DNA from: Syntrophobacteraceae bacterium
GTDB taxonomy: Bacteria > Desulfobacterota > Syntrophobacteria > Syntrophobacterales > Syntrophobacteraceae
Assembly: GCA_003566995.1 (NCBI GenBank)
Contig: PXBG01000044.1
Location: 1-64,000, forward strand
Length of the DNA: 64,000 nt
Direction of reading: 5' to 3'
Shown: in pieces, positions 1 to 64,000 of the stretch
Layout of the letters: each line of letters opens with the position of its first letter
Position numbering within the stretch: the stretch's first letter is position 1
Position numbers and translations under genes: made by a program
Notes under the pieces: model-generated
Told to the model about the DNA's origin: nothing
The model's database searches: none
The model's input: the letters and a program-made list of their open reading frames with translations, nothing else

Positions 1-85
1 TGAATTCTACGGGACGAACATGGTCATTCCACCGTTGAATGCTCGCGGCCTCAAAAATCCTATCGATCAAGCCCTTTTCGATCAT
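1..85 (-). CDS. HD-domain hydrolase, N-terminal fragment
   Basis: Only the first 28 codons are in the window; the gene runs off the left edge. The peptide begins MIEKGLIDRIFEAASIQRWN and continues with DHVRPVEF. I recall this start from YfbR-like HD-family phosphohydrolases, which act on nucleotides. An AGGAGA ribosome-binding site lies about ten bases before the ATG at 85. The HD residues themselves are outside the window, so the family call rests on a short N-terminal resemblance. The gene is transcribed leftwards, divergent from the next gene. Confidence 0.5.
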   Translation of the reverse strand, partial: MIEKGLIDRIFEAASIQRWNDHVRPVEF

Positions 86-531
86 GAGCCGGTCTCCTGT
101 AAAATCCAGAAATCAATTTGACCAGGAAAAGTGAAACCCTCCCTGGAGAGTCTTGTGGCCAAGCTCCACACACGGAGAGTTCATGGATATCCTGAAGATG
201 CAGCATTGCCCTCAAGGGAAGCATCGAGTTACACTCTTCAAGGACAGAGGAGCAAGCAATGCTCAATAAGGAGAGCAAGCAAGGATTCCCATGATGAAAT
301 CCTCAGGGTGCCGAAGTCCGGTCATATTAGTCCACACTCCCGCAAAAGTCAGCATGGGAATTGGCGATCACACATGGGATGCACCCATTGCATTTTCTGG
401 AAAGCTGCGTCGCAAACCCTATTGCGAGGTAAAGCAGGCAGGAACCTCTCGAACGATCTGAAAAAAACAGGGCAGAAAGTTCAGTGATCACCCGGGCAAT
501 CCAGTGACCGGGAAGGAAGAGGAGTTTTTAT
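86..531. other. Divergent intergenic stretch, no gene seen
   Basis: This stretch separates the leftward HD-domain gene from the rightward 172-residue gene. An open frame of 118 codons crosses it on the plus strand, but its composition does not look like protein and no family is recognisable. No tRNA, clear terminator or consensus promoter was seen. The last bases carry the ribosome-binding site of the following gene. Confidence 0.5.
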
Positions 532-1050
532 ATGGCGCGAATCGTTTATTGCCATCCACAATTGGCTCAGAACGCCTATCATGTTTTTTCCGATCTGGAC
601 TTTTGGGACGCCCGCCGCATCCTCAAAAATCTGGCGGAAGTGAGGAGAAACTTCGGGGCCCACGTCGACGGAGACCTTTTCCCCACCCAGGTGATTCTGA
701 ATGACTTGCACAGGCCTTCCATCCATGTGATTGAAACCAGGATACAAAAGGCCGTCGCATCACCCCCCCGGCACGTGGTCGTGCGGTCCATGGTCTTCGA
801 GGGTCAATTTGAATTTGACCCCCTCGTGTATTACCCCTCTCGTTGGAGCAGGGAGAGGATGATGCATTTCACTCTCCATCGCCTTCCTCTCGAACAAAGC
901 TCCCTCTGCAATCAATACCAGGTCATTCAGCTCAGATGGATCGATGGGAAAATCAGAGTGGAAAAAGTTCAGCGGCTCAAAAAACACCAGCCAACCATTC
1001 GATCCCAAAAGGAATCGGACAGACTCCTTCACGTCCCCAGCTGCTTTTAG
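532..1050 (+). CDS. Conserved-looking protein of unknown function (172 aa)
   Basis: I do not recognise this protein. It starts at an ATG preceded by a strong GAGGAG ribosome-binding site at nine-base spacing. There is no signal peptide and no membrane segment. The first 120 residues have the balanced composition of a soluble alpha/beta protein, with several Trp, His and Tyr residues (for example the FWDARRIL and DPLVYYPSRW stretches). The last 40 residues are Lys/Arg/Gln-rich and probably a basic, flexible tail. The opposite strand has two open frames here, but they lack ribosome-binding sites. It stands alone between the HD-domain gene and iorA. Confidence 0.6.
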   Translation: MARIVYCHPQLAQNAYHVFSDLDFWDARRILKNLAEVRRNFGAHVDGDLFPTQVILNDLHRPSIHVIETRIQKAVASPPRHVVVRSMVFEGQFEFDPLVYYPSRWSRERMMHFTLHRLPLEQSSLCNQYQVIQLRWIDGKIRVEKVQRLKKHQPTIRSQKESDRLLHVPSCF

Positions 1051-1405
1051 ACACCGCCAGGTTTGAACATTCACCGCGATGCAGCCTTTTCATCATTTTC
1101 ACGCCTGGCACCCGTGAGGATCGCTCTCATCCTTTCACGTCATTCCCCCCTTCCCTTTTCCAGCTTGACCCGGGGAAAGTCCTCTGTTAGAAGGTCTCTC
1201 ATCCAACCATCGGAAAATCAATATATTTTTCCAATAATTTTATGGTGTTGGCTTGACATTTCGAGAGAAACAGGTCACTCGCCGCCCCACGAGCCCAAAG
1301 CTCGGGCAAAGACCGTGCGCGCTTCAACCCTCGCGGTCTTTTTCTGTTTTGAGGAGGTTTTTGCGTGCGGGTGATGACGCAGTTTTTGAGGACGAGGAGA
1401 TTGTT
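1051..1405. other. Leader region of the ior operon
   Basis: No gene is seen in this stretch. A TTGACA lies at 1253-1258 but has no convincing -10 box at the usual distance. Downstream of it come a small GAGC/GCTC hairpin and then the terminator-like hairpin listed separately. An open frame joined to iorA extends back to 1253, but its sequence upstream of 1406 does not resemble the family. Confidence 0.5.
1308..1341 (+). terminator. Candidate attenuator upstream of iorA
   Basis: AAAGACCG at 1308-1315 pairs with CGGTCTTT at 1334-1341, followed directly by a T-rich tail. The hairpin lies about 65 bases before the iorA start and after a possible -35 box, so it could end transcription early in the leader. 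No antiterminator or ligand-binding fold was recognised. Confidence 0.4.
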
Positions 1406-3256
1406 TTGACAGGTCGAAAAATTCTTCTGGGAAATGAAGCTATTGCATGCGGTCTGCTGGAGTCCGCCTGCACCATGGCAACTTCCTATCCGGGAACCCC
1501 CGCTTCAGAGATTCTGGGAACCCTTGTGGAAATGAAAAGTGAAATCCCCCGCGAGGTGCACCTGGAATGGTCCATCAATGAAAAGGTGGCCTTTGAAGTG
1601 GCTTTGGCCAACAGCTTCACAGGACGGCGTTCTGTGACCATCATGAAACAGGTGGGGTTGAACGTGGCCGCCGACCCCCTCATGAGCGCAGCCTACACAG
1701 GAGTAACGGGGGGATTTGTGGTGATTTCCGCCGATGATCCGGGCCCCCAGAGTTCCCAGACAGAACAGGACAGCCGCTTCATGGCCATGCTGGCCAAGAT
1801 CCCCGTCCTCGATCCGTCTTCACCGCTAGAGGCCAGAAAAATGGCAAAAGAGGCCTTCCTGCTTTCGGAAAAGTATGAGATTCCCGTCATGCTGAGGCCC
1901 ACAATACGGGTGTGCCATGGGCGCCAGGACATGGAAGTGGAAGGCTTCCCGTTTCCAAAAGACCAGGCGGCTTTCCAAAAAAATCCCGGCCGCTGGGCCG
2001 CCACACCTGAGTTTCGGTTCATGCTGCATGGCCTGCTCAACAAAAAACTCGAAGAGATTTCAGAAGACATGCACCATCGGCCTGGCATGATCAACGCAGA
2101 ACTCATGGCAGATCATTTCCCGCAAACCCTCACGGGGGAAAACGAGGTCTGCATCGTGACTTCCGGCGTGGTGGCGGCTCATGTTCAGGAAATCATGGCC
2201 GACCTGCAACTGCTGGACAAGGTTCCCCTCTACCAGGTTTCCATGCCTTTTCCCCTTTCCTCCGCATTCAGGGATGAACTGCTCGGGCGATACGACCGCA
2301 TCCTTGTTTTGGAAGAAACCTATCCCGTCATGGAACTTCAGTTTCGGAACGGAGAAAAGGTCTTCGGGCGCCACACGGGAACGGTTCCCCCATCGGGGGA
2401 GTTGCTGCCCGAAATCCTGGGAGACATCTTGACAGACTTTCTGCACCTGGACGCTCCTTCAAAAAGGGCACCTTCTGTCCTTCCGGTGAGGCGCCCCACG
2501 CTCTGTGCGGGCTGTCCTCACCGATCAGCCTTCTATGCCATACGCAAAGTCTTTCCCGAAGGAATCTATCCGGGTGACATGGGCTGTTACACTCTGGGCC
2601 TCAACCTGGGAGCGGTGGACACCGTCCTGTGCATGGGGGCTTCCATCAGCCAGGCGTCCGGATTCTATCATGCCTTCAAAAGCCAGAAAACGGACGCTCC
2701 TTCCATCTGTGCCGCGGTGGGTGACTCCACGTTCTTTCACGCAGGCATTCCCGCCCTCATCAATGCCGTGGTCCAGGGAGCGCGCTTTGTGCTGGTCATT
2801 CTGGACAACCGAACCACGGCCATAACAGGGCATCAGCCCACCCCAACATTTGGAAAAACCCTGGACGGTATGGAGGTTTCCAAGGTTTCCATCCCTGACC
2901 TGGTCCGAGCCTGCGGTGTGCAATTTGTGGAAACGGAAGATCCTTACGCTCTGGAATCCTTCATGAAGTCACTGAAACGGGCTCATGACCACACTCTTGG
3001 GGCGAGGGGCGGCGTTGCGGTGGTCATCGCTCAGCGCCCCTGCCTCATGGATCGTTTGCACGCAGACAGCTGGAACCGCATGGAAATACAGGTCACCGAG
3101 GAGTGCACGGGCTGTCACCTGTGTGTCACCACTTTTGAATGCCCTGCCATTGTTCCCCAGGGAGAACAAGGGCCTGTGAGGATCGACCAGGCCCTCTGCT
3201 CCGGATGCGGCGTCTGCCTGGATATTTGTCCCCATGGAGGTTTTGAAACCATCTGA
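1406..3256 (+). CDS. iorA: Indolepyruvate:ferredoxin oxidoreductase, alpha subunit
   Basis: This is the large subunit of the enzyme that decarboxylates aryl 2-oxoacids (indolepyruvate, phenylpyruvate) to aryl-acetyl-CoA and reduces ferredoxin in the cytoplasm. The N-terminal pyrimidine-binding half begins TGRKILLGNEAIACGLLESA and contains the SYPGTPASEI stretch. The C-terminal half carries CAGCPHR (about residue 367) and the thiamine-diphosphate motif GDMGCYTLG (about 390). Two 4Fe-4S clusters follow at the end, CTGCHLC...CP and CSGCGVCLDICP. The start is a TTG at 1406 behind a GAGGAG site, giving 616 residues, the normal family length. An ATG-free extension back to 1253 was rejected. iorB follows after 52 bases, so the two are surely one operon. 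In anaerobes the pair serves amino-acid fermentation or aryl-acid activation. Confidence 0.95.
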   Translation: MTGRKILLGNEAIACGLLESACTMATSYPGTPASEILGTLVEMKSEIPREVHLEWSINEKVAFEVALANSFTGRRSVTIMKQVGLNVAADPLMSAAYTGVTGGFVVISADDPGPQSSQTEQDSRFMAMLAKIPVLDPSSPLEARKMAKEAFLLSEKYEIPVMLRPTIRVCHGRQDMEVEGFPFPKDQAAFQKNPGRWAATPEFRFMLHGLLNKKLEEISEDMHHRPGMINAELMADHFPQTLTGENEVCIVTSGVVAAHVQEIMADLQLLDKVPLYQVSMPFPLSSAFRDELLGRYDRILVLEETYPVMELQFRNGEKVFGRHTGTVPPSGELLPEILGDILTDFLHLDAPSKRAPSVLPVRRPTLCAGCPHRSAFYAIRKVFPEGIYPGDMGCYTLGLNLGAVDTVLCMGASISQASGFYHAFKSQKTDAPSICAAVGDSTFFHAGIPALINAVVQGARFVLVILDNRTTAITGHQPTPTFGKTLDGMEVSKVSIPDLVRACGVQFVETEDPYALESFMKSLKRAHDHTLGARGGVAVVIAQRPCLMDRLHADSWNRMEIQVTEECTGCHLCVTTFECPAIVPQGEQGPVRIDQALCSGCGVCLDICPHGGFETI

Positions 3257-3308
3257 TCCGCCACTGGCCCATCAAGCGTGGGAGTTGACGGTCTTGAAAG
3301 AGGTTAGA

Positions 3309-3863
3309 ATGCAACAGATCATCGTGAGTGGAGTGGGAGGGCAGGGAGTCCTCTTCATCACCAGATTGCTGGCTGAAACTGCACTGAAACTGAATCACTC
3401 CCTTTTGATTTCGGAGACACACGGCATGGCACAGCGGGGAGGAATCGTGATCAGCCACCTCAAGATTTTCTCCAGGCACTCCTCCCCGGGGTTCACAAGT
3501 CCCCTCATTCGCCCTCAGCACGCAGACATCCTGCTCGGCCTGCATCCTGAAAGCATCCAGGCCCATGGATTCTATCTCACGAAAGGGGGGACAGCCTATT
3601 GCAACAGCATTGAAGAGACCAATGGTGCTTTTTTCATCGATGCCACCACCATCGCTGTGGAACTGGCCTCTCCCCTTTCCGCAAATCTCGTGCTTCTGGG
3701 CTATGCGTCAACGGGAAAAAAGCTCTTTTGTGCTCCCGGGCACCTCATGGACACATTGGTTCAGCTTGGGGGGAAAAATTTACCCATCTCTCTCCGAGCC
3801 TTCGAAGCCGGGAAAAAAGAGGGTGAACTTTTCTTTGGCGGAATAGCCCCCTCCAAAAAGTGA
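3309..3863 (+). CDS. iorB: Indolepyruvate:ferredoxin oxidoreductase, beta subunit
   Basis: This is the small gamma-domain subunit partnering iorA, about 184 residues, typical for the family. It opens with IIVSGVGGQGVLFITRLLAE, the glycine-rich signature of 2-oxoacid oxidoreductase gamma subunits, followed by ETHGMAQRGG, another family hallmark. The ATG at 3309 is chosen because the family starts right before this motif and an AGAGG lies upstream; the frame is open further back into the end of iorA. The subunit carries no iron-sulfur cluster itself. Co-transcription with iorA is expected. Confidence 0.95.
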   Translation: MQQIIVSGVGGQGVLFITRLLAETALKLNHSLLISETHGMAQRGGIVISHLKIFSRHSSPGFTSPLIRPQHADILLGLHPESIQAHGFYLTKGGTAYCNSIEETNGAFFIDATTIAVELASPLSANLVLLGYASTGKKLFCAPGHLMDTLVQLGGKNLPISLRAFEAGKKEGELFFGGIAPSKK

Positions 3864-4263
3864 TCAATCCTGAAAAAACAGTGAGGGCTGCTTCAGGCAA
3901 CCCATTAGGGGGCCACTCTCACGGGCATTTCTGTTCGAAAATTCGTGGCGCTGACCTTTGCCATGAGTGAAGCCCTCACTCCACGCACAGAAAAAACAGC
4001 CAGGAGTTTTCTTTCACCCCGCGTCAAGACCTTTGGGAAACTGCGCGGAAAAATTCGAAGGACTCCGCGACCCGGAGTCCGCCTGCAGTCGGGGGAACGG
4101 GACCGCATGCCCCAAAAGGGCTTGATTGATAGAGACTCTTTTTTCTAAAGATTTGGAACGAGAGGCGGGGGAAGATTTTTGATAAGATAGAGGCGTGGCG
4201 TGAATTCCTTAAAAAACCCTTTTCATCCCCATCTCACCCGACTCCCGCTGTGCACGAACGACT
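3864..4263. other. Intergenic stretch between convergent iorB and panE
   Basis: The ends of iorB (plus) and panE (minus) face each other here. No gene was recognised. The stretch contains a perfect stem-loop (listed separately) and an A/T-richer part near 4130-4200. No classical hairpin-plus-T-run terminator was found for either gene. Confidence 0.5.
4060..4080. repeat. Perfect 8-bp inverted repeat
   Basis: GGACTCCG at 4060-4067 is complementary to CGGAGTCC at 4073-4080 with a five-base loop. There is no T-run after it, so it is either a weak or factor-dependent terminator between the convergent genes, or an unrelated hairpin. Confidence 0.4.
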
Positions 4264-5247
4264 TCACCGCCCGCCCATGCGCCCCTTTCTGTCCACAGAG
4301 AGAATCAAGGCATGGAGGGACTCCAGCACGGGCACGGGGACGTTTTTTTCCATGGCAAAACGCACGGCATTTCCCAGAATGGCTTCCACTTCCATGGGAC
4401 GGCCGGCCTCGAAATCAACGAGCATGCTGGTTTTGAAAGGTTTCATGGAAAGGGTTGCGTCCAGGTTCTGCTGTATGATGCTTTCGGGAAACTCGTATCC
4501 CCCCGCCCCTGCCAGGCGCAGAACTTCCCTCATTGCTTTTCTCAGAAGCTCTGTCAATTCGGCTTGTTTGAGAATGGATTCCGTATTCAGCGCGCCCCCG
4601 AGCACGGAAACGGGATTGAAAGAAGCATTCCAAATCAGTTTCTGCCACCGGGAACGCTCCACCTGAGGGACGACTTCGCACTCCACTCCCCCCCTTTCAA
4701 ACCATTGCGACAAAAGACGAACTTTTGAAGATGCTCCACTGGGATAATTGCCAAGGGCCAAACGGCCGAAATCCTGGTGCGTCACTTGTGCGGGACCTGT
4801 GCGGCGCACAGAGATGAAAGCCAGGCAGCTGATGATTTCATGAGAAGGAAATGCTTCCAGGAAAGGTTTTTCTATGAACAACCCATTTTGAATCAGCACT
4901 ACGGCCGTCTGCGGCCCCATGACCGGCCGCACCAGATGGACGGCGTTCACCTCGGGCAGCACTTTGGTGGCCACCACCACAAAATCCGGAACTCCCTGGT
5001 ATTCTTCGGGATGACGAATCACCTGTTCGGGCAAAAACTTAAAATTTCCCCCAATGCTTTGAATGTCTATGCCGTGATCCCTGACCTCTTCAAAATGGGA
5101 GCGGCACAAGACAGAAACACGCGCTCCTGCCTGGTACAGTTTGGCTCCATAAAATCCCCCTATGGCTCCCGCACCCACAACCAGCACCCTGGGGCCGGCA
5201 TCCCGATCACCAGAGCCTAACGACAGATCCGCGTTTTTCGTGTTCAT
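4264..5247 (-). CDS. panE: 2-dehydropantoate 2-reductase (ketopantoate reductase)
   Basis: This NADPH-dependent reductase converts ketopantoate to pantoate in pantothenate and CoA synthesis. The Rossmann motif VLVVGAGAIGGFYGAKL lies near residue 20. The C-terminal ApbA domain shows the KLIWNASFNPVSVL stretch with the catalytic Lys and the conserved Asn, and MLVDFEAGRPMEVEAILG near the end. The ATG at 5247 is preceded by an almost perfect AAGGAGGAG site, giving 327 residues; a further in-frame ATG 20 codons upstream lacks one. panC and panD lie 15 kb to the right, so the pathway genes are split; panB is not in the window. Some ApbA-family members reduce other 2-oxoacids, so the substrate is inferred. 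Confidence 0.88.
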   Translation of the reverse strand: MNTKNADLSLGSGDRDAGPRVLVVGAGAIGGFYGAKLYQAGARVSVLCRSHFEEVRDHGIDIQSIGGNFKFLPEQVIRHPEEYQGVPDFVVVATKVLPEVNAVHLVRPVMGPQTAVVLIQNGLFIEKPFLEAFPSHEIISCLAFISVRRTGPAQVTHQDFGRLALGNYPSGASSKVRLLSQWFERGGVECEVVPQVERSRWQKLIWNASFNPVSVLGGALNTESILKQAELTELLRKAMREVLRLAGAGGYEFPESIIQQNLDATLSMKPFKTSMLVDFEAGRPMEVEAILGNAVRFAMEKNVPVPVLESLHALILSVDRKGRMGGR

Positions 5248-5335
5248 GAAACTCCTCCTTCGAGGGGTCGAAACCGAAAAAATCTTCCCCCTGTTCTGAG
5301 AATGCACAGGATATCCCCATTTCCGTGCGAAGAAG

Positions 5336-6166
5336 CTAGTGGTGACCTTTGCAGGGAAACCCCCTTTGCTCCATTTGATTGCTCAACCAAAAGGCGATCA
5401 TTCCCCCCAGGTAGGCTCCCCAGATCACGTCGCTCAAAAAATGAACGCACAAGACCACGCGGGAGGCGATGATGAGAAAAGCAAGACCCAGAAAGATGAG
5501 GCGATACCTGGGGAATATGAGGCAGAGAGCAACCATGGCAGCGGCAGCCGTGTTGGCATGTCCCGAAGGAAAAGAAGTTTGAAGGTACCCTGTTTCAAAA
5601 AAGGTGAAACCGTAGAGTCCCTCTTCCAGGAGTGCTTTGGGGCGGTACCTGCCAAAGAGGAACTTCAGAAAGGCATTGAACACACCGGCAAGCGTTACGG
5701 ACAAAAAGACGAGAAGGGCTTTGTTGGCCCACAACCTTCGTTTGTGAATCCACTGAAAAAAAACAAACAGCATCAATGAAGTCACGATATAGCCCGTGGA
5801 AACGCCGGCCTTGGTGATGAACTCAAAGATTTGGCGCCAGGACTCCGGGATCTGCTGAAAAACCTGAACGAGCCTTTTGTCCAGAAACCATATGGACAGA
5901 AGAGATGAAACAGCAACCAATATGAATAACGGAGTGTGCAGATTTGTCAATCGGCGATGATTTTCCATTGTGCGCTTGTCCATTGCAATGGCAAAGTCTT
6001 GGGGACCTGACAGACATTTGGCGCTTGCCAGCGGGGATGTCCGAAAAACAACCCTCGTAGTTTGGAAGTGTGATAGTAAACAGACTTCAAGGACAAAAAC
6101 AAGAAAGAGTGCGGCCAAAAAGAATGAAATAAGGGGGAGCTTTGATGCGTCCTTACCTGAGAGCAT
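5336..6166 (-). CDS. PAP2-family membrane phosphatase
   Basis: This is an integral membrane acid phosphatase of the PAP2 superfamily, which removes phosphate from lipid pyrophosphates (undecaprenyl-PP, phosphatidic acid, phosphatidylglycerol phosphate) or lipid A. All three signature motifs are present: KFLFGRYRP, SFPSGHA and SRVVLCVHFLSD. About six hydrophobic segments are visible. The start is uncertain. The ATG at 6166 lacks a good ribosome-binding site but includes a plausible first membrane segment; later ATGs at residues 62 and 67 would shorten the protein to about 210 residues. It lies 88 bases ahead of panE on the same strand and is divergent from an ArnT-like glycosyltransferase. That context suggests lipid-linked sugar or lipid A work. 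Confidence 0.85.
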   Translation of the reverse strand: MLSGKDASKLPLISFFLAALFLVFVLEVCLLSHFQTTRVVFRTSPLASAKCLSGPQDFAIAMDKRTMENHRRLTNLHTPLFILVAVSSLLSIWFLDKRLVQVFQQIPESWRQIFEFITKAGVSTGYIVTSLMLFVFFQWIHKRRLWANKALLVFLSVTLAGVFNAFLKFLFGRYRPKALLEEGLYGFTFFETGYLQTSFPSGHANTAAAAMVALCLIFPRYRLIFLGLAFLIIASRVVLCVHFLSDVIWGAYLGGMIAFWLSNQMEQRGFPCKGHH

Positions 6167-6264
6167 GTCAAAAAAGCTTTGCTCATCCCTTCACGGTCAC
6201 TGCGGCAAAAGCGGCAACCCGGATTTCTCGTAGCCTTTCGGGCTGCCGCCTTCGTGTGAATGAG

Positions 6265-7986
6265 ATGTCCAGAAGGCTTTTCAACAACCATTCAAACAGG
6301 TCTTTCCCCTTCAGGCCAAAACCTCCTGCAGCGGCTGGCTTGCTGGTCCTTCTCTGTCTTTTGCTTTACCTGCCGGGTTTCTTCACAGTGCCTCCCATTG
6401 ACAGGGACGAAGCGAGGTTCGCCCAGGCGTCGTACCAGATGCTGGAGTCTCAGGATTATGTGCGGGTGAGTTTTCAAGATGAGCCCCGGCACAAAAAGCC
6501 CATTGGCATCTACTGGCTGCAGGTCTTGTCCGCCAAACTATTCTCAGGAGAGGCCAGTAAGGAAATCTGGCACTTCAGAATTCCGTCTCTCTTGGGAGCC
6601 ATCCTGGCGGTTCTGGGAACATATGCCATAGGGCGAAAGCTTTTTGAGGACAAAGCGGCACTTCTTGGAGCTGCGCTTCTCGCCTGCACGCTCCTCATGG
6701 CTGTTGAGGCCAACATGGCCACCACAGATGCTGCTCTTTTGGCATGCATCGTCGCATCTCAATGGTCCCTCGCCCACCTGTACGTGAAAAGCCAATCCCC
6801 AGCGCAGTTCTCCTGGACGGTTTTTTTCGTCTTCTGGACAGCCCAGGGCTTTGGCATACTCATCAAAGGGCCCCTTGCACCCTTCGTGTCTCTTTTGACC
6901 ATCGTCAGCCTGGGAATCTGGGATCGCAAATGGCAGTGGTTGAGAGGTCTGCGTCCCCTTCCGGGTGTGCTGCTCCTGCTCGTGATGGTTCTCCCGTGGA
7001 CCGTGGCCGTGTGGAAGGCCACGGACGGGTCCTTTTTCCGCGACGCGTTCAGTGAAGACTTCTTCCCCAAACTGGTGTCGGGACAAGAATCTCACGGTGC
7101 GCCGCCCGGATACTACCTGCTGCTCCTCATCGTGGCCTTCTGGCCTGCGTCCCTTTTCTTGGGGTTCTCCTGCGGACATGCCTGGAAAGAGCGCGCCGTT
7201 CAGGGAGTGAAGTTCTGTCTGTGTTGGATTGTGCCAGCCTGGATCGTGTTCGAAGCTGTTCCCACAAAACTTCCGCACTATGTCCTGCCCCTGTACCCCG
7301 CACTGGCCCTCCTTTCTGCCCGAACCCTTCTGGAGCTGGAAAAGACCCCGAAACAATGGCCGCGCTTCTGGCCACGCTTTGTACCCATGGGTTTCATGGT
7401 GTTGTTTGCAATGCTCGTCACAACGGGTGCTTTTGCCCTGCCGTGGCTTGCCAGTGGCCTGCCGTCACTGGTGGGAGCGGGAACGGCCCTGCTGGGCCTT
7501 GCCATTGCTGTACAGGGAATCAGATATTTGAAAAGGGAAAAACTCCTTCACACGGTGCTCCTTTGCATTGGGGGGAATATTTTGGTCTTCGGCCTGATCT
7601 TTCAGTTCATTTTTCCCCGTGTCGATTTTTTCTGGTTGAGTCGCACCATACAGGAGGAAATCTCTCAAATGGCTCCCTCCGGAAATTTGGAAAGGATCAC
7701 CGTTGCCTCCTCAGGCTACCACGAGCCCAGTCTGGTTTTTCTCCTGGGAACGCACACGCGACTTGTGACTCCCGAGGGTGCGGCGCAGATGCTTCTCAAT
7801 TCGCCCGAAACCATCTCCATCGTGTGGACCAGGGAGCGGTCGAGATTCCTGGAGAGGGCAGAAAAACTGGGGATCAAACCACGCCATGTTGGAGGTGTCG
7901 AAGGTTTCAATTACTCCAAGGGCAGAGTGATGAAACTGGAGTTTTACGCGGGGGAAAAAGGCGAAGATAAAATCATGAAGGATTGA
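6265..7986 (+). CDS. ArnT-like membrane glycosyltransferase (GT-C/PMT family)
   Basis: This polytopic inner-membrane glycosyltransferase resembles ArnT and dolichol-phosphate mannosyltransferases, which move a sugar from a polyprenyl-phosphate donor to lipid A or protein on the periplasmic side. The first periplasmic loop holds PPIDRDEARFAQ, the acidic motif expected to bind the donor. Ten or more membrane segments follow, and a soluble C-terminal domain of about 110 residues comes at the end. The ATG at 6265 (573 residues) is chosen because the upstream frame is not membrane-like; its ribosome-binding site is weak. The stop overlaps by 14 bases the end of a convergent DPM-like glycosyltransferase that could make its lipid-linked donor. 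Aminoarabinose specificity cannot be claimed, because arnA, arnB and arnD are not seen. Confidence 0.82.
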   Translation: MSRRLFNNHSNRSFPFRPKPPAAAGLLVLLCLLLYLPGFFTVPPIDRDEARFAQASYQMLESQDYVRVSFQDEPRHKKPIGIYWLQVLSAKLFSGEASKEIWHFRIPSLLGAILAVLGTYAIGRKLFEDKAALLGAALLACTLLMAVEANMATTDAALLACIVASQWSLAHLYVKSQSPAQFSWTVFFVFWTAQGFGILIKGPLAPFVSLLTIVSLGIWDRKWQWLRGLRPLPGVLLLLVMVLPWTVAVWKATDGSFFRDAFSEDFFPKLVSGQESHGAPPGYYLLLLIVAFWPASLFLGFSCGHAWKERAVQGVKFCLCWIVPAWIVFEAVPTKLPHYVLPLYPALALLSARTLLELEKTPKQWPRFWPRFVPMGFMVLFAMLVTTGAFALPWLASGLPSLVGAGTALLGLAIAVQGIRYLKREKLLHTVLLCIGGNILVFGLIFQFIFPRVDFFWLSRTIQEEISQMAPSGNLERITVASSGYHEPSLVFLLGTHTRLVTPEGAAQMLLNSPETISIVWTRERSRFLERAEKLGIKPRHVGGVEGFNYSKGRVMKLEFYAGEKGEDKIMKD

Positions 7987-8719
7987 CGTGTTCCACCTGG
8001 CCCGATTCTCTGCAGATTTGGTAAGAAAATTTTCTTTTCCTGAGCCATAAAACGCCAAAAAGGTCCACCAGTCCCACCCACAGGCGGTTGTGAACACCGT
8101 ACTTGCTCTCGCCGCGCAACCTTGGGCGATGGTTCGCGGGGGTTTCCGCAATTCTCCAGCCCTCCATGGCCACCAGGGTCGGAAGAAAACGATGCATGCC
8201 TGAAAACAAGGGAAGGCGGGCGACGCATTCGCGTTTCATGGCCCTGGTGGAACACCCCGTGTCCTGTACTGTTTTTCCTGTCACCCTATTGCGAAACGCG
8301 TTGGCGATTTTGGATGAAACTTTTCTGATCCAGTCGTCATGGCGAATAACCCGATAGCCATTGGCCATATCCGTCTCCCCGGAACGAATCATTTCAACGA
8401 GGCGAGGAATGTCTTTGGGATCGTTTTGACCGTCACCGTCAATGGTGGCCAGGATTCGGCCCCTGGCTTTTTCAAATCCCGCATGAAGGGCAGCGGACTG
8501 ACCCGCGTTCCGCTCAAAGGACAGGAAACGGTGACGAGCGTCGGTCTGCGCAAGCCCCTCCAGCAACTCAAGGGTTCCATCCGTTGAACCGTCGTCCACC
8601 CATATGCATTCCCAATCATAAGACTCCCGGTCCATGGCGGAAGAGATCTCTTCGCCCAGATGCTTCACGTTTTCAGCCTCATCTTTGAGAGGCACGACGA
8701 TGGACACGAGAGGCGGCAT
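7973..8719 (-). CDS. Family 2 glycosyltransferase, polyprenyl-phosphate sugar synthase type
   Basis: This cytoplasmic GT-A glycosyltransferase (248 residues) resembles DPM1, ArnC and GtrB, which load a nucleotide-activated sugar onto polyprenyl phosphate. It begins MPPLVSIVVPLKDEAENV, with WVDDGSTDGT near residue 40 and the metal-binding region ATIDGDGQNDP near 90. A G-S-K-Y motif (RGESKYGV) lies near the C-terminus. Unlike ArnC and GtrB it has no C-terminal membrane pair. The ATG at 8719 has a GGAG site; an earlier ATG at 8752 does not. It converges on and overlaps the ArnT-like gene, and together they form a plausible donor-making and donor-using pair. Confidence 0.82.
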   Translation of the reverse strand: MPPLVSIVVPLKDEAENVKHLGEEISSAMDRESYDWECIWVDDGSTDGTLELLEGLAQTDARHRFLSFERNAGQSAALHAGFEKARGRILATIDGDGQNDPKDIPRLVEMIRSGETDMANGYRVIRHDDWIRKVSSKIANAFRNRVTGKTVQDTGCSTRAMKRECVARLPLFSGMHRFLPTLVAMEGWRIAETPANHRPRLRGESKYGVHNRLWVGLVDLFGVLWLRKRKFSYQICRESGQVEHVNPS

Positions 8720-9363
8720 GGCGAGCGCTCCAAAACAGGAAGAAGACCCCATGGAAAGAATCCTTTGCCGGAAGAGAAAACAGAAACCCCTTATCTTTTT
8801 GGATCTTATTTGTCAAAATGATTCTTCTGAACGCACAGTCCCCTGGGAACATCCGGAATTGATGCAATGTGCGAGCTTGTGAGGGCGATTCCAACTGGCA
8901 ATTTTAACAAGATTTCGCTATTTTCTTTCACTTGACATTTCACAGCCCTCTTCAGAATGTCTCTTGATTCACGGAAAACAAAGCACACGTGTTGCGACGG
9001 GTTCAGGATTTCAGGTGATCACAGAGGAGTTTTCCGCATGGGTTCTTAGCGCATGCACGCTCAAGAACCCAGTAAGGATCTGAAACGGACGGTGCTCTGC
9101 GCCTTTCAAAACTCACCCTTCTCCCGTGAGAGATTCCAACAGGCCGGAGGCAACATGGGATCACCGGACGACATCTGCGCGAGGGTTCACGGCACTTTTC
9201 CCCACACGGAAGGAAAGAGCGAACGCGTGTTTGATCATCGTGCCATGAACATGAAAGAGAGTCTGAGCCATGGCAAAATCACCGATTCCTGCTCCATTGC
9301 AATGATCAGTGACGGAGGACATGCACCTCCCTCACCACCAGCCTGGCAAGAGGAGACCCCCTC
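8720..9363. other. Leader and promoter region before the binding-protein gene
   Basis: There is no convincing gene in this stretch. TTGACA at 8932-8937 is followed at short spacing by CAGAAT at 8953-8958, a weak promoter candidate for the rightward gene. A long hairpin at 9039-9071 is listed separately. The plus-strand frame 9053-9367 is open for 104 codons but has no recognisable features and ends four bases inside the next gene; I regard it as non-coding. Confidence 0.45.
9039..9071 (+). promoter_or_regulatory. Long stem-loop in the leader of the binding-protein gene
   Basis: TGGGTTCTT (9039-9047) pairs with AAGAACCCA (9063-9071). Inside it AGCG pairs with CGCT around a CATGCA loop, so 13 base pairs form with one bulge. 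The left arm overlaps a mini-frame (ATG GGT TCT TAG at 9038) that sits behind a GAGGAG site. No T-run follows, which argues against a simple terminator. Confidence 0.4.
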
Positions 9364-10557
9364 ATGAAGAGCCATCGAAAAATGTTTCCCAAAGCCTCTC
9401 CGATCCTCCTTGCCATCGTGGCCTTTTCAATCTTGGCCTTCTCTCAGGCTCAAGCCCGGGACCCCATAAAAATCGGAGCGCTTTTTGCCCTTTCGGGCCC
9501 CGCGGCCTCCATCGGCAAGCCCACCCAGCTCGTGGCCGAGATGGTCGTGAACAAAATCAACAAGGAGGGTGGAATCAACGGACGCCCACTGGAACTGGTC
9601 GTGGGAGACACGGAAAGCGATCCCGCCCAGGCGCTCATGGAAGCCAAACGCCTTGTGGAAAGGGAAAAGGTCATCGCTCTCATCGGCCCCACGCGCACGG
9701 ACGGAGGCATGGCCGTGAAACCTTACATAGAGGAAAAGGCACGCATTCCCATCATCATGACCACCGGGGGAGACGCGGTCATCGCGGGAGGCCCATTCGG
9801 TCCTTTCCGGTACACTTTCCAAACCCCTCAGCGCACCTCCACAGCCGTTGAAAAAGTCTACGGCTACCTGAGGGAGCAAAACATCTCACGCGTCGCTCTT
9901 CTCACGGCCACTGACCGCTTCGGGCGGGACGGCCTCAACGCCCTGGAAAGTCAGGCCCAGGAGTTTGGAATGGAAATCGTGTCCAGGGAATCTTTTTCGG
10001 TGACGGACACGGACATGACCCCTCAGCTGCTGGAAATCCGAGAGGGCAATGCTGAAGCGGTCATCTGCTGGACCATCGGTCCTGCGGGGGCTCGGGTGGC
10101 GAGAAACTTCAGGGAGCTGGGACTCACCATGCCCCTCCTTCAGTGCCACGGTCAACCGGATCCCAAGTACCTGGAACTCGCGGGAAACGCAGCCAACAGC
10201 AGCATCATGCCCTCCACCAAACTCATGGTTCACGACCAGTTGTCCGGCACAGATCCCCAGAAAGCCGTGATCGATGATTTCATCAGGTACTACACGGACA
10301 TTTTCCAGTACGACAGAGAGTACCCCATCAACACCCACTCGGGTTACGCCTGGGATGCCATTTACCTCCTGGCCAATGCTTTGAGAAAGGTGGGCACGGA
10401 CCCCGAAGCACTGAGAGACGCCATGGAACAGACCCGTGGCTATGTGGGGGTCAGCGGCATTTTCAACTTGACTCCGGAAGACCACAATGGACTTGATGTG
10501 GATTCCATGGTCATGGTCAAAGTGGAAGAGGGCCAATGGGTTCTGCTGCAGCCATAA
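9364..10557 (+). CDS. LivK-type periplasmic substrate-binding protein of an ABC transporter
   Basis: This is a secreted periplasmic-binding-protein type 1 domain protein of the branched-chain amino acid (HAAT) family, 397 residues. A clear signal peptide ends near AQA-RD (about residue 32). The mature part begins DPIKIGALFALSGPAAS, with GGINGRPLELVVGDTESDP near residue 70, the typical family opening. TATDRFGRDG and HSGYAWDAIYLLANAL are further family marks. An AGGAG site precedes the ATG. No permease or ATPase genes lie next to it; instead waaF starts 11 bases after its stop. It is therefore an orphan receptor in the window. The ligand could be an amino acid, an aromatic acid or another small molecule. 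Confidence 0.9.
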   Translation: MKSHRKMFPKASPILLAIVAFSILAFSQAQARDPIKIGALFALSGPAASIGKPTQLVAEMVVNKINKEGGINGRPLELVVGDTESDPAQALMEAKRLVEREKVIALIGPTRTDGGMAVKPYIEEKARIPIIMTTGGDAVIAGGPFGPFRYTFQTPQRTSTAVEKVYGYLREQNISRVALLTATDRFGRDGLNALESQAQEFGMEIVSRESFSVTDTDMTPQLLEIREGNAEAVICWTIGPAGARVARNFRELGLTMPLLQCHGQPDPKYLELAGNAANSSIMPSTKLMVHDQLSGTDPQKAVIDDFIRYYTDIFQYDREYPINTHSGYAWDAIYLLANALRKVGTDPEALRDAMEQTRGYVGVSGIFNLTPEDHNGLDVDSMVMVKVEEGQWVLLQP

Positions 10558-10568
10558 ATGGGGCCTCC

Positions 10569-11627
10569 ATGGGCAAAATCATGGTGCGTTCCACCAACTG
10601 GATAGGCGACGCGGTCATGACGACTCCAGCCCTGGGAGACCTTCGGGCAGCTTTCCCTCGGGCTGAAATTGTCCTGGTGGCCAATCCCATCGTTGCGGAG
10701 CTTTTCAGCGGTCACCCCCATTGTGACCGAATCCTGGTTTACGATAAAAAAGGAAGGCACCGGGGAATGGCCGGCCTGTTCAGTTTCTGCGGAAGTCTTC
10801 GCAGGGAACGTTTCGATGCGGCCATACTCTTTCAAAACGCCATGGGAGCAGCCCTCATGGCCTGTATGGCCAGAATCCCCGTGAGAGCGGGCTACCGGAC
10901 CGACGGCCGAGGAGTTTTATTGACCCACGGAGTGTCTGTGGGCAGAAGAGAAAGATCCTTGCATCACACGGACTATTATCGCAACATGCTGGACGCATTG
11001 GGAATAAGGGGTGGAGATGGAAGGCTGAACCTCTCCCTCACTCCGGGGGAAACCCAGTGGGCAGACAGTGTCCTGCAGGGTGGCGGCTGGGCCGCCATCA
11101 ACCCCGGCGCAGCCTACGGGTCCGCCAAGAGATGGTACCCGGAACGTTTCGCCCAGGTGGCTGATGCGCTCATTGAAAGGTACGGTTTAAAAGTACTCAT
11201 GACGGGAAGCACGGGTGAAGCACCCCTGGGAAGCGCCATCGCTCAAAACATGAACAAACCGGTTCTCGATCTCATGGGAAAGACAACGGTGCGCCAGATG
11301 GCTGCCCTGCTCTCCCGCTGTGCTCTCGTGATCACCAATGACTCGGGTCCCATGCACATCGCAGCTGCCCTCGACCTTCCCATTGTGGCCCTTTTCGGAC
11401 CCACTGACGCTCGAGTCACCTCTCCAAAGGGAACTTTTTGTCAAATCGTGCGCCATGAACAGGACTGTGCTCCCTGCCTGAAGCGGACATGCCCCACCGA
11501 TCACCGGTGCATGCGCGCCATCAGCTCCGATGACGTGATCCGGGCAGTGGAGGAGCTTTTTAAGAAATCTATTCAAAATGATGCATCAGCGAGCGGAAAT
11601 GTCACAAAAAAAAGGCAAGACACATAA
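10569..11627 (+). CDS. waaF: Lipopolysaccharide heptosyltransferase II
   Basis: This family 9 glycosyltransferase adds the second L-glycero-D-manno-heptose to the LPS inner core in the cytoplasm. It opens with KIMVRSTNWIGDAVMTTPA, the classic WaaF start. INPGAAYGSAKRWYPERFA lies mid-protein, and VITNDSGPMHIAAALDLPIV plus ALFGPTD mark the nucleotide-heptose-binding site. A Cys-rich stretch (CAPCLKRTCP) near the C-terminus is typical of the family. The ATG at 10569 gives 352 residues. It follows the binding-protein gene by 11 bases and its end overlaps the start of msbA, so it belongs to the LPS operon. Confidence 0.92.
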   Translation: MGKIMVRSTNWIGDAVMTTPALGDLRAAFPRAEIVLVANPIVAELFSGHPHCDRILVYDKKGRHRGMAGLFSFCGSLRRERFDAAILFQNAMGAALMACMARIPVRAGYRTDGRGVLLTHGVSVGRRERSLHHTDYYRNMLDALGIRGGDGRLNLSLTPGETQWADSVLQGGGWAAINPGAAYGSAKRWYPERFAQVADALIERYGLKVLMTGSTGEAPLGSAIAQNMNKPVLDLMGKTTVRQMAALLSRCALVITNDSGPMHIAAALDLPIVALFGPTDARVTSPKGTFCQIVRHEQDCAPCLKRTCPTDHRCMRAISSDDVIRAVEELFKKSIQNDASASGNVTKKRQDT

Positions 11628-13410
11628 CCCCATCGATCTTCCATTGACCCGAAGTGTCTACAGCAGGCTGCTGGAATACGTGAAGCCCTATTGGCGGCGA
11701 CTGTCCTTCGCCATGGTTTGCATGGTGGGAACCGCCATATGTACGGCCGCATCGGCCTACCTCATCAAGCCGGTGCTGGACGACATCTTCATCAGCCAGC
11801 GCATGGACATGCTGAAACTCCTTTCCATCGCCGTGCTCGCCATGTTCTTCATCAAGGGCGTTTGTGCCTGGGGAAACTCCTACCTCATGAACCAGGTGGG
11901 CCAAAACATCATCGCCAGCATGCGGCAGAAACTCTACAACCACATCCAAAACCTTCCCCTGTCTTATTTTGACAGAACTCCCACGGGAGTTCTCATGGCC
12001 CGCATCACCAATGACATCGCACAGATTCAGGGGGCCGTGTCAGAGGCCGTGACCGGACTGGTGAGGGATTTCTTCACCATCCTGGCCCTGGCAGTGGTTA
12101 TTTTTTACAGGGACTGGCAGATGGCCCTCATTGCCATGGTGGTCCTGCCCGTCGCTTTTTTTCCCATTGTGAAATTTGGTCGCATGCTGCGCAAAATCAG
12201 CACCAAGAGCCAGGAATCCATGGGCGATCTGTCCGTCATTCTCCATGAAACCATCGGGGGCAATCGAATTGTCAAGGCCTTTGGGATGGAAAATTATGAA
12301 AAAACCCGGTTTTCCCGGGAGAATGAACGCTACCTGCACTACATCATGAAGTCCGTGGCCGTGAGGGCCCTTTCCTCTCCTCTCATGGAATTTCTTGGAG
12401 GCGTGGGCATCGTCATCATCATCTGGTACGGGGGCTACAGTGTCATCCAGGGAGTTTCCACTCCGGGCAACTTCTTTTCTTTCATGGCGGCCATCATTTT
12501 GCTCTATGAGCCGGTGAAGCGGCTGAGCCACCTCAACAACACCCTGCAGCAGGGCGTCGCGGCGGCATTAAGGGTTTTCAATGTGATGGACACGCCCACC
12601 GAAGTGATGGACTCACCGGAAGCTCGACAGCTGCAACCGATCAGGCGATCCATCGAATTCAGAAACGTTTCTTTTCGCTACGGAAGGGACCTGGTCCTGG
12701 ATCGTGTGCAGCTCACCGTACCGGCGGGAAAAGTGTTGGCCATTGTGGGGGTCAGCGGTTCAGGAAAAACCACCCTGGTGAATCTCATTCCCAGATTTTA
12801 TGACGTGACCGAGGGCGCGGTTCTCATAGACGGCGAAGATGTGAGGTCCGTGAGCCTCTCCTCGCTGCGTTCCCAGATCGGGATTGTTTCCCAGCAAACC
12901 ATCCTTTTCAACGACTCCGTCAGAAACAACATCGGCTACGGAAGCCCCCACAAGACACACGAGGAGATCGTCAGGGCAGCCAAGGCAGCCCATGCCCTCG
13001 ATTTCATAGAACGAATGCCCGAAGGTTTTGACACGGTCATCGGTGAACAGGGACTTCGCCTTTCCGGCGGCGAACGGCAGAGACTGTGCATCGCCAGGGC
13101 AATCCTCAAGGATGCCCCCATACTCATCCTGGATGAGGCCACCTCTTCCCTGGACAGCGAATCGGAGCTGGAAGTTCAAAAGGCCCTGGAAAATCTCATG
13201 AAGGGCCGGACGACACTTGTCATCGCCCATCGCCTTTCCACCATCAAAAATGCAGACCGCATCGTCGTCCTCTCCAGAGGGAGGCTTGTGGAGGAGGGGC
13301 GCCACGAGGAGCTTCTGGAATGGGACAGCGAATACAGGAGGCTGTATGAACTCCAGTTCACTCAGATGACCGCCCCTTTGCTCAACAAGGTTGCGTCGGG
13401 TCAAGGATGA
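11599..13410 (+). CDS. msbA: Lipid A export ABC transporter MsbA
   Basis: This half-size ABC exporter flips lipid A-core across the inner membrane. Six transmembrane helices occupy residues 30-310. The nucleotide-binding domain follows, with Walker A GVSGSGKTTL (about 382), the signature LSGGERQR and Walker B ILILDEATSSLD. The H-loop is VIAHRLSTI. The length of 603 residues is usual for MsbA. The start is either the ATG at 11599 (partial GAGCGG site) or the ATG pair at 11578; both overlap the end of waaF. Its position between waaF and waaC supports the lipid A role over a generic multidrug exporter. Confidence 0.92.
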   Translation: MSQKKGKTHNPIDLPLTRSVYSRLLEYVKPYWRRLSFAMVCMVGTAICTAASAYLIKPVLDDIFISQRMDMLKLLSIAVLAMFFIKGVCAWGNSYLMNQVGQNIIASMRQKLYNHIQNLPLSYFDRTPTGVLMARITNDIAQIQGAVSEAVTGLVRDFFTILALAVVIFYRDWQMALIAMVVLPVAFFPIVKFGRMLRKISTKSQESMGDLSVILHETIGGNRIVKAFGMENYEKTRFSRENERYLHYIMKSVAVRALSSPLMEFLGGVGIVIIIWYGGYSVIQGVSTPGNFFSFMAAIILLYEPVKRLSHLNNTLQQGVAAALRVFNVMDTPTEVMDSPEARQLQPIRRSIEFRNVSFRYGRDLVLDRVQLTVPAGKVLAIVGVSGSGKTTLVNLIPRFYDVTEGAVLIDGEDVRSVSLSSLRSQIGIVSQQTILFNDSVRNNIGYGSPHKTHEEIVRAAKAAHALDFIERMPEGFDTVIGEQGLRLSGGERQRLCIARAILKDAPILILDEATSSLDSESELEVQKALENLMKGRTTLVIAHRLSTIKNADRIVVLSRGRLVEEGRHEELLEWDSEYRRLYELQFTQMTAPLLNKVASGQG

Positions 13411-13451
13411 AAATGCGCCGGAAACACCCTCACGCACACTGGAAGTAGGCC

Positions 13452-14516
13452 ATGGAACGGTTGTCAAAGGTGATGCCCGCTGCACCCCGTAAAATTCTGG
13501 TGGTGAAACCCAGCGCTCTGGGGGATGTGATCCACAGCCTGCCATTTCTCAACGCCATGCACGAGAGGTTTCCCAAGGCTCAGATTCACTGGGTGATCGC
13601 CAGGGGACTGCACACTCTTCTGGAGAACCACCCCATGATCCATCGCCTCTGGATCATGGACAAAGGGGCGTGGAAAAAACCCCGGAACCTGCCCCGGACC
13701 CTCGGCAGCCTTCGGGAGCTTTTCAAGGCGCTTCGAAGAGAGAAATTCGACCTGGTGGTGGATCTCCAGGGACTGCTCAGAAGCGGCATCATCTCTTTCG
13801 CCACGAGGTCTCCCATAAGAGTGGGATTTCAGGAAGGCCGGGAGGGCAGCACCCTTTTTTACACCCACCGGGTGACCGGCTTTGCAGGCGGCGGGGACAT
13901 CCACGCTGTGGACCGCTATTTGAAAGTGGCTCACATCCTGAGCTGTCAGCATGAATCGGAGGTGAAATTTCCACTCCCTCCCATTGTGATGACCCGGGAA
14001 AAGGAAAGAGAGCTTCAGCTTCCCCAAAAATACATCGTCATCGCCCCCGCTGCGGGAGGGGGGGCCAAAAAATGGCCTCCCCGGCGATTCGGCCAGCTGG
14101 CATCACGATTTCCCCATCCATCGGTGGTGGTGGCGGCCCCTTCCGACGAGCACATCGCACGGCAGGTGGTCTCTTTCTCGGGAGGACGTGCCATTTCCAT
14201 CGCCCGCAAGACCAACCTCCTGGAGCTGGCATGGGTCATCAAGGGGGCCCAGTTCGTCGTGTGCAACGACACGGGCCCCATGCACCTGGCGGCAGCTCTC
14301 AATGTTCCGGTCTTTGCCCTTTTTGGCCCCACCAATCCCAAACGAACAGGTCCCTATGGATTGGGCCACACGGTGTTGACAAAGGAGCTCCCCTGTTCTC
14401 CCTGTTACAGAAGGAGGGCATGTTCCACCCTGGAATGCATGGAAAGCCTCACGGCGGAAGAGGTTTACGGAATCATCGCGGAAAAGTCTGACCCACCCAG
14501 AATGCCATCCCTCTGA
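13452..14516 (+). CDS. waaC: Lipopolysaccharide heptosyltransferase I
   Basis: This family 9 glycosyltransferase (354 residues) transfers the first heptose onto Kdo of the LPS inner core. It begins with ILVVKPSALGDVIHSLPFLN, the pattern of WaaC. The central GYR-like region reads RVGFQEGREGSTLFYTHRV. The donor site shows VVCNDTGPMHLAAALNVPVF and ALFGPTNPKRTGPYG. The conserved Cys cluster is CSPCYRRRACSTLEC. The gene lies 41 bases after msbA and 21 before waaL in the same operon. WaaC and WaaF are distinguished here by their N-terminal motifs and order. Confidence 0.9.
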   Translation: MERLSKVMPAAPRKILVVKPSALGDVIHSLPFLNAMHERFPKAQIHWVIARGLHTLLENHPMIHRLWIMDKGAWKKPRNLPRTLGSLRELFKALRREKFDLVVDLQGLLRSGIISFATRSPIRVGFQEGREGSTLFYTHRVTGFAGGGDIHAVDRYLKVAHILSCQHESEVKFPLPPIVMTREKERELQLPQKYIVIAPAAGGGAKKWPPRRFGQLASRFPHPSVVVAAPSDEHIARQVVSFSGGRAISIARKTNLLELAWVIKGAQFVVCNDTGPMHLAAALNVPVFALFGPTNPKRTGPYGLGHTVLTKELPCSPCYRRRACSTLECMESLTAEEVYGIIAEKSDPPRMPSL

Positions 14517-14537
14517 CCAGAAGCAGGTGAGTTCATC

Positions 14538-15734
14538 ATGTCCCAGGTAAAAACGGCTGATTCTCATACCTTTGAAGGACTGAAAAAGACCTTTTTTCAA
14601 AAAACCCGCCAGTGTGAAGACCCTCTTCTTCTTTTGCTGGGCTTCGCCATGGTCCTTTCCGTTTCCGCAGGAGCCATTCTCGCAGGGGTGATCACGGGGG
14701 TGTGGGTGCTGAACGGAAGCCTGAAGGAGCGATGGCTGGAAATACGCAGCAACCGTGTGGCGGTGGCCTGTCTTCTGTTCTTTGCCCTTCATGTTGTGGG
14801 AATGCTCTGGACCGAAGACCTTCGGTGGGGCCTTTACATGATCGAAAAGCAGTGGCGGCTTCTGTTTGTTCCCATACTGATCACCATGATGCGAAAGGAA
14901 CGGGCAGATCACTACATCGCCGCTTTTCTGGCGGGTATGACTGTGCTTCATCTCGTGTATTACATGTACGCCCTTGAGTTCACGGGACTGAGAATACAGA
15001 GTCATGTGACCTACAATGTTCTGCTGGCGGTGGCAGCCTATCTGACTCTCTATTATATGTTTTTTAGAGAAATAAACAGAAAATACAAAGTATTATTGTT
15101 TTTTCTGTTCATTTCTTTTTCAGTCAATATGTTCATCACGATTGGAAGAGCCGGGCAACTCGCCTACTTCATAGCCATTTCACTTATTCTTTTACAATAT
15201 TACAACACCAATTTAAAAAAAGGAATAATACTCGTTATTGTCATAATTCCATCACTATTTGCATCTGCATATATTATAAGCGATACATTTCGCTACAGAG
15301 CATACACTGCGGTCGATGAGATCATTAACTACGAAAGAGACAAGCCATCTAAACATGTAAATGACAGGATCACCTTTTATCTAAATACTTTGCATATAAT
15401 AAAATCAAATCCAATAGCTGGAGTTGGAACTGGAGATTTTCCAGAAGAATACAGAAAAATCAATTCAAAATTTTCGCCAGGTGTTGAAGAAATTTACAAT
15501 CCACACAATAACTACCTGATGGTGACTGCCAAACTTGGAATTATTGGACTGATTTTCTTTATTTACATATTTTACACACAGTTTATCCATGCAAAGAAAA
15601 CCAACGACCAATATAAAAACTTAAGATTTGCACTTCTTATAATTTTTTTATTTGTAATGAATTTTGACTCTTACATGGTATCTTACTATAGCGCTGTTGT
15701 TTACGTTTATTTTACCGGTTTCCTATACAAATAA
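14538..15734 (+). CDS. waaL: O-antigen ligase family protein, mosaic gene
   Basis: This polytopic membrane protein (398 residues, about 11-12 hydrophobic segments) has the O-antigen ligase/polymerase Wzy_C pattern. WaaL joins O-antigen to lipid A-core in the periplasm. The large periplasmic loop near residues 270-330 holds DRITFYLNTLHII, PIAGVGTGDF and YNPHNNYLMVTAKLGIIGL. The His of the PHN motif is the usual catalytic candidate. Its place after waaC supports ligase rather than polymerase. Base composition changes abruptly: codons 1-167 resemble the neighbouring genes, whereas from about 15040 the sequence is very AT-rich with many AAA, ATA and AAT codons. The reading frame continues unbroken across the change. 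Confidence 0.85.
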   Translation: MSQVKTADSHTFEGLKKTFFQKTRQCEDPLLLLLGFAMVLSVSAGAILAGVITGVWVLNGSLKERWLEIRSNRVAVACLLFFALHVVGMLWTEDLRWGLYMIEKQWRLLFVPILITMMRKERADHYIAAFLAGMTVLHLVYYMYALEFTGLRIQSHVTYNVLLAVAAYLTLYYMFFREINRKYKVLLFFLFISFSVNMFITIGRAGQLAYFIAISLILLQYYNTNLKKGIILVIVIIPSLFASAYIISDTFRYRAYTAVDEIINYERDKPSKHVNDRITFYLNTLHIIKSNPIAGVGTGDFPEEYRKINSKFSPGVEEIYNPHNNYLMVTAKLGIIGLIFFIYIFYTQFIHAKKTNDQYKNLRFALLIIFLFVMNFDSYMVSYYSAVVYVYFTGFLYK

Positions 15735-15856
15735 AATGTTTTTTGAGTCCCTGAAAACCGGTCCATCGCCTGCCCAACAGCGGCGAAACTTAATCTTTCT
15801 GATGATTTTGTGGCATGCAAGGGAGATCTATCCTGAGACAGCACAGGCATCCGGAC

Positions 15857-16654
15857 ATGAATGTGCCCATCAGCGCCACTGTACTCGCCAAGAACAGTGA
15901 GCGGACCATCGGCGAGTGCCTCAGGGCGCTGCGGGCGTTTGACGAGGTCATTGTGCTGGACAATGGTTCCACTGACCAAACCATGAACATCGCATCAGCT
16001 TTTCCCAATGTGACCCTTCTCGAGAGCGGCATGGAAGGTTTTGGTCCCCTCAAAAATTTTGCCGCGCGAAATGCCCGGCATGACTGGATTCTCAATGTGG
16101 ACAGCGACGAGATACTGAGCGATGAGCTGGTCCGGGAAATCGCCCACTTGAAGCTGGATGAGCGTCACGCCTATTCCATGGTCCGGGAAAATTTTTTCAA
16201 TGGAAGACTCATCAAGTGTTGCGGCTGGTACCCCGACCGGGTGCTGCGGCTGTACAACAAATGCCAAACCTCTTTTGAGGAGAAACTGGTCCATGAAAGC
16301 CTTCAAAAGAAGAAGGGGATCAAGATTGTTCCCCTGCGACACCCCATGCGCCACTTTTCCTATCGAAACGCTTCCGACCTTCTGGATAAAATGAAGCACT
16401 ACGCCCAACTGTATGCCAGGGAGAATGCAGGGACCAAAAAATCGGGTCCCCTCAAAGCGTCCTTCCATGCCCTCTTTGCATTCGTGAGAAACTATTTTCT
16501 TCAAAGGGGCTTTCTGTATGGTTATGAAGGGCTGCTCATTTCCGTGTCCAATGCGGGAGGGGTTTTTTACAAATACATCATGCTCCATGAGGCAAACCAG
16601 GCACCGAAGAAGTGCCCCAAAGAACGGCAATGCAACAGCTCATGGAATCAGTAG
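15857..16654 (+). CDS. Family 2 glycosyltransferase, LPS core (WaaE/KdtX-like)
   Basis: This cytoplasmic GT2 enzyme of 265 residues resembles WaaE/KdtX beta-1,4-glucosyltransferases, which decorate LPS inner-core heptose. The start is MNVPISATVLAKNSERTIGE. VLDNGSTDQT and the DxD-like NVDSDEILSDELV follow, then RVLRLYNK and VHESL, all characteristic of this subfamily. The ATG at 15857 matches where relatives begin; its ribosome-binding site is weak, and an ATG at 15815 is a less likely alternative. It closes the rightward LPS operon, and its last seven bases overlap the convergent sugar-transferase gene. Normal base composition resumes here after the AT-rich half of waaL. Confidence 0.85.
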   Translation: MNVPISATVLAKNSERTIGECLRALRAFDEVIVLDNGSTDQTMNIASAFPNVTLLESGMEGFGPLKNFAARNARHDWILNVDSDEILSDELVREIAHLKLDERHAYSMVRENFFNGRLIKCCGWYPDRVLRLYNKCQTSFEEKLVHESLQKKKGIKIVPLRHPMRHFSYRNASDLLDKMKHYAQLYARENAGTKKSGPLKASFHALFAFVRNYFLQRGFLYGYEGLLISVSNAGGVFYKYIMLHEANQAPKKCPKERQCNSSWNQ

Positions 16655-18057
16655 GCTCCTTTTCGGCTCACGATGGAGCGGACAGTCTTGAAAATGATCT
16701 TCATGTCCAGCCAGAAAGAGTGGTTCCGAACATACCAGGTGTCCAGCTTGACCCTTTCTTCGTAGCTCTCCGTGTCGCTCCTTTCTCCTATCTGCCACAA
16801 GCCCGTGATTCCCGGCTTCATGGAGCAGTAAAGCCCCCCGTGCTCTCGGTAATGTCGGTCCAGCTCCGAGGCCACGATGGGGCGGGCTCCCACCACGCTC
16901 ATGTCCCCCTTGAGCACATTGAGAAACTGAGGCAGTTCGTCCAGGCTGCTCATGCGCAAGAACCTCCCCAGAGGGGTCACTCTCGGATCATCCTTGAGTT
17001 TCTGATTTTTTTCCCCCTCCTTTCGAGCCTTCGGATCCTTAGCAAGAATTTCCTTCAATTTCTGGTCAGCTCCCACGTACATGGTCCGAAACTTCAGACA
17101 CTGAAAAGGCTTGCCCGTGGAGGTGATCCGCTGGTGACCGTAAAAGACGGGGCCTCCATCCTGCAGCTTGACCACAAGGGCAATGAGTGCCAAAAGGGGA
17201 AAGGAAACCACCAGGACGAGAATTGAAAAGACGATGTCAAAGTAACGCTTCCCCCGGTTATAAGGATTGAAATTGAGCAGCAGCGTCTCTCCCAATGTTT
17301 CAATGGTGGAGTTGAACAAACGAAAGAAGTAAAGATCGGGAACGAGGAAAATCTGCGCCCCCATTGTGCGGCAGCCGTTCAATATACCCAGGATTTTTTT
17401 CTCTGCGCGCATGGGAAGTGCAATGTAGATGTAATCCACCGGTGCCGACTGAAGATACCGGGAGAGTTCATCCACTTTTCCCAGAATGGGCTTGTCCGTG
17501 AGTTCAACCGGGGAATTCTCTTTGTAGTCATCAAAAAAACCCGCCACCCGAATACCTGCCCAAGGAGTGTTCTCGATCTGCTGGGCCACGCTCATCCCCA
17601 GATCTCCGGCCCCCACGATGACGGCCGTTCTCAAATCCCCGCCTCTTTTTCGAATGCTTCGCAGAATCAATCTGCTGATCAGGTGAAAAAAGAAAATGAG
17701 AAAGGGGGTGAGAATGATCCAGAGCAGCACGACCACCCTGGAATAGGCGTAGGAAACTTTGAACGCGAAAGCCAGAAACAGCAGTATGCCCACCACCGAG
17801 CCCCAGGCCTTGAGGATGACGATCAGTTCCTGATAGAGATTGCTCCCCCGCCATGACCGGTACAGCTGAAAGGAGTAAAAAACGAAATAGGACAGGACAC
17901 CGGAAACGATCATGAGATATTTATAGTGATCGTAGTGTTCCACATCCACATCATACAGAAAAACGAGGAATATGAGCAAAACCGCCACGATCAGACAATC
18001 GAGACCGTGCAGTATTTTCACCATGAAAGCGCCTTTTTCTCGAAAACTGGTTTCCAT
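16648..18057 (-). CDS. Undecaprenyl-phosphate sugar-1-phosphate transferase (WbaP-like)
   Basis: This polyisoprenyl-phosphate hexose-1-phosphate transferase starts O-antigen or exopolysaccharide repeat synthesis at the inner membrane. Residues 1-150 hold four to five membrane segments. A CoA-binding-like Rossmann domain follows, with AVIVGAGDLGMSVAQ and VAGFFDD. The C-terminal catalytic domain begins KRYFDIVFSILVLVVSFPL and has KFRTM, LGRFLRMSSLDELPQ and GDMSVVGARP, the standard signature. I choose the ATG at 18057 (469 residues) because relatives start with a similar FREKGAF stretch; the ATG at 18024 has a better-spaced AAGG site and is possible. The sugar cannot be told from sequence. A family 4 glycosyltransferase lies upstream on the same strand. 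Confidence 0.88.
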   Translation of the reverse strand: METSFREKGAFMVKILHGLDCLIVAVLLIFLVFLYDVDVEHYDHYKYLMIVSGVLSYFVFYSFQLYRSWRGSNLYQELIVILKAWGSVVGILLFLAFAFKVSYAYSRVVVLLWIILTPFLIFFFHLISRLILRSIRKRGGDLRTAVIVGAGDLGMSVAQQIENTPWAGIRVAGFFDDYKENSPVELTDKPILGKVDELSRYLQSAPVDYIYIALPMRAEKKILGILNGCRTMGAQIFLVPDLYFFRLFNSTIETLGETLLLNFNPYNRGKRYFDIVFSILVLVVSFPLLALIALVVKLQDGGPVFYGHQRITSTGKPFQCLKFRTMYVGADQKLKEILAKDPKARKEGEKNQKLKDDPRVTPLGRFLRMSSLDELPQFLNVLKGDMSVVGARPIVASELDRHYREHGGLYCSMKPGITGLWQIGERSDTESYEERVKLDTWYVRNHSFWLDMKIIFKTVRSIVSRKGAY

Positions 18058-18197
18058 GACCTCTGAACTTAAATTGAATTGTTTGCGGGACAGGACCCGC
18101 CCACTGAATGGCTCGCAGCAGGCTGACATGAAAATGCCACAAGAGAACAGAATTCAGGACAACATTCTCTGTGAGGGTTTCTGTGGCAGCTGTTTTT

Positions 18198-19304
18198 TCA
18201 GTGCAAAAATTTCTCTCCGGCCACCTCTGCCACGAAGGCGGCAAAATTTTTTCTGAAACGATCCGCCGAGAATCTTCGAGCGTTTTTCTTCAAAGCACTT
18301 CTCTCAAAACCCCTTTCCATGGATTCGAATTCTTCGATGGCCTCGCACAGGCTCTTCTCAGTCTGCTGGGAAAAAAACAGCCCCGTTTCCCCCTCTATCA
18401 CCGTTTCGAGCGCCCCGCCGGCTCTGAATGCAATGACGGGAGTCCCCGCTGCCTGAGCTTCCAAAGGAACGATGCCAAAATCTTCCGTCCCTGGAAAAAT
18501 GAGTGCCCTGGCTCCTGCATAGAGATCTTTCAGCTGATCCTGGCTCACTCCCCCAAGAAATGTGATGTTGGCTCCCGCCATTTTTCTCAGCGCCGGGTAG
18601 TCCTCTCCCGAGCCCACGACCCACAATTTTCTGCCATTCCGGTTGAATGCCTTCACTGCAATGTCTGGACGCTTGTAGCGGGTCAAGTGCCCGCAATACA
18701 AAAAATAGTCCTGCTTTTTTTCCGCAGCGGCAGCTTCAAAGAAGTCCGTGTCAACGGGAGGGTAGATGACAACCGAATCACGGCCGTAGGTGCGCTCAAT
18801 CCTTTCCGCAACGAATCTCGAAATGGCCACAAAATGATCCACCGAGCGGGCGGACTTGATGTCGCAGGCTTTCAGATATGTCCTCATGGGAGGCATGATC
18901 AGCTTGACGGGAAGACTCGCCCAGGAATAGTAATCTTCGTACATGTCCCAAACATACCGCATGGGTGTGAAACAATAACAGATGTGAACAGCATGATCAG
19001 GTTTCACCACACCTTTAATAGGACCGGATTCATTGCTGACGATGAGGGAATAATCTTTCAGCTTCAACCTTCTGGAGGCAAGGGGCATGAAAGGCAAGTA
19101 GTGACTGTAGTGTTTTTGGGATCCGGGCATACTTCCGATGAAACTCTGTTTCACCCGATGATTTCTGAAAAGCCCCTCAGTGCCGATGGGGTCGTAAACA
19201 TGTGTGTGGATGTGCGCCGAAGGGAAAAGGGTGCACAATTCCTTGAGCACCTTTTCCCCTCCCCGCATTTTCACAAGCCAGTAGTGCAACAGTGCAACAT
19301 TCAA
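18198..19304 (-). CDS. Family 4 glycosyltransferase (GT-B)
   Basis: This retaining GT-B glycosyltransferase of 368 residues acts in surface polysaccharide assembly, most likely the O-antigen unit initiated by the neighbouring WbaP-like enzyme 140 bases downstream. The N-terminus NVALLHYWLVKMRGGEKVL is the usual opening of the family. The donor-binding EX7E region reads IFPGTEDFGIVPLEAQAAGT. The start is a TTG at 19304 with GGAG six bases before it; the frame continues 28 codons further back, but that extension has no family resemblance. The exact sugar and linkage are unknown. Confidence 0.86.
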   Translation of the reverse strand: MNVALLHYWLVKMRGGEKVLKELCTLFPSAHIHTHVYDPIGTEGLFRNHRVKQSFIGSMPGSQKHYSHYLPFMPLASRRLKLKDYSLIVSNESGPIKGVVKPDHAVHICYCFTPMRYVWDMYEDYYSWASLPVKLIMPPMRTYLKACDIKSARSVDHFVAISRFVAERIERTYGRDSVVIYPPVDTDFFEAAAAEKKQDYFLYCGHLTRYKRPDIAVKAFNRNGRKLWVVGSGEDYPALRKMAGANITFLGGVSQDQLKDLYAGARALIFPGTEDFGIVPLEAQAAGTPVIAFRAGGALETVIEGETGLFFSQQTEKSLCEAIEEFESMERGFERSALKKNARRFSADRFRKNFAAFVAEVAGEKFLH

Positions 19305-19950
19305 TGAAGACTCCAAGTGTAAAAGCCATGCTCGAACTCCACCCCAATCGAGGGTGGCATGGGAGCGACCGCAAACACGGCTGACCACTCCCTCGTTTCC
19401 TGTGATCTCAAATTACGAATGAGGTGTTCCGCGAAATTGAGCTTGGCACCTGCAAACCAGCGAGTTCCCGGTATCATGCAGGTATTGCCGAAAATGACAA
19501 AACAAGGTTCACTGCTGAGAATTCCAGCATAATTCTATATTATAGTCCCCAAATAGATGTTCCGGGGAGCGGAATGCCTTGCACAACCTCAATGAAGCAT
19601 GACACCCATATTTCACACACACCAAAAGAATTCAAGAATGACGACCATTCTTGTATGAAATTCACCGGATGAAATCAAGAGGAACTCAAGAACGCTCCGA
19701 GCAACAACAAGGGATCCAATCCAATAAAATTCTTGACAAAATCCGTGCTCCTTGTTAGGAAAAAGCCCAGTTTCCAAGGAGATCGGCTTCGCTTGGATCT
19801 TGTAAAAGAGACCGAGACGGAAGGCGCGTTCCAAGCTCTCGCCAAGTCAGAGGTTTCCAAATGTTTCCGGGAACACCTCTTGACAGCAGTCGCCTGGAAA
19901 TATGTTGAACACCCGCACTCAGTGAGAAATCAGAAAAAGGAGTTTGATTG
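19305..19950. other. Divergent intergenic region between GT4 gene and panC
   Basis: This A/T-richer region has several short open frames, none convincing. A candidate rightward promoter is TTGACA at 19733-19738 with TAGGAA at 19756-19761 (17-base spacer), which would give panC a leader of about 185 bases. On the minus strand a TATAAT lies at 19539-19544 without a good -35. AAAAAGGAG at 19934-19942 is the panC ribosome-binding site. No RNA gene was recognised. Confidence 0.4.
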
Positions 19951-20796
19951 ATGCGCATCATCGAAAAGCTTGACGAGATGCAGCAGCAGGCTGAATCATG
20001 GCGTCGTCAGGGAAAACACGTGGCGTTGGTGCCCACAATGGGCTACCTTCACCAAGGGCACTTGGCTCTCATGAAATTCGTCCGGCCAAGGGCGGATCTG
20101 GTGGTCGCCAGCATTTTTGTGAACCCCACTCAATTTGGACCCGGTGAAGACCTGGACAAGTATCCCCGCGACACGTCACGTGATGTGAAACTCTTGGGAG
20201 ATGTGGGCGTGGATGTCCTTTTCATTCCCCATGCTGAAGAAATGTACCCCGATCAGTTTCAGACCTATGTGGAGGTGAAAAAAGTCACCCAGCCCCTGTG
20301 TGGAATTTCCCGCCCCACGCACTTCCGCGGGGTCACCACTGTCGTCAGCAAATTGTTCCATCTCGTGAAGCCTCACACCGCAATTTTTGGAGAAAAGGAC
20401 TTTCAGCAGCTGGTCACCATTCGGCGAATGGTGAAAGATTTGAACATGGACGTGGAGATCATGGGCCACCCCATCGTCCGGGAGGATGACGGGCTGGCTC
20501 TGAGCAGCCGCAATGTTTATCTCACGACTGAACAGCGGCGCAAAGCCCTGAGACTCAGCCAGTCCCTTGATGCGGCTGAAGATCTTGTCAAAAAGGGGGA
20601 GCGCAGCGGCAATGTGATTCTGCAAAGGGTGAGAGAGATTCTTGCAGAAGATCAGGACGAGGACGTTCGCATCGATTACGCAGAACTGCGCCAACCGGAA
20701 ACTCTCGAGCAAGTGGATCATGTGGAGGGACCCACCCTGCTGGCCCTTGCGGTTTTCATCGGTTCTACTCGCCTCATCGACAATCGCGTGCTATAA
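19951..20796 (+). CDS. panC: Pantothenate synthetase (pantoate--beta-alanine ligase)
   Basis: This cytoplasmic ATP-dependent ligase joins pantoate and beta-alanine to give pantothenate, the last step before CoA synthesis. The nucleotidyltransferase motifs are ALVPTMGYLHQGHLALM (HxGH), FVNPTQFGPGEDLDKYPR and IFGEKDFQQL. PIVREDDGLALSSRNVYLT is the pantoate-site signature near residue 175. The length of 281 residues is typical. The ATG at 19951 has AAGGAG at eight bases. panD follows after 60 bases, so they form an operon. Confidence 0.96.
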   Translation: MRIIEKLDEMQQQAESWRRQGKHVALVPTMGYLHQGHLALMKFVRPRADLVVASIFVNPTQFGPGEDLDKYPRDTSRDVKLLGDVGVDVLFIPHAEEMYPDQFQTYVEVKKVTQPLCGISRPTHFRGVTTVVSKLFHLVKPHTAIFGEKDFQQLVTIRRMVKDLNMDVEIMGHPIVREDDGLALSSRNVYLTTEQRRKALRLSQSLDAAEDLVKKGERSGNVILQRVREILAEDQDEDVRIDYAELRQPETLEQVDHVEGPTLLALAVFIGSTRLIDNRVL

Positions 20797-20856
20797 ATAT
20801 AAATTGATCATTGAACTGTCCCGCCCAAAGAGAAACGCCGCTTTCAGGAGGAAAAA

Positions 20857-21237
20857 ATGCAGAGATTGATGCTCAAGTCAAAACTTCACCGCGCCACCAT
20901 CACCGACGCCAACCTGGAATACGAAGGAAGTTTCACCATCGATGAAGATTTGATGCGTGCAGCCGATATTCTCCCCCATGAACAGATCAGAGTCTACAAC
21001 CTCAACAATGGAACAAGGTTTGAAACCTATGCCATTCCAGGGCCGCCGGGCCGGGGAGATTTCTGTCTCAACGGGGCTGCGGCGCGACTGGGGGCCAAGG
21101 GGGACCGTGTGATCATCGCCACCTACGCCCATTATGACGAAAAGGAACTCGCCCATTACCGCCCCAATGTGATCCTTCTGGACTCCCGAAACAAGCCGTA
21201 TTCCAAGGAAAACCATGTGAGCGACACCGCAGCGTAA
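20857..21237 (+). CDS. panD: Aspartate 1-decarboxylase precursor
   Basis: This makes beta-alanine from aspartate for the adjacent PanC. The proenzyme (126 residues) cleaves itself between Gly and Ser of YEGSFTID (about residues 24-25), which generates the pyruvoyl cofactor on the new alpha chain. LKSKLHRATITDANL at the N-terminus, EQIRVYNLNNGTRFETYAI and GDRVIIATYA are family marks. An AGGAGG site precedes the ATG. Confidence 0.96.
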   Translation: MQRLMLKSKLHRATITDANLEYEGSFTIDEDLMRAADILPHEQIRVYNLNNGTRFETYAIPGPPGRGDFCLNGAAARLGAKGDRVIIATYAHYDEKELAHYRPNVILLDSRNKPYSKENHVSDTAA

Positions 21238-21284
21238 AATGGCCGAAAACAGGGGAACGATGATCCCCTATCACTTGAAGTGAG

Positions 21285-21971
21285 TTGACTACTTTGGCTC
21301 TGCTCAAAATCATCAAGGACAGAATTCGAAACTACTTCATTGCTGGCCTGCTCACCGTGGTGCCTCTTTCCATCACAACTTATGTGATAGCCGTGCTGCT
21401 TCAGCACGCGGATCGGGTCTTCCATCTCGTCCCCCCTCAATACCATCCCAAGGAATTCCTGCCCTTTCCCCTGCCGGGACTGGGGGCCATCATCGTTTTT
21501 TTGCTCATTGTCATGACCGGCCTTCTGGTGAAAAACTATCTGGGGGGGAAAATTGTCGACTTTGGAGAACGAATCGTCTATCAGATCCCTTTGGTGAGAC
21601 CCCTTTACATGGCGGTGAAACAGCTCCTCGTGGCCGTCTTTTCGCAAAACTACAGGGGGTTCAAAAGGGTTGCGCTCATCGAGTATCCAAGAAAAGGAAT
21701 TTATGTTCTCGGGTTCGTGACAGGTGTGGCATCGGGAGAGGTACAGGAAATCACCCAGGAGGTGGTGCTCAACATCTTTTTGCCCACCACCCCCAACCCC
21801 ACATCGGGCTTTTATCTTCTTGTGCCCGAAAAAGATGTGATGCCTCTGCAAATGTCCGTGGAGGAAGCCTTCAAACTGGTCATATCGGGAGGACTGGTTT
21901 CCCCCGACCTCAATGGAAGGAATTCTCAAAAGAACGAAACAACCCCCTGTGGGCTCCAGCAGTCCACATGA
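21285..21971 (+). CDS. DUF502 family membrane protein
   Basis: This is a membrane protein of about 228 residues of the DUF502 family, whose function is not established. Two hydrophobic segments lie at residues 18-40 (FIAGLLTVVPLSITTYVIAV) and 67-85. The family motif region GERIVYQIPLVRPLYMAVKQ is followed by a soluble C-terminal domain with YVLGFVTG and VFLPTTPNPTSG-like sequence (here NIFLPTTPNPTSGFYLLV). The start appears to be a TTG at 21285 or 21294 with a weak site. It follows panD by 47 bases and may share its transcript. Confidence 0.85.
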   Translation: MTTLALLKIIKDRIRNYFIAGLLTVVPLSITTYVIAVLLQHADRVFHLVPPQYHPKEFLPFPLPGLGAIIVFLLIVMTGLLVKNYLGGKIVDFGERIVYQIPLVRPLYMAVKQLLVAVFSQNYRGFKRVALIEYPRKGIYVLGFVTGVASGEVQEITQEVVLNIFLPTTPNPTSGFYLLVPEKDVMPLQMSVEEAFKLVISGGLVSPDLNGRNSQKNETTPCGLQQST

Positions 21972-22229
21972 GCCTCATGCTGGAGCCTTCAGTTTTTTTG
22001 CGAACAGTGGAAACGATGTGGTTTGGCCAGAACAGCACCTGCTTGGGCCATGGCACGAGGATTGCTCCAACCGGCCACTCAAGCGATCCGGGCATCTTGC
22101 ACCTGAGAGAAGCACGGCTCAGGCTTGCCTGGTCCCATTGAGCAGGTTCCGCCAGCACCTGTCGACACAGTGACACACTTGACAGTCTTGCTCCCATCAA
22201 TCCCAATTCAGTCAGGAGAAAACGCCAAA

Positions 22230-23399
22230 ATGTCCATGCCAAACTTTCTTTTCACATCGGAATCGGTCACCGAAGGCCATCCGGACAAAGTTGCCGACCA
22301 GATATCCGACTCCATCCTCGATGCCATTCTCACCCAGGACAAATTCGCCCGGGTGGCTTGTGAAACCCTGGTCACGACGGGTCTCGCATTTGTCGCCGGG
22401 GAGATCACCACTTCTTCCTGGGCAGACATTCCCCAAATCGTTCGCGAAACCATCAGGGACATCGGGTACACCGATTCCGCCATGGGATTTGACTGGGAAA
22501 CGTGCTCCGTCATCACGAGCATCGACAAGCAGTCCAGCGACATTGCCATTGGCGTCAATCCCGGCGAGGGCATGTTTGAAGAAATGGGCGCGGGGGACCA
22601 GGGGTTGATGTTTGGCTTCGCCTGCAGTGAGACTCCCGTTCTGATGCCCACTCCCATTTATTATGCCCACCGCATCACGAGAAAACTGGCCGAGGTGCGA
22701 AAGAACGGCGTGGCCGGCTTTCTGCGCCCTGATGGAAAAAGCCAGGTGACCGTCGAGTACAACAACCACAAACCCAAGCGTGTGGATGCGGTCGTGGTCG
22801 CAGCCCAGCACATTCCCACTGTCACCTACAAAACCATACGTGAAGCCATCATTGAGGAAGTGATTCAAAAGGTCATTCCCAAAGAACTCATTGACAGCAA
22901 CACCAAGTTTTTCATCAATTCCACGGGCCGGTTCGTGGTGGGAGGCCCCATGGGCGACTGTGGATTGACGGGCCGCAAAATCATAGCCGACACCTATGGT
23001 GGACAGGGCAGTCACGGAGGGGGTTGTTTCTCAGGAAAAGATCCCTCGAAAGTGGACCGGACGGCTTCCTACATGGCCCGATACGTGGCAAAAAACATCG
23101 TGGCCGCAGGACTGGCTGAAAAGGCGGAAGTGCAGGTGGCCTACAGCATTGGAGTGGCCGAGCCCGTTTCATTGATGGTGGACACTTTTGGCACGGGAAA
23201 AATTCCCGCCACCCAAATCGCAGAAATTTTGCGCGAACTCTTCAGTTTCAAGCCCGCCGAGATGATCCGCCACCTCCGGCTTCTGCGTCCCGTCTATCGA
23301 AAAACATCATGCTACGGGCATTTCGGCAGAAACGACCCGGATTTCACCTGGGAAAAAACGGACATGGTGGAAGCTATTCGTGACCGGGCAGGGATCTGA
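22230..23399 (+). CDS. metK: S-adenosylmethionine synthetase
   Basis: This makes S-adenosylmethionine from methionine and ATP in the cytoplasm. [20 protein letters not shown] opens the protein, [12 protein letters not shown] lies near residue 120 and [19 protein letters not shown] near 265; these are the two classic signatures. The length is 389 residues. The ATG at 22230 has AGGAGA upstream; the frame is open 35 codons further but without family similarity. ahcY follows after 95 bases, so the genes supply and recycle the methyl donor together. I looked for a SAM or SAH riboswitch in the 260 bases upstream and recognised none. Confidence 0.97.
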
Positions 23400-23485
23400 T
23401 TTTCTGAAACCCTGTTCAGTTTCAATCGTCCAGCTGCAGTCTCTTGTTGCTGTTCAGGCTCCAATTCATTTGCGGGTTCCACTGA

Positions 23486-24751
<1,266 letters not shown>

Positions 24752-24786
24752 CCAGGCCTTGCGCCCTGGAAGCCGTGACCTGACTG

Positions 24787-24809
24787 TGGGGCAGGGAAAC
24801 CCTGCCCCA
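24787..24809 (+). terminator. Hairpin after ahcY
   Basis: GGGGCAGGG and CCCTGCCCC flank an AAA loop, extended by one T-A pair to ten base pairs. It begins 36 bases after the ahcY stop. No T-run follows, so it is either a weak intrinsic terminator or an mRNA 3'-end stabiliser. Confidence 0.5.
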
Positions 24810-25011
24810 GAATACCATGTCTCCTTGTCCGGTCCCAAGCTCCCCGCTCTTCACATGAGAGTCCCACCATGGGGGCTCCTGTGCAACACCTTTGCAGGCC
24901 AGCTCACGCCACGCTTTTCAGGGGCTGCCGGCCACACAACATCGACCACTGAACAAGACCGTTTTAAAAGCAGCGGTGACCATCACAAAAACCCCACATC
25001 ATCGAAGAGAC

Positions 25012-26241
25012 ATGACAGGTATGGATTCAGGCTTCCCTTTTCTTCTTCGGACTGTTTTCCGCTCTTTCATTTACTGCGCCTGTGCGGCGGTTTTTTTTGC
25101 CCTTGCGGGGTGCAACCCCCCCGAGAAACCCCAAGTTCCCATTGAGTCAGGTTTTGAAGAAGTCACATGGGATGATTTTCCCAGCTTCACAGATGATGGG
25201 GAAAGGGAGTCTCTTCAAAGAGCCATCGAACAAAGCCTGCACTTCTACAGCAGAATACCGCCAGATCGGACGTTCTCCCTGGGAGAACTATCCATCACGG
25301 CAAACACACTGAAAGAGACCCTCGAGCTTTTTTCACAATTGCTCAATGAAGGTGCACTGGACAACGAAACTCTTGCAGAACATTTTCATGTGTACCGCAG
25401 CCGCGCAACCTCTGAGTCGGGGGAATCCCTCGTCACCGGATATTTTGAGCCCGTACTGGAAGCACGGCTCCAACCTGACTCAAGTTTTCATTATCCCCTC
25501 TACGGTTTGCCTCCTGAACTTCTCACCATTGATTTGAACTCGTTCGATGCCGAACGTTTTGAGGGGACGCGCCTGGTGGGAAGGGTGGAGGAGAATCGTG
25601 TTGTGCCCTTTTACACGCGCCAGGAAATCGACCAGAAAGAAAAAATCGCGTCCCAGGAGTGCCAAATCGCATGGATCGAGGACCCCATTGACGGTTTTTT
25701 CCTCCACGTGCAGGGATCGGGAAAGCTGCATCTGGGCCATGGCGAATATGCGCGTGTGGGCTATGCGGGAACCAACGGCCATCCTTACCGGAGCATCGGA
25801 AGATATCTCATCGATCAGGGAATTCTGGAGCGCGAGATCGTTTCCCTGCAAACCATCAGAGATCACCTGCAGACCCATCCGGAACAGAGGGATGAGGTTC
25901 TTTTCTACAATCCACGTTATATATTCTTCAGGTGGGTTGACGAAGGACCTGTCGGAGCCATCAACGTGGTCCTCACCCCCGGCCGTTCCGTGGCCACAGA
26001 CCCTCAAATGCATCCTCAAGGCGCTGTGGGCTTTCTGGAGACCCAGCAGCCCCTTGTGAATGAAGCGGGAAACCTGCTTGGGTGGAAACCCCTGCGCCGA
26101 TGGGTCGTCAATCAGGACACGGGAGGAGCCATTAAAGGCGTGGGCCGGACGGATCTGTTTTTTGGCAGCGGAAAAGCCGCCGAAGGCTTGGCAGGCAACA
26201 TGAAAAGCCCCGGAAGGATCTATTTTCTGGTGAAAAGGTGA
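25012..26241 (+). CDS. mltA: MltA-type lytic transglycosylase lipoprotein
   Basis: This is a membrane-bound lytic murein transglycosylase that cuts glycan strands of peptidoglycan with formation of anhydromuropeptides. The N-terminus has a lipoprotein signal ending AVFFALAGC, so the mature protein is anchored by lipidated Cys. The MltA domain shows SLVTGYFEP and FFLHVQGSGKLHLG. The 3D domain at the end carries VNQDTGGAIKGVGRTDLFFG, with the Asp residues expected for catalysis. Length is 409 residues from the ATG at 25012; the ATG at 25021 is equally possible. It stands alone between hairpins. Confidence 0.92.
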   Translation: MTGMDSGFPFLLRTVFRSFIYCACAAVFFALAGCNPPEKPQVPIESGFEEVTWDDFPSFTDDGERESLQRAIEQSLHFYSRIPPDRTFSLGELSITANTLKETLELFSQLLNEGALDNETLAEHFHVYRSRATSESGESLVTGYFEPVLEARLQPDSSFHYPLYGLPPELLTIDLNSFDAERFEGTRLVGRVEENRVVPFYTRQEIDQKEKIASQECQIAWIEDPIDGFFLHVQGSGKLHLGHGEYARVGYAGTNGHPYRSIGRYLIDQGILEREIVSLQTIRDHLQTHPEQRDEVLFYNPRYIFFRWVDEGPVGAINVVLTPGRSVATDPQMHPQGAVGFLETQQPLVNEAGNLLGWKPLRRWVVNQDTGGAIKGVGRTDLFFGSGKAAEGLAGNMKSPGRIYFLVKR

Positions 26242-26340
26242 AAACGGTCGATGCCAGCCGTGCCCGCCCTTCCGAAATATGGATCGTGGCCGCACAAAAT
26301 GTGCAGGGTTGACGAAAAAGCGGCGCTCCCGATTCAAAGG

Positions 26341-26376
26341 AACCCCCAAAGAAGGCAATGTCATGTTTTGGGGGTT
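26341..26376. terminator. Inverted repeat between convergent genes
   Basis: AACCCCCAAA at 26341-26350 pairs with TTTGGGGGTT at 26367-26376, a ten-base perfect stem. It lies between the end of mltA and the last codons of the leftward gene and overlaps that gene's stop. The following bases are only partly T-rich on either strand. It may serve both transcripts. Confidence 0.55.
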
Positions 26377-26816
26377 TCCGCTTTTTCGGCCATGGCATTG
26401 AAAAGAATCCTCATTTCATCGAAACAGCGGCAAAGAGCCATGGCTGCATGGCCAAGACTCTCTTGAGACGCCGGCCCATCCTCTGCACAAACCTCACTCA
26501 GAAGAGCCTGCTGCGCGAGACGGAAATTGTTTGTGGTCATTTCACTTCGAATCCTCAGCTGGACGCGCGCCTGCTGGGGATCAAAATCTTTGAGGAATGA
26601 TTCCAGTTCAGTGCTTTTTTGATGATACTCATGAGCAAGCTGGCTTAGCACTTGCAAGTGATCTTTGTGCAATTCTTTCATCACAAAATATGCTCCGGAG
26701 TTAAAGTTTGACGTCAGTATGAGCTCAATTGTTCTTGCCTGGCTCATGAATTCACGAAAAGCGTGGATCCAAACCCTCACCTCGCTCACATGTTCAGGTC
26801 GGACAAAATCCTGCAC
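26361..26816 (-). CDS. Unknown helical protein (151 aa)
   Basis: I do not recognise this protein. It is predicted to be nearly all alpha-helical: long amphipathic stretches such as HLQVLSQLAHEYHQKSTELE and QLRIRSEMTTNNFRLAQQAL, rich in Gln, Glu, Leu and Ala, with no signal peptide or membrane segment. Four Met or Val codons could be the start and none has a strong ribosome-binding site, so the N-terminus is open. It is divergent from the helicase-like gene. A regulatory or adaptor role would be a guess. Confidence 0.5.
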   Translation of the reverse strand: MQDFVRPEHVSEVRVWIHAFREFMSQARTIELILTSNFNSGAYFVMKELHKDHLQVLSQLAHEYHQKSTELESFLKDFDPQQARVQLRIRSEMTTNNFRLAQQALLSEVCAEDGPASQESLGHAAMALCRCFDEMRILFNAMAEKAETPKT

Positions 26817-27201
26817 ATCAATGATTCAGATGATGCTACAAAGCTCATGAAAACTCAAACAAAGGCAGAATGTAAGGTCAATTTCGCTTCGAAAGCTTCA
26901 AGTAATGAAAACCTTTTGAATTGTCAAATAAATTGCCTTCCAGTGATTTTCTGCGCTCAATGACTCCCGTGTTCTGCTGAAATTCTCAAAACGGCACAGT
27001 GTTTTTTTGTCTTGCACAGCGAGTTATGATTTTATAGACAGATTATTTCGGCTTCAAATCACCGGTGTCAAAGTCATTCGGTGAACAGTCCCGAAAAAAA
27101 ACAGAAGGAAAGTATGAAGAGAGTCGAAGAATCGCTTCATCCCGGTCTTCCTCCCTTTCCTTTCAACATACACTGGTTACGACTTCAGGAAGGTGGTTTC
27201 A
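26817..27201. other. Divergent intergenic region before the helicase-like gene
   Basis: This A/T-rich stretch has no supported gene. TTGCAC near 27013 followed by TTATGATTTTATAG suggests a rightward promoter, but spacing is poor. A frame starting at 27114 behind GAAGGAAAG overlaps the next gene in another frame and looks non-coding. AGGAAGGTGG at 27187-27196 is the ribosome-binding site of the helicase-like gene. Confidence 0.4.
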
Positions 27202-28635
27202 ATGTTCGTCAAACTTCTAAACATCGTGCTTGCCGAAAGCATCAAAATTCCGACGGAGGGCCTATCACCTCTCCTCGAGAAAAAAATCCATGAGCGTCTC
27301 GTTTTCACCAATCCTGACTACGAAGCGCGTCACAACAGAGGGGATTGGATTGGCAGCATTCCCCCGCAAATCAACTGCATTCGACAAAGGGGCAGATATT
27401 ATCATCTGCCCAGGGGCTTTTTGGAGCAGTTTCTCGAGTTGTGCAAAAAACACAACCAGCCTTATCGGCTCATAGACAAGCGCACCACCCTGCCAGCCAC
27501 TTACATTGAGTTCCATGGTGAACTCAAGGGCTACCAGCAGGAAGCTGCTGAAAATATCATGGAAAAGGATTTTTGCACCCTTGTGGGAGGGCATAAAAGC
27601 GGAAAGACAGTCATTGCTCTTTACACCATCGCCCAGCGAAAACAGCCGACGCTCATTTTAGTGCCAAGGCTTGACCTGTTTCAGAACTGGCTCACCAAAA
27701 TCGAAGGTTTCCTCCAGATTCCCAGTTCAGAGGTGGGCATTTTCGCCAGTGGAGAGCATCGCATTGGAAACCAGATCACCATCGCCCACACGGGGGAAGC
27801 TTCCAAGTTCTGGCGAAAACTCACGGACCGGTTCGGCTACCTGGTGCTCGATGAATGCCAGCGATGTCCTTCAAAAGTTTTCACCCACCTCATTCCCAAT
27901 TTCAAAACGCCGTACATGCTGGGTCTTTCCAACTCAGCGCAGCGCAAGGACCGTCTTTCCCGTCTCATGTTCTATTATGTGGGAGACCTCATTTACACCA
28001 TCAACGACAAGGATGCCCGCGAGGGAAGAGGCATCATAAGGGCCAACATCATCACACGCCAGACGGATTTTGACTATCCTTACACCTCGAGGGCCGACTA
28101 CACACCCATGCTCACGGCACTGCGCCAGGACGAGGAGAGAGCCACGCTCATCGCGCAAGACATCGGCCAGGAAATCCACGCTGGAACGGGTCCACTGATC
28201 GTGCTTTCCAACACCAATGGAGACCACAAACTGTATGATGAACTCAAAAAACGTGGCATTGCCACCACCAGGGTGGGTCAGGAAACAGCGCAAGCTCCCT
28301 TGTACCCGACACAGGACGACGAAGACAAATCCGGGTGCCATCGTCCCCTGGATTTGGACACCCCCATGGCCATTTTCACCACGGCGGAAGAATTGATCAC
28401 CCATGCCCATATGCTCACAGCCAGCGTGCTGGTGCTGGCCGAACCCGTTTATTTCAAGCAAAAACTGGCTCAGGCAATCCACGCTTTGCACAGGAACGGA
28501 AACGGTGAAAGCTCCCGGCTGAAAATTTACGACTATGTGGACAGCCGCGTTGGCCTTTTGGAGAATTACTTTAAAATGCGAAGCTACAATTACGGAGTTC
28601 ACCCTGACCTGCTGCTCAACTCCAGCAAAAATTAG
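27202..28635 (+). CDS. Degenerate superfamily 2 helicase-like protein
   Basis: This 477-residue protein has the layout of XPB/UvsW-like SF2 helicases that I recall from deltaproteobacteria: an N-terminal specific domain (FVKLLNIVLAESIKIPTEGL), then two RecA-like lobes. Motif I is kept (GGHKSGKTVIAL). Motif II reads LDECQ instead of DECH or DEAH. Motif III reads GLSNSAQRKD where SATPxR is expected. The motif V/VI region reads KQKLAQAIHALHRNG in place of a QxxGRxxR arginine-finger motif. Hence the fold seems preserved while ATP hydrolysis coupling is probably lost. The reading frame is intact, so this is not simple decay. An ATP-grasp-like gene follows 129 bases downstream. The ATG at 27202 has an AGGAAGG site. 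Confidence 0.75.
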   Translation: MFVKLLNIVLAESIKIPTEGLSPLLEKKIHERLVFTNPDYEARHNRGDWIGSIPPQINCIRQRGRYYHLPRGFLEQFLELCKKHNQPYRLIDKRTTLPATYIEFHGELKGYQQEAAENIMEKDFCTLVGGHKSGKTVIALYTIAQRKQPTLILVPRLDLFQNWLTKIEGFLQIPSSEVGIFASGEHRIGNQITIAHTGEASKFWRKLTDRFGYLVLDECQRCPSKVFTHLIPNFKTPYMLGLSNSAQRKDRLSRLMFYYVGDLIYTINDKDAREGRGIIRANIITRQTDFDYPYTSRADYTPMLTALRQDEERATLIAQDIGQEIHAGTGPLIVLSNTNGDHKLYDELKKRGIATTRVGQETAQAPLYPTQDDEDKSGCHRPLDLDTPMAIFTTAEELITHAHMLTASVLVLAEPVYFKQKLAQAIHALHRNGNGESSRLKIYDYVDSRVGLLENYFKMRSYNYGVHPDLLLNSSKN

Positions 28636-28764
28636 AGCGCCTGCAAGGAAAAGCTGTTCTTTGTTTTTCTGGCATTTTGGGTTCTTTCTGTGTGACGCGA
28701 GCCACCCCCACGGACATAGGTCTTCTGAAAGAATTTCTGCGTAAATCGCTCAGAGCATGGGGAT

Positions 28765-29553
28765 ATGAAAAAACCTTATGTGGCCCTGGCCCCCTTCCTC
28801 TCGGGCTGCCCATCGGTGACAACCCTTGGTGTTCGCCCCTCATTGATGGATTATCCTTTTGAAGAGCTGGAACTTTTGCGATCGGCAAAAGTGGTTTTTT
28901 TCCCTTCCATTCTTTATGCAAGGATTTTTCACAGTGCGGGCATTCCCACATTTCCGACCTTCACCTGCCACATGTACCGAAGTTCAACCCTGCACCAGGC
29001 CATGCTTTTGAAGATGACCGGTCTTCCTCATCCCAACACCAAAATCTATTATGGAAAAAACCGGAACGCTCAGGTGCTCAGGGATTTTTCATTACCCTTC
29101 ACTGTTCTGCCCCCTTTCGGCAAAACTTCACACCTGCGTCATGAAATCAGCTCCCTTGAAGAATTTGAGGCCTGTTTTAGAAAATGGAACCCTCTGGTTG
29201 TTCAGGAGTCCAGTCCATGGGAAAAAAAACTGAGCCTGTCGTGCATCAATTTCCAGGTCATCGGGGGCTCACTTGAAAGCCTCGGCTCCTCAACGGCCAC
29301 TTCTCTGGACACACATCTTCTGAAAGACGCATCTTTGTCTCACCCGATCTCGCTCACACACAGACTTCTCAAAGCAGGAGACCTGGACGATATCCGCGTG
29401 GAGTGGATTGAGCACGGAGGCGTTTGGCGGCTGCTTTTTCTCCAGCGACCCACCAATGAAATCCCTTCAACGGGCAAACCCCTCAACCGATTCGCTCATA
29501 TTTGTGAGCAAATCGTGCAGGGAAACATCTCCGGAAATCCCGTGAAAGGATGA
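28765..29553 (+). CDS. ATP-grasp (RimK-like) fold protein, divergent
   Basis: This 262-residue protein resembles ATP-grasp ligases of the RimK type in pattern rather than motif. VVFFPSILYARIFHSAGIPT matches the pre-ATP region where relatives have a Phe-Pro-Ser stretch. HQAMLLKMTGLPHPNTKIYY is like the helix before the B-domain, and LPFTVLPPFGKTSHLRHEIS corresponds to the lysine and glycine loop. PLVVQESSPWEKKLSLSCI matches the QE-hinge. The glycine-rich ATP loop and the metal-binding Asp/Glu/Asn triad near the C-terminus are not evident, so activity is doubtful. It lies just after the helicase-like gene in the same direction. Confidence 0.5.
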   Translation: MKKPYVALAPFLSGCPSVTTLGVRPSLMDYPFEELELLRSAKVVFFPSILYARIFHSAGIPTFPTFTCHMYRSSTLHQAMLLKMTGLPHPNTKIYYGKNRNAQVLRDFSLPFTVLPPFGKTSHLRHEISSLEEFEACFRKWNPLVVQESSPWEKKLSLSCINFQVIGGSLESLGSSTATSLDTHLLKDASLSHPISLTHRLLKAGDLDDIRVEWIEHGGVWRLLFLQRPTNEIPSTGKPLNRFAHICEQIVQGNISGNPVKG

Positions 29554-29572
29554 CGCCAGGGATTATTTCTTC

Positions 29573-29609
29573 AAGGGGCCGGATTTTCTCCGACTCCGGG
29601 CAGCCCCTT
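29573..29609 (+). terminator. Nested hairpin after the ATP-grasp-like gene
   Basis: AAGGGGC (29573-29579) pairs with GCCCCTT (29603-29609), and inside it CGGA pairs with TCCG. It begins 20 bases after the stop codon. No T-run follows, so the terminator call is tentative. Confidence 0.4.
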
Positions 29610-29637
29610 CCATTGGTGAAAAAAAATATGGATCAGC

Positions 29638-29646
29638 TGGTATAAT
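29638..29646 (+). promoter_or_regulatory. Extended -10 promoter for the M16 peptidase gene
   Basis: TGG followed directly by a perfect TATAAT (29641-29646) makes an extended -10 element. No -35 box is present at 16-18 bases, which is typical for this promoter type. The start codon lies about 100 bases downstream. Confidence 0.55.
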
Positions 29647-29747
29647 GCTCTGAAATGGTGCATTCTGACGCCGGGCATATCGTCTGCAAGGAACCTCGTT
29701 CGACCATGGACGGAACCATGGGGGGTTAACACCCAAAAGGAACCCTT

Positions 29748-32498
29748 ATGAATTCACTGAAAAAGTATATTTTTCAAAGCTTTTTTCTTCTTCTGATGAC
29801 CTTGTTTTCGTTCCCTGCCTGGAGTGCCGGTCTTCACTCTCAGGTCCCCACCCTGTCCTCTGAGGCGGCCAGGCATGTGCACCGCATCATGGCTTCCGAG
29901 CCAAGCGACCTTTTCGTCACCCTCAACAATGGCCTCACCCTGCTCGTTCATCCCATGCCAGGCAGCCAGGTGGTTTCCACGCAGGTCTTTGTGCGTGCAG
30001 GTTCCATTCATGAAGGGCAACACCTGGGAGCCGGCCTGTCCCACTACCTTGAACACGTGGTTTCCGGGGGGACGACCACATCATTCACGGAAGATGAAGC
30101 CACAGAAACCCTGGAACGCATCGGCGGACAAACCAACGCATACACCTCCTATGACCGGACGGTGTATTACATCAACACTGCATCTCAGCACTGGAAGGAT
30201 GCTCTGGGGCTTTTGCTGGCTTATGTTTCTGATTCGACCCTGGAGCCAGCTGAAATACTCAGAGAAAGATCCGTTATTCAGCAGGAAATGAAAATGGGAG
30301 AGAACTCTCCCTCCAGAGAACTGTGGAAGCTCTTTGCCAAGACAGCCTACCGGGAACACCCCGTCAGAAAGCCCATCATTGGTTACGAGGAGATTTTTGT
30401 AAAAAAAGAACGAGATGCGCTGTTCCAATACTACCAAGAGCGTTATCGACCGGACAATATGGTGGTGGTGGTCGCCGGAGCGGTGAATCCCGAAGAGGTG
30501 GTGAAATTCGCGGGCCAAAAGACCAGCCATTTCCAGAGGCAAGCCGCGCCCCCCATGGCGCTTCCTTCGGAACCGCCTCAGTTGAGCACACGATGGCAGG
30601 AGAGAGAACTTCCTTTTGCGCGGCTGACTCAAGCGATGGTTGGCTTTCCCTCAGTGGCCCTGCACCACCCGGACCTTTATGCCCTGGACGTGGTTGCTCT
30701 CCTTCTGGGCCAGGGCCGGAGCAGCAGACTTTACAGCCGATTGAAAGATGAAGAAAACCGTGTTTTGAGCGTGAGCGCATCCAACTGGACGCCCTCTTAC
30801 ACGGAAGGCCAGTTTCTCATATCCCTCTCCCTTGCCCCCCGCCATTGGCCGGCGGTTCTCGAATCCATCGGAGACGAAATTGAGCAGCTCAAAAGAGAGC
30901 TCGTTTCCCAAGAGGAGCTGGAAAAGGCGAAAAAACAGGCCAAGGCAAGACACGTTTTTGGCCAGGAAACCGCTTCCAACCGCGCATCTTCCCTCGCTTC
31001 ATCCTTCCATGACACGGGAACCCCCTATTTCGACATCCTTTACCTGGAAAATATCAGCAGGGTCACAGCAGAACAAGTGAGGGATGCGTCCAGAACCTAC
31101 CTGAACATGGACCGTATGAATGTGGCGGTGGTCCACCCATCGGCGAAAAGCGATGAAGTGGAAGGGGCTTCCCCGGAGCATGGGGCTGAGATCCCGGAGC
31201 CAACGGAACCGACTTTGAAGGAAATGCCCAATGGGCTGAAAGTGCTTTTCAAGGAGGATCCGTCCCTTCCCATGGTCACTCTGCAGCTTTACGGGCTTGG
31301 AGGCCTTTACATGGAACATGAGAAGCCTCCCGGAATTGCTGCATTCACCGGTTCACTGCTCACAGCGGGGACTGAAAACCGGACCAAGATGGACATCGCC
31401 CGCTCCATCGAAGAAATTGGGGGCCGCATTGTGAGCCGTTCTGACAACAACACTTACCGTGTTTCCGTAAAGGTGCTCAAAGAAGACCTTGAACTGGCCC
31501 TCGACGTTCTTGCAGATGTGGTGCGAAACCCCACCTTTCCCCAGGAAGAGATTGACAAGCTGAGGGAGGAAACCCTCCTGGCCCTTGAAACTCTGGACGC
31601 CAATTGGCAGGTGGAAGTCTTGAGGCTTTTCAGAAAAAACTTTTTTGACCAGTCACCTTACCAAAACCACAGACTGGGAACCCCCCGATCCATCAAATCC
31701 ATCACCCGGGATGAAGTCGTCGATTTCTACCAGCTCATGGTTAACCCAAAGCGCTCCGTACTCGCGGTTTACGGAGATCTGGATGGGGAGAAAACACGAA
31801 GGCTCATCGAGGACAAGTTTTCACACTGGGAAGGTCATGACCTGCCACTGCCTTCCTATCCCAGGGAAACAAGGAACATTCTGGAAAACCAGGTGATAGA
31901 AACACACAATGACAAATCGGCAGCGGCCCTTTTCATCGGCACCAACGGGTTGAACGTTCGCCACGAATCGCAGCCTGTGCTGGACGTTCTGAATACGGTT
32001 CTATCGGGAACGGGCTACCCGGGCGGTCGTCTATTCAGGGGATTGCGGGGTGGAGAGGAAGATTTGGTCTATGTGGTGGGTGCATTTCCATTTTATGGAA
32101 AAGACGCGGGCTTTTACGGAGTCCTGACCCAGACAACCCTGGGCAACCTTGATCGCGTCCAGAAAATCATCCTCGAAAACCTGGAAAAACTGGGAGAAGA
32201 ACTCATATCGGAGGAGGAACTGGAGAAAACCCAAAACCTCCTCATCGCCAGAAGGCACCTGAATCTGGAAAGCCTGGATGCGAGGGCTCAAAGTGCGGCC
32301 GTGAACGAAGTTCTGGGCCTGGGGTGGGAGCATGACATGCGATATCCCCAAATGGTTCGCCGCGTGACAGCGGAGCAGATTCGAGATCTGGCCAAAGAGC
32401 TTTTCGAACACACTTTGGTGGTGCGAACCATACCGGAAAATCCCGTTGAAGTCCTGGAGATTCTGCCTCCCATGGACGACATTCACACGCCGGGATGA
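29748..32498 (+). CDS. M16-family zinc metallopeptidase, two-domain, secreted
   Basis: This is an exported insulinase/pitrilysin-type peptidase of 916 residues. A signal peptide ends near AWSA (about residue 27), so it acts in the periplasm or outside. The first M16 domain has the inverted zinc motif HYLEH (residues 99-103) and GGQTNAYTSYDRTVYY. The third ligand is expected in the helix around ERSVIQQEM. The second half repeats the domain without the zinc motif (GIAAFTGSLLTAGTENRT), the usual inactive clamp half. The length fits fused two-domain M16B pairs. It probably degrades peptides released in the envelope. It is monocistronic with its own promoter. Confidence 0.92.
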   Translation: MNSLKKYIFQSFFLLLMTLFSFPAWSAGLHSQVPTLSSEAARHVHRIMASEPSDLFVTLNNGLTLLVHPMPGSQVVSTQVFVRAGSIHEGQHLGAGLSHYLEHVVSGGTTTSFTEDEATETLERIGGQTNAYTSYDRTVYYINTASQHWKDALGLLLAYVSDSTLEPAEILRERSVIQQEMKMGENSPSRELWKLFAKTAYREHPVRKPIIGYEEIFVKKERDALFQYYQERYRPDNMVVVVAGAVNPEEVVKFAGQKTSHFQRQAAPPMALPSEPPQLSTRWQERELPFARLTQAMVGFPSVALHHPDLYALDVVALLLGQGRSSRLYSRLKDEENRVLSVSASNWTPSYTEGQFLISLSLAPRHWPAVLESIGDEIEQLKRELVSQEELEKAKKQAKARHVFGQETASNRASSLASSFHDTGTPYFDILYLENISRVTAEQVRDASRTYLNMDRMNVAVVHPSAKSDEVEGASPEHGAEIPEPTEPTLKEMPNGLKVLFKEDPSLPMVTLQLYGLGGLYMEHEKPPGIAAFTGSLLTAGTENRTKMDIARSIEEIGGRIVSRSDNNTYRVSVKVLKEDLELALDVLADVVRNPTFPQEEIDKLREETLLALETLDANWQVEVLRLFRKNFFDQSPYQNHRLGTPRSIKSITRDEVVDFYQLMVNPKRSVLAVYGDLDGEKTRRLIEDKFSHWEGHDLPLPSYPRETRNILENQVIETHNDKSAAALFIGTNGLNVRHESQPVLDVLNTVLSGTGYPGGRLFRGLRGGEEDLVYVVGAFPFYGKDAGFYGVLTQTTLGNLDRVQKIILENLEKLGEELISEEELEKTQNLLIARRHLNLESLDARAQSAAVNEVLGLGWEHDMRYPQMVRRVTAEQIRDLAKELFEHTLVVRTIPENPVEVLEILPPMDDIHTPG

Positions 32499-32546
32499 AT
32501 GAACCGCATTTCACGATGAATTGAAAAAAACGCCTGGCACAAGCTC

Positions 32547-33485
32547 TCACGTTCTTTCAGAAAGGCAATAATACTCTCTCTCGTTGAAAACATAGCGTTT
32601 CAGGAAGGCATCCCTGCACAGCCGGCTGAGGACTCTGTGGAGATCCGGACGGTGCGCACCCAGTGAAGCTGCCATCTCGGGCAGTGTGCAGGGGCGCCTC
32701 ATGAGAAGACCCAGAACCCGCCGTTCCAGATTTTCATCCCCCCCTCCCTCGCGACATCCCTCAAAAGTCCCAATGACATCCGTTCTTCCCCGGGGAAAGA
32801 AACCAGCCACACGCGCCATCTGATGAGCGTTCAAACCCCTCGTTTTTTCCCGGGCAGGAGGGCGCACGACGGTGTTGAGTTCGATTTTGTCGGGGCCGAT
32901 TCGCTTCACCAGGTGGCTGATTTTCTCCAGCTCCTCCGGATGATCGTTGACGTTCGCCACCAGAAGGATCTCCAGATGAAGGCTTCCGGGATATTCTTCC
33001 CTCAAACGCTCAATGCCCTCGATGATGAGGGACAGGTCAAGGTCAGGGTGGGGACGGTTGACACGGCGGAAAACATCCTCACTGGCCGCATCGAGCGAGG
33101 GCACGATGCGGTCTGCGGCCAGAAGCCCCCTGCGAACTTCCGGCTTCCACAACAGGGAGCCGTTGGTGAGAACCACCAGAGGCAGGGACGGGAATTTTTC
33201 CTTTATGGCGAGGACCAAGGGGCCCAGATCCCTGTAGAGGGTGGGTTCTCCTGCACTGGAAAAGGTGAGCGCGTCCGCACCATCAGGATGCAGATCAAAA
33301 AAATTCTCCAGTTCCTCCAGCACCTGCCTTATGGAAATGCCGCATTGCTGTTCAAGGGTGAGATTTGTCGTCCGTCCCGATTCACAGTAGATACAGTCGT
33401 AAGTGCAGGTTTTTGGGGGAATGACGTCGATGCCAAGAGAACGGCCAAGCCTCCTGGACGGAACGGGACCAAAAATCGTTTTCAT
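32547..33485 (-). CDS. Radical SAM protein of the COG0731 type
   Basis: This 312-residue cytoplasmic radical SAM protein opens with IFGPVPSRRLGRSLGIDV. The CxxxCxxC cluster is in CTYDCIYCESGRTT (about residue 27), followed by FSSAGEPTLY. The last 60 residues (LMRRPCTLPEMAASLGAHRP) look like a winged helix. This is the pattern of COG0731 Fe-S oxidoreductases, distant relatives of tRNA-wyosine enzymes, with no firmly established bacterial function. The ATG at 33485 is where relatives start; its site is weak. It lies downstream of the MerR-type gene on the same strand. Confidence 0.85.
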   Translation of the reverse strand: MKTIFGPVPSRRLGRSLGIDVIPPKTCTYDCIYCESGRTTNLTLEQQCGISIRQVLEELENFFDLHPDGADALTFSSAGEPTLYRDLGPLVLAIKEKFPSLPLVVLTNGSLLWKPEVRRGLLAADRIVPSLDAASEDVFRRVNRPHPDLDLSLIIEGIERLREEYPGSLHLEILLVANVNDHPEELEKISHLVKRIGPDKIELNTVVRPPAREKTRGLNAHQMARVAGFFPRGRTDVIGTFEGCREGGGDENLERRVLGLLMRRPCTLPEMAASLGAHRPDLHRVLSRLCRDAFLKRYVFNEREYYCLSERT

Positions 33486-33619
33486 GATTCTTATGCTCTC
33501 GAGAAAATTCAGAGAGAATTGCACGTGGGAGAGAAAAAGACAGCCAAATGAAACGGAACGCTTCTCGTAAGCCTTTGAAAGAAAATCACTTGCACTGCAA
33601 AAAACGGGAGCTGATGGCT

Positions 33620-34060
33620 TTATTCCTCCCCTCCCCCATTTTCATCCAGACATTTTCCCATCATGACATGATTCATCTTTTTCAGGTAAACTTCGCACTC
33701 AGAACACGTATTGCCTTTTTCTTTGCAGGCGCTGGGCACCAGGTCCCAGCAGGGCACGGGAAAGTTCAAAATAGCGGGACATTCCTTACGCACCTCTTCA
33801 CCACAGTCCCGAATGCTCCAACAGGGGGCAATGGTCAAAAGCTTCTTGATTCCAGCAATGTTGAGCCCCTCATCGGTGAGAAGCTTTCTCAGACACCTGA
33901 GCCATTGAAGGTCATTGTTGGAATAGAAGCGCTTTCCGCCTCTCCGGGCAGGTTTGATGAGACCCTCCTGCTCATAAATCCTCAAGGTTCTGGGATGAAT
34001 ACTCAGCAACTCGGCAACAATTCCAATGGGATAAAGGGCTTTTTGGTTTCTAGCATCCAT
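33620..34060 (-). CDS. MerR-family regulator with Cys-rich C-terminal domain
   Basis: This is a MerR-type transcription factor of 146 residues. The N-terminal winged helix reads YPIGIVAELLSIHPRTLRIY, with EQEGLIKPARRGGKRFY as the wing. A coiled dimerisation helix follows. The C-terminal part carries eight Cys (80, 86, 94, 104, 112, 119, 122, 137), including two Pro-Cys-Trp motifs. Such a two-CW arrangement suggests a metal or iron-sulfur centre that senses redox or metal state; this is inference. GGAG lies upstream of the ATG. A perfect consensus promoter lies 50 bases upstream. HspR-like repressors share the N-terminal pattern. Confidence 0.85.
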   Translation of the reverse strand: MDARNQKALYPIGIVAELLSIHPRTLRIYEQEGLIKPARRGGKRFYSNNDLQWLRCLRKLLTDEGLNIAGIKKLLTIAPCWSIRDCGEEVRKECPAILNFPVPCWDLVPSACKEKGNTCSECEVYLKKMNHVMMGKCLDENGGGEE

Positions 34061-34110
34061 GCAATGATCTCCTAAGCAACAATATCACAAGGTCAATTAA
34101 AAGGTAAAAA

Positions 34111-34139
34111 ATTATAAAACCTGCACCCTGAAGTGTCAA
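34111..34139 (-). promoter_or_regulatory. Consensus sigma-70 promoter of the MerR-type gene
   Basis: On the minus strand TTGACA (34134-34139) and TATAAT (34111-34116) are separated by exactly 17 bases, a full consensus match. MerR activators usually sit at promoters with 19-base spacers, so repression is more likely here if self-regulated. A direct repeat AAGGT at 34089-34093 and 34101-34105 lies just downstream of the -10 box and could be an operator. Confidence 0.8.
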
Positions 34140-34393
34140 CTTTTTTCCTCCGACCCCACAAAGCGCTTTACCCTTGCCAATGTCCTCGGCGATAAAGTAA
34201 CCTTTGTACCACGCTGAACCCGGAGCAAAAACCCCGCTGCGAGGGGATCCCCCATCCCCCCATGTCAGAGGCTTCCGGCCAACCCCTTGATAAAGGAAGC
34301 GCCTTTTTGCTGGTGCTGCAAAAAACGAAAGAATCCATGAAAGGGAAGGCCAGCACTGCCCGGCAGATGATTCCGGCTTTCCAAGACGCATCT

Positions 34394-34407
34394 TTATGAA
34401 TTCATAA
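34394..34407. promoter_or_regulatory. 14-bp palindrome upstream of ilvD
   Basis: TTATGAATTCATAA is a perfect palindrome ending 36 bases before the ilvD start codon. Its place between the divergent MerR-type gene and ilvD makes it a candidate operator. The rest of 34140-34393 shows no gene and no recognised riboswitch or T-box. Confidence 0.35.
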
Positions 34408-34443
34408 GAAAAGAGCGCAGCTGTTCACAAGGAGAAAAAGTGC

Positions 34444-36129
34444 ATGCGAAGTGACCTGATGAAAAAAGGCATCGAAAAAGCCCCCCACCGTTCACTTTTC
34501 AAAGCCATGGGCTACACGCAGGACGAACTGGAAAGGCCTCTCATCGGCATTGCCAATTCGGCCAACGAAATCATTCCAGGGCACATCCACCTGGACAAGA
34601 TTTCGGAAGCGGTCAAGGCGGGCATAAGAATTTCAGGAGGAACTCCCATAGAATTCAGCACCATCGGCGTTTGCGACGGAATCGCCATGAATCATCCCGG
34701 AATGCGGTATTCACTGGCAAGCCGCGAACTCATCGCTGACTCCGTGGAAATCATGGCCATGGCACATCCTTTCGACGGCCTCGTGCTGATTCCCAACTGT
34801 GACAAGGTCATTCCTGGAATGCTCATGGCCGCCATGCGCCTCAACATTCCCGCCGTGCTCATCAGCGGTGGACCCATGCTGGCAGGCCGCCGAAACAAAG
34901 AAGCTGTGGACCTCATTTCAGTGTTTGAAGGCGTTGGGGCCTGCAAAGCCGGTCAGATGTCCCGGGAAGAACTTCAGGAACTGGAAGAATGCGCCTGTCC
35001 CGGCTGTGGTTCCTGTGCGGGAATGTTCACCGCCAATTCCATGAATTGTCTCGCGGAAGCTCTGGGGCTGGCATTGCCCGGCAACGGCACCATTCCCGCG
35101 GTCAGCGCGGCCCGCATTCGCCTGGCCAAAGTGGCTGGCATGAAAGTCATGGAATTGGTGGCTCTGGACTCCCGGCCCAGTGACATAGCCACGGCCATGG
35201 CTTTTGAAAATGCCATGGCCGTGGACATGGCACTGGGGTGCTCCACCAACACCGTTTTGCATGTGCCCGCCATCGCCCATGAAGCAGGCATCGGACTCAA
35301 CCTCGATCTTTTCAACGTGATCAGTGCCCGGACACCTCACCTGTGCAGCATGCGGCCCGGTGGCACCCATTATATGGAAGACCTGCACTCAGCAGGGGGC
35401 GTCCAAGCAGTCATGAAGGAGCTTTCCACGAAAGACCTGATCCATCTGGATGCCATGACCGTCACGGGCAAATCAGTGGGAGGCAATCTCGCCACTGCCA
35501 GGGTGCTGGACGAAGAAGTGATTCGCTCCGTGGAAAATCCCTACCATGAGGAGGGAGGCATCGCCATTCTATACGGAAACCTTGCACCGGAGGGGGCCGT
35601 GGTGAAGCAGTCTGCAGTGGCTCCCGAGATGTTGCAGAGAAAAGGCAGGGCACGTGTGTTTGAAAGCGAAACGGAAGCAGCGGAAGCCATTCTCGACTCC
35701 GCAATCAAGCCGGGTGACATTGTGGTGATCCGCTATGAAGGACCCAAGGGTGGACCCGGAATGCAGGAAATGCTGACCCCCACCGCAGCCATCATGGGAA
35801 TGGGACTTGGCAGGGATGTGGCACTCATCACCGACGGGCGATTCAGTGGCGGCACTCAGGGAGCTGCCATCGGACACATTTCCCCTGAAGGCGCAGTGGG
35901 GGGACCCATTTGTCTCGTGCAGGAGGGTGACGAAATAGTTGTGGACATACCCAACAAAAAACTCCAGCTCCTGGTGGATGAATCAACCCTGGCCCAAAGG
36001 AAAAGCGAGTGGAGTCCACCGGAACCGAGAATCAAAAGGGGCTACCTTGCCCGATATGCGCACCTGGTGACCTCGGGGGCTAAAGGCGCCGTGCTCAGTG
36101 ATGGACCAGCTCAGGGAAACAACCCATAA
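34444..36129 (+). CDS. ilvD: Dihydroxy-acid dehydratase
   Basis: This iron-sulfur enzyme dehydrates 2,3-dihydroxy-isovalerate and 2,3-dihydroxy-methylvalerate in valine, isoleucine and leucine synthesis; the valine branch also feeds pantoate. The 561 residues are full length. The cluster ligands are in [10 protein letters not shown] and [35 protein letters not shown] carries the conserved Ser expected to act as base. AAGGAG precedes the ATG at nine bases. A methyltransferase gene follows after 17 bases. ilvC and ilvB are not in the window. Confidence 0.97.
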
Positions 36130-36146
36130 AGAGGCGGTGCCATGTG

Positions 36147-36995
36147 ATGGCCCATGAGTTCCGGGAAAAAGACAGAAACTCCCTTGAAGCCTGGTATCAA
36201 AAGGAGCCTGGCCGAACGGCAGCAGCCATCGAAAAGTTTTTGCTGCAGCAGGTCTGGTCTCCTGTTGCACCCCAGCGAATTCTTGAAGTGGGTTGCGGAA
36301 CGGGCCATTTTCTCGGGTGGTTCGCACAGCAGGGTCATAAGGCAACAGGCCTGGAGCCCTCCTCATTCTGCTTGGCCAGTGCCAGAAAGCGGCTGCCCCA
36401 AAAGATTCAACTGAACCAGGGATTTGCAGAAAACCTGCCCTACGAAGACAACGAATTTGACAAGGTGGCGCTCATCACGACACTCGAATTCACCGACGAC
36501 CCCCTGATGGCCCTGGAGGAGGCCTGCCGCGTAGCGAGAAGACATGTGCTGCTGGGAGCACTGAACAAGTTTTCAATCATCGCTTTGCAGCGTTACTGGA
36601 CACAATTGTGGCATGAAACGGTCTACAGCAGAGCCAGGTTCTTCAGCGTGTGGGAACTGAAGGGGATGGTTTTTCAGGCCCTGTCAGGACCTGTCACCAC
36701 CAAATGGAAAACATCCCTCACTTTTCCCCTCAGGTTTCTGCGCCACACTCACTGCATAGAAAAGTCTTCCTGTTTCACATGGCATCCTTTCGGACATTTC
36801 ATCGCCATGAGAATTGACCTTCAGTACCCCATGCAAACAGCTCAAAATCCCGTTTTTTCCCAGATCCCCTCCAAAGTGAAAGGCGCCCACTGTTCCTCCT
36901 GCCAACAGGCAGGAGAATGGCTTTCGGTGCGCGAAAAAGCAGCGTTGCCATTTGCCGGAAAGCGTCCCCTTCCTGAAAGAGAAATGTGCCCATGA
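36147..36995 (+). CDS. Class I SAM-dependent methyltransferase
   Basis: This methyltransferase has 282 residues. The AdoMet-binding motif I is RILEVGCGTGHFLGWFAQQG (about residues 44-63), with GLEPS closing strand beta-2. LPYEDNEFDKVALITTLEFT matches motif II and post-motifs as in the UbiE/COQ5-like group (Methyltransf_11). The C-terminal 90 residues contain two CxxC-like Cys pairs (SCFTW and CSSCQQ) and may select the substrate, which is unknown. The start is the ATG at 36147 or the GTG just before it, with a GAGGCGG site. It is probably co-transcribed with ilvD. Confidence 0.85.
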   Translation: MAHEFREKDRNSLEAWYQKEPGRTAAAIEKFLLQQVWSPVAPQRILEVGCGTGHFLGWFAQQGHKATGLEPSSFCLASARKRLPQKIQLNQGFAENLPYEDNEFDKVALITTLEFTDDPLMALEEACRVARRHVLLGALNKFSIIALQRYWTQLWHETVYSRARFFSVWELKGMVFQALSGPVTTKWKTSLTFPLRFLRHTHCIEKSSCFTWHPFGHFIAMRIDLQYPMQTAQNPVFSQIPSKVKGAHCSSCQQAGEWLSVREKAALPFAGKRPLPEREMCP

Positions 36996-37294
36996 TGCAT
37001 TCTCCATGAGCCTCACCCGTTTCTCGTTCCCTGTCGCGGCATCACCTGATAAAGGGCAATGTTTTGATTTTTGCTTCCCTTTCCTTCCGTGGAAAGTCGG
37101 GGAAAGACCCCTTTTGATTTTGGAAGCGCACGGACATTCATGTTATTTTAAAATCATTGGCACCTCATGTTTCAAACTGGAATTCTACCCATGATTCCTG
37201 CTTGTTGACCATCGGCCTGAAAAGCCATCGATTCCAGTTTATTGCCTTTGTGCAATCCAGACAATGCAACCCGGTCTTCCACAAGGAGGGAGTT

Positions 37295-38305
37295 GTGAAA
37301 GAAGCCATTCTCTACAAGAAGCTGGACGAGAAACGGGTCACGTGCTTCCTTTGCTCACACCATTGCCTCATCGATTCCGGCAAGCGAGGGTTTTGCGGTG
37401 TTCGGGAAAACCAAAACGGCACGCTCATGGCCCTGGCTTACGGTCGGCTCATCGCCCAGCACGTGGACCCCATCGAAAAAAAACCATTGTTTCACTTTTT
37501 GCCGGGCACGAGCAGCTATTCCATTGCCACGGTGGGTTGCAATTTCAGCTGTCTTTTTTGTCAGAACGCGGACATTGCCCAGGCACCCAGGGTCCGCCAG
37601 GCCATCTTTGGAGAATCCGCCACTCCCCAAAGGGTTGTGGACAATGCAAAAGGTGCAGGCTGCCGAAGCATCGCCTACACCTATACGGAGCCGACCATTT
37701 TCATGGAGTTTGCCCTCGAGACAGCCCGGATAGCCCATGAACACAGCATCAGGAATGTGTTCGTGACCAATGGCTACATGACGGAAAAGGGCTTGGAAAC
37801 CATTTCCCCATACCTGGACGCCGCCAATGTTGACCTCAAGTCATTTGATGACAGCTTTTACAGGGAACAATGCGGTGCCCGCCTGTCACCTGTTTTGAAA
37901 ACCCTTGAAAGAATGAAGGAAAAGGGCATATGGCTCGAGGTGACCACTTTGATCATTCCGGGACTCAACGATGATCCGGAAAGAATCAAGGCCCTCGCTG
38001 CCTTTTTGGTGTCCCTGAGCCCTGATATTCCCTGGCATGTGAGCAGATTTTATCCTCAGCATCAATTGATGCACCTGCCCCCCACACCTGTCAAAACCCT
38101 CCACATGGCACGCCAAACGGGACTGGAAGCAGGTCTGAAGTATGTCTACACAGGCAACATTCCCGGAAATGAGGGGGAAAGCACCTATTGTCATGGCTGC
38201 AGCAAACCCTTGATCAAGCGGCACGGATTTTCCATCGAAAAAGACGGCCTCGAAAAGGGAAAGTGCCATCGCTGCGGTGCACCCGTGGAGGGCGTGGAAA
38301 TGTGA
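37295..38305 (+). CDS. amrS: AmmeMemoRadiSam system radical SAM enzyme
   Basis: This 336-residue radical SAM protein matches the AmrS (PflX-like) family, the radical SAM member of the trio AMMECR1-Memo-radical SAM, whose exact reaction I do not know. An N-terminal Cys motif (CFLCSHHCLI...GFCGVREN) precedes the cluster motif CNFSCLFCQNADIA. YTYTEPTIFMEFALETA and LYNDDPE-like stretches follow, and a zinc-binding C-terminal tail has CHGC and CHRC. The start is a GTG behind an AAGGAGGG site. No AMMECR1 or Memo gene is adjacent in the window. Confidence 0.9.
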   Translation: MKEAILYKKLDEKRVTCFLCSHHCLIDSGKRGFCGVRENQNGTLMALAYGRLIAQHVDPIEKKPLFHFLPGTSSYSIATVGCNFSCLFCQNADIAQAPRVRQAIFGESATPQRVVDNAKGAGCRSIAYTYTEPTIFMEFALETARIAHEHSIRNVFVTNGYMTEKGLETISPYLDAANVDLKSFDDSFYREQCGARLSPVLKTLERMKEKGIWLEVTTLIIPGLNDDPERIKALAAFLVSLSPDIPWHVSRFYPQHQLMHLPPTPVKTLHMARQTGLEAGLKYVYTGNIPGNEGESTYCHGCSKPLIKRHGFSIEKDGLEKGKCHRCGAPVEGVEM

Positions 38306-38386
38306 CCGCACATGGACAATGGGCTTGATCCAGGAGAACGGACAGCAAGAGTCCAATCAATTGTTGCCCGCCGCCACCAGATCTCT

Positions 38387-38410
38387 CATAGATCAAAACC
38401 CTGATCTATG
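38387..38410. repeat. Perfect 9-bp inverted repeat before the Usp gene
   Basis: CATAGATCA (38387-38395) and TGATCTATG (38402-38410) flank a six-base loop. It lies 80 bases after amrS and 107 before the universal stress gene. No T-run follows. It could end the upstream transcript or be a regulator site. Confidence 0.4.
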
Positions 38411-38516
38411 CTAATTAGAGGACGAATGAGATACCGTGGAGAACCCGCGGAAACAGATAATTTTGCCTTTCCACAAGAAAGCATGCACTGTTGTGTCGGA
38501 AGAGAGGAAATATCAG

Positions 38517-38990
38517 ATGATTCCTGTGAGAAAAATACTTATACTGGTCGACTTTTCAAAGGATTCAGAAAGAGCCGTTCACTACGGAATTCAGGTTGCG
38601 CGCGACAGGGGTGCGCGCATTTACGTGCTGCACATGATCAACCAGAAAATGATTGATGCGGTTCAGCAACTCAGCAGCAAGGGCTACAAGGGTGACTTTC
38701 TGAAGGCCATGAGACAACTGGTGTCCGACAGGGAGAACGATCTCAAACAGTTTGTGCCTGAAGATTTGAGGGAAGGGGTGGATTTGGAGTTCATCATTCG
38801 CAGAGGTGAACCTTTTGAGGAAGTCATCAATGTGGCCAAAGAGCTTTCCATTGACCTCATCGTTGTGGGCAGCCAGGGGCATACGGCGCTCGGCTCCACA
38901 TCCATTGGCGGCGTAGCGCAAAATGTGGTCAATCACGCTCCCTGCCCCGTTTTGGTTGTTCGACCCATCGAACATGACTTCATTGAATGA
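38517..38990 (+). CDS. Universal stress protein, UspA family
   Basis: This single-domain Usp of 157 residues is a cytoplasmic stress and starvation protein. It begins MIPVRKILILVDFSKDSERA, with LHMINQ after strand two and LIVVGSQGHTAL before the nucleotide loop. The ATP-binding motif G-2x-G-9x-G-[S/T] is nearly kept (GSQGHTALGSTSIGG), but the final Ser/Thr is Gly, so nucleotide binding may differ. The strand CPVLVVRP ends the fold. AGAGAGG precedes the ATG at 38517; the longer frame upstream is not family-like. Confidence 0.9.
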   Translation: MIPVRKILILVDFSKDSERAVHYGIQVARDRGARIYVLHMINQKMIDAVQQLSSKGYKGDFLKAMRQLVSDRENDLKQFVPEDLREGVDLEFIIRRGEPFEEVINVAKELSIDLIVVGSQGHTALGSTSIGGVAQNVVNHAPCPVLVVRPIEHDFIE

Positions 38991-39105
38991 GCATGGGCGC
39001 AAATGTTCCCCTCACCGAAGCACACGGGATTCCTGTTGCCGTTCCTTTCCCGTTGGCCCGGCCCCTCTCCATCCTCCGGTACCATCCGGTTCCGAAGAGA
39101 CGTCC

Positions 39106-39693
39106 ATGACCCAGCGAAGAAGACGCGAACATTCACTGCCCTTTCAAAAACCCATGTCCGTCACGACTCCTGCGGTCCATCACCTGGAAGAATCTTCCCT
39201 CTACCGCCATCCCATGAGTGATGCGAAATGGGCCGCAACCCTGAAAAAGGTCTCCTCCAACCTTGAAGGGATGGATTCAGACAGAGTGCGATGCCACGTG
39301 AATGCCATCCTGAAGAGCATCGAATTTGTGGATGGCTTCATGGAACGTTATTGCTCTCTCACCTGTGCTGCATGTGAAGATCCCTGCTGTCATGGAAAAA
39401 AAATCTTCTTCAATCAGGCGGACATCATTTTCCTCGTGAGTTCCGGCCTTCCGGCCCCACCGGGCCAGACACGATCCCAGAGCGACGGCATGTGCCGCTA
39501 CCTGAGCGCCAATGGCTGCGAACTTTCACGAAAAACAAGGCCTTATGTGTGTGTCTGGTTTCTTTGCGAAACGCACATGTCTCATTTCCTTGAAGAAGAG
39601 ATTCCCGTTCAAAAGGCAATGCTCAAAGCATTTGAGCAAATAAGGGCTCATCGGTTATCCCTCGAAGCGGAATACCAAACGCACCCCGGTTGA
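39106..39693 (+). CDS. YkgJ-like Cys-cluster protein
   Basis: This 195-residue protein has a Cys-rich core resembling the YkgJ zinc- or iron-chelating family (CxxC...CC). The pattern is CSLTCAACEDPCCHG near residue 90, then GMCRYLSANGCELSRKTRP and a last CVWFLC. The final block with CRYL...GC.L...RP.VC is the family hallmark. Such proteins bind a metal and may act in redox or metal handling; no reaction is known. The start ATG at 39106 has GAAGAG; later ATGs at residues 14 and 36 are possible. It is not obviously in an operon. Confidence 0.75.
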   Translation: MTQRRRREHSLPFQKPMSVTTPAVHHLEESSLYRHPMSDAKWAATLKKVSSNLEGMDSDRVRCHVNAILKSIEFVDGFMERYCSLTCAACEDPCCHGKKIFFNQADIIFLVSSGLPAPPGQTRSQSDGMCRYLSANGCELSRKTRPYVCVWFLCETHMSHFLEEEIPVQKAMLKAFEQIRAHRLSLEAEYQTHPG

Positions 39694-39954
39694 CTGCGGT
39701 TCCAGAGAATCCTTTCATGGGGAGGGCACGAGGGGATGAGTGCAACATGACAGGGTTCCACGGCCCGGCCGGACAAATCAGAGGATGGGGATTCTTTCAT
39801 GGCGGAAAAACTGGACGAGCTTCTTACAGACAATTTCCACTGCCCCATGAAATGCTGCAGATTTCCTGGGGAGTGGAAACCGGGACGGGAAATTGTCACT
39901 GCAAAACCCTGAAACCAGGGAAAGCAGCTCCCGAAAACGAAAAGCTGAGGCATT

Positions 39955-40293
39955 TTAAAGTTTGCCCAGGGTCTTTTCTACGGGGCGTCTCTCCGGCACG
40001 TAGTTGTGCTCAAGTTTACCTTCATTCCACTCTTGCGAAACATACAAATTACAGTAGCAGCTTCCGTATTCTTTGACATCGGGCTCTCTGTAAACACATG
40101 GGCAGATGATGTCCTTGTCCCAATCACGGTCATCGGCAGCCAGTCGACAGGGGCAGCACATATAGCCATACCGGTCCTTGTTCACCAGAAGACCGTCAAG
40201 CAATTGCAGCACCTTTTCCTTGTCTTTATTAAAAAAATACCCCTTTGGCTCCTGAACTTTCCTCAGCATTTCATAAAGCTGTTCGGCGTTCAT
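39955..40293 (-). CDS. ftrB: Ferredoxin-thioredoxin reductase, catalytic beta subunit
   Basis: This 112-residue protein reduces a disulfide with electrons from ferredoxin through a 4Fe-4S cluster next to an active disulfide. The three paired-Cys motifs are all present: YMCCPCRLA, IICPCVYREPD and GSCYCNLYVS. Its start overlaps by four bases the stop of the glutaredoxin-like gene, so the two are translated together and the small protein is the likely partner. A separate FtrA variable chain is not seen, as in other anaerobes where this catalytic chain stands alone. Confidence 0.93.
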   Translation of the reverse strand: MNAEQLYEMLRKVQEPKGYFFNKDKEKVLQLLDGLLVNKDRYGYMCCPCRLAADDRDWDKDIICPCVYREPDVKEYGSCYCNLYVSQEWNEGKLEHNYVPERRPVEKTLGKL

Positions 40294-40544
40294 AGATTGA
40301 GAGCCTCCTTGATTTCATCCTGCTTGAATCCCACGATGATTTTATCTCCGATGATGAGGGTGGGAAAGGAACAGGAGGGATTGATCTCCTTGATCTCTTC
40401 AAGCATTTTTTTCCGGTCTTCACCTTCCAACTTGTCCACATCAATGCATTCATAGCCCACCTCACATTTGTCCAAAAACTCCTTGGTGTGCTTGCAGTGG
40501 ATACATGTGCTGAGGGCATACAGTTTGACATCGGCCTGGGACAT
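40290..40544 (-). CDS. Glutaredoxin/NrdH-like small redox protein
   Basis: This thioredoxin-fold protein of 84 residues has active site STCIHCKHTKEFLD (CxxC at about 14-17) and cis-Pro in SFPTLIIGDKIIVGF. A perfect AGGAGG site precedes the ATG at 40544; the longer frame upstream is unsupported. Overlap with the FTR beta gene suggests the FTR reduces it directly with ferredoxin electrons, instead of glutathione. Clients are unknown. Confidence 0.9.
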   Translation of the reverse strand: MSQADVKLYALSTCIHCKHTKEFLDKCEVGYECIDVDKLEGEDRKKMLEEIKEINPSCSFPTLIIGDKIIVGFKQDEIKEALNL

Positions 40545-40606
40545 TTTTTCACCTCCTGGTCTGTCGGATGCGTTTTGAATTTCAGTTTTTACGGCTTCAA
40601 GGCAAC

Positions 40607-41452
40607 TCATGGATCAGCCATTTCCTGCTCATCAGGACATGGGGCAAAATGTGTCAGCGCTAAAGACCCGTTATGCAAAAAAATGTTTTTCAGGTCCTCA
40701 TGCCTGGAGATGCCGATCCTGGTCAGAACAAAATCATAACGCACAGGATCCGCGGGAACGAGCTTTTTGAAACGGCGGGTCACCTCCAGGGCTGCGCGCA
40801 TGTCCGCTTGTCTGCGTCGGGTGAAACGCCACTGCAGGGCGATTCGATGCATGTGTGTGTCCAGTGGCACAATCAGCTTGCATGCGGGCACTCCGCGCCA
40901 CACCCCCGGATCCACAGCATCACGGCGCACCATCCACCGGAGGAACAGATTGAGTCGTTTGCAGGCACTTCCCTTTTGCGGAAGGGGCAGAAACATGGAG
41001 CCCTTGCCATGAGACCCTCCTCCCAGTTCTTGAATGAAACCGGTCAGGGCTGGAAGAACAGTGGCTTCATCCTCTTTGAGGTATTGACCGAAGCAGCGCT
41101 CCAGAGAAGCATGCTCTTTCAGAACACGGTGGATCGATCCCATGAGTGAGACCATCTGATCCCCTGTGGTGAAACGGTGCCTGAATCCCTCAAAATCACC
41201 CTTGAACCTTCTGCAACCCCCCTCGCGAATATATTCATAGGGAGATGGACCCATTTTTTCAAGGACCTGAGACACGCTCTTCAGAATCTGGTGCACCCTG
41301 CCGTAGGCAAGAGTGGAAGCGATCAGACCCACCACTTCCTTATCCCGATCATGCTCATAGAGATAAAGGAATTCCAAAGGGTCAGGATGGACATATTTCC
41401 TGCCATTGAACCGTCCATAAAGTTCTTCGAGAGAATCCAACGCCCCCTTCAT
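40607..41452 (-). CDS. TIGR02757 family protein
   Basis: This 281-residue protein of the TIGR02757 (DUF2400) family has no established function. The opening LEELYGRFNGRKYVHPDPLEF and DRDKEVVGLIASTLAYGRV are hallmarks, followed by KRLNLFLRWMVRRDAVDPGV and IVPLDTHMHRIA. The latter parts resemble the helical layout of HhH-type DNA glycosylases in pattern, which is only suggestive. The ATG at 41452 has AGGA; the first 41 codons of the longer frame are not family-like. It starts 13 bases after trxB stops, so they are co-transcribed. Confidence 0.88.
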   Translation of the reverse strand: MKGALDSLEELYGRFNGRKYVHPDPLEFLYLYEHDRDKEVVGLIASTLAYGRVHQILKSVSQVLEKMGPSPYEYIREGGCRRFKGDFEGFRHRFTTGDQMVSLMGSIHRVLKEHASLERCFGQYLKEDEATVLPALTGFIQELGGGSHGKGSMFLPLPQKGSACKRLNLFLRWMVRRDAVDPGVWRGVPACKLIVPLDTHMHRIALQWRFTRRRQADMRAALEVTRRFKKLVPADPVRYDFVLTRIGISRHEDLKNIFLHNGSLALTHFAPCPDEQEMADP

Positions 41453-41465
41453 GAAATTCCTGTGC

Positions 41466-42539
41466 TCATGCGGGACTGACAGGCATGGCGCAGACAGTCT
41501 CCCCGCCTTTTCGAACTTCCACGTAGTGAGCTCCGGCCAATGCAGCCGTGCAGCCATCCGCCGCGGCGATGACAATCTGGCGGGCGTACTTTTCTCTCAA
41601 ATCCCCCACTGCAAAAATTCCGGATATGCTGGTCTCGCACTTTTCATCTGTGACCACATAGCCATCCGCATTCATTTTGATTCCCTGGGGCACCAGTGAA
41701 TTGTTAGGTATAAACCCCACAAAAATGAAAACCCCATCCACCGGAAGGTCACGTTGCTCCCCCGATTGAACATTCTCAAGAGTGACAGCGCAAACTCCGT
41801 GTTCGTCTGCTTTAACTTCCAGTGCAACGGTGTTCCAAAGAATCTCGATCTTGCACTCGTTCATGGCCCGCTGCTGCAGAATGCGGCTTGCGCGCAGAGC
41901 ATCACGCCGATGAACCAGGTAAACCTTTTCGGCGATTTTGGACAGGTAAAGAGCCTCCTCCACGGCCGTATCCCCCCCGCCGACCACCACCACCGTTTTC
42001 CCTCGAAAGAAGAAACCATCGCAGGTGGCGCAGTAAGAAACTCCTTTACCATAATATTCCTTCTCGCCGGGGATCTCAAGCTCACGGGGACTGCCCCCTG
42101 TTGCAAGCACCACCGCATGGGTCTTGATGACCCTGCCGGTCCTCAGGGTGACAGAATGGTGCTCCAGGCCCGGGTCCACGCTCGTCACCTCTTCCTGAAG
42201 CACTTCCAGGTCATACGACCCCGCATGCTGGAAAAACTTGTCAGAAAGTTCAAAACCACTGATGCTCTCAAAACCCGGATAATTCTCCACGCTGTCAGAG
42301 ATGGCAATCTGCCCGCCGGGCAAGCCCTTTTCGATGAGCACGCTTTTCAAGGCAGCCCTCATGGCGTACAGCCCGGCGGTCAGCCCCCCAGGCCCCCCGC
42401 CAACGATGACCACATCATACAAATCTTCCTGCTGCACAAGCTTCTCCTTTCCACCGTTCTGATTCTCGTTGACTGGCATTTCTTTGGGCTGGTCCTGATC
42501 ATCAGGAACCATAAAAAAACGAGTCGCCGTTTCTCTCAT
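41466..42539 (-). CDS. trxB: Thioredoxin reductase
   Basis: This flavoprotein passes electrons from NAD(P)H through FAD to thioredoxin-like proteins. DVVIVGGGPGGLTAGLYA binds FAD, VSYCATCDGFFFRG holds the redox-active CxxC, VVVVGGGDTAVEEAL binds the nicotinamide nucleotide and GIFAVGDLR is the second FAD motif. The nucleotide loop continues VHRRDALRAS, with HRR suggesting NADPH. The first about 38 residues are polar and non-conserved; the start may be 42539, 42512 or 42479, none with a clear ribosome-binding site. It heads the minus-strand redox group. Confidence 0.93.
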   Translation of the reverse strand: MRETATRFFMVPDDQDQPKEMPVNENQNGGKEKLVQQEDLYDVVIVGGGPGGLTAGLYAMRAALKSVLIEKGLPGGQIAISDSVENYPGFESISGFELSDKFFQHAGSYDLEVLQEEVTSVDPGLEHHSVTLRTGRVIKTHAVVLATGGSPRELEIPGEKEYYGKGVSYCATCDGFFFRGKTVVVVGGGDTAVEEALYLSKIAEKVYLVHRRDALRASRILQQRAMNECKIEILWNTVALEVKADEHGVCAVTLENVQSGEQRDLPVDGVFIFVGFIPNNSLVPQGIKMNADGYVVTDEKCETSISGIFAVGDLREKYARQIVIAAADGCTAALAGAHYVEVRKGGETVCAMPVSPA

Positions 42540-42894
42540 GAGAGACTGGATGGCGCACCGTTTGGTGCAGTATGGCGAAGTGCTTCAACCTTCTCAGGAT
42601 TGTTTAACAAGTTGCTCAATACACCAAGGCCCCGAAGGTGAAACACTCTTCTGAAACCTCATCACTTTCCACATAATAGTTGACCCTTTTCCACAAAAGT
42701 CAAGGCAAAACCCCCTGGGTTCTCCAACGAACCGTGGGCAAAAATTCCAGCAATTGAAAGCGTTGACCTCTGGAACAAAAATACGGTAGCGTGGGACGCA
42801 TTCGACACATCGGCTGCCCGTTCCCCGCTGTCCCTGGTCAGCACCATCCGGCAACCCGGCAAAACCTGAAGTTTTTGTTTTGCCGGAGAACTTC

Positions 42895-44106
42895 ATGAGG
42901 AGCCATAAAATACAGAAAGAACCCTTCAATTCAAAATCCTCCCAAGCCCGCAAAAAAACAACCCGGCTTTTTCCATATCACCATGAAAAAGGAGGGGTGA
43001 GTTCCCTGCTGAACAGAAGGCTGCTTCGCTTGTGGTGGGACCGGTCCAGTGAAAAACCGGGAAAAGGTCCCCTATACCCGCTCTACACTTTTTCCGAGGC
43101 ACTGTATGGCCGGCTCCTCGCCATGGAGCAGAAACGTTCCATTTCCATGGCAAGAAACCTCCCCCGCCCGGTCATCAGCATTGGTAATCTCGTGGTGGGG
43201 GGCACGGGCAAAACCCCCATGGTTTTGTGGCTGGGGAAACATTTGAAGGAAGAGGGATTCAATGTCACGGTGCTCAGCGGAGGCTATGGAGGTTCCCGAA
43301 AGGGGGTCTCCCAAGTTGAAATTTCCTGCGGCCTGAAAAGAGCAAGTTCCCTCTGCGGGGATGAGCCTGTTCTGCTGGCCGCTAAAGGATTGACGGTCTG
43401 GGTTGGAAAAGACCGTTTCCTGGCAGGTGGAGAAGCTCTCAAAAGTGAACCCGTGAATTTTTTCCTTGTGGACGACGGCTTTCAGCACCTGAAGCTTCAA
43501 CGAAATTTGGACCTGGTGCTCCTCGATGCCTTGAACCCCTGGGGAAACGGACTCCTTCTGCCCTTCGGCCCTCTGCGGGAACCCGTAAAAAATCTCGAGC
43601 GTGCAGATGCATTCATACTCACACGAACCCCGCCCGGGGTCAGAAAAACTGCCTTAGCCTCATTCCTGGCCCGCCAATTTCCCTTCAAACCGGTCTTTTC
43701 CTGTCATCATCGCCTGACTGGTTTTCGCAGGGGCCTTCACGGAGACAGAGTGCCCCTTGGTGCATTGCAGAAAGCCCGCGTGGTGGCTTTTTCCGGCATC
43801 GCAAAACCCCATGAATTTCTTCGCTCTCTGCAATCGGTGGACATTCACCCCTCACGATACCACACTTTTCCCGATCACCACCCTTACCAGCTCAAGGACA
43901 TTGAAATGCTATGCAAATCCCTTGATCAGGCCCGCGCCGATTTCATCATGACCACGGAAAAAGATTATGTCAGGTTTCCACCCTTCCCCCAGGCACCGGT
44001 GGTGACCGCACAGGTGGCCATGGATTTTGGTGATGAGACCAAACCTTTCGTGGAATTTATTCAAGAGCGAGTCACCCGCATGCTCCAGGATCCATCTCCT
44101 TTCTGA
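42895..44106 (+). CDS. lpxK: Tetraacyldisaccharide 4'-kinase
   Basis: This inner-membrane-associated kinase phosphorylates the 4' position of the lipid A disaccharide. The P-loop is SIGNLVVGGTGKTPMVLWLG (about residues 92-111), followed by GYGG and the Walker B-like FFLVDDGFQHLKLQRNLDLV. LLPFGPLREP and TTEKDYVRFP are later family motifs. The ATG at 42895 has GGAG at six bases and gives 403 residues with about 40 extra N-terminal residues relative to most LpxK; a GTG at 42997 is the alternative. The other lpx genes are not in the window. Confidence 0.93.
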   Translation: MRSHKIQKEPFNSKSSQARKKTTRLFPYHHEKGGVSSLLNRRLLRLWWDRSSEKPGKGPLYPLYTFSEALYGRLLAMEQKRSISMARNLPRPVISIGNLVVGGTGKTPMVLWLGKHLKEEGFNVTVLSGGYGGSRKGVSQVEISCGLKRASSLCGDEPVLLAAKGLTVWVGKDRFLAGGEALKSEPVNFFLVDDGFQHLKLQRNLDLVLLDALNPWGNGLLLPFGPLREPVKNLERADAFILTRTPPGVRKTALASFLARQFPFKPVFSCHHRLTGFRRGLHGDRVPLGALQKARVVAFSGIAKPHEFLRSLQSVDIHPSRYHTFPDHHPYQLKDIEMLCKSLDQARADFIMTTEKDYVRFPPFPQAPVVTAQVAMDFGDETKPFVEFIQERVTRMLQDPSPF

Positions 44107-44712
44107 AAAAAGCCACGCCGGCACGAGCACGAGCGGTTGGCACTGCGGGGAAGCGTGAACCGGGAGCGTGCGGTTTGCATTGGAAACGCATGGTCTTCCG
44201 GATTTCTTTGACCAAGGGGGCCTGCCACCGCCAAAACCTTCCCCCATGGAAACATTTTCAAACTTTTTTCTTGTGAATAATTTCCTCAAGCACACTGTCA
44301 GCCCATTTTGAAGGCCGCAGGATCCTGAGCTGCCTCAAGGCAATGATTCCTTTCATTTTCCAGGGATCCCGCCTTTTCCAGAGACCTCCCGGTTATCTCC
44401 ATGAAAGGGGATGAAACACCCTGAATCCGGCCTGCTTGCAGATCCTCACACCCTGCCTCCCCGTGACCGCGGGCACAAACCGCTCTTCCCAAGCCGCGCC
44501 AGGTATTCAGGTTGTTTTGGAATATCCTTGGGCCAGTCCCCCCCGGCCCCCCTTCCCCTATCCCGTGAGAGTGTCTTGTTTGCTCATGCCCACAGGCGCT
44601 CACCACGGATTTTTGCACTTGACATGTGCCCAAAGGATCTGTAGAAAAATTTCACAAATACAGGCAAGATGAACACCTCTTGGCAGAACCCTCATGATCA
44701 ATAGGGGCAAAA
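44107..44712. other. Intergenic region before the antiporter operon
   Basis: No gene was seen in these 600 bases on either strand; the open frames present lack ribosome-binding sites and family likeness. The only supported element is the promoter at its right end, listed separately. Confidence 0.5.
44619..44647 (+). promoter_or_regulatory. Promoter of the Mrp/Mbh operon
   Basis: TTGACA at 44619-44624 and TAGAAA at 44642-44647 are 17 bases apart. This perfect -35 with a four-of-six -10 lies 66 bases before the first operon start codon. Confidence 0.6.
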
Positions 44713-45333
44713 GTGGCTGACAAAATGTCCATGACAGAACAAACCTGCACCCTAGAGGAATCCAATGTCCCTCCACGCCGGGGATATCGGGGAATCGTGT
44801 TTCAGGTCATCCTTTTGATGGCCATCTGGCTGATCCTGAGTGGTCACTATGATTTTCTCCACATCTTCTACGGCGTTGTCTCCGTGGCCGCTGTGGTCTG
44901 GCTCAACCTTCGGCTTGACCCCCTTCCCCTCGCCAACTGTGAACCCTGCGGCACCACCCGCATCAACGTGCCCAGGCTCGTCATCTATCTGGTCTGGCTC
45001 CTGTGGCAGATCATCAAGTCGGGATTTTATGTGGCTTATTTGGTGCTGCACCCCAAAATGCCCATTCAGCCGGCTCTGGTGCGTTTTGACTGCATACTGC
45101 CCAATGTGCTGGCCAAAGTGATCCTTGGCAATTCCATAACGCTCACGCCCGGCACCCTCACCACCGATATCCGGGAAGACCGTTTCATTGTCCACTCCCT
45201 GACGCGCAGCACGGGAGACGATGTGCTTTCAGGGGACATGAATGGCAGAGTGGCAAGGCTTTATACAAAGGATTACAATCCCGACGATTTATGTTTCAAC
45301 ATCCGACGTACCGACGAAGGGAGCTCGATCTAG
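44713..45333 (+). CDS. mrpE: Mrp/Mbh antiporter subunit E (MnhE)
   Basis: This first subunit of a multi-protein cation/proton antiporter is a small membrane protein of about 206 residues. Two or three hydrophobic segments (VILLMAIWLILSGHYDFLHI) are followed by a soluble domain with ILGNSITLTPGTLTTDI, the MnhE signature, and HSL. Its start is a GTG (site AGGGGC) or an ATG 12 bases later. It opens the operon, and the F subunit begins two bases after its stop. Confidence 0.9.
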   Translation: MADKMSMTEQTCTLEESNVPPRRGYRGIVFQVILLMAIWLILSGHYDFLHIFYGVVSVAAVVWLNLRLDPLPLANCEPCGTTRINVPRLVIYLVWLLWQIIKSGFYVAYLVLHPKMPIQPALVRFDCILPNVLAKVILGNSITLTPGTLTTDIREDRFIVHSLTRSTGDDVLSGDMNGRVARLYTKDYNPDDLCFNIRRTDEGSSI

Positions 45334-45334
45334 C

Positions 45335-45616
45335 ATGGACACTTTCTTCGATACTTTTTTCCTCTACATGGCCTTGGCGGTGGGAATCATTCTGCTCATT
45401 CCCTTTTATCGTGTCTACAAGGGTCCCACCCTCTTTGACCGGCTGCTTGGGGTCGCGGCGGTGGGCGGTAAAACCATCACCATTGTTCTGCTTTTTGGGT
45501 TGATCTATGGAAGGCTGGACATGTTCATCGATATATCCCTGGGCTATGCCATTCTCAACTTTGTGGGCGTGATCGCCATGACCAAGTACTTCAAAAAGAG
45601 CGCATCGGATTATTGA
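45335..45616 (+). CDS. mrpF: Mrp/Mbh antiporter subunit F
   Basis: This 93-residue protein has three membrane segments. RVYKGPTLFDRLLGVAAVGG is the MrpF signature in the loop after helix one, and LDMFIDISLGYAILNFVG follows. The ATG at 45335 lies two bases past the E stop. It corresponds to MbhB in archaeal membrane hydrogenases. Confidence 0.9.
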   Translation: MDTFFDTFFLYMALAVGIILLIPFYRVYKGPTLFDRLLGVAAVGGKTITIVLLFGLIYGRLDMFIDISLGYAILNFVGVIAMTKYFKKSASDY

Positions 45617-45618
45617 TC

Positions 45619-45945
45619 ATGGAAAATTTCACCATCATTCAAGACATCGCGGCCATCGCCCTCATGCTCGGTGGAGTCTTCTTCATGCTGGTCGGGAGCA
45701 TCGGAATCAACCGGCTGCCCGATTTTTACTGCCGTGCTCATGCCGCGGGGAAAGTGGACACGCTGGGCATCATGATGTTTGTGGGAGGCATGGTCGTCCA
45801 CGAAGGTTTCACACTGACCAGCGCAAAACTGATCCTCATCATAGCTTTTGTGGCTGTGACCAGCCCTGTAGCTACCCACGCCCTGGCCCGCCGGGCCCTT
45901 CTCTCCGGCCTAAAAATCTGGGAACGCCAAGAACCTCTGAAATAA
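45619..45945 (+). CDS. mrpG: Mrp/Mbh antiporter subunit G
   Basis: This 108-residue protein has three membrane segments. Its MnhG/PhaG signature is RLPDFYCRAHAAGKVDTLG, followed by SPVATHALARRA. The ATG at 45619 follows the F stop (a TTG two codons earlier is possible). It corresponds to MbhC. Confidence 0.9.
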   Translation: MENFTIIQDIAAIALMLGGVFFMLVGSIGINRLPDFYCRAHAAGKVDTLGIMMFVGGMVVHEGFTLTSAKLILIIAFVAVTSPVATHALARRALLSGLKIWERQEPLK

Positions 45946-45954
45946 GGCAAAATC

Positions 45955-46200
45955 ATGCATTGGCTGATTGAATTCACCCTTTTTACGGTCATGATCGTAG
46001 CCGCACTTGTTGCCCTCGGATTGCGCAATCTCCTGGCGGCTGTGGTGACGCTCAACATATTCAGCTTCATGGTCGCTTCAACCATGGTTTCTCTCGGGGC
46101 TATCGACGTGGCTTTTACAGAGGCCGTGGTGGGTGCCGGTGCAGTGGGAGTGTTCAATATTGTGGCCATACTTTTAACCTCAAGAAAGAGTCTGGATTGA
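45955..46200 (+). CDS. MbhD-like subunit (DUF4040, part of MrpA C-terminus)
   Basis: This 81-residue membrane protein with about three hydrophobic segments has the DUF4040/MbhD pattern RNLLAAVVTLNIFSF and DVAFTEAVVGAGAVGVF. In Bacillus-type Mrp the same sequence is part of the C-terminal region of MrpA; here it is a separate gene, as in archaeal Mbh. The stop overlaps the TTG start of the next gene. Confidence 0.85.
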   Translation: MHWLIEFTLFTVMIVAALVALGLRNLLAAVVTLNIFSFMVASTMVSLGAIDVAFTEAVVGAGAVGVFNIVAILLTSRKSLD

Positions 46201-46493
46201 AAGCGCTACAGTTCATCACATTGCTGGTCTTTGCAGGCCTCATGACAATGGCTACCCTGGAGCTTCCTCCCAGAGGCGACGTAACCGCGCCCGTTCACCA
46301 AACCGTGAACAAGGCAGGAGATCCCGTGGCCGGAGCCTATTTCATTCAAAATGCCTACAGAGATGCCGCGACCCCCAACATGGTCACGGTCATTCTGGCC
46401 GACTACCGAAGCTGGGATACGCTGGGCGAGGTGGTTGTTGTCTTTGCTGGAGGCATGGCCTGCTATTTTATCCTGAGGAGAAGAGAATCATGA
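46197..46493 (+). CDS. MbhE-like subunit (part of MrpA C-terminus)
   Basis: This 98-residue protein begins with a TTG overlapping the previous stop. It has one N-terminal and one C-terminal membrane helix around a periplasmic loop with NAYRDAATPNMVTVILADYR, where DYR is the conserved core of the MbhE region, followed by DTLGEVVVVF. It is the second piece of the split MrpA C-terminus. Confidence 0.82.
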   Translation: MKALQFITLLVFAGLMTMATLELPPRGDVTAPVHQTVNKAGDPVAGAYFIQNAYRDAATPNMVTVILADYRSWDTLGEVVVVFAGGMACYFILRRRES

Positions 46494-46957
46494 CACCCAC
46501 CAGAGTCGACGCGTGTCACATCGAGGGGATGAAGAGCCAGACCGACAGTCCCATCATTCATGTGTGCGCTCGCGGGCTAGCTCCGGTCATTCTCATCATC
46601 GGCCTCTATGTGTTCTTCCATGGTCATTACAGTCCCGGTGGAGGCTTTCAAGGTGGCGTGTTACTCGCCGCAAGCTTTCTGCTGCTGCGCATGACCCTTG
46701 GAACACAGATCAGCCAGCTGGTCATGCCTTCCCGCCTGACCATAACCTTGAGTGCCATAGGGGCGCTCATATTTGCGGGAACAGGGCTCGTGGCCATTTT
46801 TGCCGGAGGAAATTTTCTCGATTATGGATTTCTTCCCGTTCCCTGGTTCGATCCGGCATATCTGAGGAACTACGCCATTTTGTTCATTGAGCTGGGCGTG
46901 ACTCTCACGGTCATGGCCACACTGGTCTCCATTTACGACGACCTTCTGGAGGCGTGA
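46490..46957 (+). CDS. mrpB: Mrp/Mbh antiporter subunit B
   Basis: This 155-residue subunit of four membrane helices carries the MnhB pattern GLAPVILIIGLYVFFHGHYS followed by PGGGFQGGVLLAASFLL, then RNYAILFIELGVTLTVMAT. Start and previous stop overlap in ATGA. It corresponds to MbhF. Confidence 0.92.
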   Translation: MTPTRVDACHIEGMKSQTDSPIIHVCARGLAPVILIIGLYVFFHGHYSPGGGFQGGVLLAASFLLLRMTLGTQISQLVMPSRLTITLSAIGALIFAGTGLVAIFAGGNFLDYGFLPVPWFDPAYLRNYAILFIELGVTLTVMATLVSIYDDLLEA

Positions 46958-47370
46958 CCATGACGGAACTTATGGAAAACTACAACGGCTTTCTCGTTCC
47001 CGCCATCAGCTTCATTCAGGGTTACTACGCCTATCTTTTCCTGTTGGCCCTCTTCACCATCGGCCTCTATGCCATGATGATGAAGCGCAACCTCATGAAA
47101 AAGATCATGGGCATGTCTTTCATTCAGTCGGCAACCATCATGTTCTGGATCGTTGCCGCATACAAAGAAGACGCAACCGTGACCGTCTACCACCAGCCCC
47201 TGGGTCTTGAAAACCCTGACCTTTATCTCAATCCTCTTCCCCACACGCTCATGCTCACGGCCATCGTGGTGGCAGTGGTCACACTGGGACTCTCATTTGC
47301 CTTGATCGTCGCCATCTACCGCCGATACCAGACCCTGGATGAACCACTCTTGTTGGAACGCATGCAATGA
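46954..47370 (+). CDS. mrpC: Mrp/Mbh antiporter subunit C (NuoK-like)
   Basis: This 138-residue protein with three helices is related to NuoK of complex I. FTIGLYAMMMKRNLMKKIMG shows the helix-1/2 pattern, and LPHTLMLTAIVVAVVTLGLS the conserved HxLxLTAIVV motif. The region around ENPDLYLNPLPH matches the MrpC loop. The start is a GTG overlapping the previous stop, or the ATG two codons later. Confidence 0.92.
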   Translation: MTMTELMENYNGFLVPAISFIQGYYAYLFLLALFTIGLYAMMMKRNLMKKIMGMSFIQSATIMFWIVAAYKEDATVTVYHQPLGLENPDLYLNPLPHTLMLTAIVVAVVTLGLSFALIVAIYRRYQTLDEPLLLERMQ

Positions 47371-48899
47371 ACACACTTCAGTTACCCATTCTCATCATCA
47401 TCGCCTTTCTTTTTGGGGCGCTCCTCATTCCATTGCTGGGGTACTTCGCCAGGCGCCTCGGGTACATAACGGCCCTCATCGCCACGGCCCTTTCCCTCTT
47501 CTTCTCCATATCCGGGCTCATGCACGTGCTCTCCGAGGGAAGAATCAGTTATCACCTCGCTGGCTGGATGCCCCCCTTTGGCATTGAACTCATTCTCGAT
47601 CCCCTCTCCGCCTTCATGTGCGTCCTGATCACGGGCATCACGTTTGTCGTGCTCATTTTTTCGGGAAGGATGGTCGAGCATGAAACCCCTGACAAAACCA
47701 TTTCCTATTACACCCTCACCATGCTTCTTTTGGCCGGTTTGTGCGGCATGGTTCTCACGGGTGACCTCTTCAACCTGTATGTCTTCCTGGAAATAGCAGC
47801 TCTTGCCGGTTACGCTCTGGTTGCCATCGGCGACAAGCGTGCCCCTGTGGCCGCATTTCGGTACCTAACCCTCGGAACGGTGGGAGCAGCTTTTTACCTC
47901 CTGGGCGTTGCCTTCATTTTCATCAGCACCGGCTCGCTGAACATGGGGGACGTGTTCAAGGTTTTACCCCTTTTGGAAGATTCGAGAGCCGTGATCGTTG
48001 GACTGACACTCATCGTACTGGGCATCGGTCTCAAGATGGCGCTTTTTCCCATGCACGCATGGATGCCCGATGCTTACGCCTATGCCTCGTCTGCAGCCAC
48101 AGCACTCCTCGCTCCCATAGGCACAAAGGTTGCGGCCTATGTCCTTTTTCGCGTCATGTTTTATATGGTGGACCCGGATTTTCTGAGACATGACCTGCAC
48201 ATTGCGCAGATTGTGGGGTACCTGGGAGCCATAGGTGTGCTTTGGGGCTCCATACTCGCCATCTGCCAGAAAGAACTCAAACTCATGCTGGCCTACAGCA
48301 GTGTGGCTCAAGTGGGATACATCGCCGTCGGCATCGGGCTCGCTTCCCCCCTGGGCTTCATCGGTGCCATTCTTCACGCACTGAACCATGCCTGCATGAA
48401 AGCCTGCCTGTTTTTTGTGAGCGGCAGTCTTCGCTTCAAGGTCGGACACAGCTCCATAACCGACATGAACAACTCACTCCGCAAGACCATGCCCTGGACC
48501 TCAGCAGCTTTTGTACTCGCGGCCATCTCCATGATCGGTCTTCCGCCCACAGCTGGATTCTTCAGCAAGTGGTATCTGGCTCTTGGTGCCATTGAACAGT
48601 CCAACTGGATATTTTTGGGAGTGCTCCTGGTGAGCACCCTCCTCAATGCGGCCTACTTCTTCAAGGTGATTGAAAGAATGTATCTCAAGCCTCAACCTCG
48701 AGTGGCGGCTCCTTCCGAAGAACCCTCGGAGGATCCAGTGCAGGAATTGACGGACACGACCCATGTGAACAGAAACGAGGCACCAGCCTCCATACTCCTT
48801 CCCACTTTAACTTTATCCCTGAGTCTTCTCGTGTTGGGATTGGCCAACGCCTGGATCGTCACCCATTTGATTCTACCCATGATTCCCGACTGGCTGTAA
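47367..48899 (+). CDS. mrpD: Mrp/Mbh antiporter subunit D (NuoN/M-like)
   Basis: This large ion-translocating subunit, 510 residues and about 14 helices, is homologous to NuoL/M/N of complex I. FNLYVFLEIAALAGYALVAI holds the helix-5 Glu. LGIGLKMALFPMHAWMPDAY has the helix-7 Lys, followed by APIGTKVAAYVLFR with the helix-8 Lys. The start overlaps the mrpC stop in ATGA. It corresponds to MbhH. Confidence 0.93.
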   Translation: MNTLQLPILIIIAFLFGALLIPLLGYFARRLGYITALIATALSLFFSISGLMHVLSEGRISYHLAGWMPPFGIELILDPLSAFMCVLITGITFVVLIFSGRMVEHETPDKTISYYTLTMLLLAGLCGMVLTGDLFNLYVFLEIAALAGYALVAIGDKRAPVAAFRYLTLGTVGAAFYLLGVAFIFISTGSLNMGDVFKVLPLLEDSRAVIVGLTLIVLGIGLKMALFPMHAWMPDAYAYASSAATALLAPIGTKVAAYVLFRVMFYMVDPDFLRHDLHIAQIVGYLGAIGVLWGSILAICQKELKLMLAYSSVAQVGYIAVGIGLASPLGFIGAILHALNHACMKACLFFVSGSLRFKVGHSSITDMNNSLRKTMPWTSAAFVLAAISMIGLPPTAGFFSKWYLALGAIEQSNWIFLGVLLVSTLLNAAYFFKVIERMYLKPQPRVAAPSEEPSEDPVQELTDTTHVNRNEAPASILLPTLTLSLSLLVLGLANAWIVTHLILPMIPDWL

Positions 48900-48911
48900 G
48901 GCAAAATCGTC

Positions 48912-50441
48912 ATGAATGAGATCGTCACCTACACATCCCCCATTCCTCTGTTGGCTGTGCTTGTCTCCCTGGCAGCGGTTCCCCTGATTTATGCCAGTTC
49001 CAACAGGCCCAACCTGCGGGAATTCTGGACCCTGGCAGCAGCTTTCATCAAGTTTCCCCTGGTGCTCTCCCTCTTGCCCGATGCATTTGCGGGAAGGGTG
49101 GCCGAATGGACCATGCTCGAGATATCGCCGGGCATCGCTCTCCAGTTTCGCGCAGATTCCATGGGACTTTTTTTCGCTCTCGTCGCTTCCGGCTTATGGA
49201 TACTGACGTGCTTTTATTCCATAGGCTACGTGCGTGGAGCCAATGAAAAGAAGCAGACCCGCTATTTTGCCAGCTTCGCCGTTTGCCTCTCGGCCACCAT
49301 CGGCATAGCCTTTTCTGCCAATCTGCTCACTTTTCTGATTTTCTATGAAATCCTGTCCATTGCCACCTATCCACTGGTCATTCATAAAGAAGACCGTGAA
49401 GCCATGCGCTCCGGGCGCCAGTACCTCACCTACGCCCTGACGGCCGGAGTGGTCCTCATCGCCGCCATAGGACTGACCTATCATTTGGCCGGAACAATGG
49501 ATTTCAAAGCCGGAGGCCTCCTCGCCGGCCTTGATCTGGATGCGAACACCGCAAAAGTGCTTTTCATGCTCTTCCTTGCAGGAGTCGGCGTCAAGGCGGG
49601 CATCATGCCCCTTCAGAGTTGGCTTCCCGCGGCCATGGTCGCTCCCACTCCCGTCTCTGCCCTTCTCCACGCTGTGGCCGTTGTCAAGTCGGGCGTGTTC
49701 GGCGTGATCCGTGTTGTGGGTTTCGTCTTTGGCCCTGAACTGATGCACACTGCCGGTCTTCATCTCATTTTGGCCACTTTTGCGGGGGTGACCATTCTCC
49801 TGGCCTCCCTCATCGCCCTGAAGCAAGACGATCTCAAGGCGAGGCTCGCCTACTCCACCGTGGGTCACCTTTCCTACATCATCCTGGGCGTCGCCCTGAT
49901 CACCCCCGAGGGCTTCACAGGAGGCCTGCTGCACCTTTCCAACCACGCCACCACCAAGATAGCGCTCTTTTTCTGTGCCGGCGCCATCTATGTGAACCTG
50001 CACAAAACCAAGATATCCCAACTGGACGGCATCGGGCGAGTCATGCCCTGGACCATGGCCGCCTTCACCGTTGGGGCCATGGGGCTTTCAGGCATTCCAC
50101 CCATAAATGCATTCGTGAGCAAATGGTTCCTCTGCCGTGGAGCCCTTCAGGCTGATCAGATGATCATCCTGGGCATATTCATTGTGAGCGGACTGCTCAA
50201 CGCAGCTTACTTTTTTCCCATCGTTCACCGGGCCTTTTTCCGCAAGGGGGGGTCCGATTTGGACCACCATGGAGAGGCATCTCCCCTGATGGTCGTTCCC
50301 ATCTGCATTGTGGCCGCTCTTTCCATTCTATTGGGACTGCAGCCAAACCTGTTGTTCAACTTTTTCGACCTGGCTTCGGGCATCACTGAAAGCATTTTTT
50401 ATCCAGCATCCACTTTGGTCGGATTGGGAGGAACGCCATGA
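48912..50441 (+). CDS. Second MrpD/NuoM-like antiporter subunit
   Basis: This is another 509-residue, roughly 14-helix antiporter-like subunit. LLTFLIFYEILSIATYPLVI has the helix-5 Glu, GVGVKAGIMPLQSWLPAAM the helix-7 Lys, and LLHAVAVVKSGVFGVIRV the helix-8 Lys, so the proton path residues are complete. It is separated from mrpD by 12 bases with its own TAAGGC site. Classical Mrp has one such D subunit plus MrpA, so this may take the role of the MrpA N-terminal half. Confidence 0.9.
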   Translation: MNEIVTYTSPIPLLAVLVSLAAVPLIYASSNRPNLREFWTLAAAFIKFPLVLSLLPDAFAGRVAEWTMLEISPGIALQFRADSMGLFFALVASGLWILTCFYSIGYVRGANEKKQTRYFASFAVCLSATIGIAFSANLLTFLIFYEILSIATYPLVIHKEDREAMRSGRQYLTYALTAGVVLIAAIGLTYHLAGTMDFKAGGLLAGLDLDANTAKVLFMLFLAGVGVKAGIMPLQSWLPAAMVAPTPVSALLHAVAVVKSGVFGVIRVVGFVFGPELMHTAGLHLILATFAGVTILLASLIALKQDDLKARLAYSTVGHLSYIILGVALITPEGFTGGLLHLSNHATTKIALFFCAGAIYVNLHKTKISQLDGIGRVMPWTMAAFTVGAMGLSGIPPINAFVSKWFLCRGALQADQMIILGIFIVSGLLNAAYFFPIVHRAFFRKGGSDLDHHGEASPLMVVPICIVAALSILLGLQPNLLFNFFDLASGITESIFYPASTLVGLGGTP

Positions 50442-50677
50442 AAGCCTGGCAATGGATCGCAATCGTCCTTTTGACCGCTGCAACAGTGGTTGGTCAATTC
50501 ATCGAACACCATTACTGGTGGGAAGCCATCCCCGGCTTCTTCGCTGCCTTCGCTTTTGCAGGATGCATGCTCTTCATGTTCGGCGGAAAGTTTCTTGGAA
50601 AGATCCTCATTTCCAAGGCACCAGATTATTACGAGAAGTTGCATCAGTCAAAGGAAGATAAAGAAAATGCCCATTGA
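50438..50677 (+). CDS. Small membrane protein of the antiporter operon
   Basis: This 79-residue protein has two hydrophobic helices (WIAIVLLTAATVVGQFI and IPGFFAAFAFAGCMLFMF) and a charged C-terminal tail. I do not know its family. Its start overlaps the previous stop in ATGA and its end overlaps the next start by 11 bases, so it is translationally coupled on both sides. An accessory subunit of the complex is likely. Confidence 0.8.
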   Translation: MKAWQWIAIVLLTAATVVGQFIEHHYWWEAIPGFFAAFAFAGCMLFMFGGKFLGKILISKAPDYYEKLHQSKEDKENAH

Positions 50678-52403
50678 ACTGCCTCCAGTACTTGCCATGT
50701 GGCTGGGGCTGATCATTTTGCCCCTGCTGCCCAGAAGCTGGCGCCCCACGGCCTTTCTGGCCTTTCCCCTTGCAGCCCTTTTCCTGGTGCTCACGTTGCC
50801 CGTGGGGACAAAGCTCACCATGCCCTTTGCCCATTACGAGCTTGTGGTGCTCCAGGTGACTGAGCTCAACCGGGCGTTCGGTTTCATCTTCTCCCTCATT
50901 GCCCTGCTTGGGGGGGTATACTCCCTGCACATGCGTGAAACGGGCCAGCAGGGAGCATCTCTCCTTTACGCCGGGGGTGGGCTCGGAGTCGTCTATTGCG
51001 GCGACTTTTTCACCATGCTGGTCTGCTGGGAACTGATGGCCGCCGGCTCCGCCTATCTCATCTGGTCCAGGCGAACCCGCCAGGCCCAGGAAGCGGGCAT
51101 GCGCTACCTGCTCCTCCACCTCTTGGGGGGGAGCCTTTTGCTTGCGGGAATCATCATCCATGCACAACAGACAGGATCCCTCTTGCTGACCAGCTTCAGC
51201 CCGGGAGAATCCTTTGCCGCCTGGATCATTCTCACAGGAGTCGCTGTCAACGCCGCTTTCATTCCCCTCCATGCATGGCTTCCGGACAGCTACCCCCGAT
51301 CCACGGTGACGGGATCTGTCTTCCTCAGTGCCTTCACGACCAAGGCCGCCGTCTACGTGCTGGCCGCTCTCTTTCCGGGATGGCCCCTCCTTCTCTACAT
51401 GGGCGTTGCCATGACTCTTTACGGCGTCACCTTCGCATTTCTGGCCAACGACATCCGGGAAATCCTCTCCTACCACATCATGAGCCAGGTCGGATATATG
51501 GTCGCCGCTATCGGCATTGGCACTGAGTTCGGCATCAATGGCGCCACAGCACACGCTTTCAACAATCTTCTCTACAAACCTCTTCTGTTCATGTGCACGG
51601 GTGCCGTGTTGTATGCCACCGGCACAAGCAAGCTGAACCAGCTGGGAGCATTGGCCTCGAAGATGCGCTGGGTCCTCGTCCTATACATGGTTGCCGCTTT
51701 TTCCATTTCGGGACTCCCTCTCACGAACGGCTTCGTCAGCAAGTCGCTCATTTACAGCGCTGCTGGAGAAGGTCATTTCTATACGGCAAAATTTCTTCTC
51801 ATACTCGCTTCTGTGGGGACCTTTCTATCCGTTGGAATCAAGCTCCCCTATTACACCTGGTTTCATGAAAAGAAAGCCGACCACGTTCTCAAACCCATTC
51901 CCAAGGGGATGATGGCGGCCATGGCTGCGACTGCCTTCTTCTGCATCTTTTACGGTTTGCCCCCAATGTTTGGCATGACCCAGTCTCTCCTCGCTCAACT
52001 CCCCTATGCCATAGTGTACAACCCTTTCACCATTCCTCAGCTGGTGGAGGCCATCCAGGTCATCATTTTCACCTTCCTGGCGTTTTGGATCGTGCGGGAA
52101 AAACTCACCCCCAAAGACAAGATATCCCTGGATGTGGACTGGTTTTACAGGACAACCGCCCCCGCTTTTCGAACAGTTTTCATTCGCTGGGTGAACGTTT
52201 TCTTTGAAACCGTTGAACGAAAAGCCTTTGATTTTGCTCACTACGTCACTCGAATGTCAGCCAATCCCATTGAACTCATGCGCGCATGGCAAACCCCAAA
52301 AAGAGACTTTGATGCCGACAGACATCGTCCACCTCTGGCCGTGCCCATGCTTCTCACTCTTTTGGCCACCGTTTTTGTGATCGCCTGGAGCTACTGGATC
52401 TGA
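50667..52403 (+). CDS. Third antiporter-like subunit (NuoL/MrpA N-terminal type)
   Basis: This 578-residue membrane protein is homologous to NuoL/M/N but longer, with an extra amphipathic and C-terminal helix region (TAPAFRTVFIRWVNVFFETV). The helix-5 Glu is kept in MLVCWELMAAGSAYLIW. The helix-7 Lys position reads TGVAVNAAFIPLHAWLP, so Asn replaces Lys, while TTKAAVYVLAA keeps the helix-8 Lys. The start ATG at 50667 has AAGGAAG upstream. Its different pore residue hints at a different ion or an uncoupled channel. It ends the operon 15 bases before the terminator. Confidence 0.88.
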   Translation: MPIELPPVLAMWLGLIILPLLPRSWRPTAFLAFPLAALFLVLTLPVGTKLTMPFAHYELVVLQVTELNRAFGFIFSLIALLGGVYSLHMRETGQQGASLLYAGGGLGVVYCGDFFTMLVCWELMAAGSAYLIWSRRTRQAQEAGMRYLLLHLLGGSLLLAGIIIHAQQTGSLLLTSFSPGESFAAWIILTGVAVNAAFIPLHAWLPDSYPRSTVTGSVFLSAFTTKAAVYVLAALFPGWPLLLYMGVAMTLYGVTFAFLANDIREILSYHIMSQVGYMVAAIGIGTEFGINGATAHAFNNLLYKPLLFMCTGAVLYATGTSKLNQLGALASKMRWVLVLYMVAAFSISGLPLTNGFVSKSLIYSAAGEGHFYTAKFLLILASVGTFLSVGIKLPYYTWFHEKKADHVLKPIPKGMMAAMAATAFFCIFYGLPPMFGMTQSLLAQLPYAIVYNPFTIPQLVEAIQVIIFTFLAFWIVREKLTPKDKISLDVDWFYRTTAPAFRTVFIRWVNVFFETVERKAFDFAHYVTRMSANPIELMRAWQTPKRDFDADRHRPPLAVPMLLTLLATVFVIAWSYWI

Positions 52404-52418
52404 AAGAAAAAACCCAAG

Positions 52419-52454
52419 AAAAATGGCCGAAGGGAAATCCCTTCGGCCATTTTT
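52419..52454. terminator. Strong bidirectional terminator
   Basis: A perfect 16-base-pair stem (52419-52434 with 52439-52454) has an AAAT loop, with an A-run on the left and a T-run on the right. It can end both the rightward antiporter operon and the leftward cold-shock gene. Confidence 0.92.
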
Positions 52455-52483
52455 TCTTTTTCAAACTGCAGATTTTTGCGTCA

Positions 52484-52684
52484 CTATTGCTTTTTCACTC
52501 TGGTGGCCTGAGGTCCCTTGGGACCCTTTTCTATCTCAAACGAAACCTTCTCCCCCTCACTGAGAGATTTGAAACCTTGCCCTTCAATGGCCGAAAAATG
52601 AACAAAAACTTCCTGCCCATCATCGGCCTGAATAAAGCCAAAACCCTTTTTATCATTGAACCACTTGACTCGACCTTCCGCCAT
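52484..52684 (-). CDS. csp: Cold-shock domain protein
   Basis: This small OB-fold protein of 66 residues, the usual CspA length, binds single-stranded RNA and DNA as a chaperone. RNP1 is KGFGFIQ and RNP2 is [24 protein letters not shown] opens the protein. The ATG at 52684 is chosen over one six codons upstream because AAGGA lies eight bases before it. Its promoter is about 140 bases upstream, leaving a long leader, as known for cold-induced csp mRNAs. Confidence 0.95.
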
Positions 52685-52823
52685 TTCCTCAATTCCTTTC
52701 ATTCACGGTGTTTTGATTGACTCTTGGGCACGTTACTTTGAAGCCTATCAGGAATAGCCCCGTTCACAGCGGAAGACCGATCTCCCAGACAACTCAAAGT
52801 ACCGAACACCTTGACTTAAATCG

Positions 52824-52851
52824 ATTATAGTTCTGAGCCGAGAAAATGCAA
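52824..52851 (-). promoter_or_regulatory. Promoter of the cold-shock gene
   Basis: On the minus strand a perfect TATAAT (52824-52829) lies 16 bases after TTGCAT (52846-52851). Transcription would start near 52816, giving a 5' leader of roughly 130 bases before the csp start. The rest of 52703-53006 shows no gene. Confidence 0.6.
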
Positions 52852-53006
52852 CAAGAAAACAAATCTGATATAAATAAGAATAAAATCAATGATCCCTGTC
52901 AAAAAGACGTAATTCTTTATGGACGAAGAATGAGGGGTGATCACACAAACGGCGGAAGGCGATGGAAATTATCCTGCATAACCTTGAAGCATCATCCTGA
53001 AATGTT

Positions 53007-54032
53007 ATGAATCAGAATTATCACAAACGTCAGTGCACCTCCACAGCAGAAAACGGATCATTGTGCAATATGCCCTCACCTACGAAATCCAACGACAATT
53101 TCATTTCACCAAACATAGACAACAACCATCGGGTGGCCTTTGAAAAACCCCTGCTGAGCCAACTCACCGAATCCTACACCGTTGTGGACCTTCATTTTCA
53201 TTCAAGGTATTCCGACGGTTTCAACTCCATCAAGGCCATTGCCGAAAGAGCCAGGAAACTGGGAATCGGAGTGGCCATCACCGATCACAATGCCATCGGC
53301 GGGGCTATAGAAATGGCCAGCCACGAGGACATTCTTTCCATCCCCGGCATTGAAATCACTTCACGGGAAGGCGCCCATCTTCTGGTTTACTTTTACACCC
53401 TGAGCGACCTGGTCCATTTCTATGAAAATGAGCTGGCGCCGTGGCTTGGCAGAAACGTCATGTCTTCATCCCTCATCAGCCTGGAAAACCTCATTTTTTC
53501 CGCACGCAAGTACAGAACGGTCGTGGCCTTTCCCCATCCCTATTGCACCACCTTCACGGGAGTCTGCAATCCCATGTTCAGCAAGGAGTGCCAGACATCC
53601 CTTCTTGGCATGGCAGACGCCATAGAAGTCATCAATGCTGGAAGCGTTCATCGCTGGAACCTTCAGTCAACGGTGCTGGGCTTTAACCTGAACAAGGGCT
53701 TCACTGCAGGATCCGATGGGCACAATCTTTTTCAGATGGGCAGTGCGGTCACGTACGCTGCCTGTGGCAAAAACGTTGGCGCCTTCCTTGACGCCATCAA
53801 AGAGAAAAGGACCTGGACCATCGGAAAAGAAGTGGGGCTTCTGCGCAAAGTGACCTCCAACGGAATGAAAATCAGAACCAGCTTCACAAACTCATCGGAT
53901 CTTTTCGGCAAAAATGTCCGCTACAGTTTTGCCCTCATCAATTCCGGTTCGCGAATGGTCAGAGACCGGGTTCATGAAAAACTGGAAAAGCACAGAAAAC
54001 GAAAGAGGCTGCGCAATGTTGACAGAGCTTGA
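53007..54032 (+). CDS. PHP-domain phosphoesterase
   Basis: This 341-residue protein has a polymerase-and-histidinol-phosphatase (PHP) metal-dependent domain. The metal motifs are VVDLHFHSRYSDG (about residue 60), AITDHNA, GIEIT, AFPHPYC and GSDGHN. They match the COG0613-like nucleoside/RNA phosphoesterases rather than DNA polymerase. The C-terminal 40 residues are strongly basic and lack similarity. The start may instead be the ATG at 53070, since the first 50 residues are polar and not conserved. The substrate is unknown. It converges on cardiolipin synthase. Confidence 0.85.
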   Translation: MNQNYHKRQCTSTAENGSLCNMPSPTKSNDNFISPNIDNNHRVAFEKPLLSQLTESYTVVDLHFHSRYSDGFNSIKAIAERARKLGIGVAITDHNAIGGAIEMASHEDILSIPGIEITSREGAHLLVYFYTLSDLVHFYENELAPWLGRNVMSSSLISLENLIFSARKYRTVVAFPHPYCTTFTGVCNPMFSKECQTSLLGMADAIEVINAGSVHRWNLQSTVLGFNLNKGFTAGSDGHNLFQMGSAVTYAACGKNVGAFLDAIKEKRTWTIGKEVGLLRKVTSNGMKIRTSFTNSSDLFGKNVRYSFALINSGSRMVRDRVHEKLEKHRKRKRLRNVDRA

Positions 54033-54118
54033 CGGTTCGAACGGCAAAAAGTTCTTCCAGGGCTCATGCAAGGGGACAGGCTCACCCAGACAGCTCACAG
54101 AATCTTTCCCCGCAGCAA

Positions 54119-55555
54119 TCAAAGGTAGGGCGAAAAGAGCCACACCAGGGCGTCTCGGGTTTTTGCCAGCCTTGAGCGCTCATTGAGCTTTTCGATCTTC
54201 ACTCTTTTGGATCTTCGCACCGCAGCGCTGATGTGATCAGACAATCTTCCCGAAAAATCCTGATCATAGATTTCCACGTTGAGTTCAAAATTGAGGAGCA
54301 AACTTCTTGGGTCGATGTTGGCCGAGCCTACCTGGGCATAGGATCCGTCAACCACAAAGATCTTGGAATGAACAAAGGGCGGTGGCTGAAAGTACAATTC
54401 CACACCATAGGGAACAAGATCCCTGAGCATGTTGTTGCAAGCCCATTGAATGTAGGGCAGGTTATTCTGTTCCGGGAGCACAATTTCCACCTTGGTTCCA
54501 CGAAGGGCGCTTGTCTGCATGACCGAAATCATTTCATTTGATGGCAAAAAGTAGGGGGTCATGATCTGGACATGCTTTTGGGCAATGGAGATCGCTCCCA
54601 GCAAAATCTTTGAAAGCTGCTGAGTGTCTTCACTGGGTCCGTCGATGACGGCCCGGCAAACGGCTTCACCGGTGCGGAGGGGCAGACCTTTGGTGGGAAC
54701 AAGGGCTTTCCCCGTGCAAAAGGACCAGTCCTCGATGAAGGCCTGCTCCAGCTGGCGCACCACGGAACCCGTGAAAAGAAAATGCGTGTCCGAAGCCCTC
54801 TTCCTTTGAGGCGCTTTTTGAACCAGGTGTCTGTCCCCGATGTTCATGCCACCCGTGAAACCCGTTTCACCATCGATGACCAATATCTTCCTGTGGTTTC
54901 TGAGGTTTATATGAACCATGGGAGGGATGATCCGGGGAGCGAGAAACCGCGCATGGGAAATGCCCTCCCTTTGGAGCAGCGTGCTTGCCCTGGGAATGGA
55001 ATAGAACTCTCCCACCCCGTCCACGATCACACGAACATCCACACCCCGTTTTGCGGCATCGCCGAGAACCCGGATGAATTCACGGCCCATTCCATCCGTG
55101 TCGAAAATATACGTGGAGAGGAAAACCCTTCTTTTCGCCCTTTTGATGGCTTCAAGCATGGACGGATAGGCCATCTCACCGTCCCTCAACAATTCTATGC
55201 GGTTTCCATCCACCAGGGAGAGGCGGCACAGTCGATCCGACACACTGGCGATTCCCGTGTACAGCTCTGAGTCTTTGAAACCGGTGACCCCACAGAAGGA
55301 ATCATGAGCCGCTGAAGAGCTTTTGGCTTTGAGCAAGTGGTGAGGGCTCTTGTGCTCCAGCTTGCGTGCACGATTTTTTACTCTGTTTATACCAAACAGG
55401 AAATAGAAGAAGGGACCGACGAGAGGAAACATGAGGCACACCGCAATCCATCCCAAAGCCGATTGCGGTGTTCGCTTGAAAAAAAGAGCGTGGGATGCGG
55501 CGACGATTGAGACGGAAATATTGAACCCCAGAAACATCCATTCAGACAGGGCCAT
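54119..55555 (-). CDS. cls: Cardiolipin synthase
   Basis: This phospholipase D-family inner-membrane enzyme condenses two phosphatidylglycerols to cardiolipin. Two N-terminal membrane helices (residues 5-60) precede two catalytic HKD motifs, NHRKILVIDGETGFTGGMN and FVHSKIFVVDGSYAQVGSAN. The 478 residues fit ClsA. The ATG at 55555 has GGAG; a 40-codon extension upstream is not needed. Upstream lies the PagL-like gene on the same strand, 240 bases away. Confidence 0.94.
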   Translation of the reverse strand: MALSEWMFLGFNISVSIVAASHALFFKRTPQSALGWIAVCLMFPLVGPFFYFLFGINRVKNRARKLEHKSPHHLLKAKSSSAAHDSFCGVTGFKDSELYTGIASVSDRLCRLSLVDGNRIELLRDGEMAYPSMLEAIKRAKRRVFLSTYIFDTDGMGREFIRVLGDAAKRGVDVRVIVDGVGEFYSIPRASTLLQREGISHARFLAPRIIPPMVHINLRNHRKILVIDGETGFTGGMNIGDRHLVQKAPQRKRASDTHFLFTGSVVRQLEQAFIEDWSFCTGKALVPTKGLPLRTGEAVCRAVIDGPSEDTQQLSKILLGAISIAQKHVQIMTPYFLPSNEMISVMQTSALRGTKVEIVLPEQNNLPYIQWACNNMLRDLVPYGVELYFQPPPFVHSKIFVVDGSYAQVGSANIDPRSLLLNFELNVEIYDQDFSGRLSDHISAAVRRSKRVKIEKLNERSRLAKTRDALVWLFSPYL

Positions 55556-55795
55556 CTGCACTCCACTCAAAATCTTTCTGCTGGTGCCATGCTTTTCTAA
55601 ACTTGAATAAGGTGCAACGCACCAAGGGTGCTCTTGGGTTTTCTTTCCATGCCCTGCCCGGACATAAGCGTTCATGCATCAACAGCGGTGAGCAAAGCCC
55701 CTGATGAAAGAGTTCCATGTTCAAAAACACATGAACTCATCGCCCAATGATCTCTCAGAGTCAGGATGCGTCAAAAGAACCTGAAACCGGAATCA

Positions 55796-56434
55796 TCAGA
55801 AGCGAAAACGCAGGCCACTGGTGATGAAGTTGGATCCTCTCGCATCGCTCACCACGCCAAAAGCTCCTGATCGGTGATGGACCCGCAGGAGAACCTCCAG
55901 GGGAGTTTGATACTTCTCGGGGGGACCAAAAGTGATTTCAACGGGCATAAAAACGAGAAGCCGCGATGGGTCGGGATCATGACGGTTCCTTTGTTCAACG
56001 GGAGGACGCTTGAAAGCATATGAGGGTCCCAGCCCATAAGCCAGGGAGGTGTTGACGTATTGATCCCAGGGGAACCGGTGCCACCTCAAACTGAAGGCAG
56101 CATTCAATTCCGAGTGATTCTGGCGGCCGGTGTGCCGTGCCGTGTTGACTTCAAATTCCAGCAGAAGGAAATCATTGATTTCATATACGGTACGGGAGGC
56201 TCCTATGGCCCACACATATGAGCTTCGAAACCTGGTTTGGGCCTGAAGTATCTCCCCTATTCTGGTCTCTGTCCATTGGCCCCCGTAGGCAAAAACCGAC
56301 CAGGAGGGATGGCTCTTTTCAGCCCAGGCCTTCTTTGGGGGACTCAACAGGATAGAGGCAAAAACGATTCCAGCCACCAATAAAGAAAGATTTTTAAAGA
56401 AATCTTTCACAACAGAGTCCCGGCAAGCACTCAT
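55796..56434 (-). CDS. PagL-like outer-membrane lipid A deacylase
   Basis: This 212-residue protein starts with a signal peptide (cleavage near AWA-EK) and continues as short alternating strands ending in Phe (GLRFRF), the mark of an eight-stranded outer-membrane barrel. VLLRVHHRSGAFGVVSDARG contains the His-x-Ser pair expected for PagL catalysis, which removes the 3-O acyl chain of lipid A. The start ATG at 56434 has a GGGGTGGG site; a GTG four codons earlier is possible. The family call rests on the C-terminal motif and topology. Confidence 0.75.
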   Translation of the reverse strand: MSACRDSVVKDFFKNLSLLVAGIVFASILLSPPKKAWAEKSHPSWSVFAYGGQWTETRIGEILQAQTRFRSSYVWAIGASRTVYEINDFLLLEFEVNTARHTGRQNHSELNAAFSLRWHRFPWDQYVNTSLAYGLGPSYAFKRPPVEQRNRHDPDPSRLLVFMPVEITFGPPEKYQTPLEVLLRVHHRSGAFGVVSDARGSNFITSGLRFRF

Positions 56435-56680
56435 TTTGTATCCCACCCCGAATCATTCGGTTTTTTCCGCTGGCGACACGCCATCCCCAGATCGCTTCAT
56501 GCTATTTTTCACTGCTGCAAAGCTTGACAAAGCAGGGTTGAACCGTATGGAGTTCATGAAAAATCGACTTTTGCCATGTTTGGGGAAAGAAAGCAACACA
56601 TTTAGACATTTGCTCCTTCCGGGGGAGTTTGATGGCTCTGCGGAACCATGAAAAACCTGAAACCTTTTGAGTCCCAAAAA

Positions 56681-56715
56681 GAAAAAACGGCCTGAAGCCG
56701 CAGCTCCAAGCCGTT
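56681..56715 (-). terminator. Terminator of the tRNA transcript
   Basis: On the minus strand AACGGC pairs with GCCGTT around an inner GAGC/GCTTC hairpin, followed by TTTTTC. It lies ten bases after the tRNA-Glu 3' end. Confidence 0.75.
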
Positions 56716-56724
56716 CGTTATGAT

Positions 56725-56800
56725 TGGTAGTCCCAACGGGACTCGAACCCGTGTCTCTGGCGTGAGAGGCCAGTATCCTAGACCGCTAGACGATGGGACC
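56725..56800 (-). tRNA. tRNA-Glu (anticodon CTC)
   Basis: This 76-base cloverleaf has the acceptor stem GGTCCCA with TGGGACT, the anticodon stem CTGGC/GCCAG around loop CTCTCAC (anticodon CTC), a TTCGAG T-loop and an encoded CCA end. The first acceptor pair is G-U and the discriminator is A. It is transcribed with tRNA-Gln, 13 bases upstream. Confidence 0.96.
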
Positions 56801-56813
56801 TTCTCATTTGAGG

Positions 56814-56887
56814 TGGCTGGGGGACTAGGATTCGAACCTAGGTAGGCAGATCCAGAGTCTGCAGTCCTGCCGCTGGACGATCCCCCA
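56814..56887 (-). tRNA. tRNA-Gln (anticodon CTG)
   Basis: This 74-base tRNA has the acceptor stem TGGGGGA/TCCCCCA, the anticodon stem GCAGA/TCTGC around CTCTGGA (anticodon CTG), T-loop TTCGAAT, discriminator G and encoded CCA. A consensus-like promoter lies just upstream. Confidence 0.96.
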
Positions 56888-56898
56888 AACTCAGTGGC

Positions 56899-56927
56899 AA
56901 AATAAAAGAATTCGCCAAAAGTGTCAA
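56899..56927 (-). promoter_or_regulatory. Promoter of the tRNA pair
   Basis: On the minus strand TTGACA (56922-56927) and TATTTT (56899-56904) are 17 bases apart, and the tRNA-Gln 5' end follows 12 bases later. Confidence 0.8.
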
Positions 56928-57160
56928 GGGCAATCATTCGACGGCACAGCTTGTTAACCCTGTTCCTATCCCTTATAATCAGGGCGCAGGTGTGAAAGGC
57001 ATGTTTCAGAGAAAACCGGCCCTGGCAAACCATCAGGCAGATGAAGATGGTTTTTCAACCGAATTCTTCAAGATTTTCTGAAGCAATTGGGACAGAGAGA
57101 CAACAGCACCGCTTGTGACAACGGTCACGGAACGGAATTCTTTCAGGCTGTGAGGCAAAA

Positions 57161-59410
57161 GTGAGCCAAATTCTTTACGCAGAAAAAAACAATCATAAAA
57201 CGCAACCGAATCCTATCAGAACACGTGACCGCCAGACATTCAACATCGATGCCTACAGAGCCCGTGTGTCAAAATACCTGGACCCTCAGAGAGAAGAGAA
57301 CCGAATCTTTTTTGAAGCCCTCGATTTTGCATACGAACTGCACTACGGACAGTTTCGAAAATCCGGTGCGCCCTACATCAGCCATCCCTGCAGCGTCGTT
57401 GAAATCATGATTCGTGAGCTGGGTTTTCGAGACCCCACGCTTCTTTGCGCCGCGCTCCTTCATGATGTTGTGGAGGATGTGCCCAGCATCAGGATCGATC
57501 ATATCCGTGACCGGTTCGGAGACGCAGTGACCGAACTGGTCGATGGGTGCACCAAGCTGGCACGCACTCAAATGGACCGGGCGAGCCTCAAGGACCTCAC
57601 TCACAGCAAGATCTTTCTCACTGCCAGTCGCCGTCTCGGCGTCCTCATCATCAAGCTCTCCGACAGACTGCACAACCTTCGCACACTCCATTTTCTGCCC
57701 ATGTCCAAAAGGCAGCGCATCGCCCAGGAAACGCTGGAAGTCTATGCGCCCATAGCCGGCCGGTTCAACATGTTTTCGCTCAAGAGGGAACTCTATCATC
57801 TGGCCCTTTCGTACCTCTACCCCCGCAAGAGCAAAAAAATCCTTCAACAGATCAAAGAGGCGCGAAACTGGCCGCAGGTGGTGGAAATAGAGGAAAGGCT
57901 TCAGAAAGCCTTTCAGGATGCAGGTTATCGGGCCACCATCAGGCCCCGTCCCAAAGGACTTGGAAGCTATTATGACCCCCTCAAGCGCACCTTAAGCACA
58001 GATTTTCCCGAGAATTACGTGGATTTCGCCATCATCTTGGATTCACAGGAAGTGCTCAGCTGCTACGGGGCACTGGGTGTGGTTTGCACCACCTTCCCCC
58101 CCATTCCAAGAACCATCCGGGACTTCATTGCAAATCCCAAGAGCAACGGATACCAGAGCCTTCACGTGAGAATCCACTTGGAAGGTCAAAACTTTCTCGT
58201 AAAGATTCGAACTCCTGAAATGGATTACTGGGCCGCCTACGGCATTGTGGGTGAATGGGATTCACAAACCCCCATGACCGATGAGCACTGGCAGGATGTG
58301 AGCGAACTTTTGAGGAGCATCGGAGAATACGGAGGGGCGGGAGCCCAGAGGAAAGCTCTCATCAAGCTCTCCGCTGCGGAAGAGATATTCGTTTATTCAC
58401 CCAAAGGCGACATTTACTTTTTGCCCAGAGAGAGCACGGTTCTGGATTTTGCCTACAAGATTCACTCAGACCTGGGCGACCACTGCGCCGGTGCCATGGT
58501 CAACAACGAGTGGGCGGACCCCTGGCACACCTTGAAAGACGGCGACACAGTGGAGGTGGTGACATCAACGGAACACGTGGATGTGGATCCCTCCCTGGAG
58601 GAACTGTGCAAGACGCCCAAAGCCCGTACGGCCATCAACAGGCAGCTGCAAAGAAAAAGGTCGCACCATGCCCTCGATGTGGGCAGACAGATCCTTTCAC
58701 AGGAGCTTGCCCGTCATGGAATTTCAACCGGTGTGCTGCATGAAGAAAATGCGGGGCTCATGCTGGAGCTGTTGAACGTGAAGGACCTGGCCGAGCTTTA
58801 TGTGCGGATTGGTCAGGACATGCTCAGCCCCAGCCTGATCGTCTATTATCTCGCTCCCCCGGCTCAGAAGCAAAAAAAAGAAAGGGAATCCATAAACTCC
58901 AGGGCGCCCCACCGTCACCAAATCCTCATTCACGAATTGGACCGCGCCATTCACAAATTCGCCCGATGCTGCAATCCTTTTCCGGGCCAGGATCATCTGG
59001 TGGCCACCATCAGCGAGAGGGGGATCACATTTCACCATGAAAGCTGCAAGGACATTCATGAAAGATACTCTCTCGAACCCCAGCAGCTTTTCGACGTGGT
59101 CTGGGATAATTCCGCAGACTGGCCGAACAGCATGGTTTTTGTCATCCAGGTGCACCATGAAACGGTGAGTTCCCTGCTTCCGGAACTCTCCCATGTTTCA
59201 AACGACATACAAATTGAAAAGATAGAGTCCTATGAGGAAAAACCCGAGAAACCTCAGGTGCAGGTGCAGGCCACTTTGAAAAATCACGGGGAGGCGGCTG
59301 AACTTTTCAAGGCCTTGCCCAAGGGGCGCATATCCGTTGAGCATTACGGGCGCAAGGCCGAAATCGACAACACCATCCAAAAGACAAAACCCAGGCCAGG
59401 TGAGACTTGA
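57161..59410 (+). CDS. RelA/SpoT-family (p)ppGpp protein with degenerate synthetase
   Basis: This 749-residue Rel-type protein has the full domain order: HD hydrolase, synthetase, TGS, helical, zinc-finger and ACT. The hydrolase is intact (LLHDVVEDV, His-Asp at 101-102, Glu-Asp at 105-106). The synthetase keeps IANPKSNGYQSLH and IRT, but the catalytic Glu region reads FLVKIRT instead of the ExQIRT pattern. The Asp-Arg strand reads VDFAIILDS, without the Arg and shortened by two residues. TGS is EEIFVYSPKGDIYFLPRES and the zinc finger is CCNPFPGQDHL. It is thus probably a (p)ppGpp hydrolase (SpoT-like); another synthetase must exist elsewhere. The start is a GTG with a GAGG site. Confidence 0.9.
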   Translation: MSQILYAEKNNHKTQPNPIRTRDRQTFNIDAYRARVSKYLDPQREENRIFFEALDFAYELHYGQFRKSGAPYISHPCSVVEIMIRELGFRDPTLLCAALLHDVVEDVPSIRIDHIRDRFGDAVTELVDGCTKLARTQMDRASLKDLTHSKIFLTASRRLGVLIIKLSDRLHNLRTLHFLPMSKRQRIAQETLEVYAPIAGRFNMFSLKRELYHLALSYLYPRKSKKILQQIKEARNWPQVVEIEERLQKAFQDAGYRATIRPRPKGLGSYYDPLKRTLSTDFPENYVDFAIILDSQEVLSCYGALGVVCTTFPPIPRTIRDFIANPKSNGYQSLHVRIHLEGQNFLVKIRTPEMDYWAAYGIVGEWDSQTPMTDEHWQDVSELLRSIGEYGGAGAQRKALIKLSAAEEIFVYSPKGDIYFLPRESTVLDFAYKIHSDLGDHCAGAMVNNEWADPWHTLKDGDTVEVVTSTEHVDVDPSLEELCKTPKARTAINRQLQRKRSHHALDVGRQILSQELARHGISTGVLHEENAGLMLELLNVKDLAELYVRIGQDMLSPSLIVYYLAPPAQKQKKERESINSRAPHRHQILIHELDRAIHKFARCCNPFPGQDHLVATISERGITFHHESCKDIHERYSLEPQQLFDVVWDNSADWPNSMVFVIQVHHETVSSLLPELSHVSNDIQIEKIESYEEKPEKPQVQVQATLKNHGEAAELFKALPKGRISVEHYGRKAEIDNTIQKTKPRPGET

Positions 59411-59442
59411 TGACCCATGAGGCCGAAAAATCTACCGAGAGG

Positions 59443-59778
59443 TCAGTGGAGGTGCCTCTTATGATTCAGGGTGCCGCACAGATTTTCAGCCAGGCTGTTC
59501 AGCTTTTCCTTTTTGACACCCGCGATTTCCGTGAGGAGAAACTGGATCCAGATGCCGCAGAGAAAACTCAGTATGCTCTCGTCGCTGACGAACACCTCTT
59601 CACGCAGCGCTTCGTCTTCAATGGCTTCAGAAGCCATGTTCAGAATGCCCAGGCGCAGCTCTCCCGCGCCCAGACACTGAATGGCCCGTTTGTACAATCG
59701 TTCCATGTCCTGTGCATTGGATATGATATGGACTGCCCGATCGCACGCTTCTATGAGGTTCAAACTCTGATGGGACAC
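59443..59778 (-). CDS. Unknown small helical protein (111 aa)
   Basis: I do not recognise this protein. It is helical and acidic (QDMERLYKRAIQCLGAGELR; ASEAIEDEALREEVFVSDES), with no signal or membrane segment; Cys residues are 12, 36, 74 and 100. The start is a GTG at 59778 behind an AGGAGG at nine bases, a strong site that decides for this strand over the opposing plus-strand frame of 147 codons. It is convergent with the RelA/SpoT gene. Confidence 0.6.
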   Translation of the reverse strand: MSHQSLNLIEACDRAVHIISNAQDMERLYKRAIQCLGAGELRLGILNMASEAIEDEALREEVFVSDESILSFLCGIWIQFLLTEIAGVKKEKLNSLAENLCGTLNHKRHLH

Positions 59779-60019
59779 GGATTTGGCCTCCTCTTTGTCA
59801 AAGACTTAGGTGGTTGCTTTTTTACGGATTTCGATTATTTTAGCCTATAACACTTTTGGCCGGAGCTTGGAAGCCGTTCGGAAAATTGTTCCCCACATCC
59901 CTCGAAAACCATCAAATTCAAACACCTTCTCGAGAGTGTGCCAGATGGAACCATATTTTAACCATTCCTGAACATATTCCGAGAGGGTGAACATCAACTG
60001 CAGACTGAAAGGATTCTGA

Positions 60020-61474
60020 ATGAAGTCGCACCAACGGGTTCACAACAACTGTAAATTTTTTTTCTTCGCCGTTCTGTTCACGGCATGCATGCTTTTGGCT
60101 CCCAAATGGGGACATGCGTCCTTGTGGGGAGCAGGCGTTCAAGGCCCTCCTTCCTTTGCCGACCTGGCTGACGAGGTGAACCACTCCGTGGTGAATATCT
60201 CCACCACACAGGTGGTGCAGGAGTCTCCCTTGCAGCCCTTTTTTGGCCCCAACTCCCCTTTTCGTGAATTTTTTGGCGATGAGTTTTTCAGGCGCTTCTT
60301 CGGTGGCGAGATGCCTGAAGGGCAAACCCGCCGAAGTGCGCTGGGGTCGGGGTTCATCGTCGATGAAAACGAGGGGTTGATCATCACCAACAACCATGTG
60401 GTGGAAAAAGCTGACGAGATACGCATCCGAACGGAAGCTGGCAAGGAATACGAAGCCACCGTTGTAGGCCGGGATTCAAAAACAGACCTGGCCCTGATTC
60501 AGGTCAGCCCCGATGGCGACTTTCCCAAGGCTGCCGTCCTTGGCAACTCGGACGAATTGCGGGTGGGGGACTGGGTCATGGCTTCGGGGAACCCTTTTGG
60601 TCTGGGCAACACTGTCACGGCCGGCATCATCAGCGCCAAGGGCCGTGTCATTGGCGCGGGGCCCTATGACGACTTTCTTCAAACGGACGCGGCCATCAAC
60701 CCGGGAAACAGTGGTGGCCCTCTTTTCAACATGCAAGGCGAGGTGGTCGGAATCAATACGGCCATCGTGGCCCAGGGACAGGGCATCGGATTTGCCATTC
60801 CCATCAATGTGGCCAACGATCTCATTCCTCAACTGAAGGCAGGTAAAGTCGTGCGGGGATGGCTCGGAGTGATGATTCAGGATATCAGCCCCGAACTGGC
60901 TGAATCTTTTGGCATCGAGGAAGCCAAGGGAGTGATCATCTCCGACATCGTCCCCGAGGGCCCCGCCGACAAGTCCGACCTCGAACGGGGAGACGTCGTC
61001 CTGAGCTTCGAGGGGAGGCCAGTGGAAAATGCGCATGGACTCTCCCGAATGGTTGCCGCCACAACCCCCGAAACGAAAGCCGAACTGCAGATCCTTCGCA
61101 ACGGCACGAGCAAAAAAGTCCATGTGAACATCGGCACCATGCCTGACGAGTCCCAGGAGCCTGAGATCGTGCAGGAGGAAGCAGCCTGGGGCCTCTCGGT
61201 TCAGAACCTCACCCCTGAGATGGCGCAGCGGTTTGGCTGGGACCAGAACGAAAGGGGTGTGGTGGTGACCGGTGTCGCGCCAGGAAGCCCCGCTGCAGAC
61301 GGTCGCATTCGCCCTGGAGATCTCATTCAGGAGATCAACAGGCAAAGGATCCAAAACATGAGGGACTACACTCAGGCCATGGCGAAATCCAAGGAGAGCG
61401 AGACACTCCTGCTTCTGGTCAAGCGGGGCCAGAACACCTTCTACGTTGCCCTGAGGGCTCCTGCTGCGCCATGA
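60020..61474 (+). CDS. degP: DegP/HtrA-type periplasmic serine protease
   Basis: This Do-family protease/chaperone of 484 residues clears misfolded envelope proteins. It has a signal peptide (cleavage near GHA-SL), a trypsin-like domain with the triad H126 (NNHVV), D156 (SKTDLAL) and S231 (NPGNSGGP), and two PDZ domains (about 270-360 and 385-480). The LA-loop is rich in Phe (FFGPNSPFREFFGDEFF), as in DegQ/DegP relatives. AAAGGA lies before the ATG. The gene has its own hairpin terminator. MucD is an alternative name for the same family. Confidence 0.95.
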   Translation: MKSHQRVHNNCKFFFFAVLFTACMLLAPKWGHASLWGAGVQGPPSFADLADEVNHSVVNISTTQVVQESPLQPFFGPNSPFREFFGDEFFRRFFGGEMPEGQTRRSALGSGFIVDENEGLIITNNHVVEKADEIRIRTEAGKEYEATVVGRDSKTDLALIQVSPDGDFPKAAVLGNSDELRVGDWVMASGNPFGLGNTVTAGIISAKGRVIGAGPYDDFLQTDAAINPGNSGGPLFNMQGEVVGINTAIVAQGQGIGFAIPINVANDLIPQLKAGKVVRGWLGVMIQDISPELAESFGIEEAKGVIISDIVPEGPADKSDLERGDVVLSFEGRPVENAHGLSRMVAATTPETKAELQILRNGTSKKVHVNIGTMPDESQEPEIVQEEAAWGLSVQNLTPEMAQRFGWDQNERGVVVTGVAPGSPAADGRIRPGDLIQEINRQRIQNMRDYTQAMAKSKESETLLLLVKRGQNTFYVALRAPAAP

Positions 61475-61529
61475 GTCCCTGAGAAAAAGGGAGCTGTCAG
61501 CAAAAACTTACGCACCGGGACCCTTTGCA

Positions 61530-61570
61530 AAAGGGACAAGGCAAACGTTTTAACTTTGCCTTGTCCCTTT
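61530..61570 (+). terminator. Perfect 16-bp inverted repeat after degP
   Basis: AAAGGGACAAGGCAAA (61530-61545) and its exact complement (61555-61570) flank a nine-base loop. The stem ends in TTT. It lies 55 bases after degP and 39 before the HNH gene, and most likely stops degP transcription in either direction. Confidence 0.75.
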
Positions 61571-61609
61571 CCACAAACCATAGGCTGCCAACAGGATCGT
61601 TATTTTTTG

Positions 61610-61906
61610 ATGGAAACGTTTTTCCTGGAAACTGCGCCTCCCGAACACATTCGGCGCGAAAAAGAAAAAGCGAGAAGTTTGAAAAAAACACAATGGTGGC
61701 AGCGTCAGATATCCAAGGCCATATGCCATTACTGTCAGGAAAAGACGCCCTCCCGCGAACTCACCATGGACCATATCGTGCCCCTCATTCGTCATGGCCG
61801 GTCCACAAAGGGAAACCTTGTTCCTGCGTGTAAAAAATGCAATGACAAGAAAAAATATCTGCTCCCCGTGGAATGGGAGGACTACTTGAAGCACCCTTCA
61901 TCTTAG
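61610..61906 (+). CDS. HNH endonuclease-domain protein
   Basis: This is a small HNH-fold protein of 98 residues. CHYCQEK and CKKCNDKK are the two zinc-binding Cys pairs, and MDHIVPLIRHGRSTKGNLVP carries the catalytic His and Asn of the beta-beta-alpha metal finger. The basic N-terminus (EKARSLKKTQWWQRQ) could touch nucleic acid. The ATG at 61610 has only a distant AGGA. Such single-domain HNH proteins occur widely outside mobile elements; its target is unknown. Confidence 0.85.
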   Translation: METFFLETAPPEHIRREKEKARSLKKTQWWQRQISKAICHYCQEKTPSRELTMDHIVPLIRHGRSTKGNLVPACKKCNDKKKYLLPVEWEDYLKHPSS

Positions 61907-61957
61907 AGAGGGAAAAAATTCCACCGGCTTCATGGCTGGTGGTTCAAAGGTTGTCAA

Positions 61958-62110
61958 ATGAATGACTGCAAATCGTGTGAATTGGCAGTGTATTGCTTTT
62001 CAGACCCCTCCACCTGGACTTTTCGCACCAAACAGGAAATGGAAGAAAAGCAGGCCGAAATCGCTCAATGTCCTCACTACCAAAAGAACGCTCAGCACAG
62101 CGCAACATGA
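61958..62110 (+). CDS. Small Cys-rich protein (50 aa)
   Basis: This short gene encodes a protein that begins MNDCKSCELAVYCFSDPSTW and continues TFRTKQEMEEKQAEIAQCPHY. Four Cys (CxxC, then single Cys at 13 and 39) suggest a metal or iron-sulfur site. I recall similar short proteins from Desulfobacterota with the same CELAxYC-x-FRTKQEM pattern, but no function is known to me. AAAGG lies eight bases before the ATG. It follows the HNH gene by 51 bases in the same direction. Confidence 0.7.
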   Translation: MNDCKSCELAVYCFSDPSTWTFRTKQEMEEKQAEIAQCPHYQKNAQHSAT

Positions 62111-62185
62111 TGTCGCGGTGCAAATCTTCCGTGCTCTTCAGCGTTTCGAAAATGTTTCAGCTGCGGAATGGCTGTTGAAAGACAA

Positions 62186-63001
62186 TTATGTTTCGTCAGA
62201 ACATGCGAGGACGGACCAGGCCTTCAATATCTCCGGGTATTTTGGATCGAGGATCTCCACGGTGGTTCTTCCACGGGAGGATCTGGAAAAGCGGACCTGG
62301 CCAGAAGCCAGCCAGTTTATACACTGTGCATAGACGGCATACTCCAGTTGAAGGCCCCGCCGCCGCAGGGATTCCAAATCATCATTGGGCCAGACAGGAT
62401 AAACGGCCTGAGCAAAAATAGGCCCTGTGTCTTCTCCCTCATCGGCAAAATGCACTGTGACCCCACCCCATTTCACCCCATAATGGAAGGTGTCCTCGTA
62501 TCCCCTTTGGCCCGGAAAAGCGGGAAGGAGCGAGGGATGAATGTTGAGCACCCTCCACATATCACCCCGGTTGTAATGTCGAAGAAAGTAAGGGCTGAGA
62601 AGCCTCATGAATCCCGCAAGAACAATGTAGTCCGGCTGGAAGGCGTCCACCTGCCTGATCATTTCATCCTCGGCAAGAACCAGTCCCGCAAGGCGCCCCA
62701 ATCTTTTTGCATCATCGGAAAAATGAAGAATCTGCTGGACCTCGTCCAGCTTCCTCAAATCCACGGGAAGCTCCAGCCGCTCCCAGTCCTCCCGGCCCCT
62801 TTCCAGGTGAGCCCCATAGTCAATGACTCTCGTGGGAATATTTGCCAGCTCTCCCCTCTTGAGCCCATGAACCCCGGGACGGTCACTCACCACCACCACC
62901 ACCTGAGCGTTGAGTGTTCCGGACGCTGATCTGTCCAAAAAAGACTGCAGGTTTGTCCCGCTGCCGGAAAGGAGCACAGCCAGGCGGAGTTTTTGTGCCA
63001 T
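62186..63001 (-). CDS. purN: Phosphoribosylglycinamide formyltransferase, extended
   Basis: This enzyme adds the formyl group from 10-formyl-tetrahydrofolate to GAR in purine synthesis. LAVLLSGSGTNLQSFLDR opens it. The catalytic part is VLNIHPSLLPAFPGQRGYED (Asn and His), and VTVHFADEGEDTGPI holds the Asp. At 271 residues it is about 60 longer than E. coli PurN because of an insertion around residues 75-120 (LHFSDDAKRLGRLAGLVLAE) and a longer tail (SSRGRTTVEILDPKYPEIL). An AAAAGGATG site precedes the ATG. It follows purQ, 95 bases away, in a pur operon. Confidence 0.92.
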   Translation of the reverse strand: MAQKLRLAVLLSGSGTNLQSFLDRSASGTLNAQVVVVVSDRPGVHGLKRGELANIPTRVIDYGAHLERGREDWERLELPVDLRKLDEVQQILHFSDDAKRLGRLAGLVLAEDEMIRQVDAFQPDYIVLAGFMRLLSPYFLRHYNRGDMWRVLNIHPSLLPAFPGQRGYEDTFHYGVKWGGVTVHFADEGEDTGPIFAQAVYPVWPNDDLESLRRRGLQLEYAVYAQCINWLASGQVRFSRSSRGRTTVEILDPKYPEILKAWSVLACSDET

Positions 63002-63096
63002 GGATTCATCCTTTTTCTGGCCTTGAAGCGCCTTCCTGCCTTGTAAAAGATTTGGCCAACAGAGAATGGACGCAGGTGGACCATGCCCATGGCGAC

Positions 63097-63906
63097 TCAG
63101 GCAAAATGGTTCACAGCATTGCGAAAAAGAACCATTCCCGGGCCTTCATGGGGAAGTTTTTTCCCCTCGCGCCCGAGTTTTTCTCTCCAGTACGTCCATT
63201 CGGGATGGTGGGTACCATGAACAAAAGCTTCAGGATGGGGCATCAAACCGGCCACGCGGCCTGTTGGATCACAAATTCCTGCTATGTCCTTCAGGGAGCC
63301 ATTGGGATTGAAGGGAAACTCCCCTTGTGCAGGAGTCTCATCAGGTCCTGCGTAGGTGAAAATGACCTGGTTTCCCCCTTGCAACCGCCTCAGAATTTCA
63401 GGTTCGGCAAAAAACTTTCCCTCCCCGTGCCGAATGGGCATTTCCATGGCCTCCAAACCCCGGGTGAACACACAGGGGCTTGAAACGTTGGGAAGAACTT
63501 TCACCCACTGGTTCCGGAACTGTCCGCAATCGTTTCCTATGAGAGCGACTTCACGTTTGAAGCTTCCCGTGTCAAAGCCCGGAAGAACACCCAGGTTCAC
63601 CAGGACCTGAAAACCATTGCAAATGCCAAGCACCAATCCGCCTTTCTCGATGAAGGCCAGCAGGTCCCCCTGCAACCGGTGTTTGATTCTCATGGCCATG
63701 ATCACACCGGCACCATGCTCATCAGCCCAGGAAAATCCTCCTCCCACAACAAATATCTGGTAATGATGAAGTTTTATTGTCCCTTCACTGAGGCCGTTCA
63801 GGTGAACCCTATCCACTTGAGCTCCCGCCACTTGCAGGGCGTGAGCTGTTTCCCAGTCGCAGTTCAAGCCAAACCCCGTTAAAACGAGAGCACGCACTGC
63901 ACTCAT
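63097..63906 (-). CDS. purQ: Phosphoribosylformylglycinamidine synthase, glutaminase subunit
   Basis: This class I glutamine amidotransferase supplies ammonia to PurL in the fourth purine step. ALVLTGFGLNCDWETAHAL starts the domain. The nucleophile is in VLGICNGFQVLVNLG (Cys near residue 90), and the His-Glu pair is in GLMPHPEAFV. The length of 269 residues is that of a stand-alone PurQ. The ATG at 63906 has AGGAG and overlaps in ATGA with the stop of purL, so they are coupled. PurS, needed with this split form, is not visible. Confidence 0.93.
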   Translation of the reverse strand: MSAVRALVLTGFGLNCDWETAHALQVAGAQVDRVHLNGLSEGTIKLHHYQIFVVGGGFSWADEHGAGVIMAMRIKHRLQGDLLAFIEKGGLVLGICNGFQVLVNLGVLPGFDTGSFKREVALIGNDCGQFRNQWVKVLPNVSSPCVFTRGLEAMEMPIRHGEGKFFAEPEILRRLQGGNQVIFTYAGPDETPAQGEFPFNPNGSLKDIAGICDPTGRVAGLMPHPEAFVHGTHHPEWTYWREKLGREGKKLPHEGPGMVLFRNAVNHFA

Positions 63907-64000
63907 TGCTGACTCCTGAAGCTCGGTTGAGGACCTTTTTCCCATGAACATTTAAGCTCCACCACGGGTTCATCCAGGAGCAAGGTTCCCTCTTGTCCCA
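63903..64000 (-). CDS. purL: Phosphoribosylformylglycinamidine synthase, large subunit, 3' end
   Basis: Only the last 31 codons lie in the window. The peptide has the pattern of the PurL C-terminus (LLLDEPVVELKCSWEKGPQP), where relatives have a leucine-rich strand followed by a Trp-Glu helix. The stop overlaps the purQ start by four bases, which is the usual operon arrangement. The call rests mainly on this coupling and a short match. Confidence 0.6.
   Translation of the reverse strand, partial: GQEGTLLLDEPVVELKCSWEKGPQPSFRSQQ

Follow-up and report, generated by a model that had tools for sequence, protein, structure and literature searches.

An SF2 helicase-fold family without the motifs of a motor, and its degenerate ATP-grasp neighbour, in Syntrophobacteraceae and allied bacteria

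A 477-codon gene in the window (the whole stretch of 64,000 nucleotides analysed here, from a Syntrophobacteraceae bacterium) encodes a protein with the predicted fold of an XPB/UvsW-like SF2 helicase that lacks motifs III, V and VI, and the same losses are seen throughout a family that is under strong purifying selection across a class of sulfate-reducing and syntrophic bacteria (Syntrophobacteraceae and allies). Recognised pseudo-helicases are very few, and this family is large, mostly single-copy and holds graded stages of loss; with the degenerate ATP-grasp encoded just downstream, it would make a pair of ‘dead’ enzymes kept by natural selection in one bacterial class. Both proteins have intact sisters, which for the ATP-grasp are encoded in the very same genomes, and this makes the role of a helicase fold without its motor directly testable. 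Genes of this kind are easily mistaken for active helicases.

The frame is open from an ATG, as the first-pass annotation had it, with an in-frame GTG 9 nt further upstream; ORF boundaries here rest on mechanical gene calls. Pfam matches of the 477-aa protein are confined to helicase lobe 1 (ResIII, E=1e-12; DEAD, E=1e-7), and Helicase_C is not among them. The two-lobe XPB/UvsW layout proposed earlier is nevertheless borne out by an AF2 model built on 34 orthologues (pLDDT 85, pTM 0.78), which has an N-terminal domain followed by two RecA-like lobes. Its PDB matches include XPB II (5tnu_A, Z 22.9) and T4 UvsW (1rif_A, Z 22.7), the latter covering model residues 4-266, that is the N-terminal domain and lobe 1, with an rmsd of 3.4 over 245 residues in VIA-align; where whole chains are matched the rmsd is high, most likely because the two lobes are oriented differently in the model. 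By sequence, archaeal XPB II and Rad25 are the nearest proteins of solved structure. Though XPB II/Rad25 (PDB 5tnu, 6p4f, 2fwr) and UvsW (1rif, 2oca) share the two-lobe fold and N-terminal domain with our model, they are ATP-dependent motors with full motifs. Orthology to XPB was considered and rejected, as the NCBIfam model for the DNA repair helicase XPB (NF045503) gives 37.8 bits against a curated cut-off of 610 bits.

Table 1. Features of the pseudo-helicase locus in window coordinates.
Feature	Position	Strand	Evidence
Predicted small helical-bundle protein, divergent; conserved core about 26361-26681	26361..26816	-	co-conservation, model
Pseudo-helicase (SF2, XPB/UvsW fold), 477 aa	27202..28635	+	ORF, Pfam, AF2 model, PDB matches, class orthologues
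Basic domain at the N-terminus (aa 1-104), like that of UvsW	27202..27513	+	1rif_A alignment, entropy, pI
Walker A GGHKSGKT, aa 129-136, K132 fixed	27586..27609	+	alignment
Motif II DECQ, aa 217-220	27850..27861	+	alignment
Degenerate motif III SNS, aa 243-245; S/T-A-T in intact relatives	27928..27936	+	alignment
Lost motif V position, aa 392-404	28375..28413	+	alignment, entropy
Lost motif VI / arginine finger position, aa 420-431	28459..28494	+	alignment, entropy
Family-specific C-terminal signature KIYDYVDxxxGLLENYF(R/K)MRSYNYG, about aa 441-466	28525..28599	+	entropy, invariant residues
Degenerate RimK-like ATP-grasp (pseudo-ATP-grasp), 262 aa	28765..29553	+	homology to intact copies, lost active-site residues
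Tandem M16 peptidase	29748..32498	+	Pfam M16; cluster C7 in 8/27 loci

We compared the motifs of 42 orthologues with those of 15 intact relatives. The latter carry APTGSGKT, DECH, SATP, ATGQLIGEGFD and QYLGRVLRP, and the pseudo-helicases carry GGxKSGKT and D-E/D-C/S/A-Q/N/H, with SAT, V and VI missing in every one. The retention of GKT, the replacement of SAT by SNS and the absence of motif VI, all read earlier from the window protein, are present there as described. At motif III, the Ala at position 244 is found in 15/15 intact sequences and 0/42 pseudo-helicases, and in the window protein AQAIHALHRNG occupies the place of QYLGRVLR, a position anchored by the (I/V)YDYVD just after it that both groups share. 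Between these sets, which are unlike in size and divergence, mean entropy is similar overall (1.44 bits for pseudo-helicases, 1.33 for intact relatives) but rises steeply at motif V (2.43 vs 0.38 bits) and motif VI (2.11 vs 0.39 bits). An SF2 motor requires both of these motifs to couple ATP to movement, and since both are gone, loss of translocation is the safest conclusion to draw.

Motif II carries less of the argument. DECQ had been taken as a sign of lost catalysis and is indeed what the window protein has, but position 218 is Glu in 33 of the 42 orthologues and Asp in the other nine (position 220 being Q, H, N or G), so DECQ alone is weak evidence and the weight is carried by III, V and VI. 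A clade sharing DECQ/SNS, proposed as the test of the idea, proved too narrow a description: motif II is still DECH in f5, the deepest family, mostly DECQ/DESQ in f1 and f2, DDAN/DDAH in f3 and DDCN in f6, whereas V and VI are missing throughout. The stages of loss are that the common ancestor already lacked V and VI and that motif II eroded afterwards. With the catalytic Glu kept in most members, a weak ATPase is possible.

Other parts of the protein have been held fixed. Q112 of the Q-motif, G134, K135 and D217 are found in 42/42 pseudo-helicases, as are G129 and K132, where 15/15 intact relatives have A129 and G132; the Walker A Thr is missing in two of the 42. These residues give no support to a loss of ATP binding. 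The clade's most eroded nucleotide site is that of the f6 sequences (L055, L056), with GGPKTGKK (T136K) at Walker A and DDCN at motif II, and because of this GKK, Mg-ATP binding would not be universal in the family. Two regions are tighter than in the enzymes: the N-terminal part (aa 28-73; 0.83 vs 1.71 bits), within a domain whose pI is about 9.0-10.9 in all members, and the C-terminal tail, ENYFRMRSYNYG (0.57 vs 1.39 bits), where D444, Y445, V446, D447, N455, F457, R460, Y462, Y464 and G465 of the signature are invariant.

The explanation that we favour, and consider somewhat probable, is that of a domesticated, non-motor, non-hydrolysing protein, probably ATP-binding and associated with DNA, which would serve as a scaffold or switch together with partners. 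An ancestor of the class would have taken an XPB/UvsW-type helicase from a phage or other mobile element, and this helicase would then have stopped being a motor. Lobe 1 most likely still holds nucleotide, as argued by the retained Q-motif Gln, Walker A and motif II Asp, and lobe 2, with V and VI gone, could neither sense nor fire it, so that translocation and unwinding would be lost. The N-terminal domain, being basic and highly conserved, most likely anchors the protein to double-stranded or branched DNA; DNA binding may itself have been lost, given the erosion of motifs IV and V, through which DNA is contacted. The conserved tail and the gene neighbourhood together argue that this tail would dock the helical-bundle protein encoded divergently and, in most species, the pseudo-ATP-grasp.

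A rather unlikely alternative is a purely structural pseudo-enzyme, a protein–protein scaffold that would engage neither nucleotide nor DNA and would keep Walker A only for folding. It would fit the T136K change in f6, the erosion of the DNA contacts of motifs IV and V and the ranking of the family-specific tail among the most conserved parts. However, the four lobe 1 residues Q112, G134, K135 and D217 persist among sequences down to 36% identity, motif I is as well conserved as in the active relatives (0.30 vs 0.26 bits), and the N-terminal domain is strongly basic throughout.

Two neighbouring genes are candidates for the partners. The small divergent gene is present in 49/56 class genomes, is restricted to the class among 297 phylum genomes searched, and lies divergently adjacent to the pseudo-helicase in 44/44 genomes where both are on the same contig, with the matched stretches 138-713 bp apart. 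Its dN/dS is 0.11-0.28 in the same close pairs used for the pseudo-helicase below, its model (pLDDT 83) consists of helices only, and its product has an invariant Arg (R99, window numbering) and an invariant FDE. No known fold could be assigned, since the best Foldseek match (E=0.06) was to a chemoreceptor coil, as expected of helical-bundle noise, and weak Pfam matches to Mod_r (4/23, best 5e-4) were judged to be coiled-coil noise. A search for promoter motifs between the divergent genes gave ATTGCAAA as the best 8-mer, in 7/23 loci where shuffling reached at most 5, a count too weak for the claim of a shared motif.

The pairing with the next gene, also proposed in the first-pass annotation, is real but not absolute. 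The product of this gene is homologous along its length to intact RimK-like ATP-grasps (Pfam PF08443) of the same genomes, of which the copy in the window genome (L116:6334-7113(-), G000:C60) matches Pfam RimK at 7.6e-19. Only 4/18 members of the downstream gene match RimK themselves (best 6e-11), the deepest family (f5) among them, and the window copy gave no match in the same search. At sixteen active-site positions checked against eight intact copies, the ATP-binding Lys, the Gly loop, DRDLR, the YWR Arg, the Asn and EAN are constant in 8/8; nearly all are lost in the f1 and f3 module copies, with f5 intermediate. Where the L116 protein keeps K, GSSxGxG, DRDLR, YWR, NV and EAN, the module copy has lost them, so that the downstream gene belongs with the RimK-like ATP-grasps by homology and domain but not as an enzyme, and is a degenerate paralogue of the intact protein and a second pseudo-enzyme. 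Its dN/dS is 0.18-0.23 (same close pairs). The ATP-grasp has eroded alongside the pseudo-helicase, with erosion least in f5 for both proteins. The intact ATP-grasp (about 260 aa) is near-universal in the class; a RecN-like neighbour was set aside as a hint to its function, since it occurs in the window's own genome and L119 but not in all families.

Several species of one genus (G006, G017, G018, G020) carry the pseudo-helicase and give no match to the pseudo-ATP-grasp, which is apparently dispensable for keeping the pseudo-helicase, and the small gene is the steadier partner. Its own linkage has exceptions: in f6 it lies on a different contig from the pseudo-helicase, and one genome (G029) has the pseudo-helicase without it. 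In f6, too, the degenerate ATP-grasp is unlinked from the pseudo-helicase, yet has the same M16 peptidase directly 3', and the three genes do not occur together there. With one genome lacking the small partner and several species lacking the pseudo-ATP-grasp, a fixed three-part complex is not required. We therefore offer only tentatively, as a doubtful possibility, a class-wide complex of two pseudo-enzymes with unrelated folds, a domesticated phage helicase and a degenerate ATP-grasp, and a new helical partner, in which unhydrolysed ATP would set the DNA-bound state and K132, the fixed Lys of Walker A, would help to lock the nucleotide.

The small protein also raises the idea that the pseudo-helicase is still an ATPase, in which Walker A and the motif II Glu would be completed by an arginine supplied in trans as part of a regulated two-component system. 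The Glu kept in 33/42 would suit this, as would the invariant Arg (R99) and FDE of a partner that is almost always co-encoded. We think it unlikely, given that Asp replaces the catalytic Glu in 9/42, the Walker A Thr is lost in 2/42, and one genome has the pseudo-helicase without the small partner.

The nearest full-length homologues of the family are stand-alone intact helicases of the phylum (L077-L091, L057) and TOTE AEP-helicases (L059-L063), all with intact motifs (GSGKT, DECH, SATP, GEGFD, QYLGRVLR/QYAGRLHR). The closest are free-standing proteins of 460-480 aa; several adjoin phage integrase or terminase genes, including cases of the L077 type, and intact versions also occur on viral contigs. 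Because of this association, the simplest reading is that the pseudo-helicase would be a domesticated mobile-element helicase. Of the longer homologues, L059:2238-4868 is a TOTE-type AEP-helicase (PF22548) and L060-L063 are related long helicases with intact motifs, these proteins being spread over several genomes of the bacterial family and some of them extended C-terminally; another relative, L058:3957-5141, has GSGKT, DECH and SATP in a frame that stops short of motif VI and is possibly truncated.

TOTE AEP-helicases (L059), which are remoter homologues encoded in these genomes, and a weak PADLOC match (PbeA, E=6e-8) could instead suggest that the gene belongs to a system of defence or conflict and not to housekeeping. 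This is distinctly unlikely, as the gene is mostly single-copy and near-universal in the class with a vertical pattern by family, and its neighbourhood is stable in several families, with metK, ahcY and mltA, unlike that of patchy defence islands. PADLOC gave weak matches only, and the AEP primase domain (PF22548) that marks TOTE proteins was found neither in the 477-aa protein nor in those encoded next to it.

Matches to the pseudo-helicase, mostly at 38-64% identity, are given by 50/60 relatives, Desulfoferrobacter suflitae (L033) being among those in the Syntrophobacteraceae. It passes a strict cut in 46/56 class genomes and in 32/35 of good quality; absences from draft genomes are weak evidence, and at least three are assembly effects (in G001 the divergent partner lies at a contig end, in G023 the contig stops within the gene, and in G046 a stretch is masked). 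Across 395 phylum genomes, full-length scores are about 700 bits or higher within the class and no higher than 394 elsewhere. In a tree built with a short search, the pseudo-helicases are monophyletic (SH-aLRT 99), apart from both the stand-alone and the TOTE helicases, and f5 is the deepest branch. Between close pairs dN/dS is 0.06-0.13, compared with 0.04-0.06 for metK and 0.08-0.13 for mltA (NG86 estimates, crude where dS is near 1 or above). The check on selection proposed earlier thus came out as purifying, and the conserved pseudo-helicase family then suspected is clade-wide: an intact sister group, lost catalytic motifs and a maintained gene make it a pseudohelicase in the evolutionary sense. 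The search for a lone copy that had decayed recently while its relatives stayed intact found none, motif loss being class-wide, and recent decay or annotation error is ruled out by the orthologues across the class together with the dN/dS values.

Relaxed selection or ongoing pseudogenisation with a residual open frame, to which the free drift of motifs V and VI and a slightly faster window lineage (distance ratio 1.18 vs 0.96-1.13 in flanking housekeeping genes) might point, is very improbable. Purifying selection and conservation throughout the class refute it, alongside stop-free full-length orthologues (the one internal stop is in a contig-end fragment, G040:C56) and about 60 invariant columns among 34 sequences.

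Pseudo-helicases are already known as a kind, to which this family adds a variant. PriA of Deinococcus radiodurans, an SF2 helicase whose catalytic motifs are likewise lost clade-wide, is reported to lack ATPase and unwinding but to keep DNA binding and a partner contact (PMC4504706), a precedent for a helicase doing so without catalysis. That protein has changes in Walker A and B and is still recognisable as PriA (PMC4504706), whereas the present family retains Walker A, has lost the motifs of the C-lobe and would descend from an XPB/UvsW-type helicase of a mobile element. A similar example is Utp25 of the SSU processome, an essential factor with a helicase fold and vestigial motifs, counted as the second proposed pseudohelicase (PMC9539457); it is a eukaryotic DEAD-box-like ribosome factor that lost the DEAD motif, while the present family is bacterial and lost III, V and VI. 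Within openly available papers, a search for paired helicase and ATP-grasp pseudo-enzymes found none, and an earlier description of the family is possible. As for the tandem M16 peptidase beyond the pseudo-ATP-grasp, it probably lies outside the mechanism of the pseudo-helicase and forms part of its context only.
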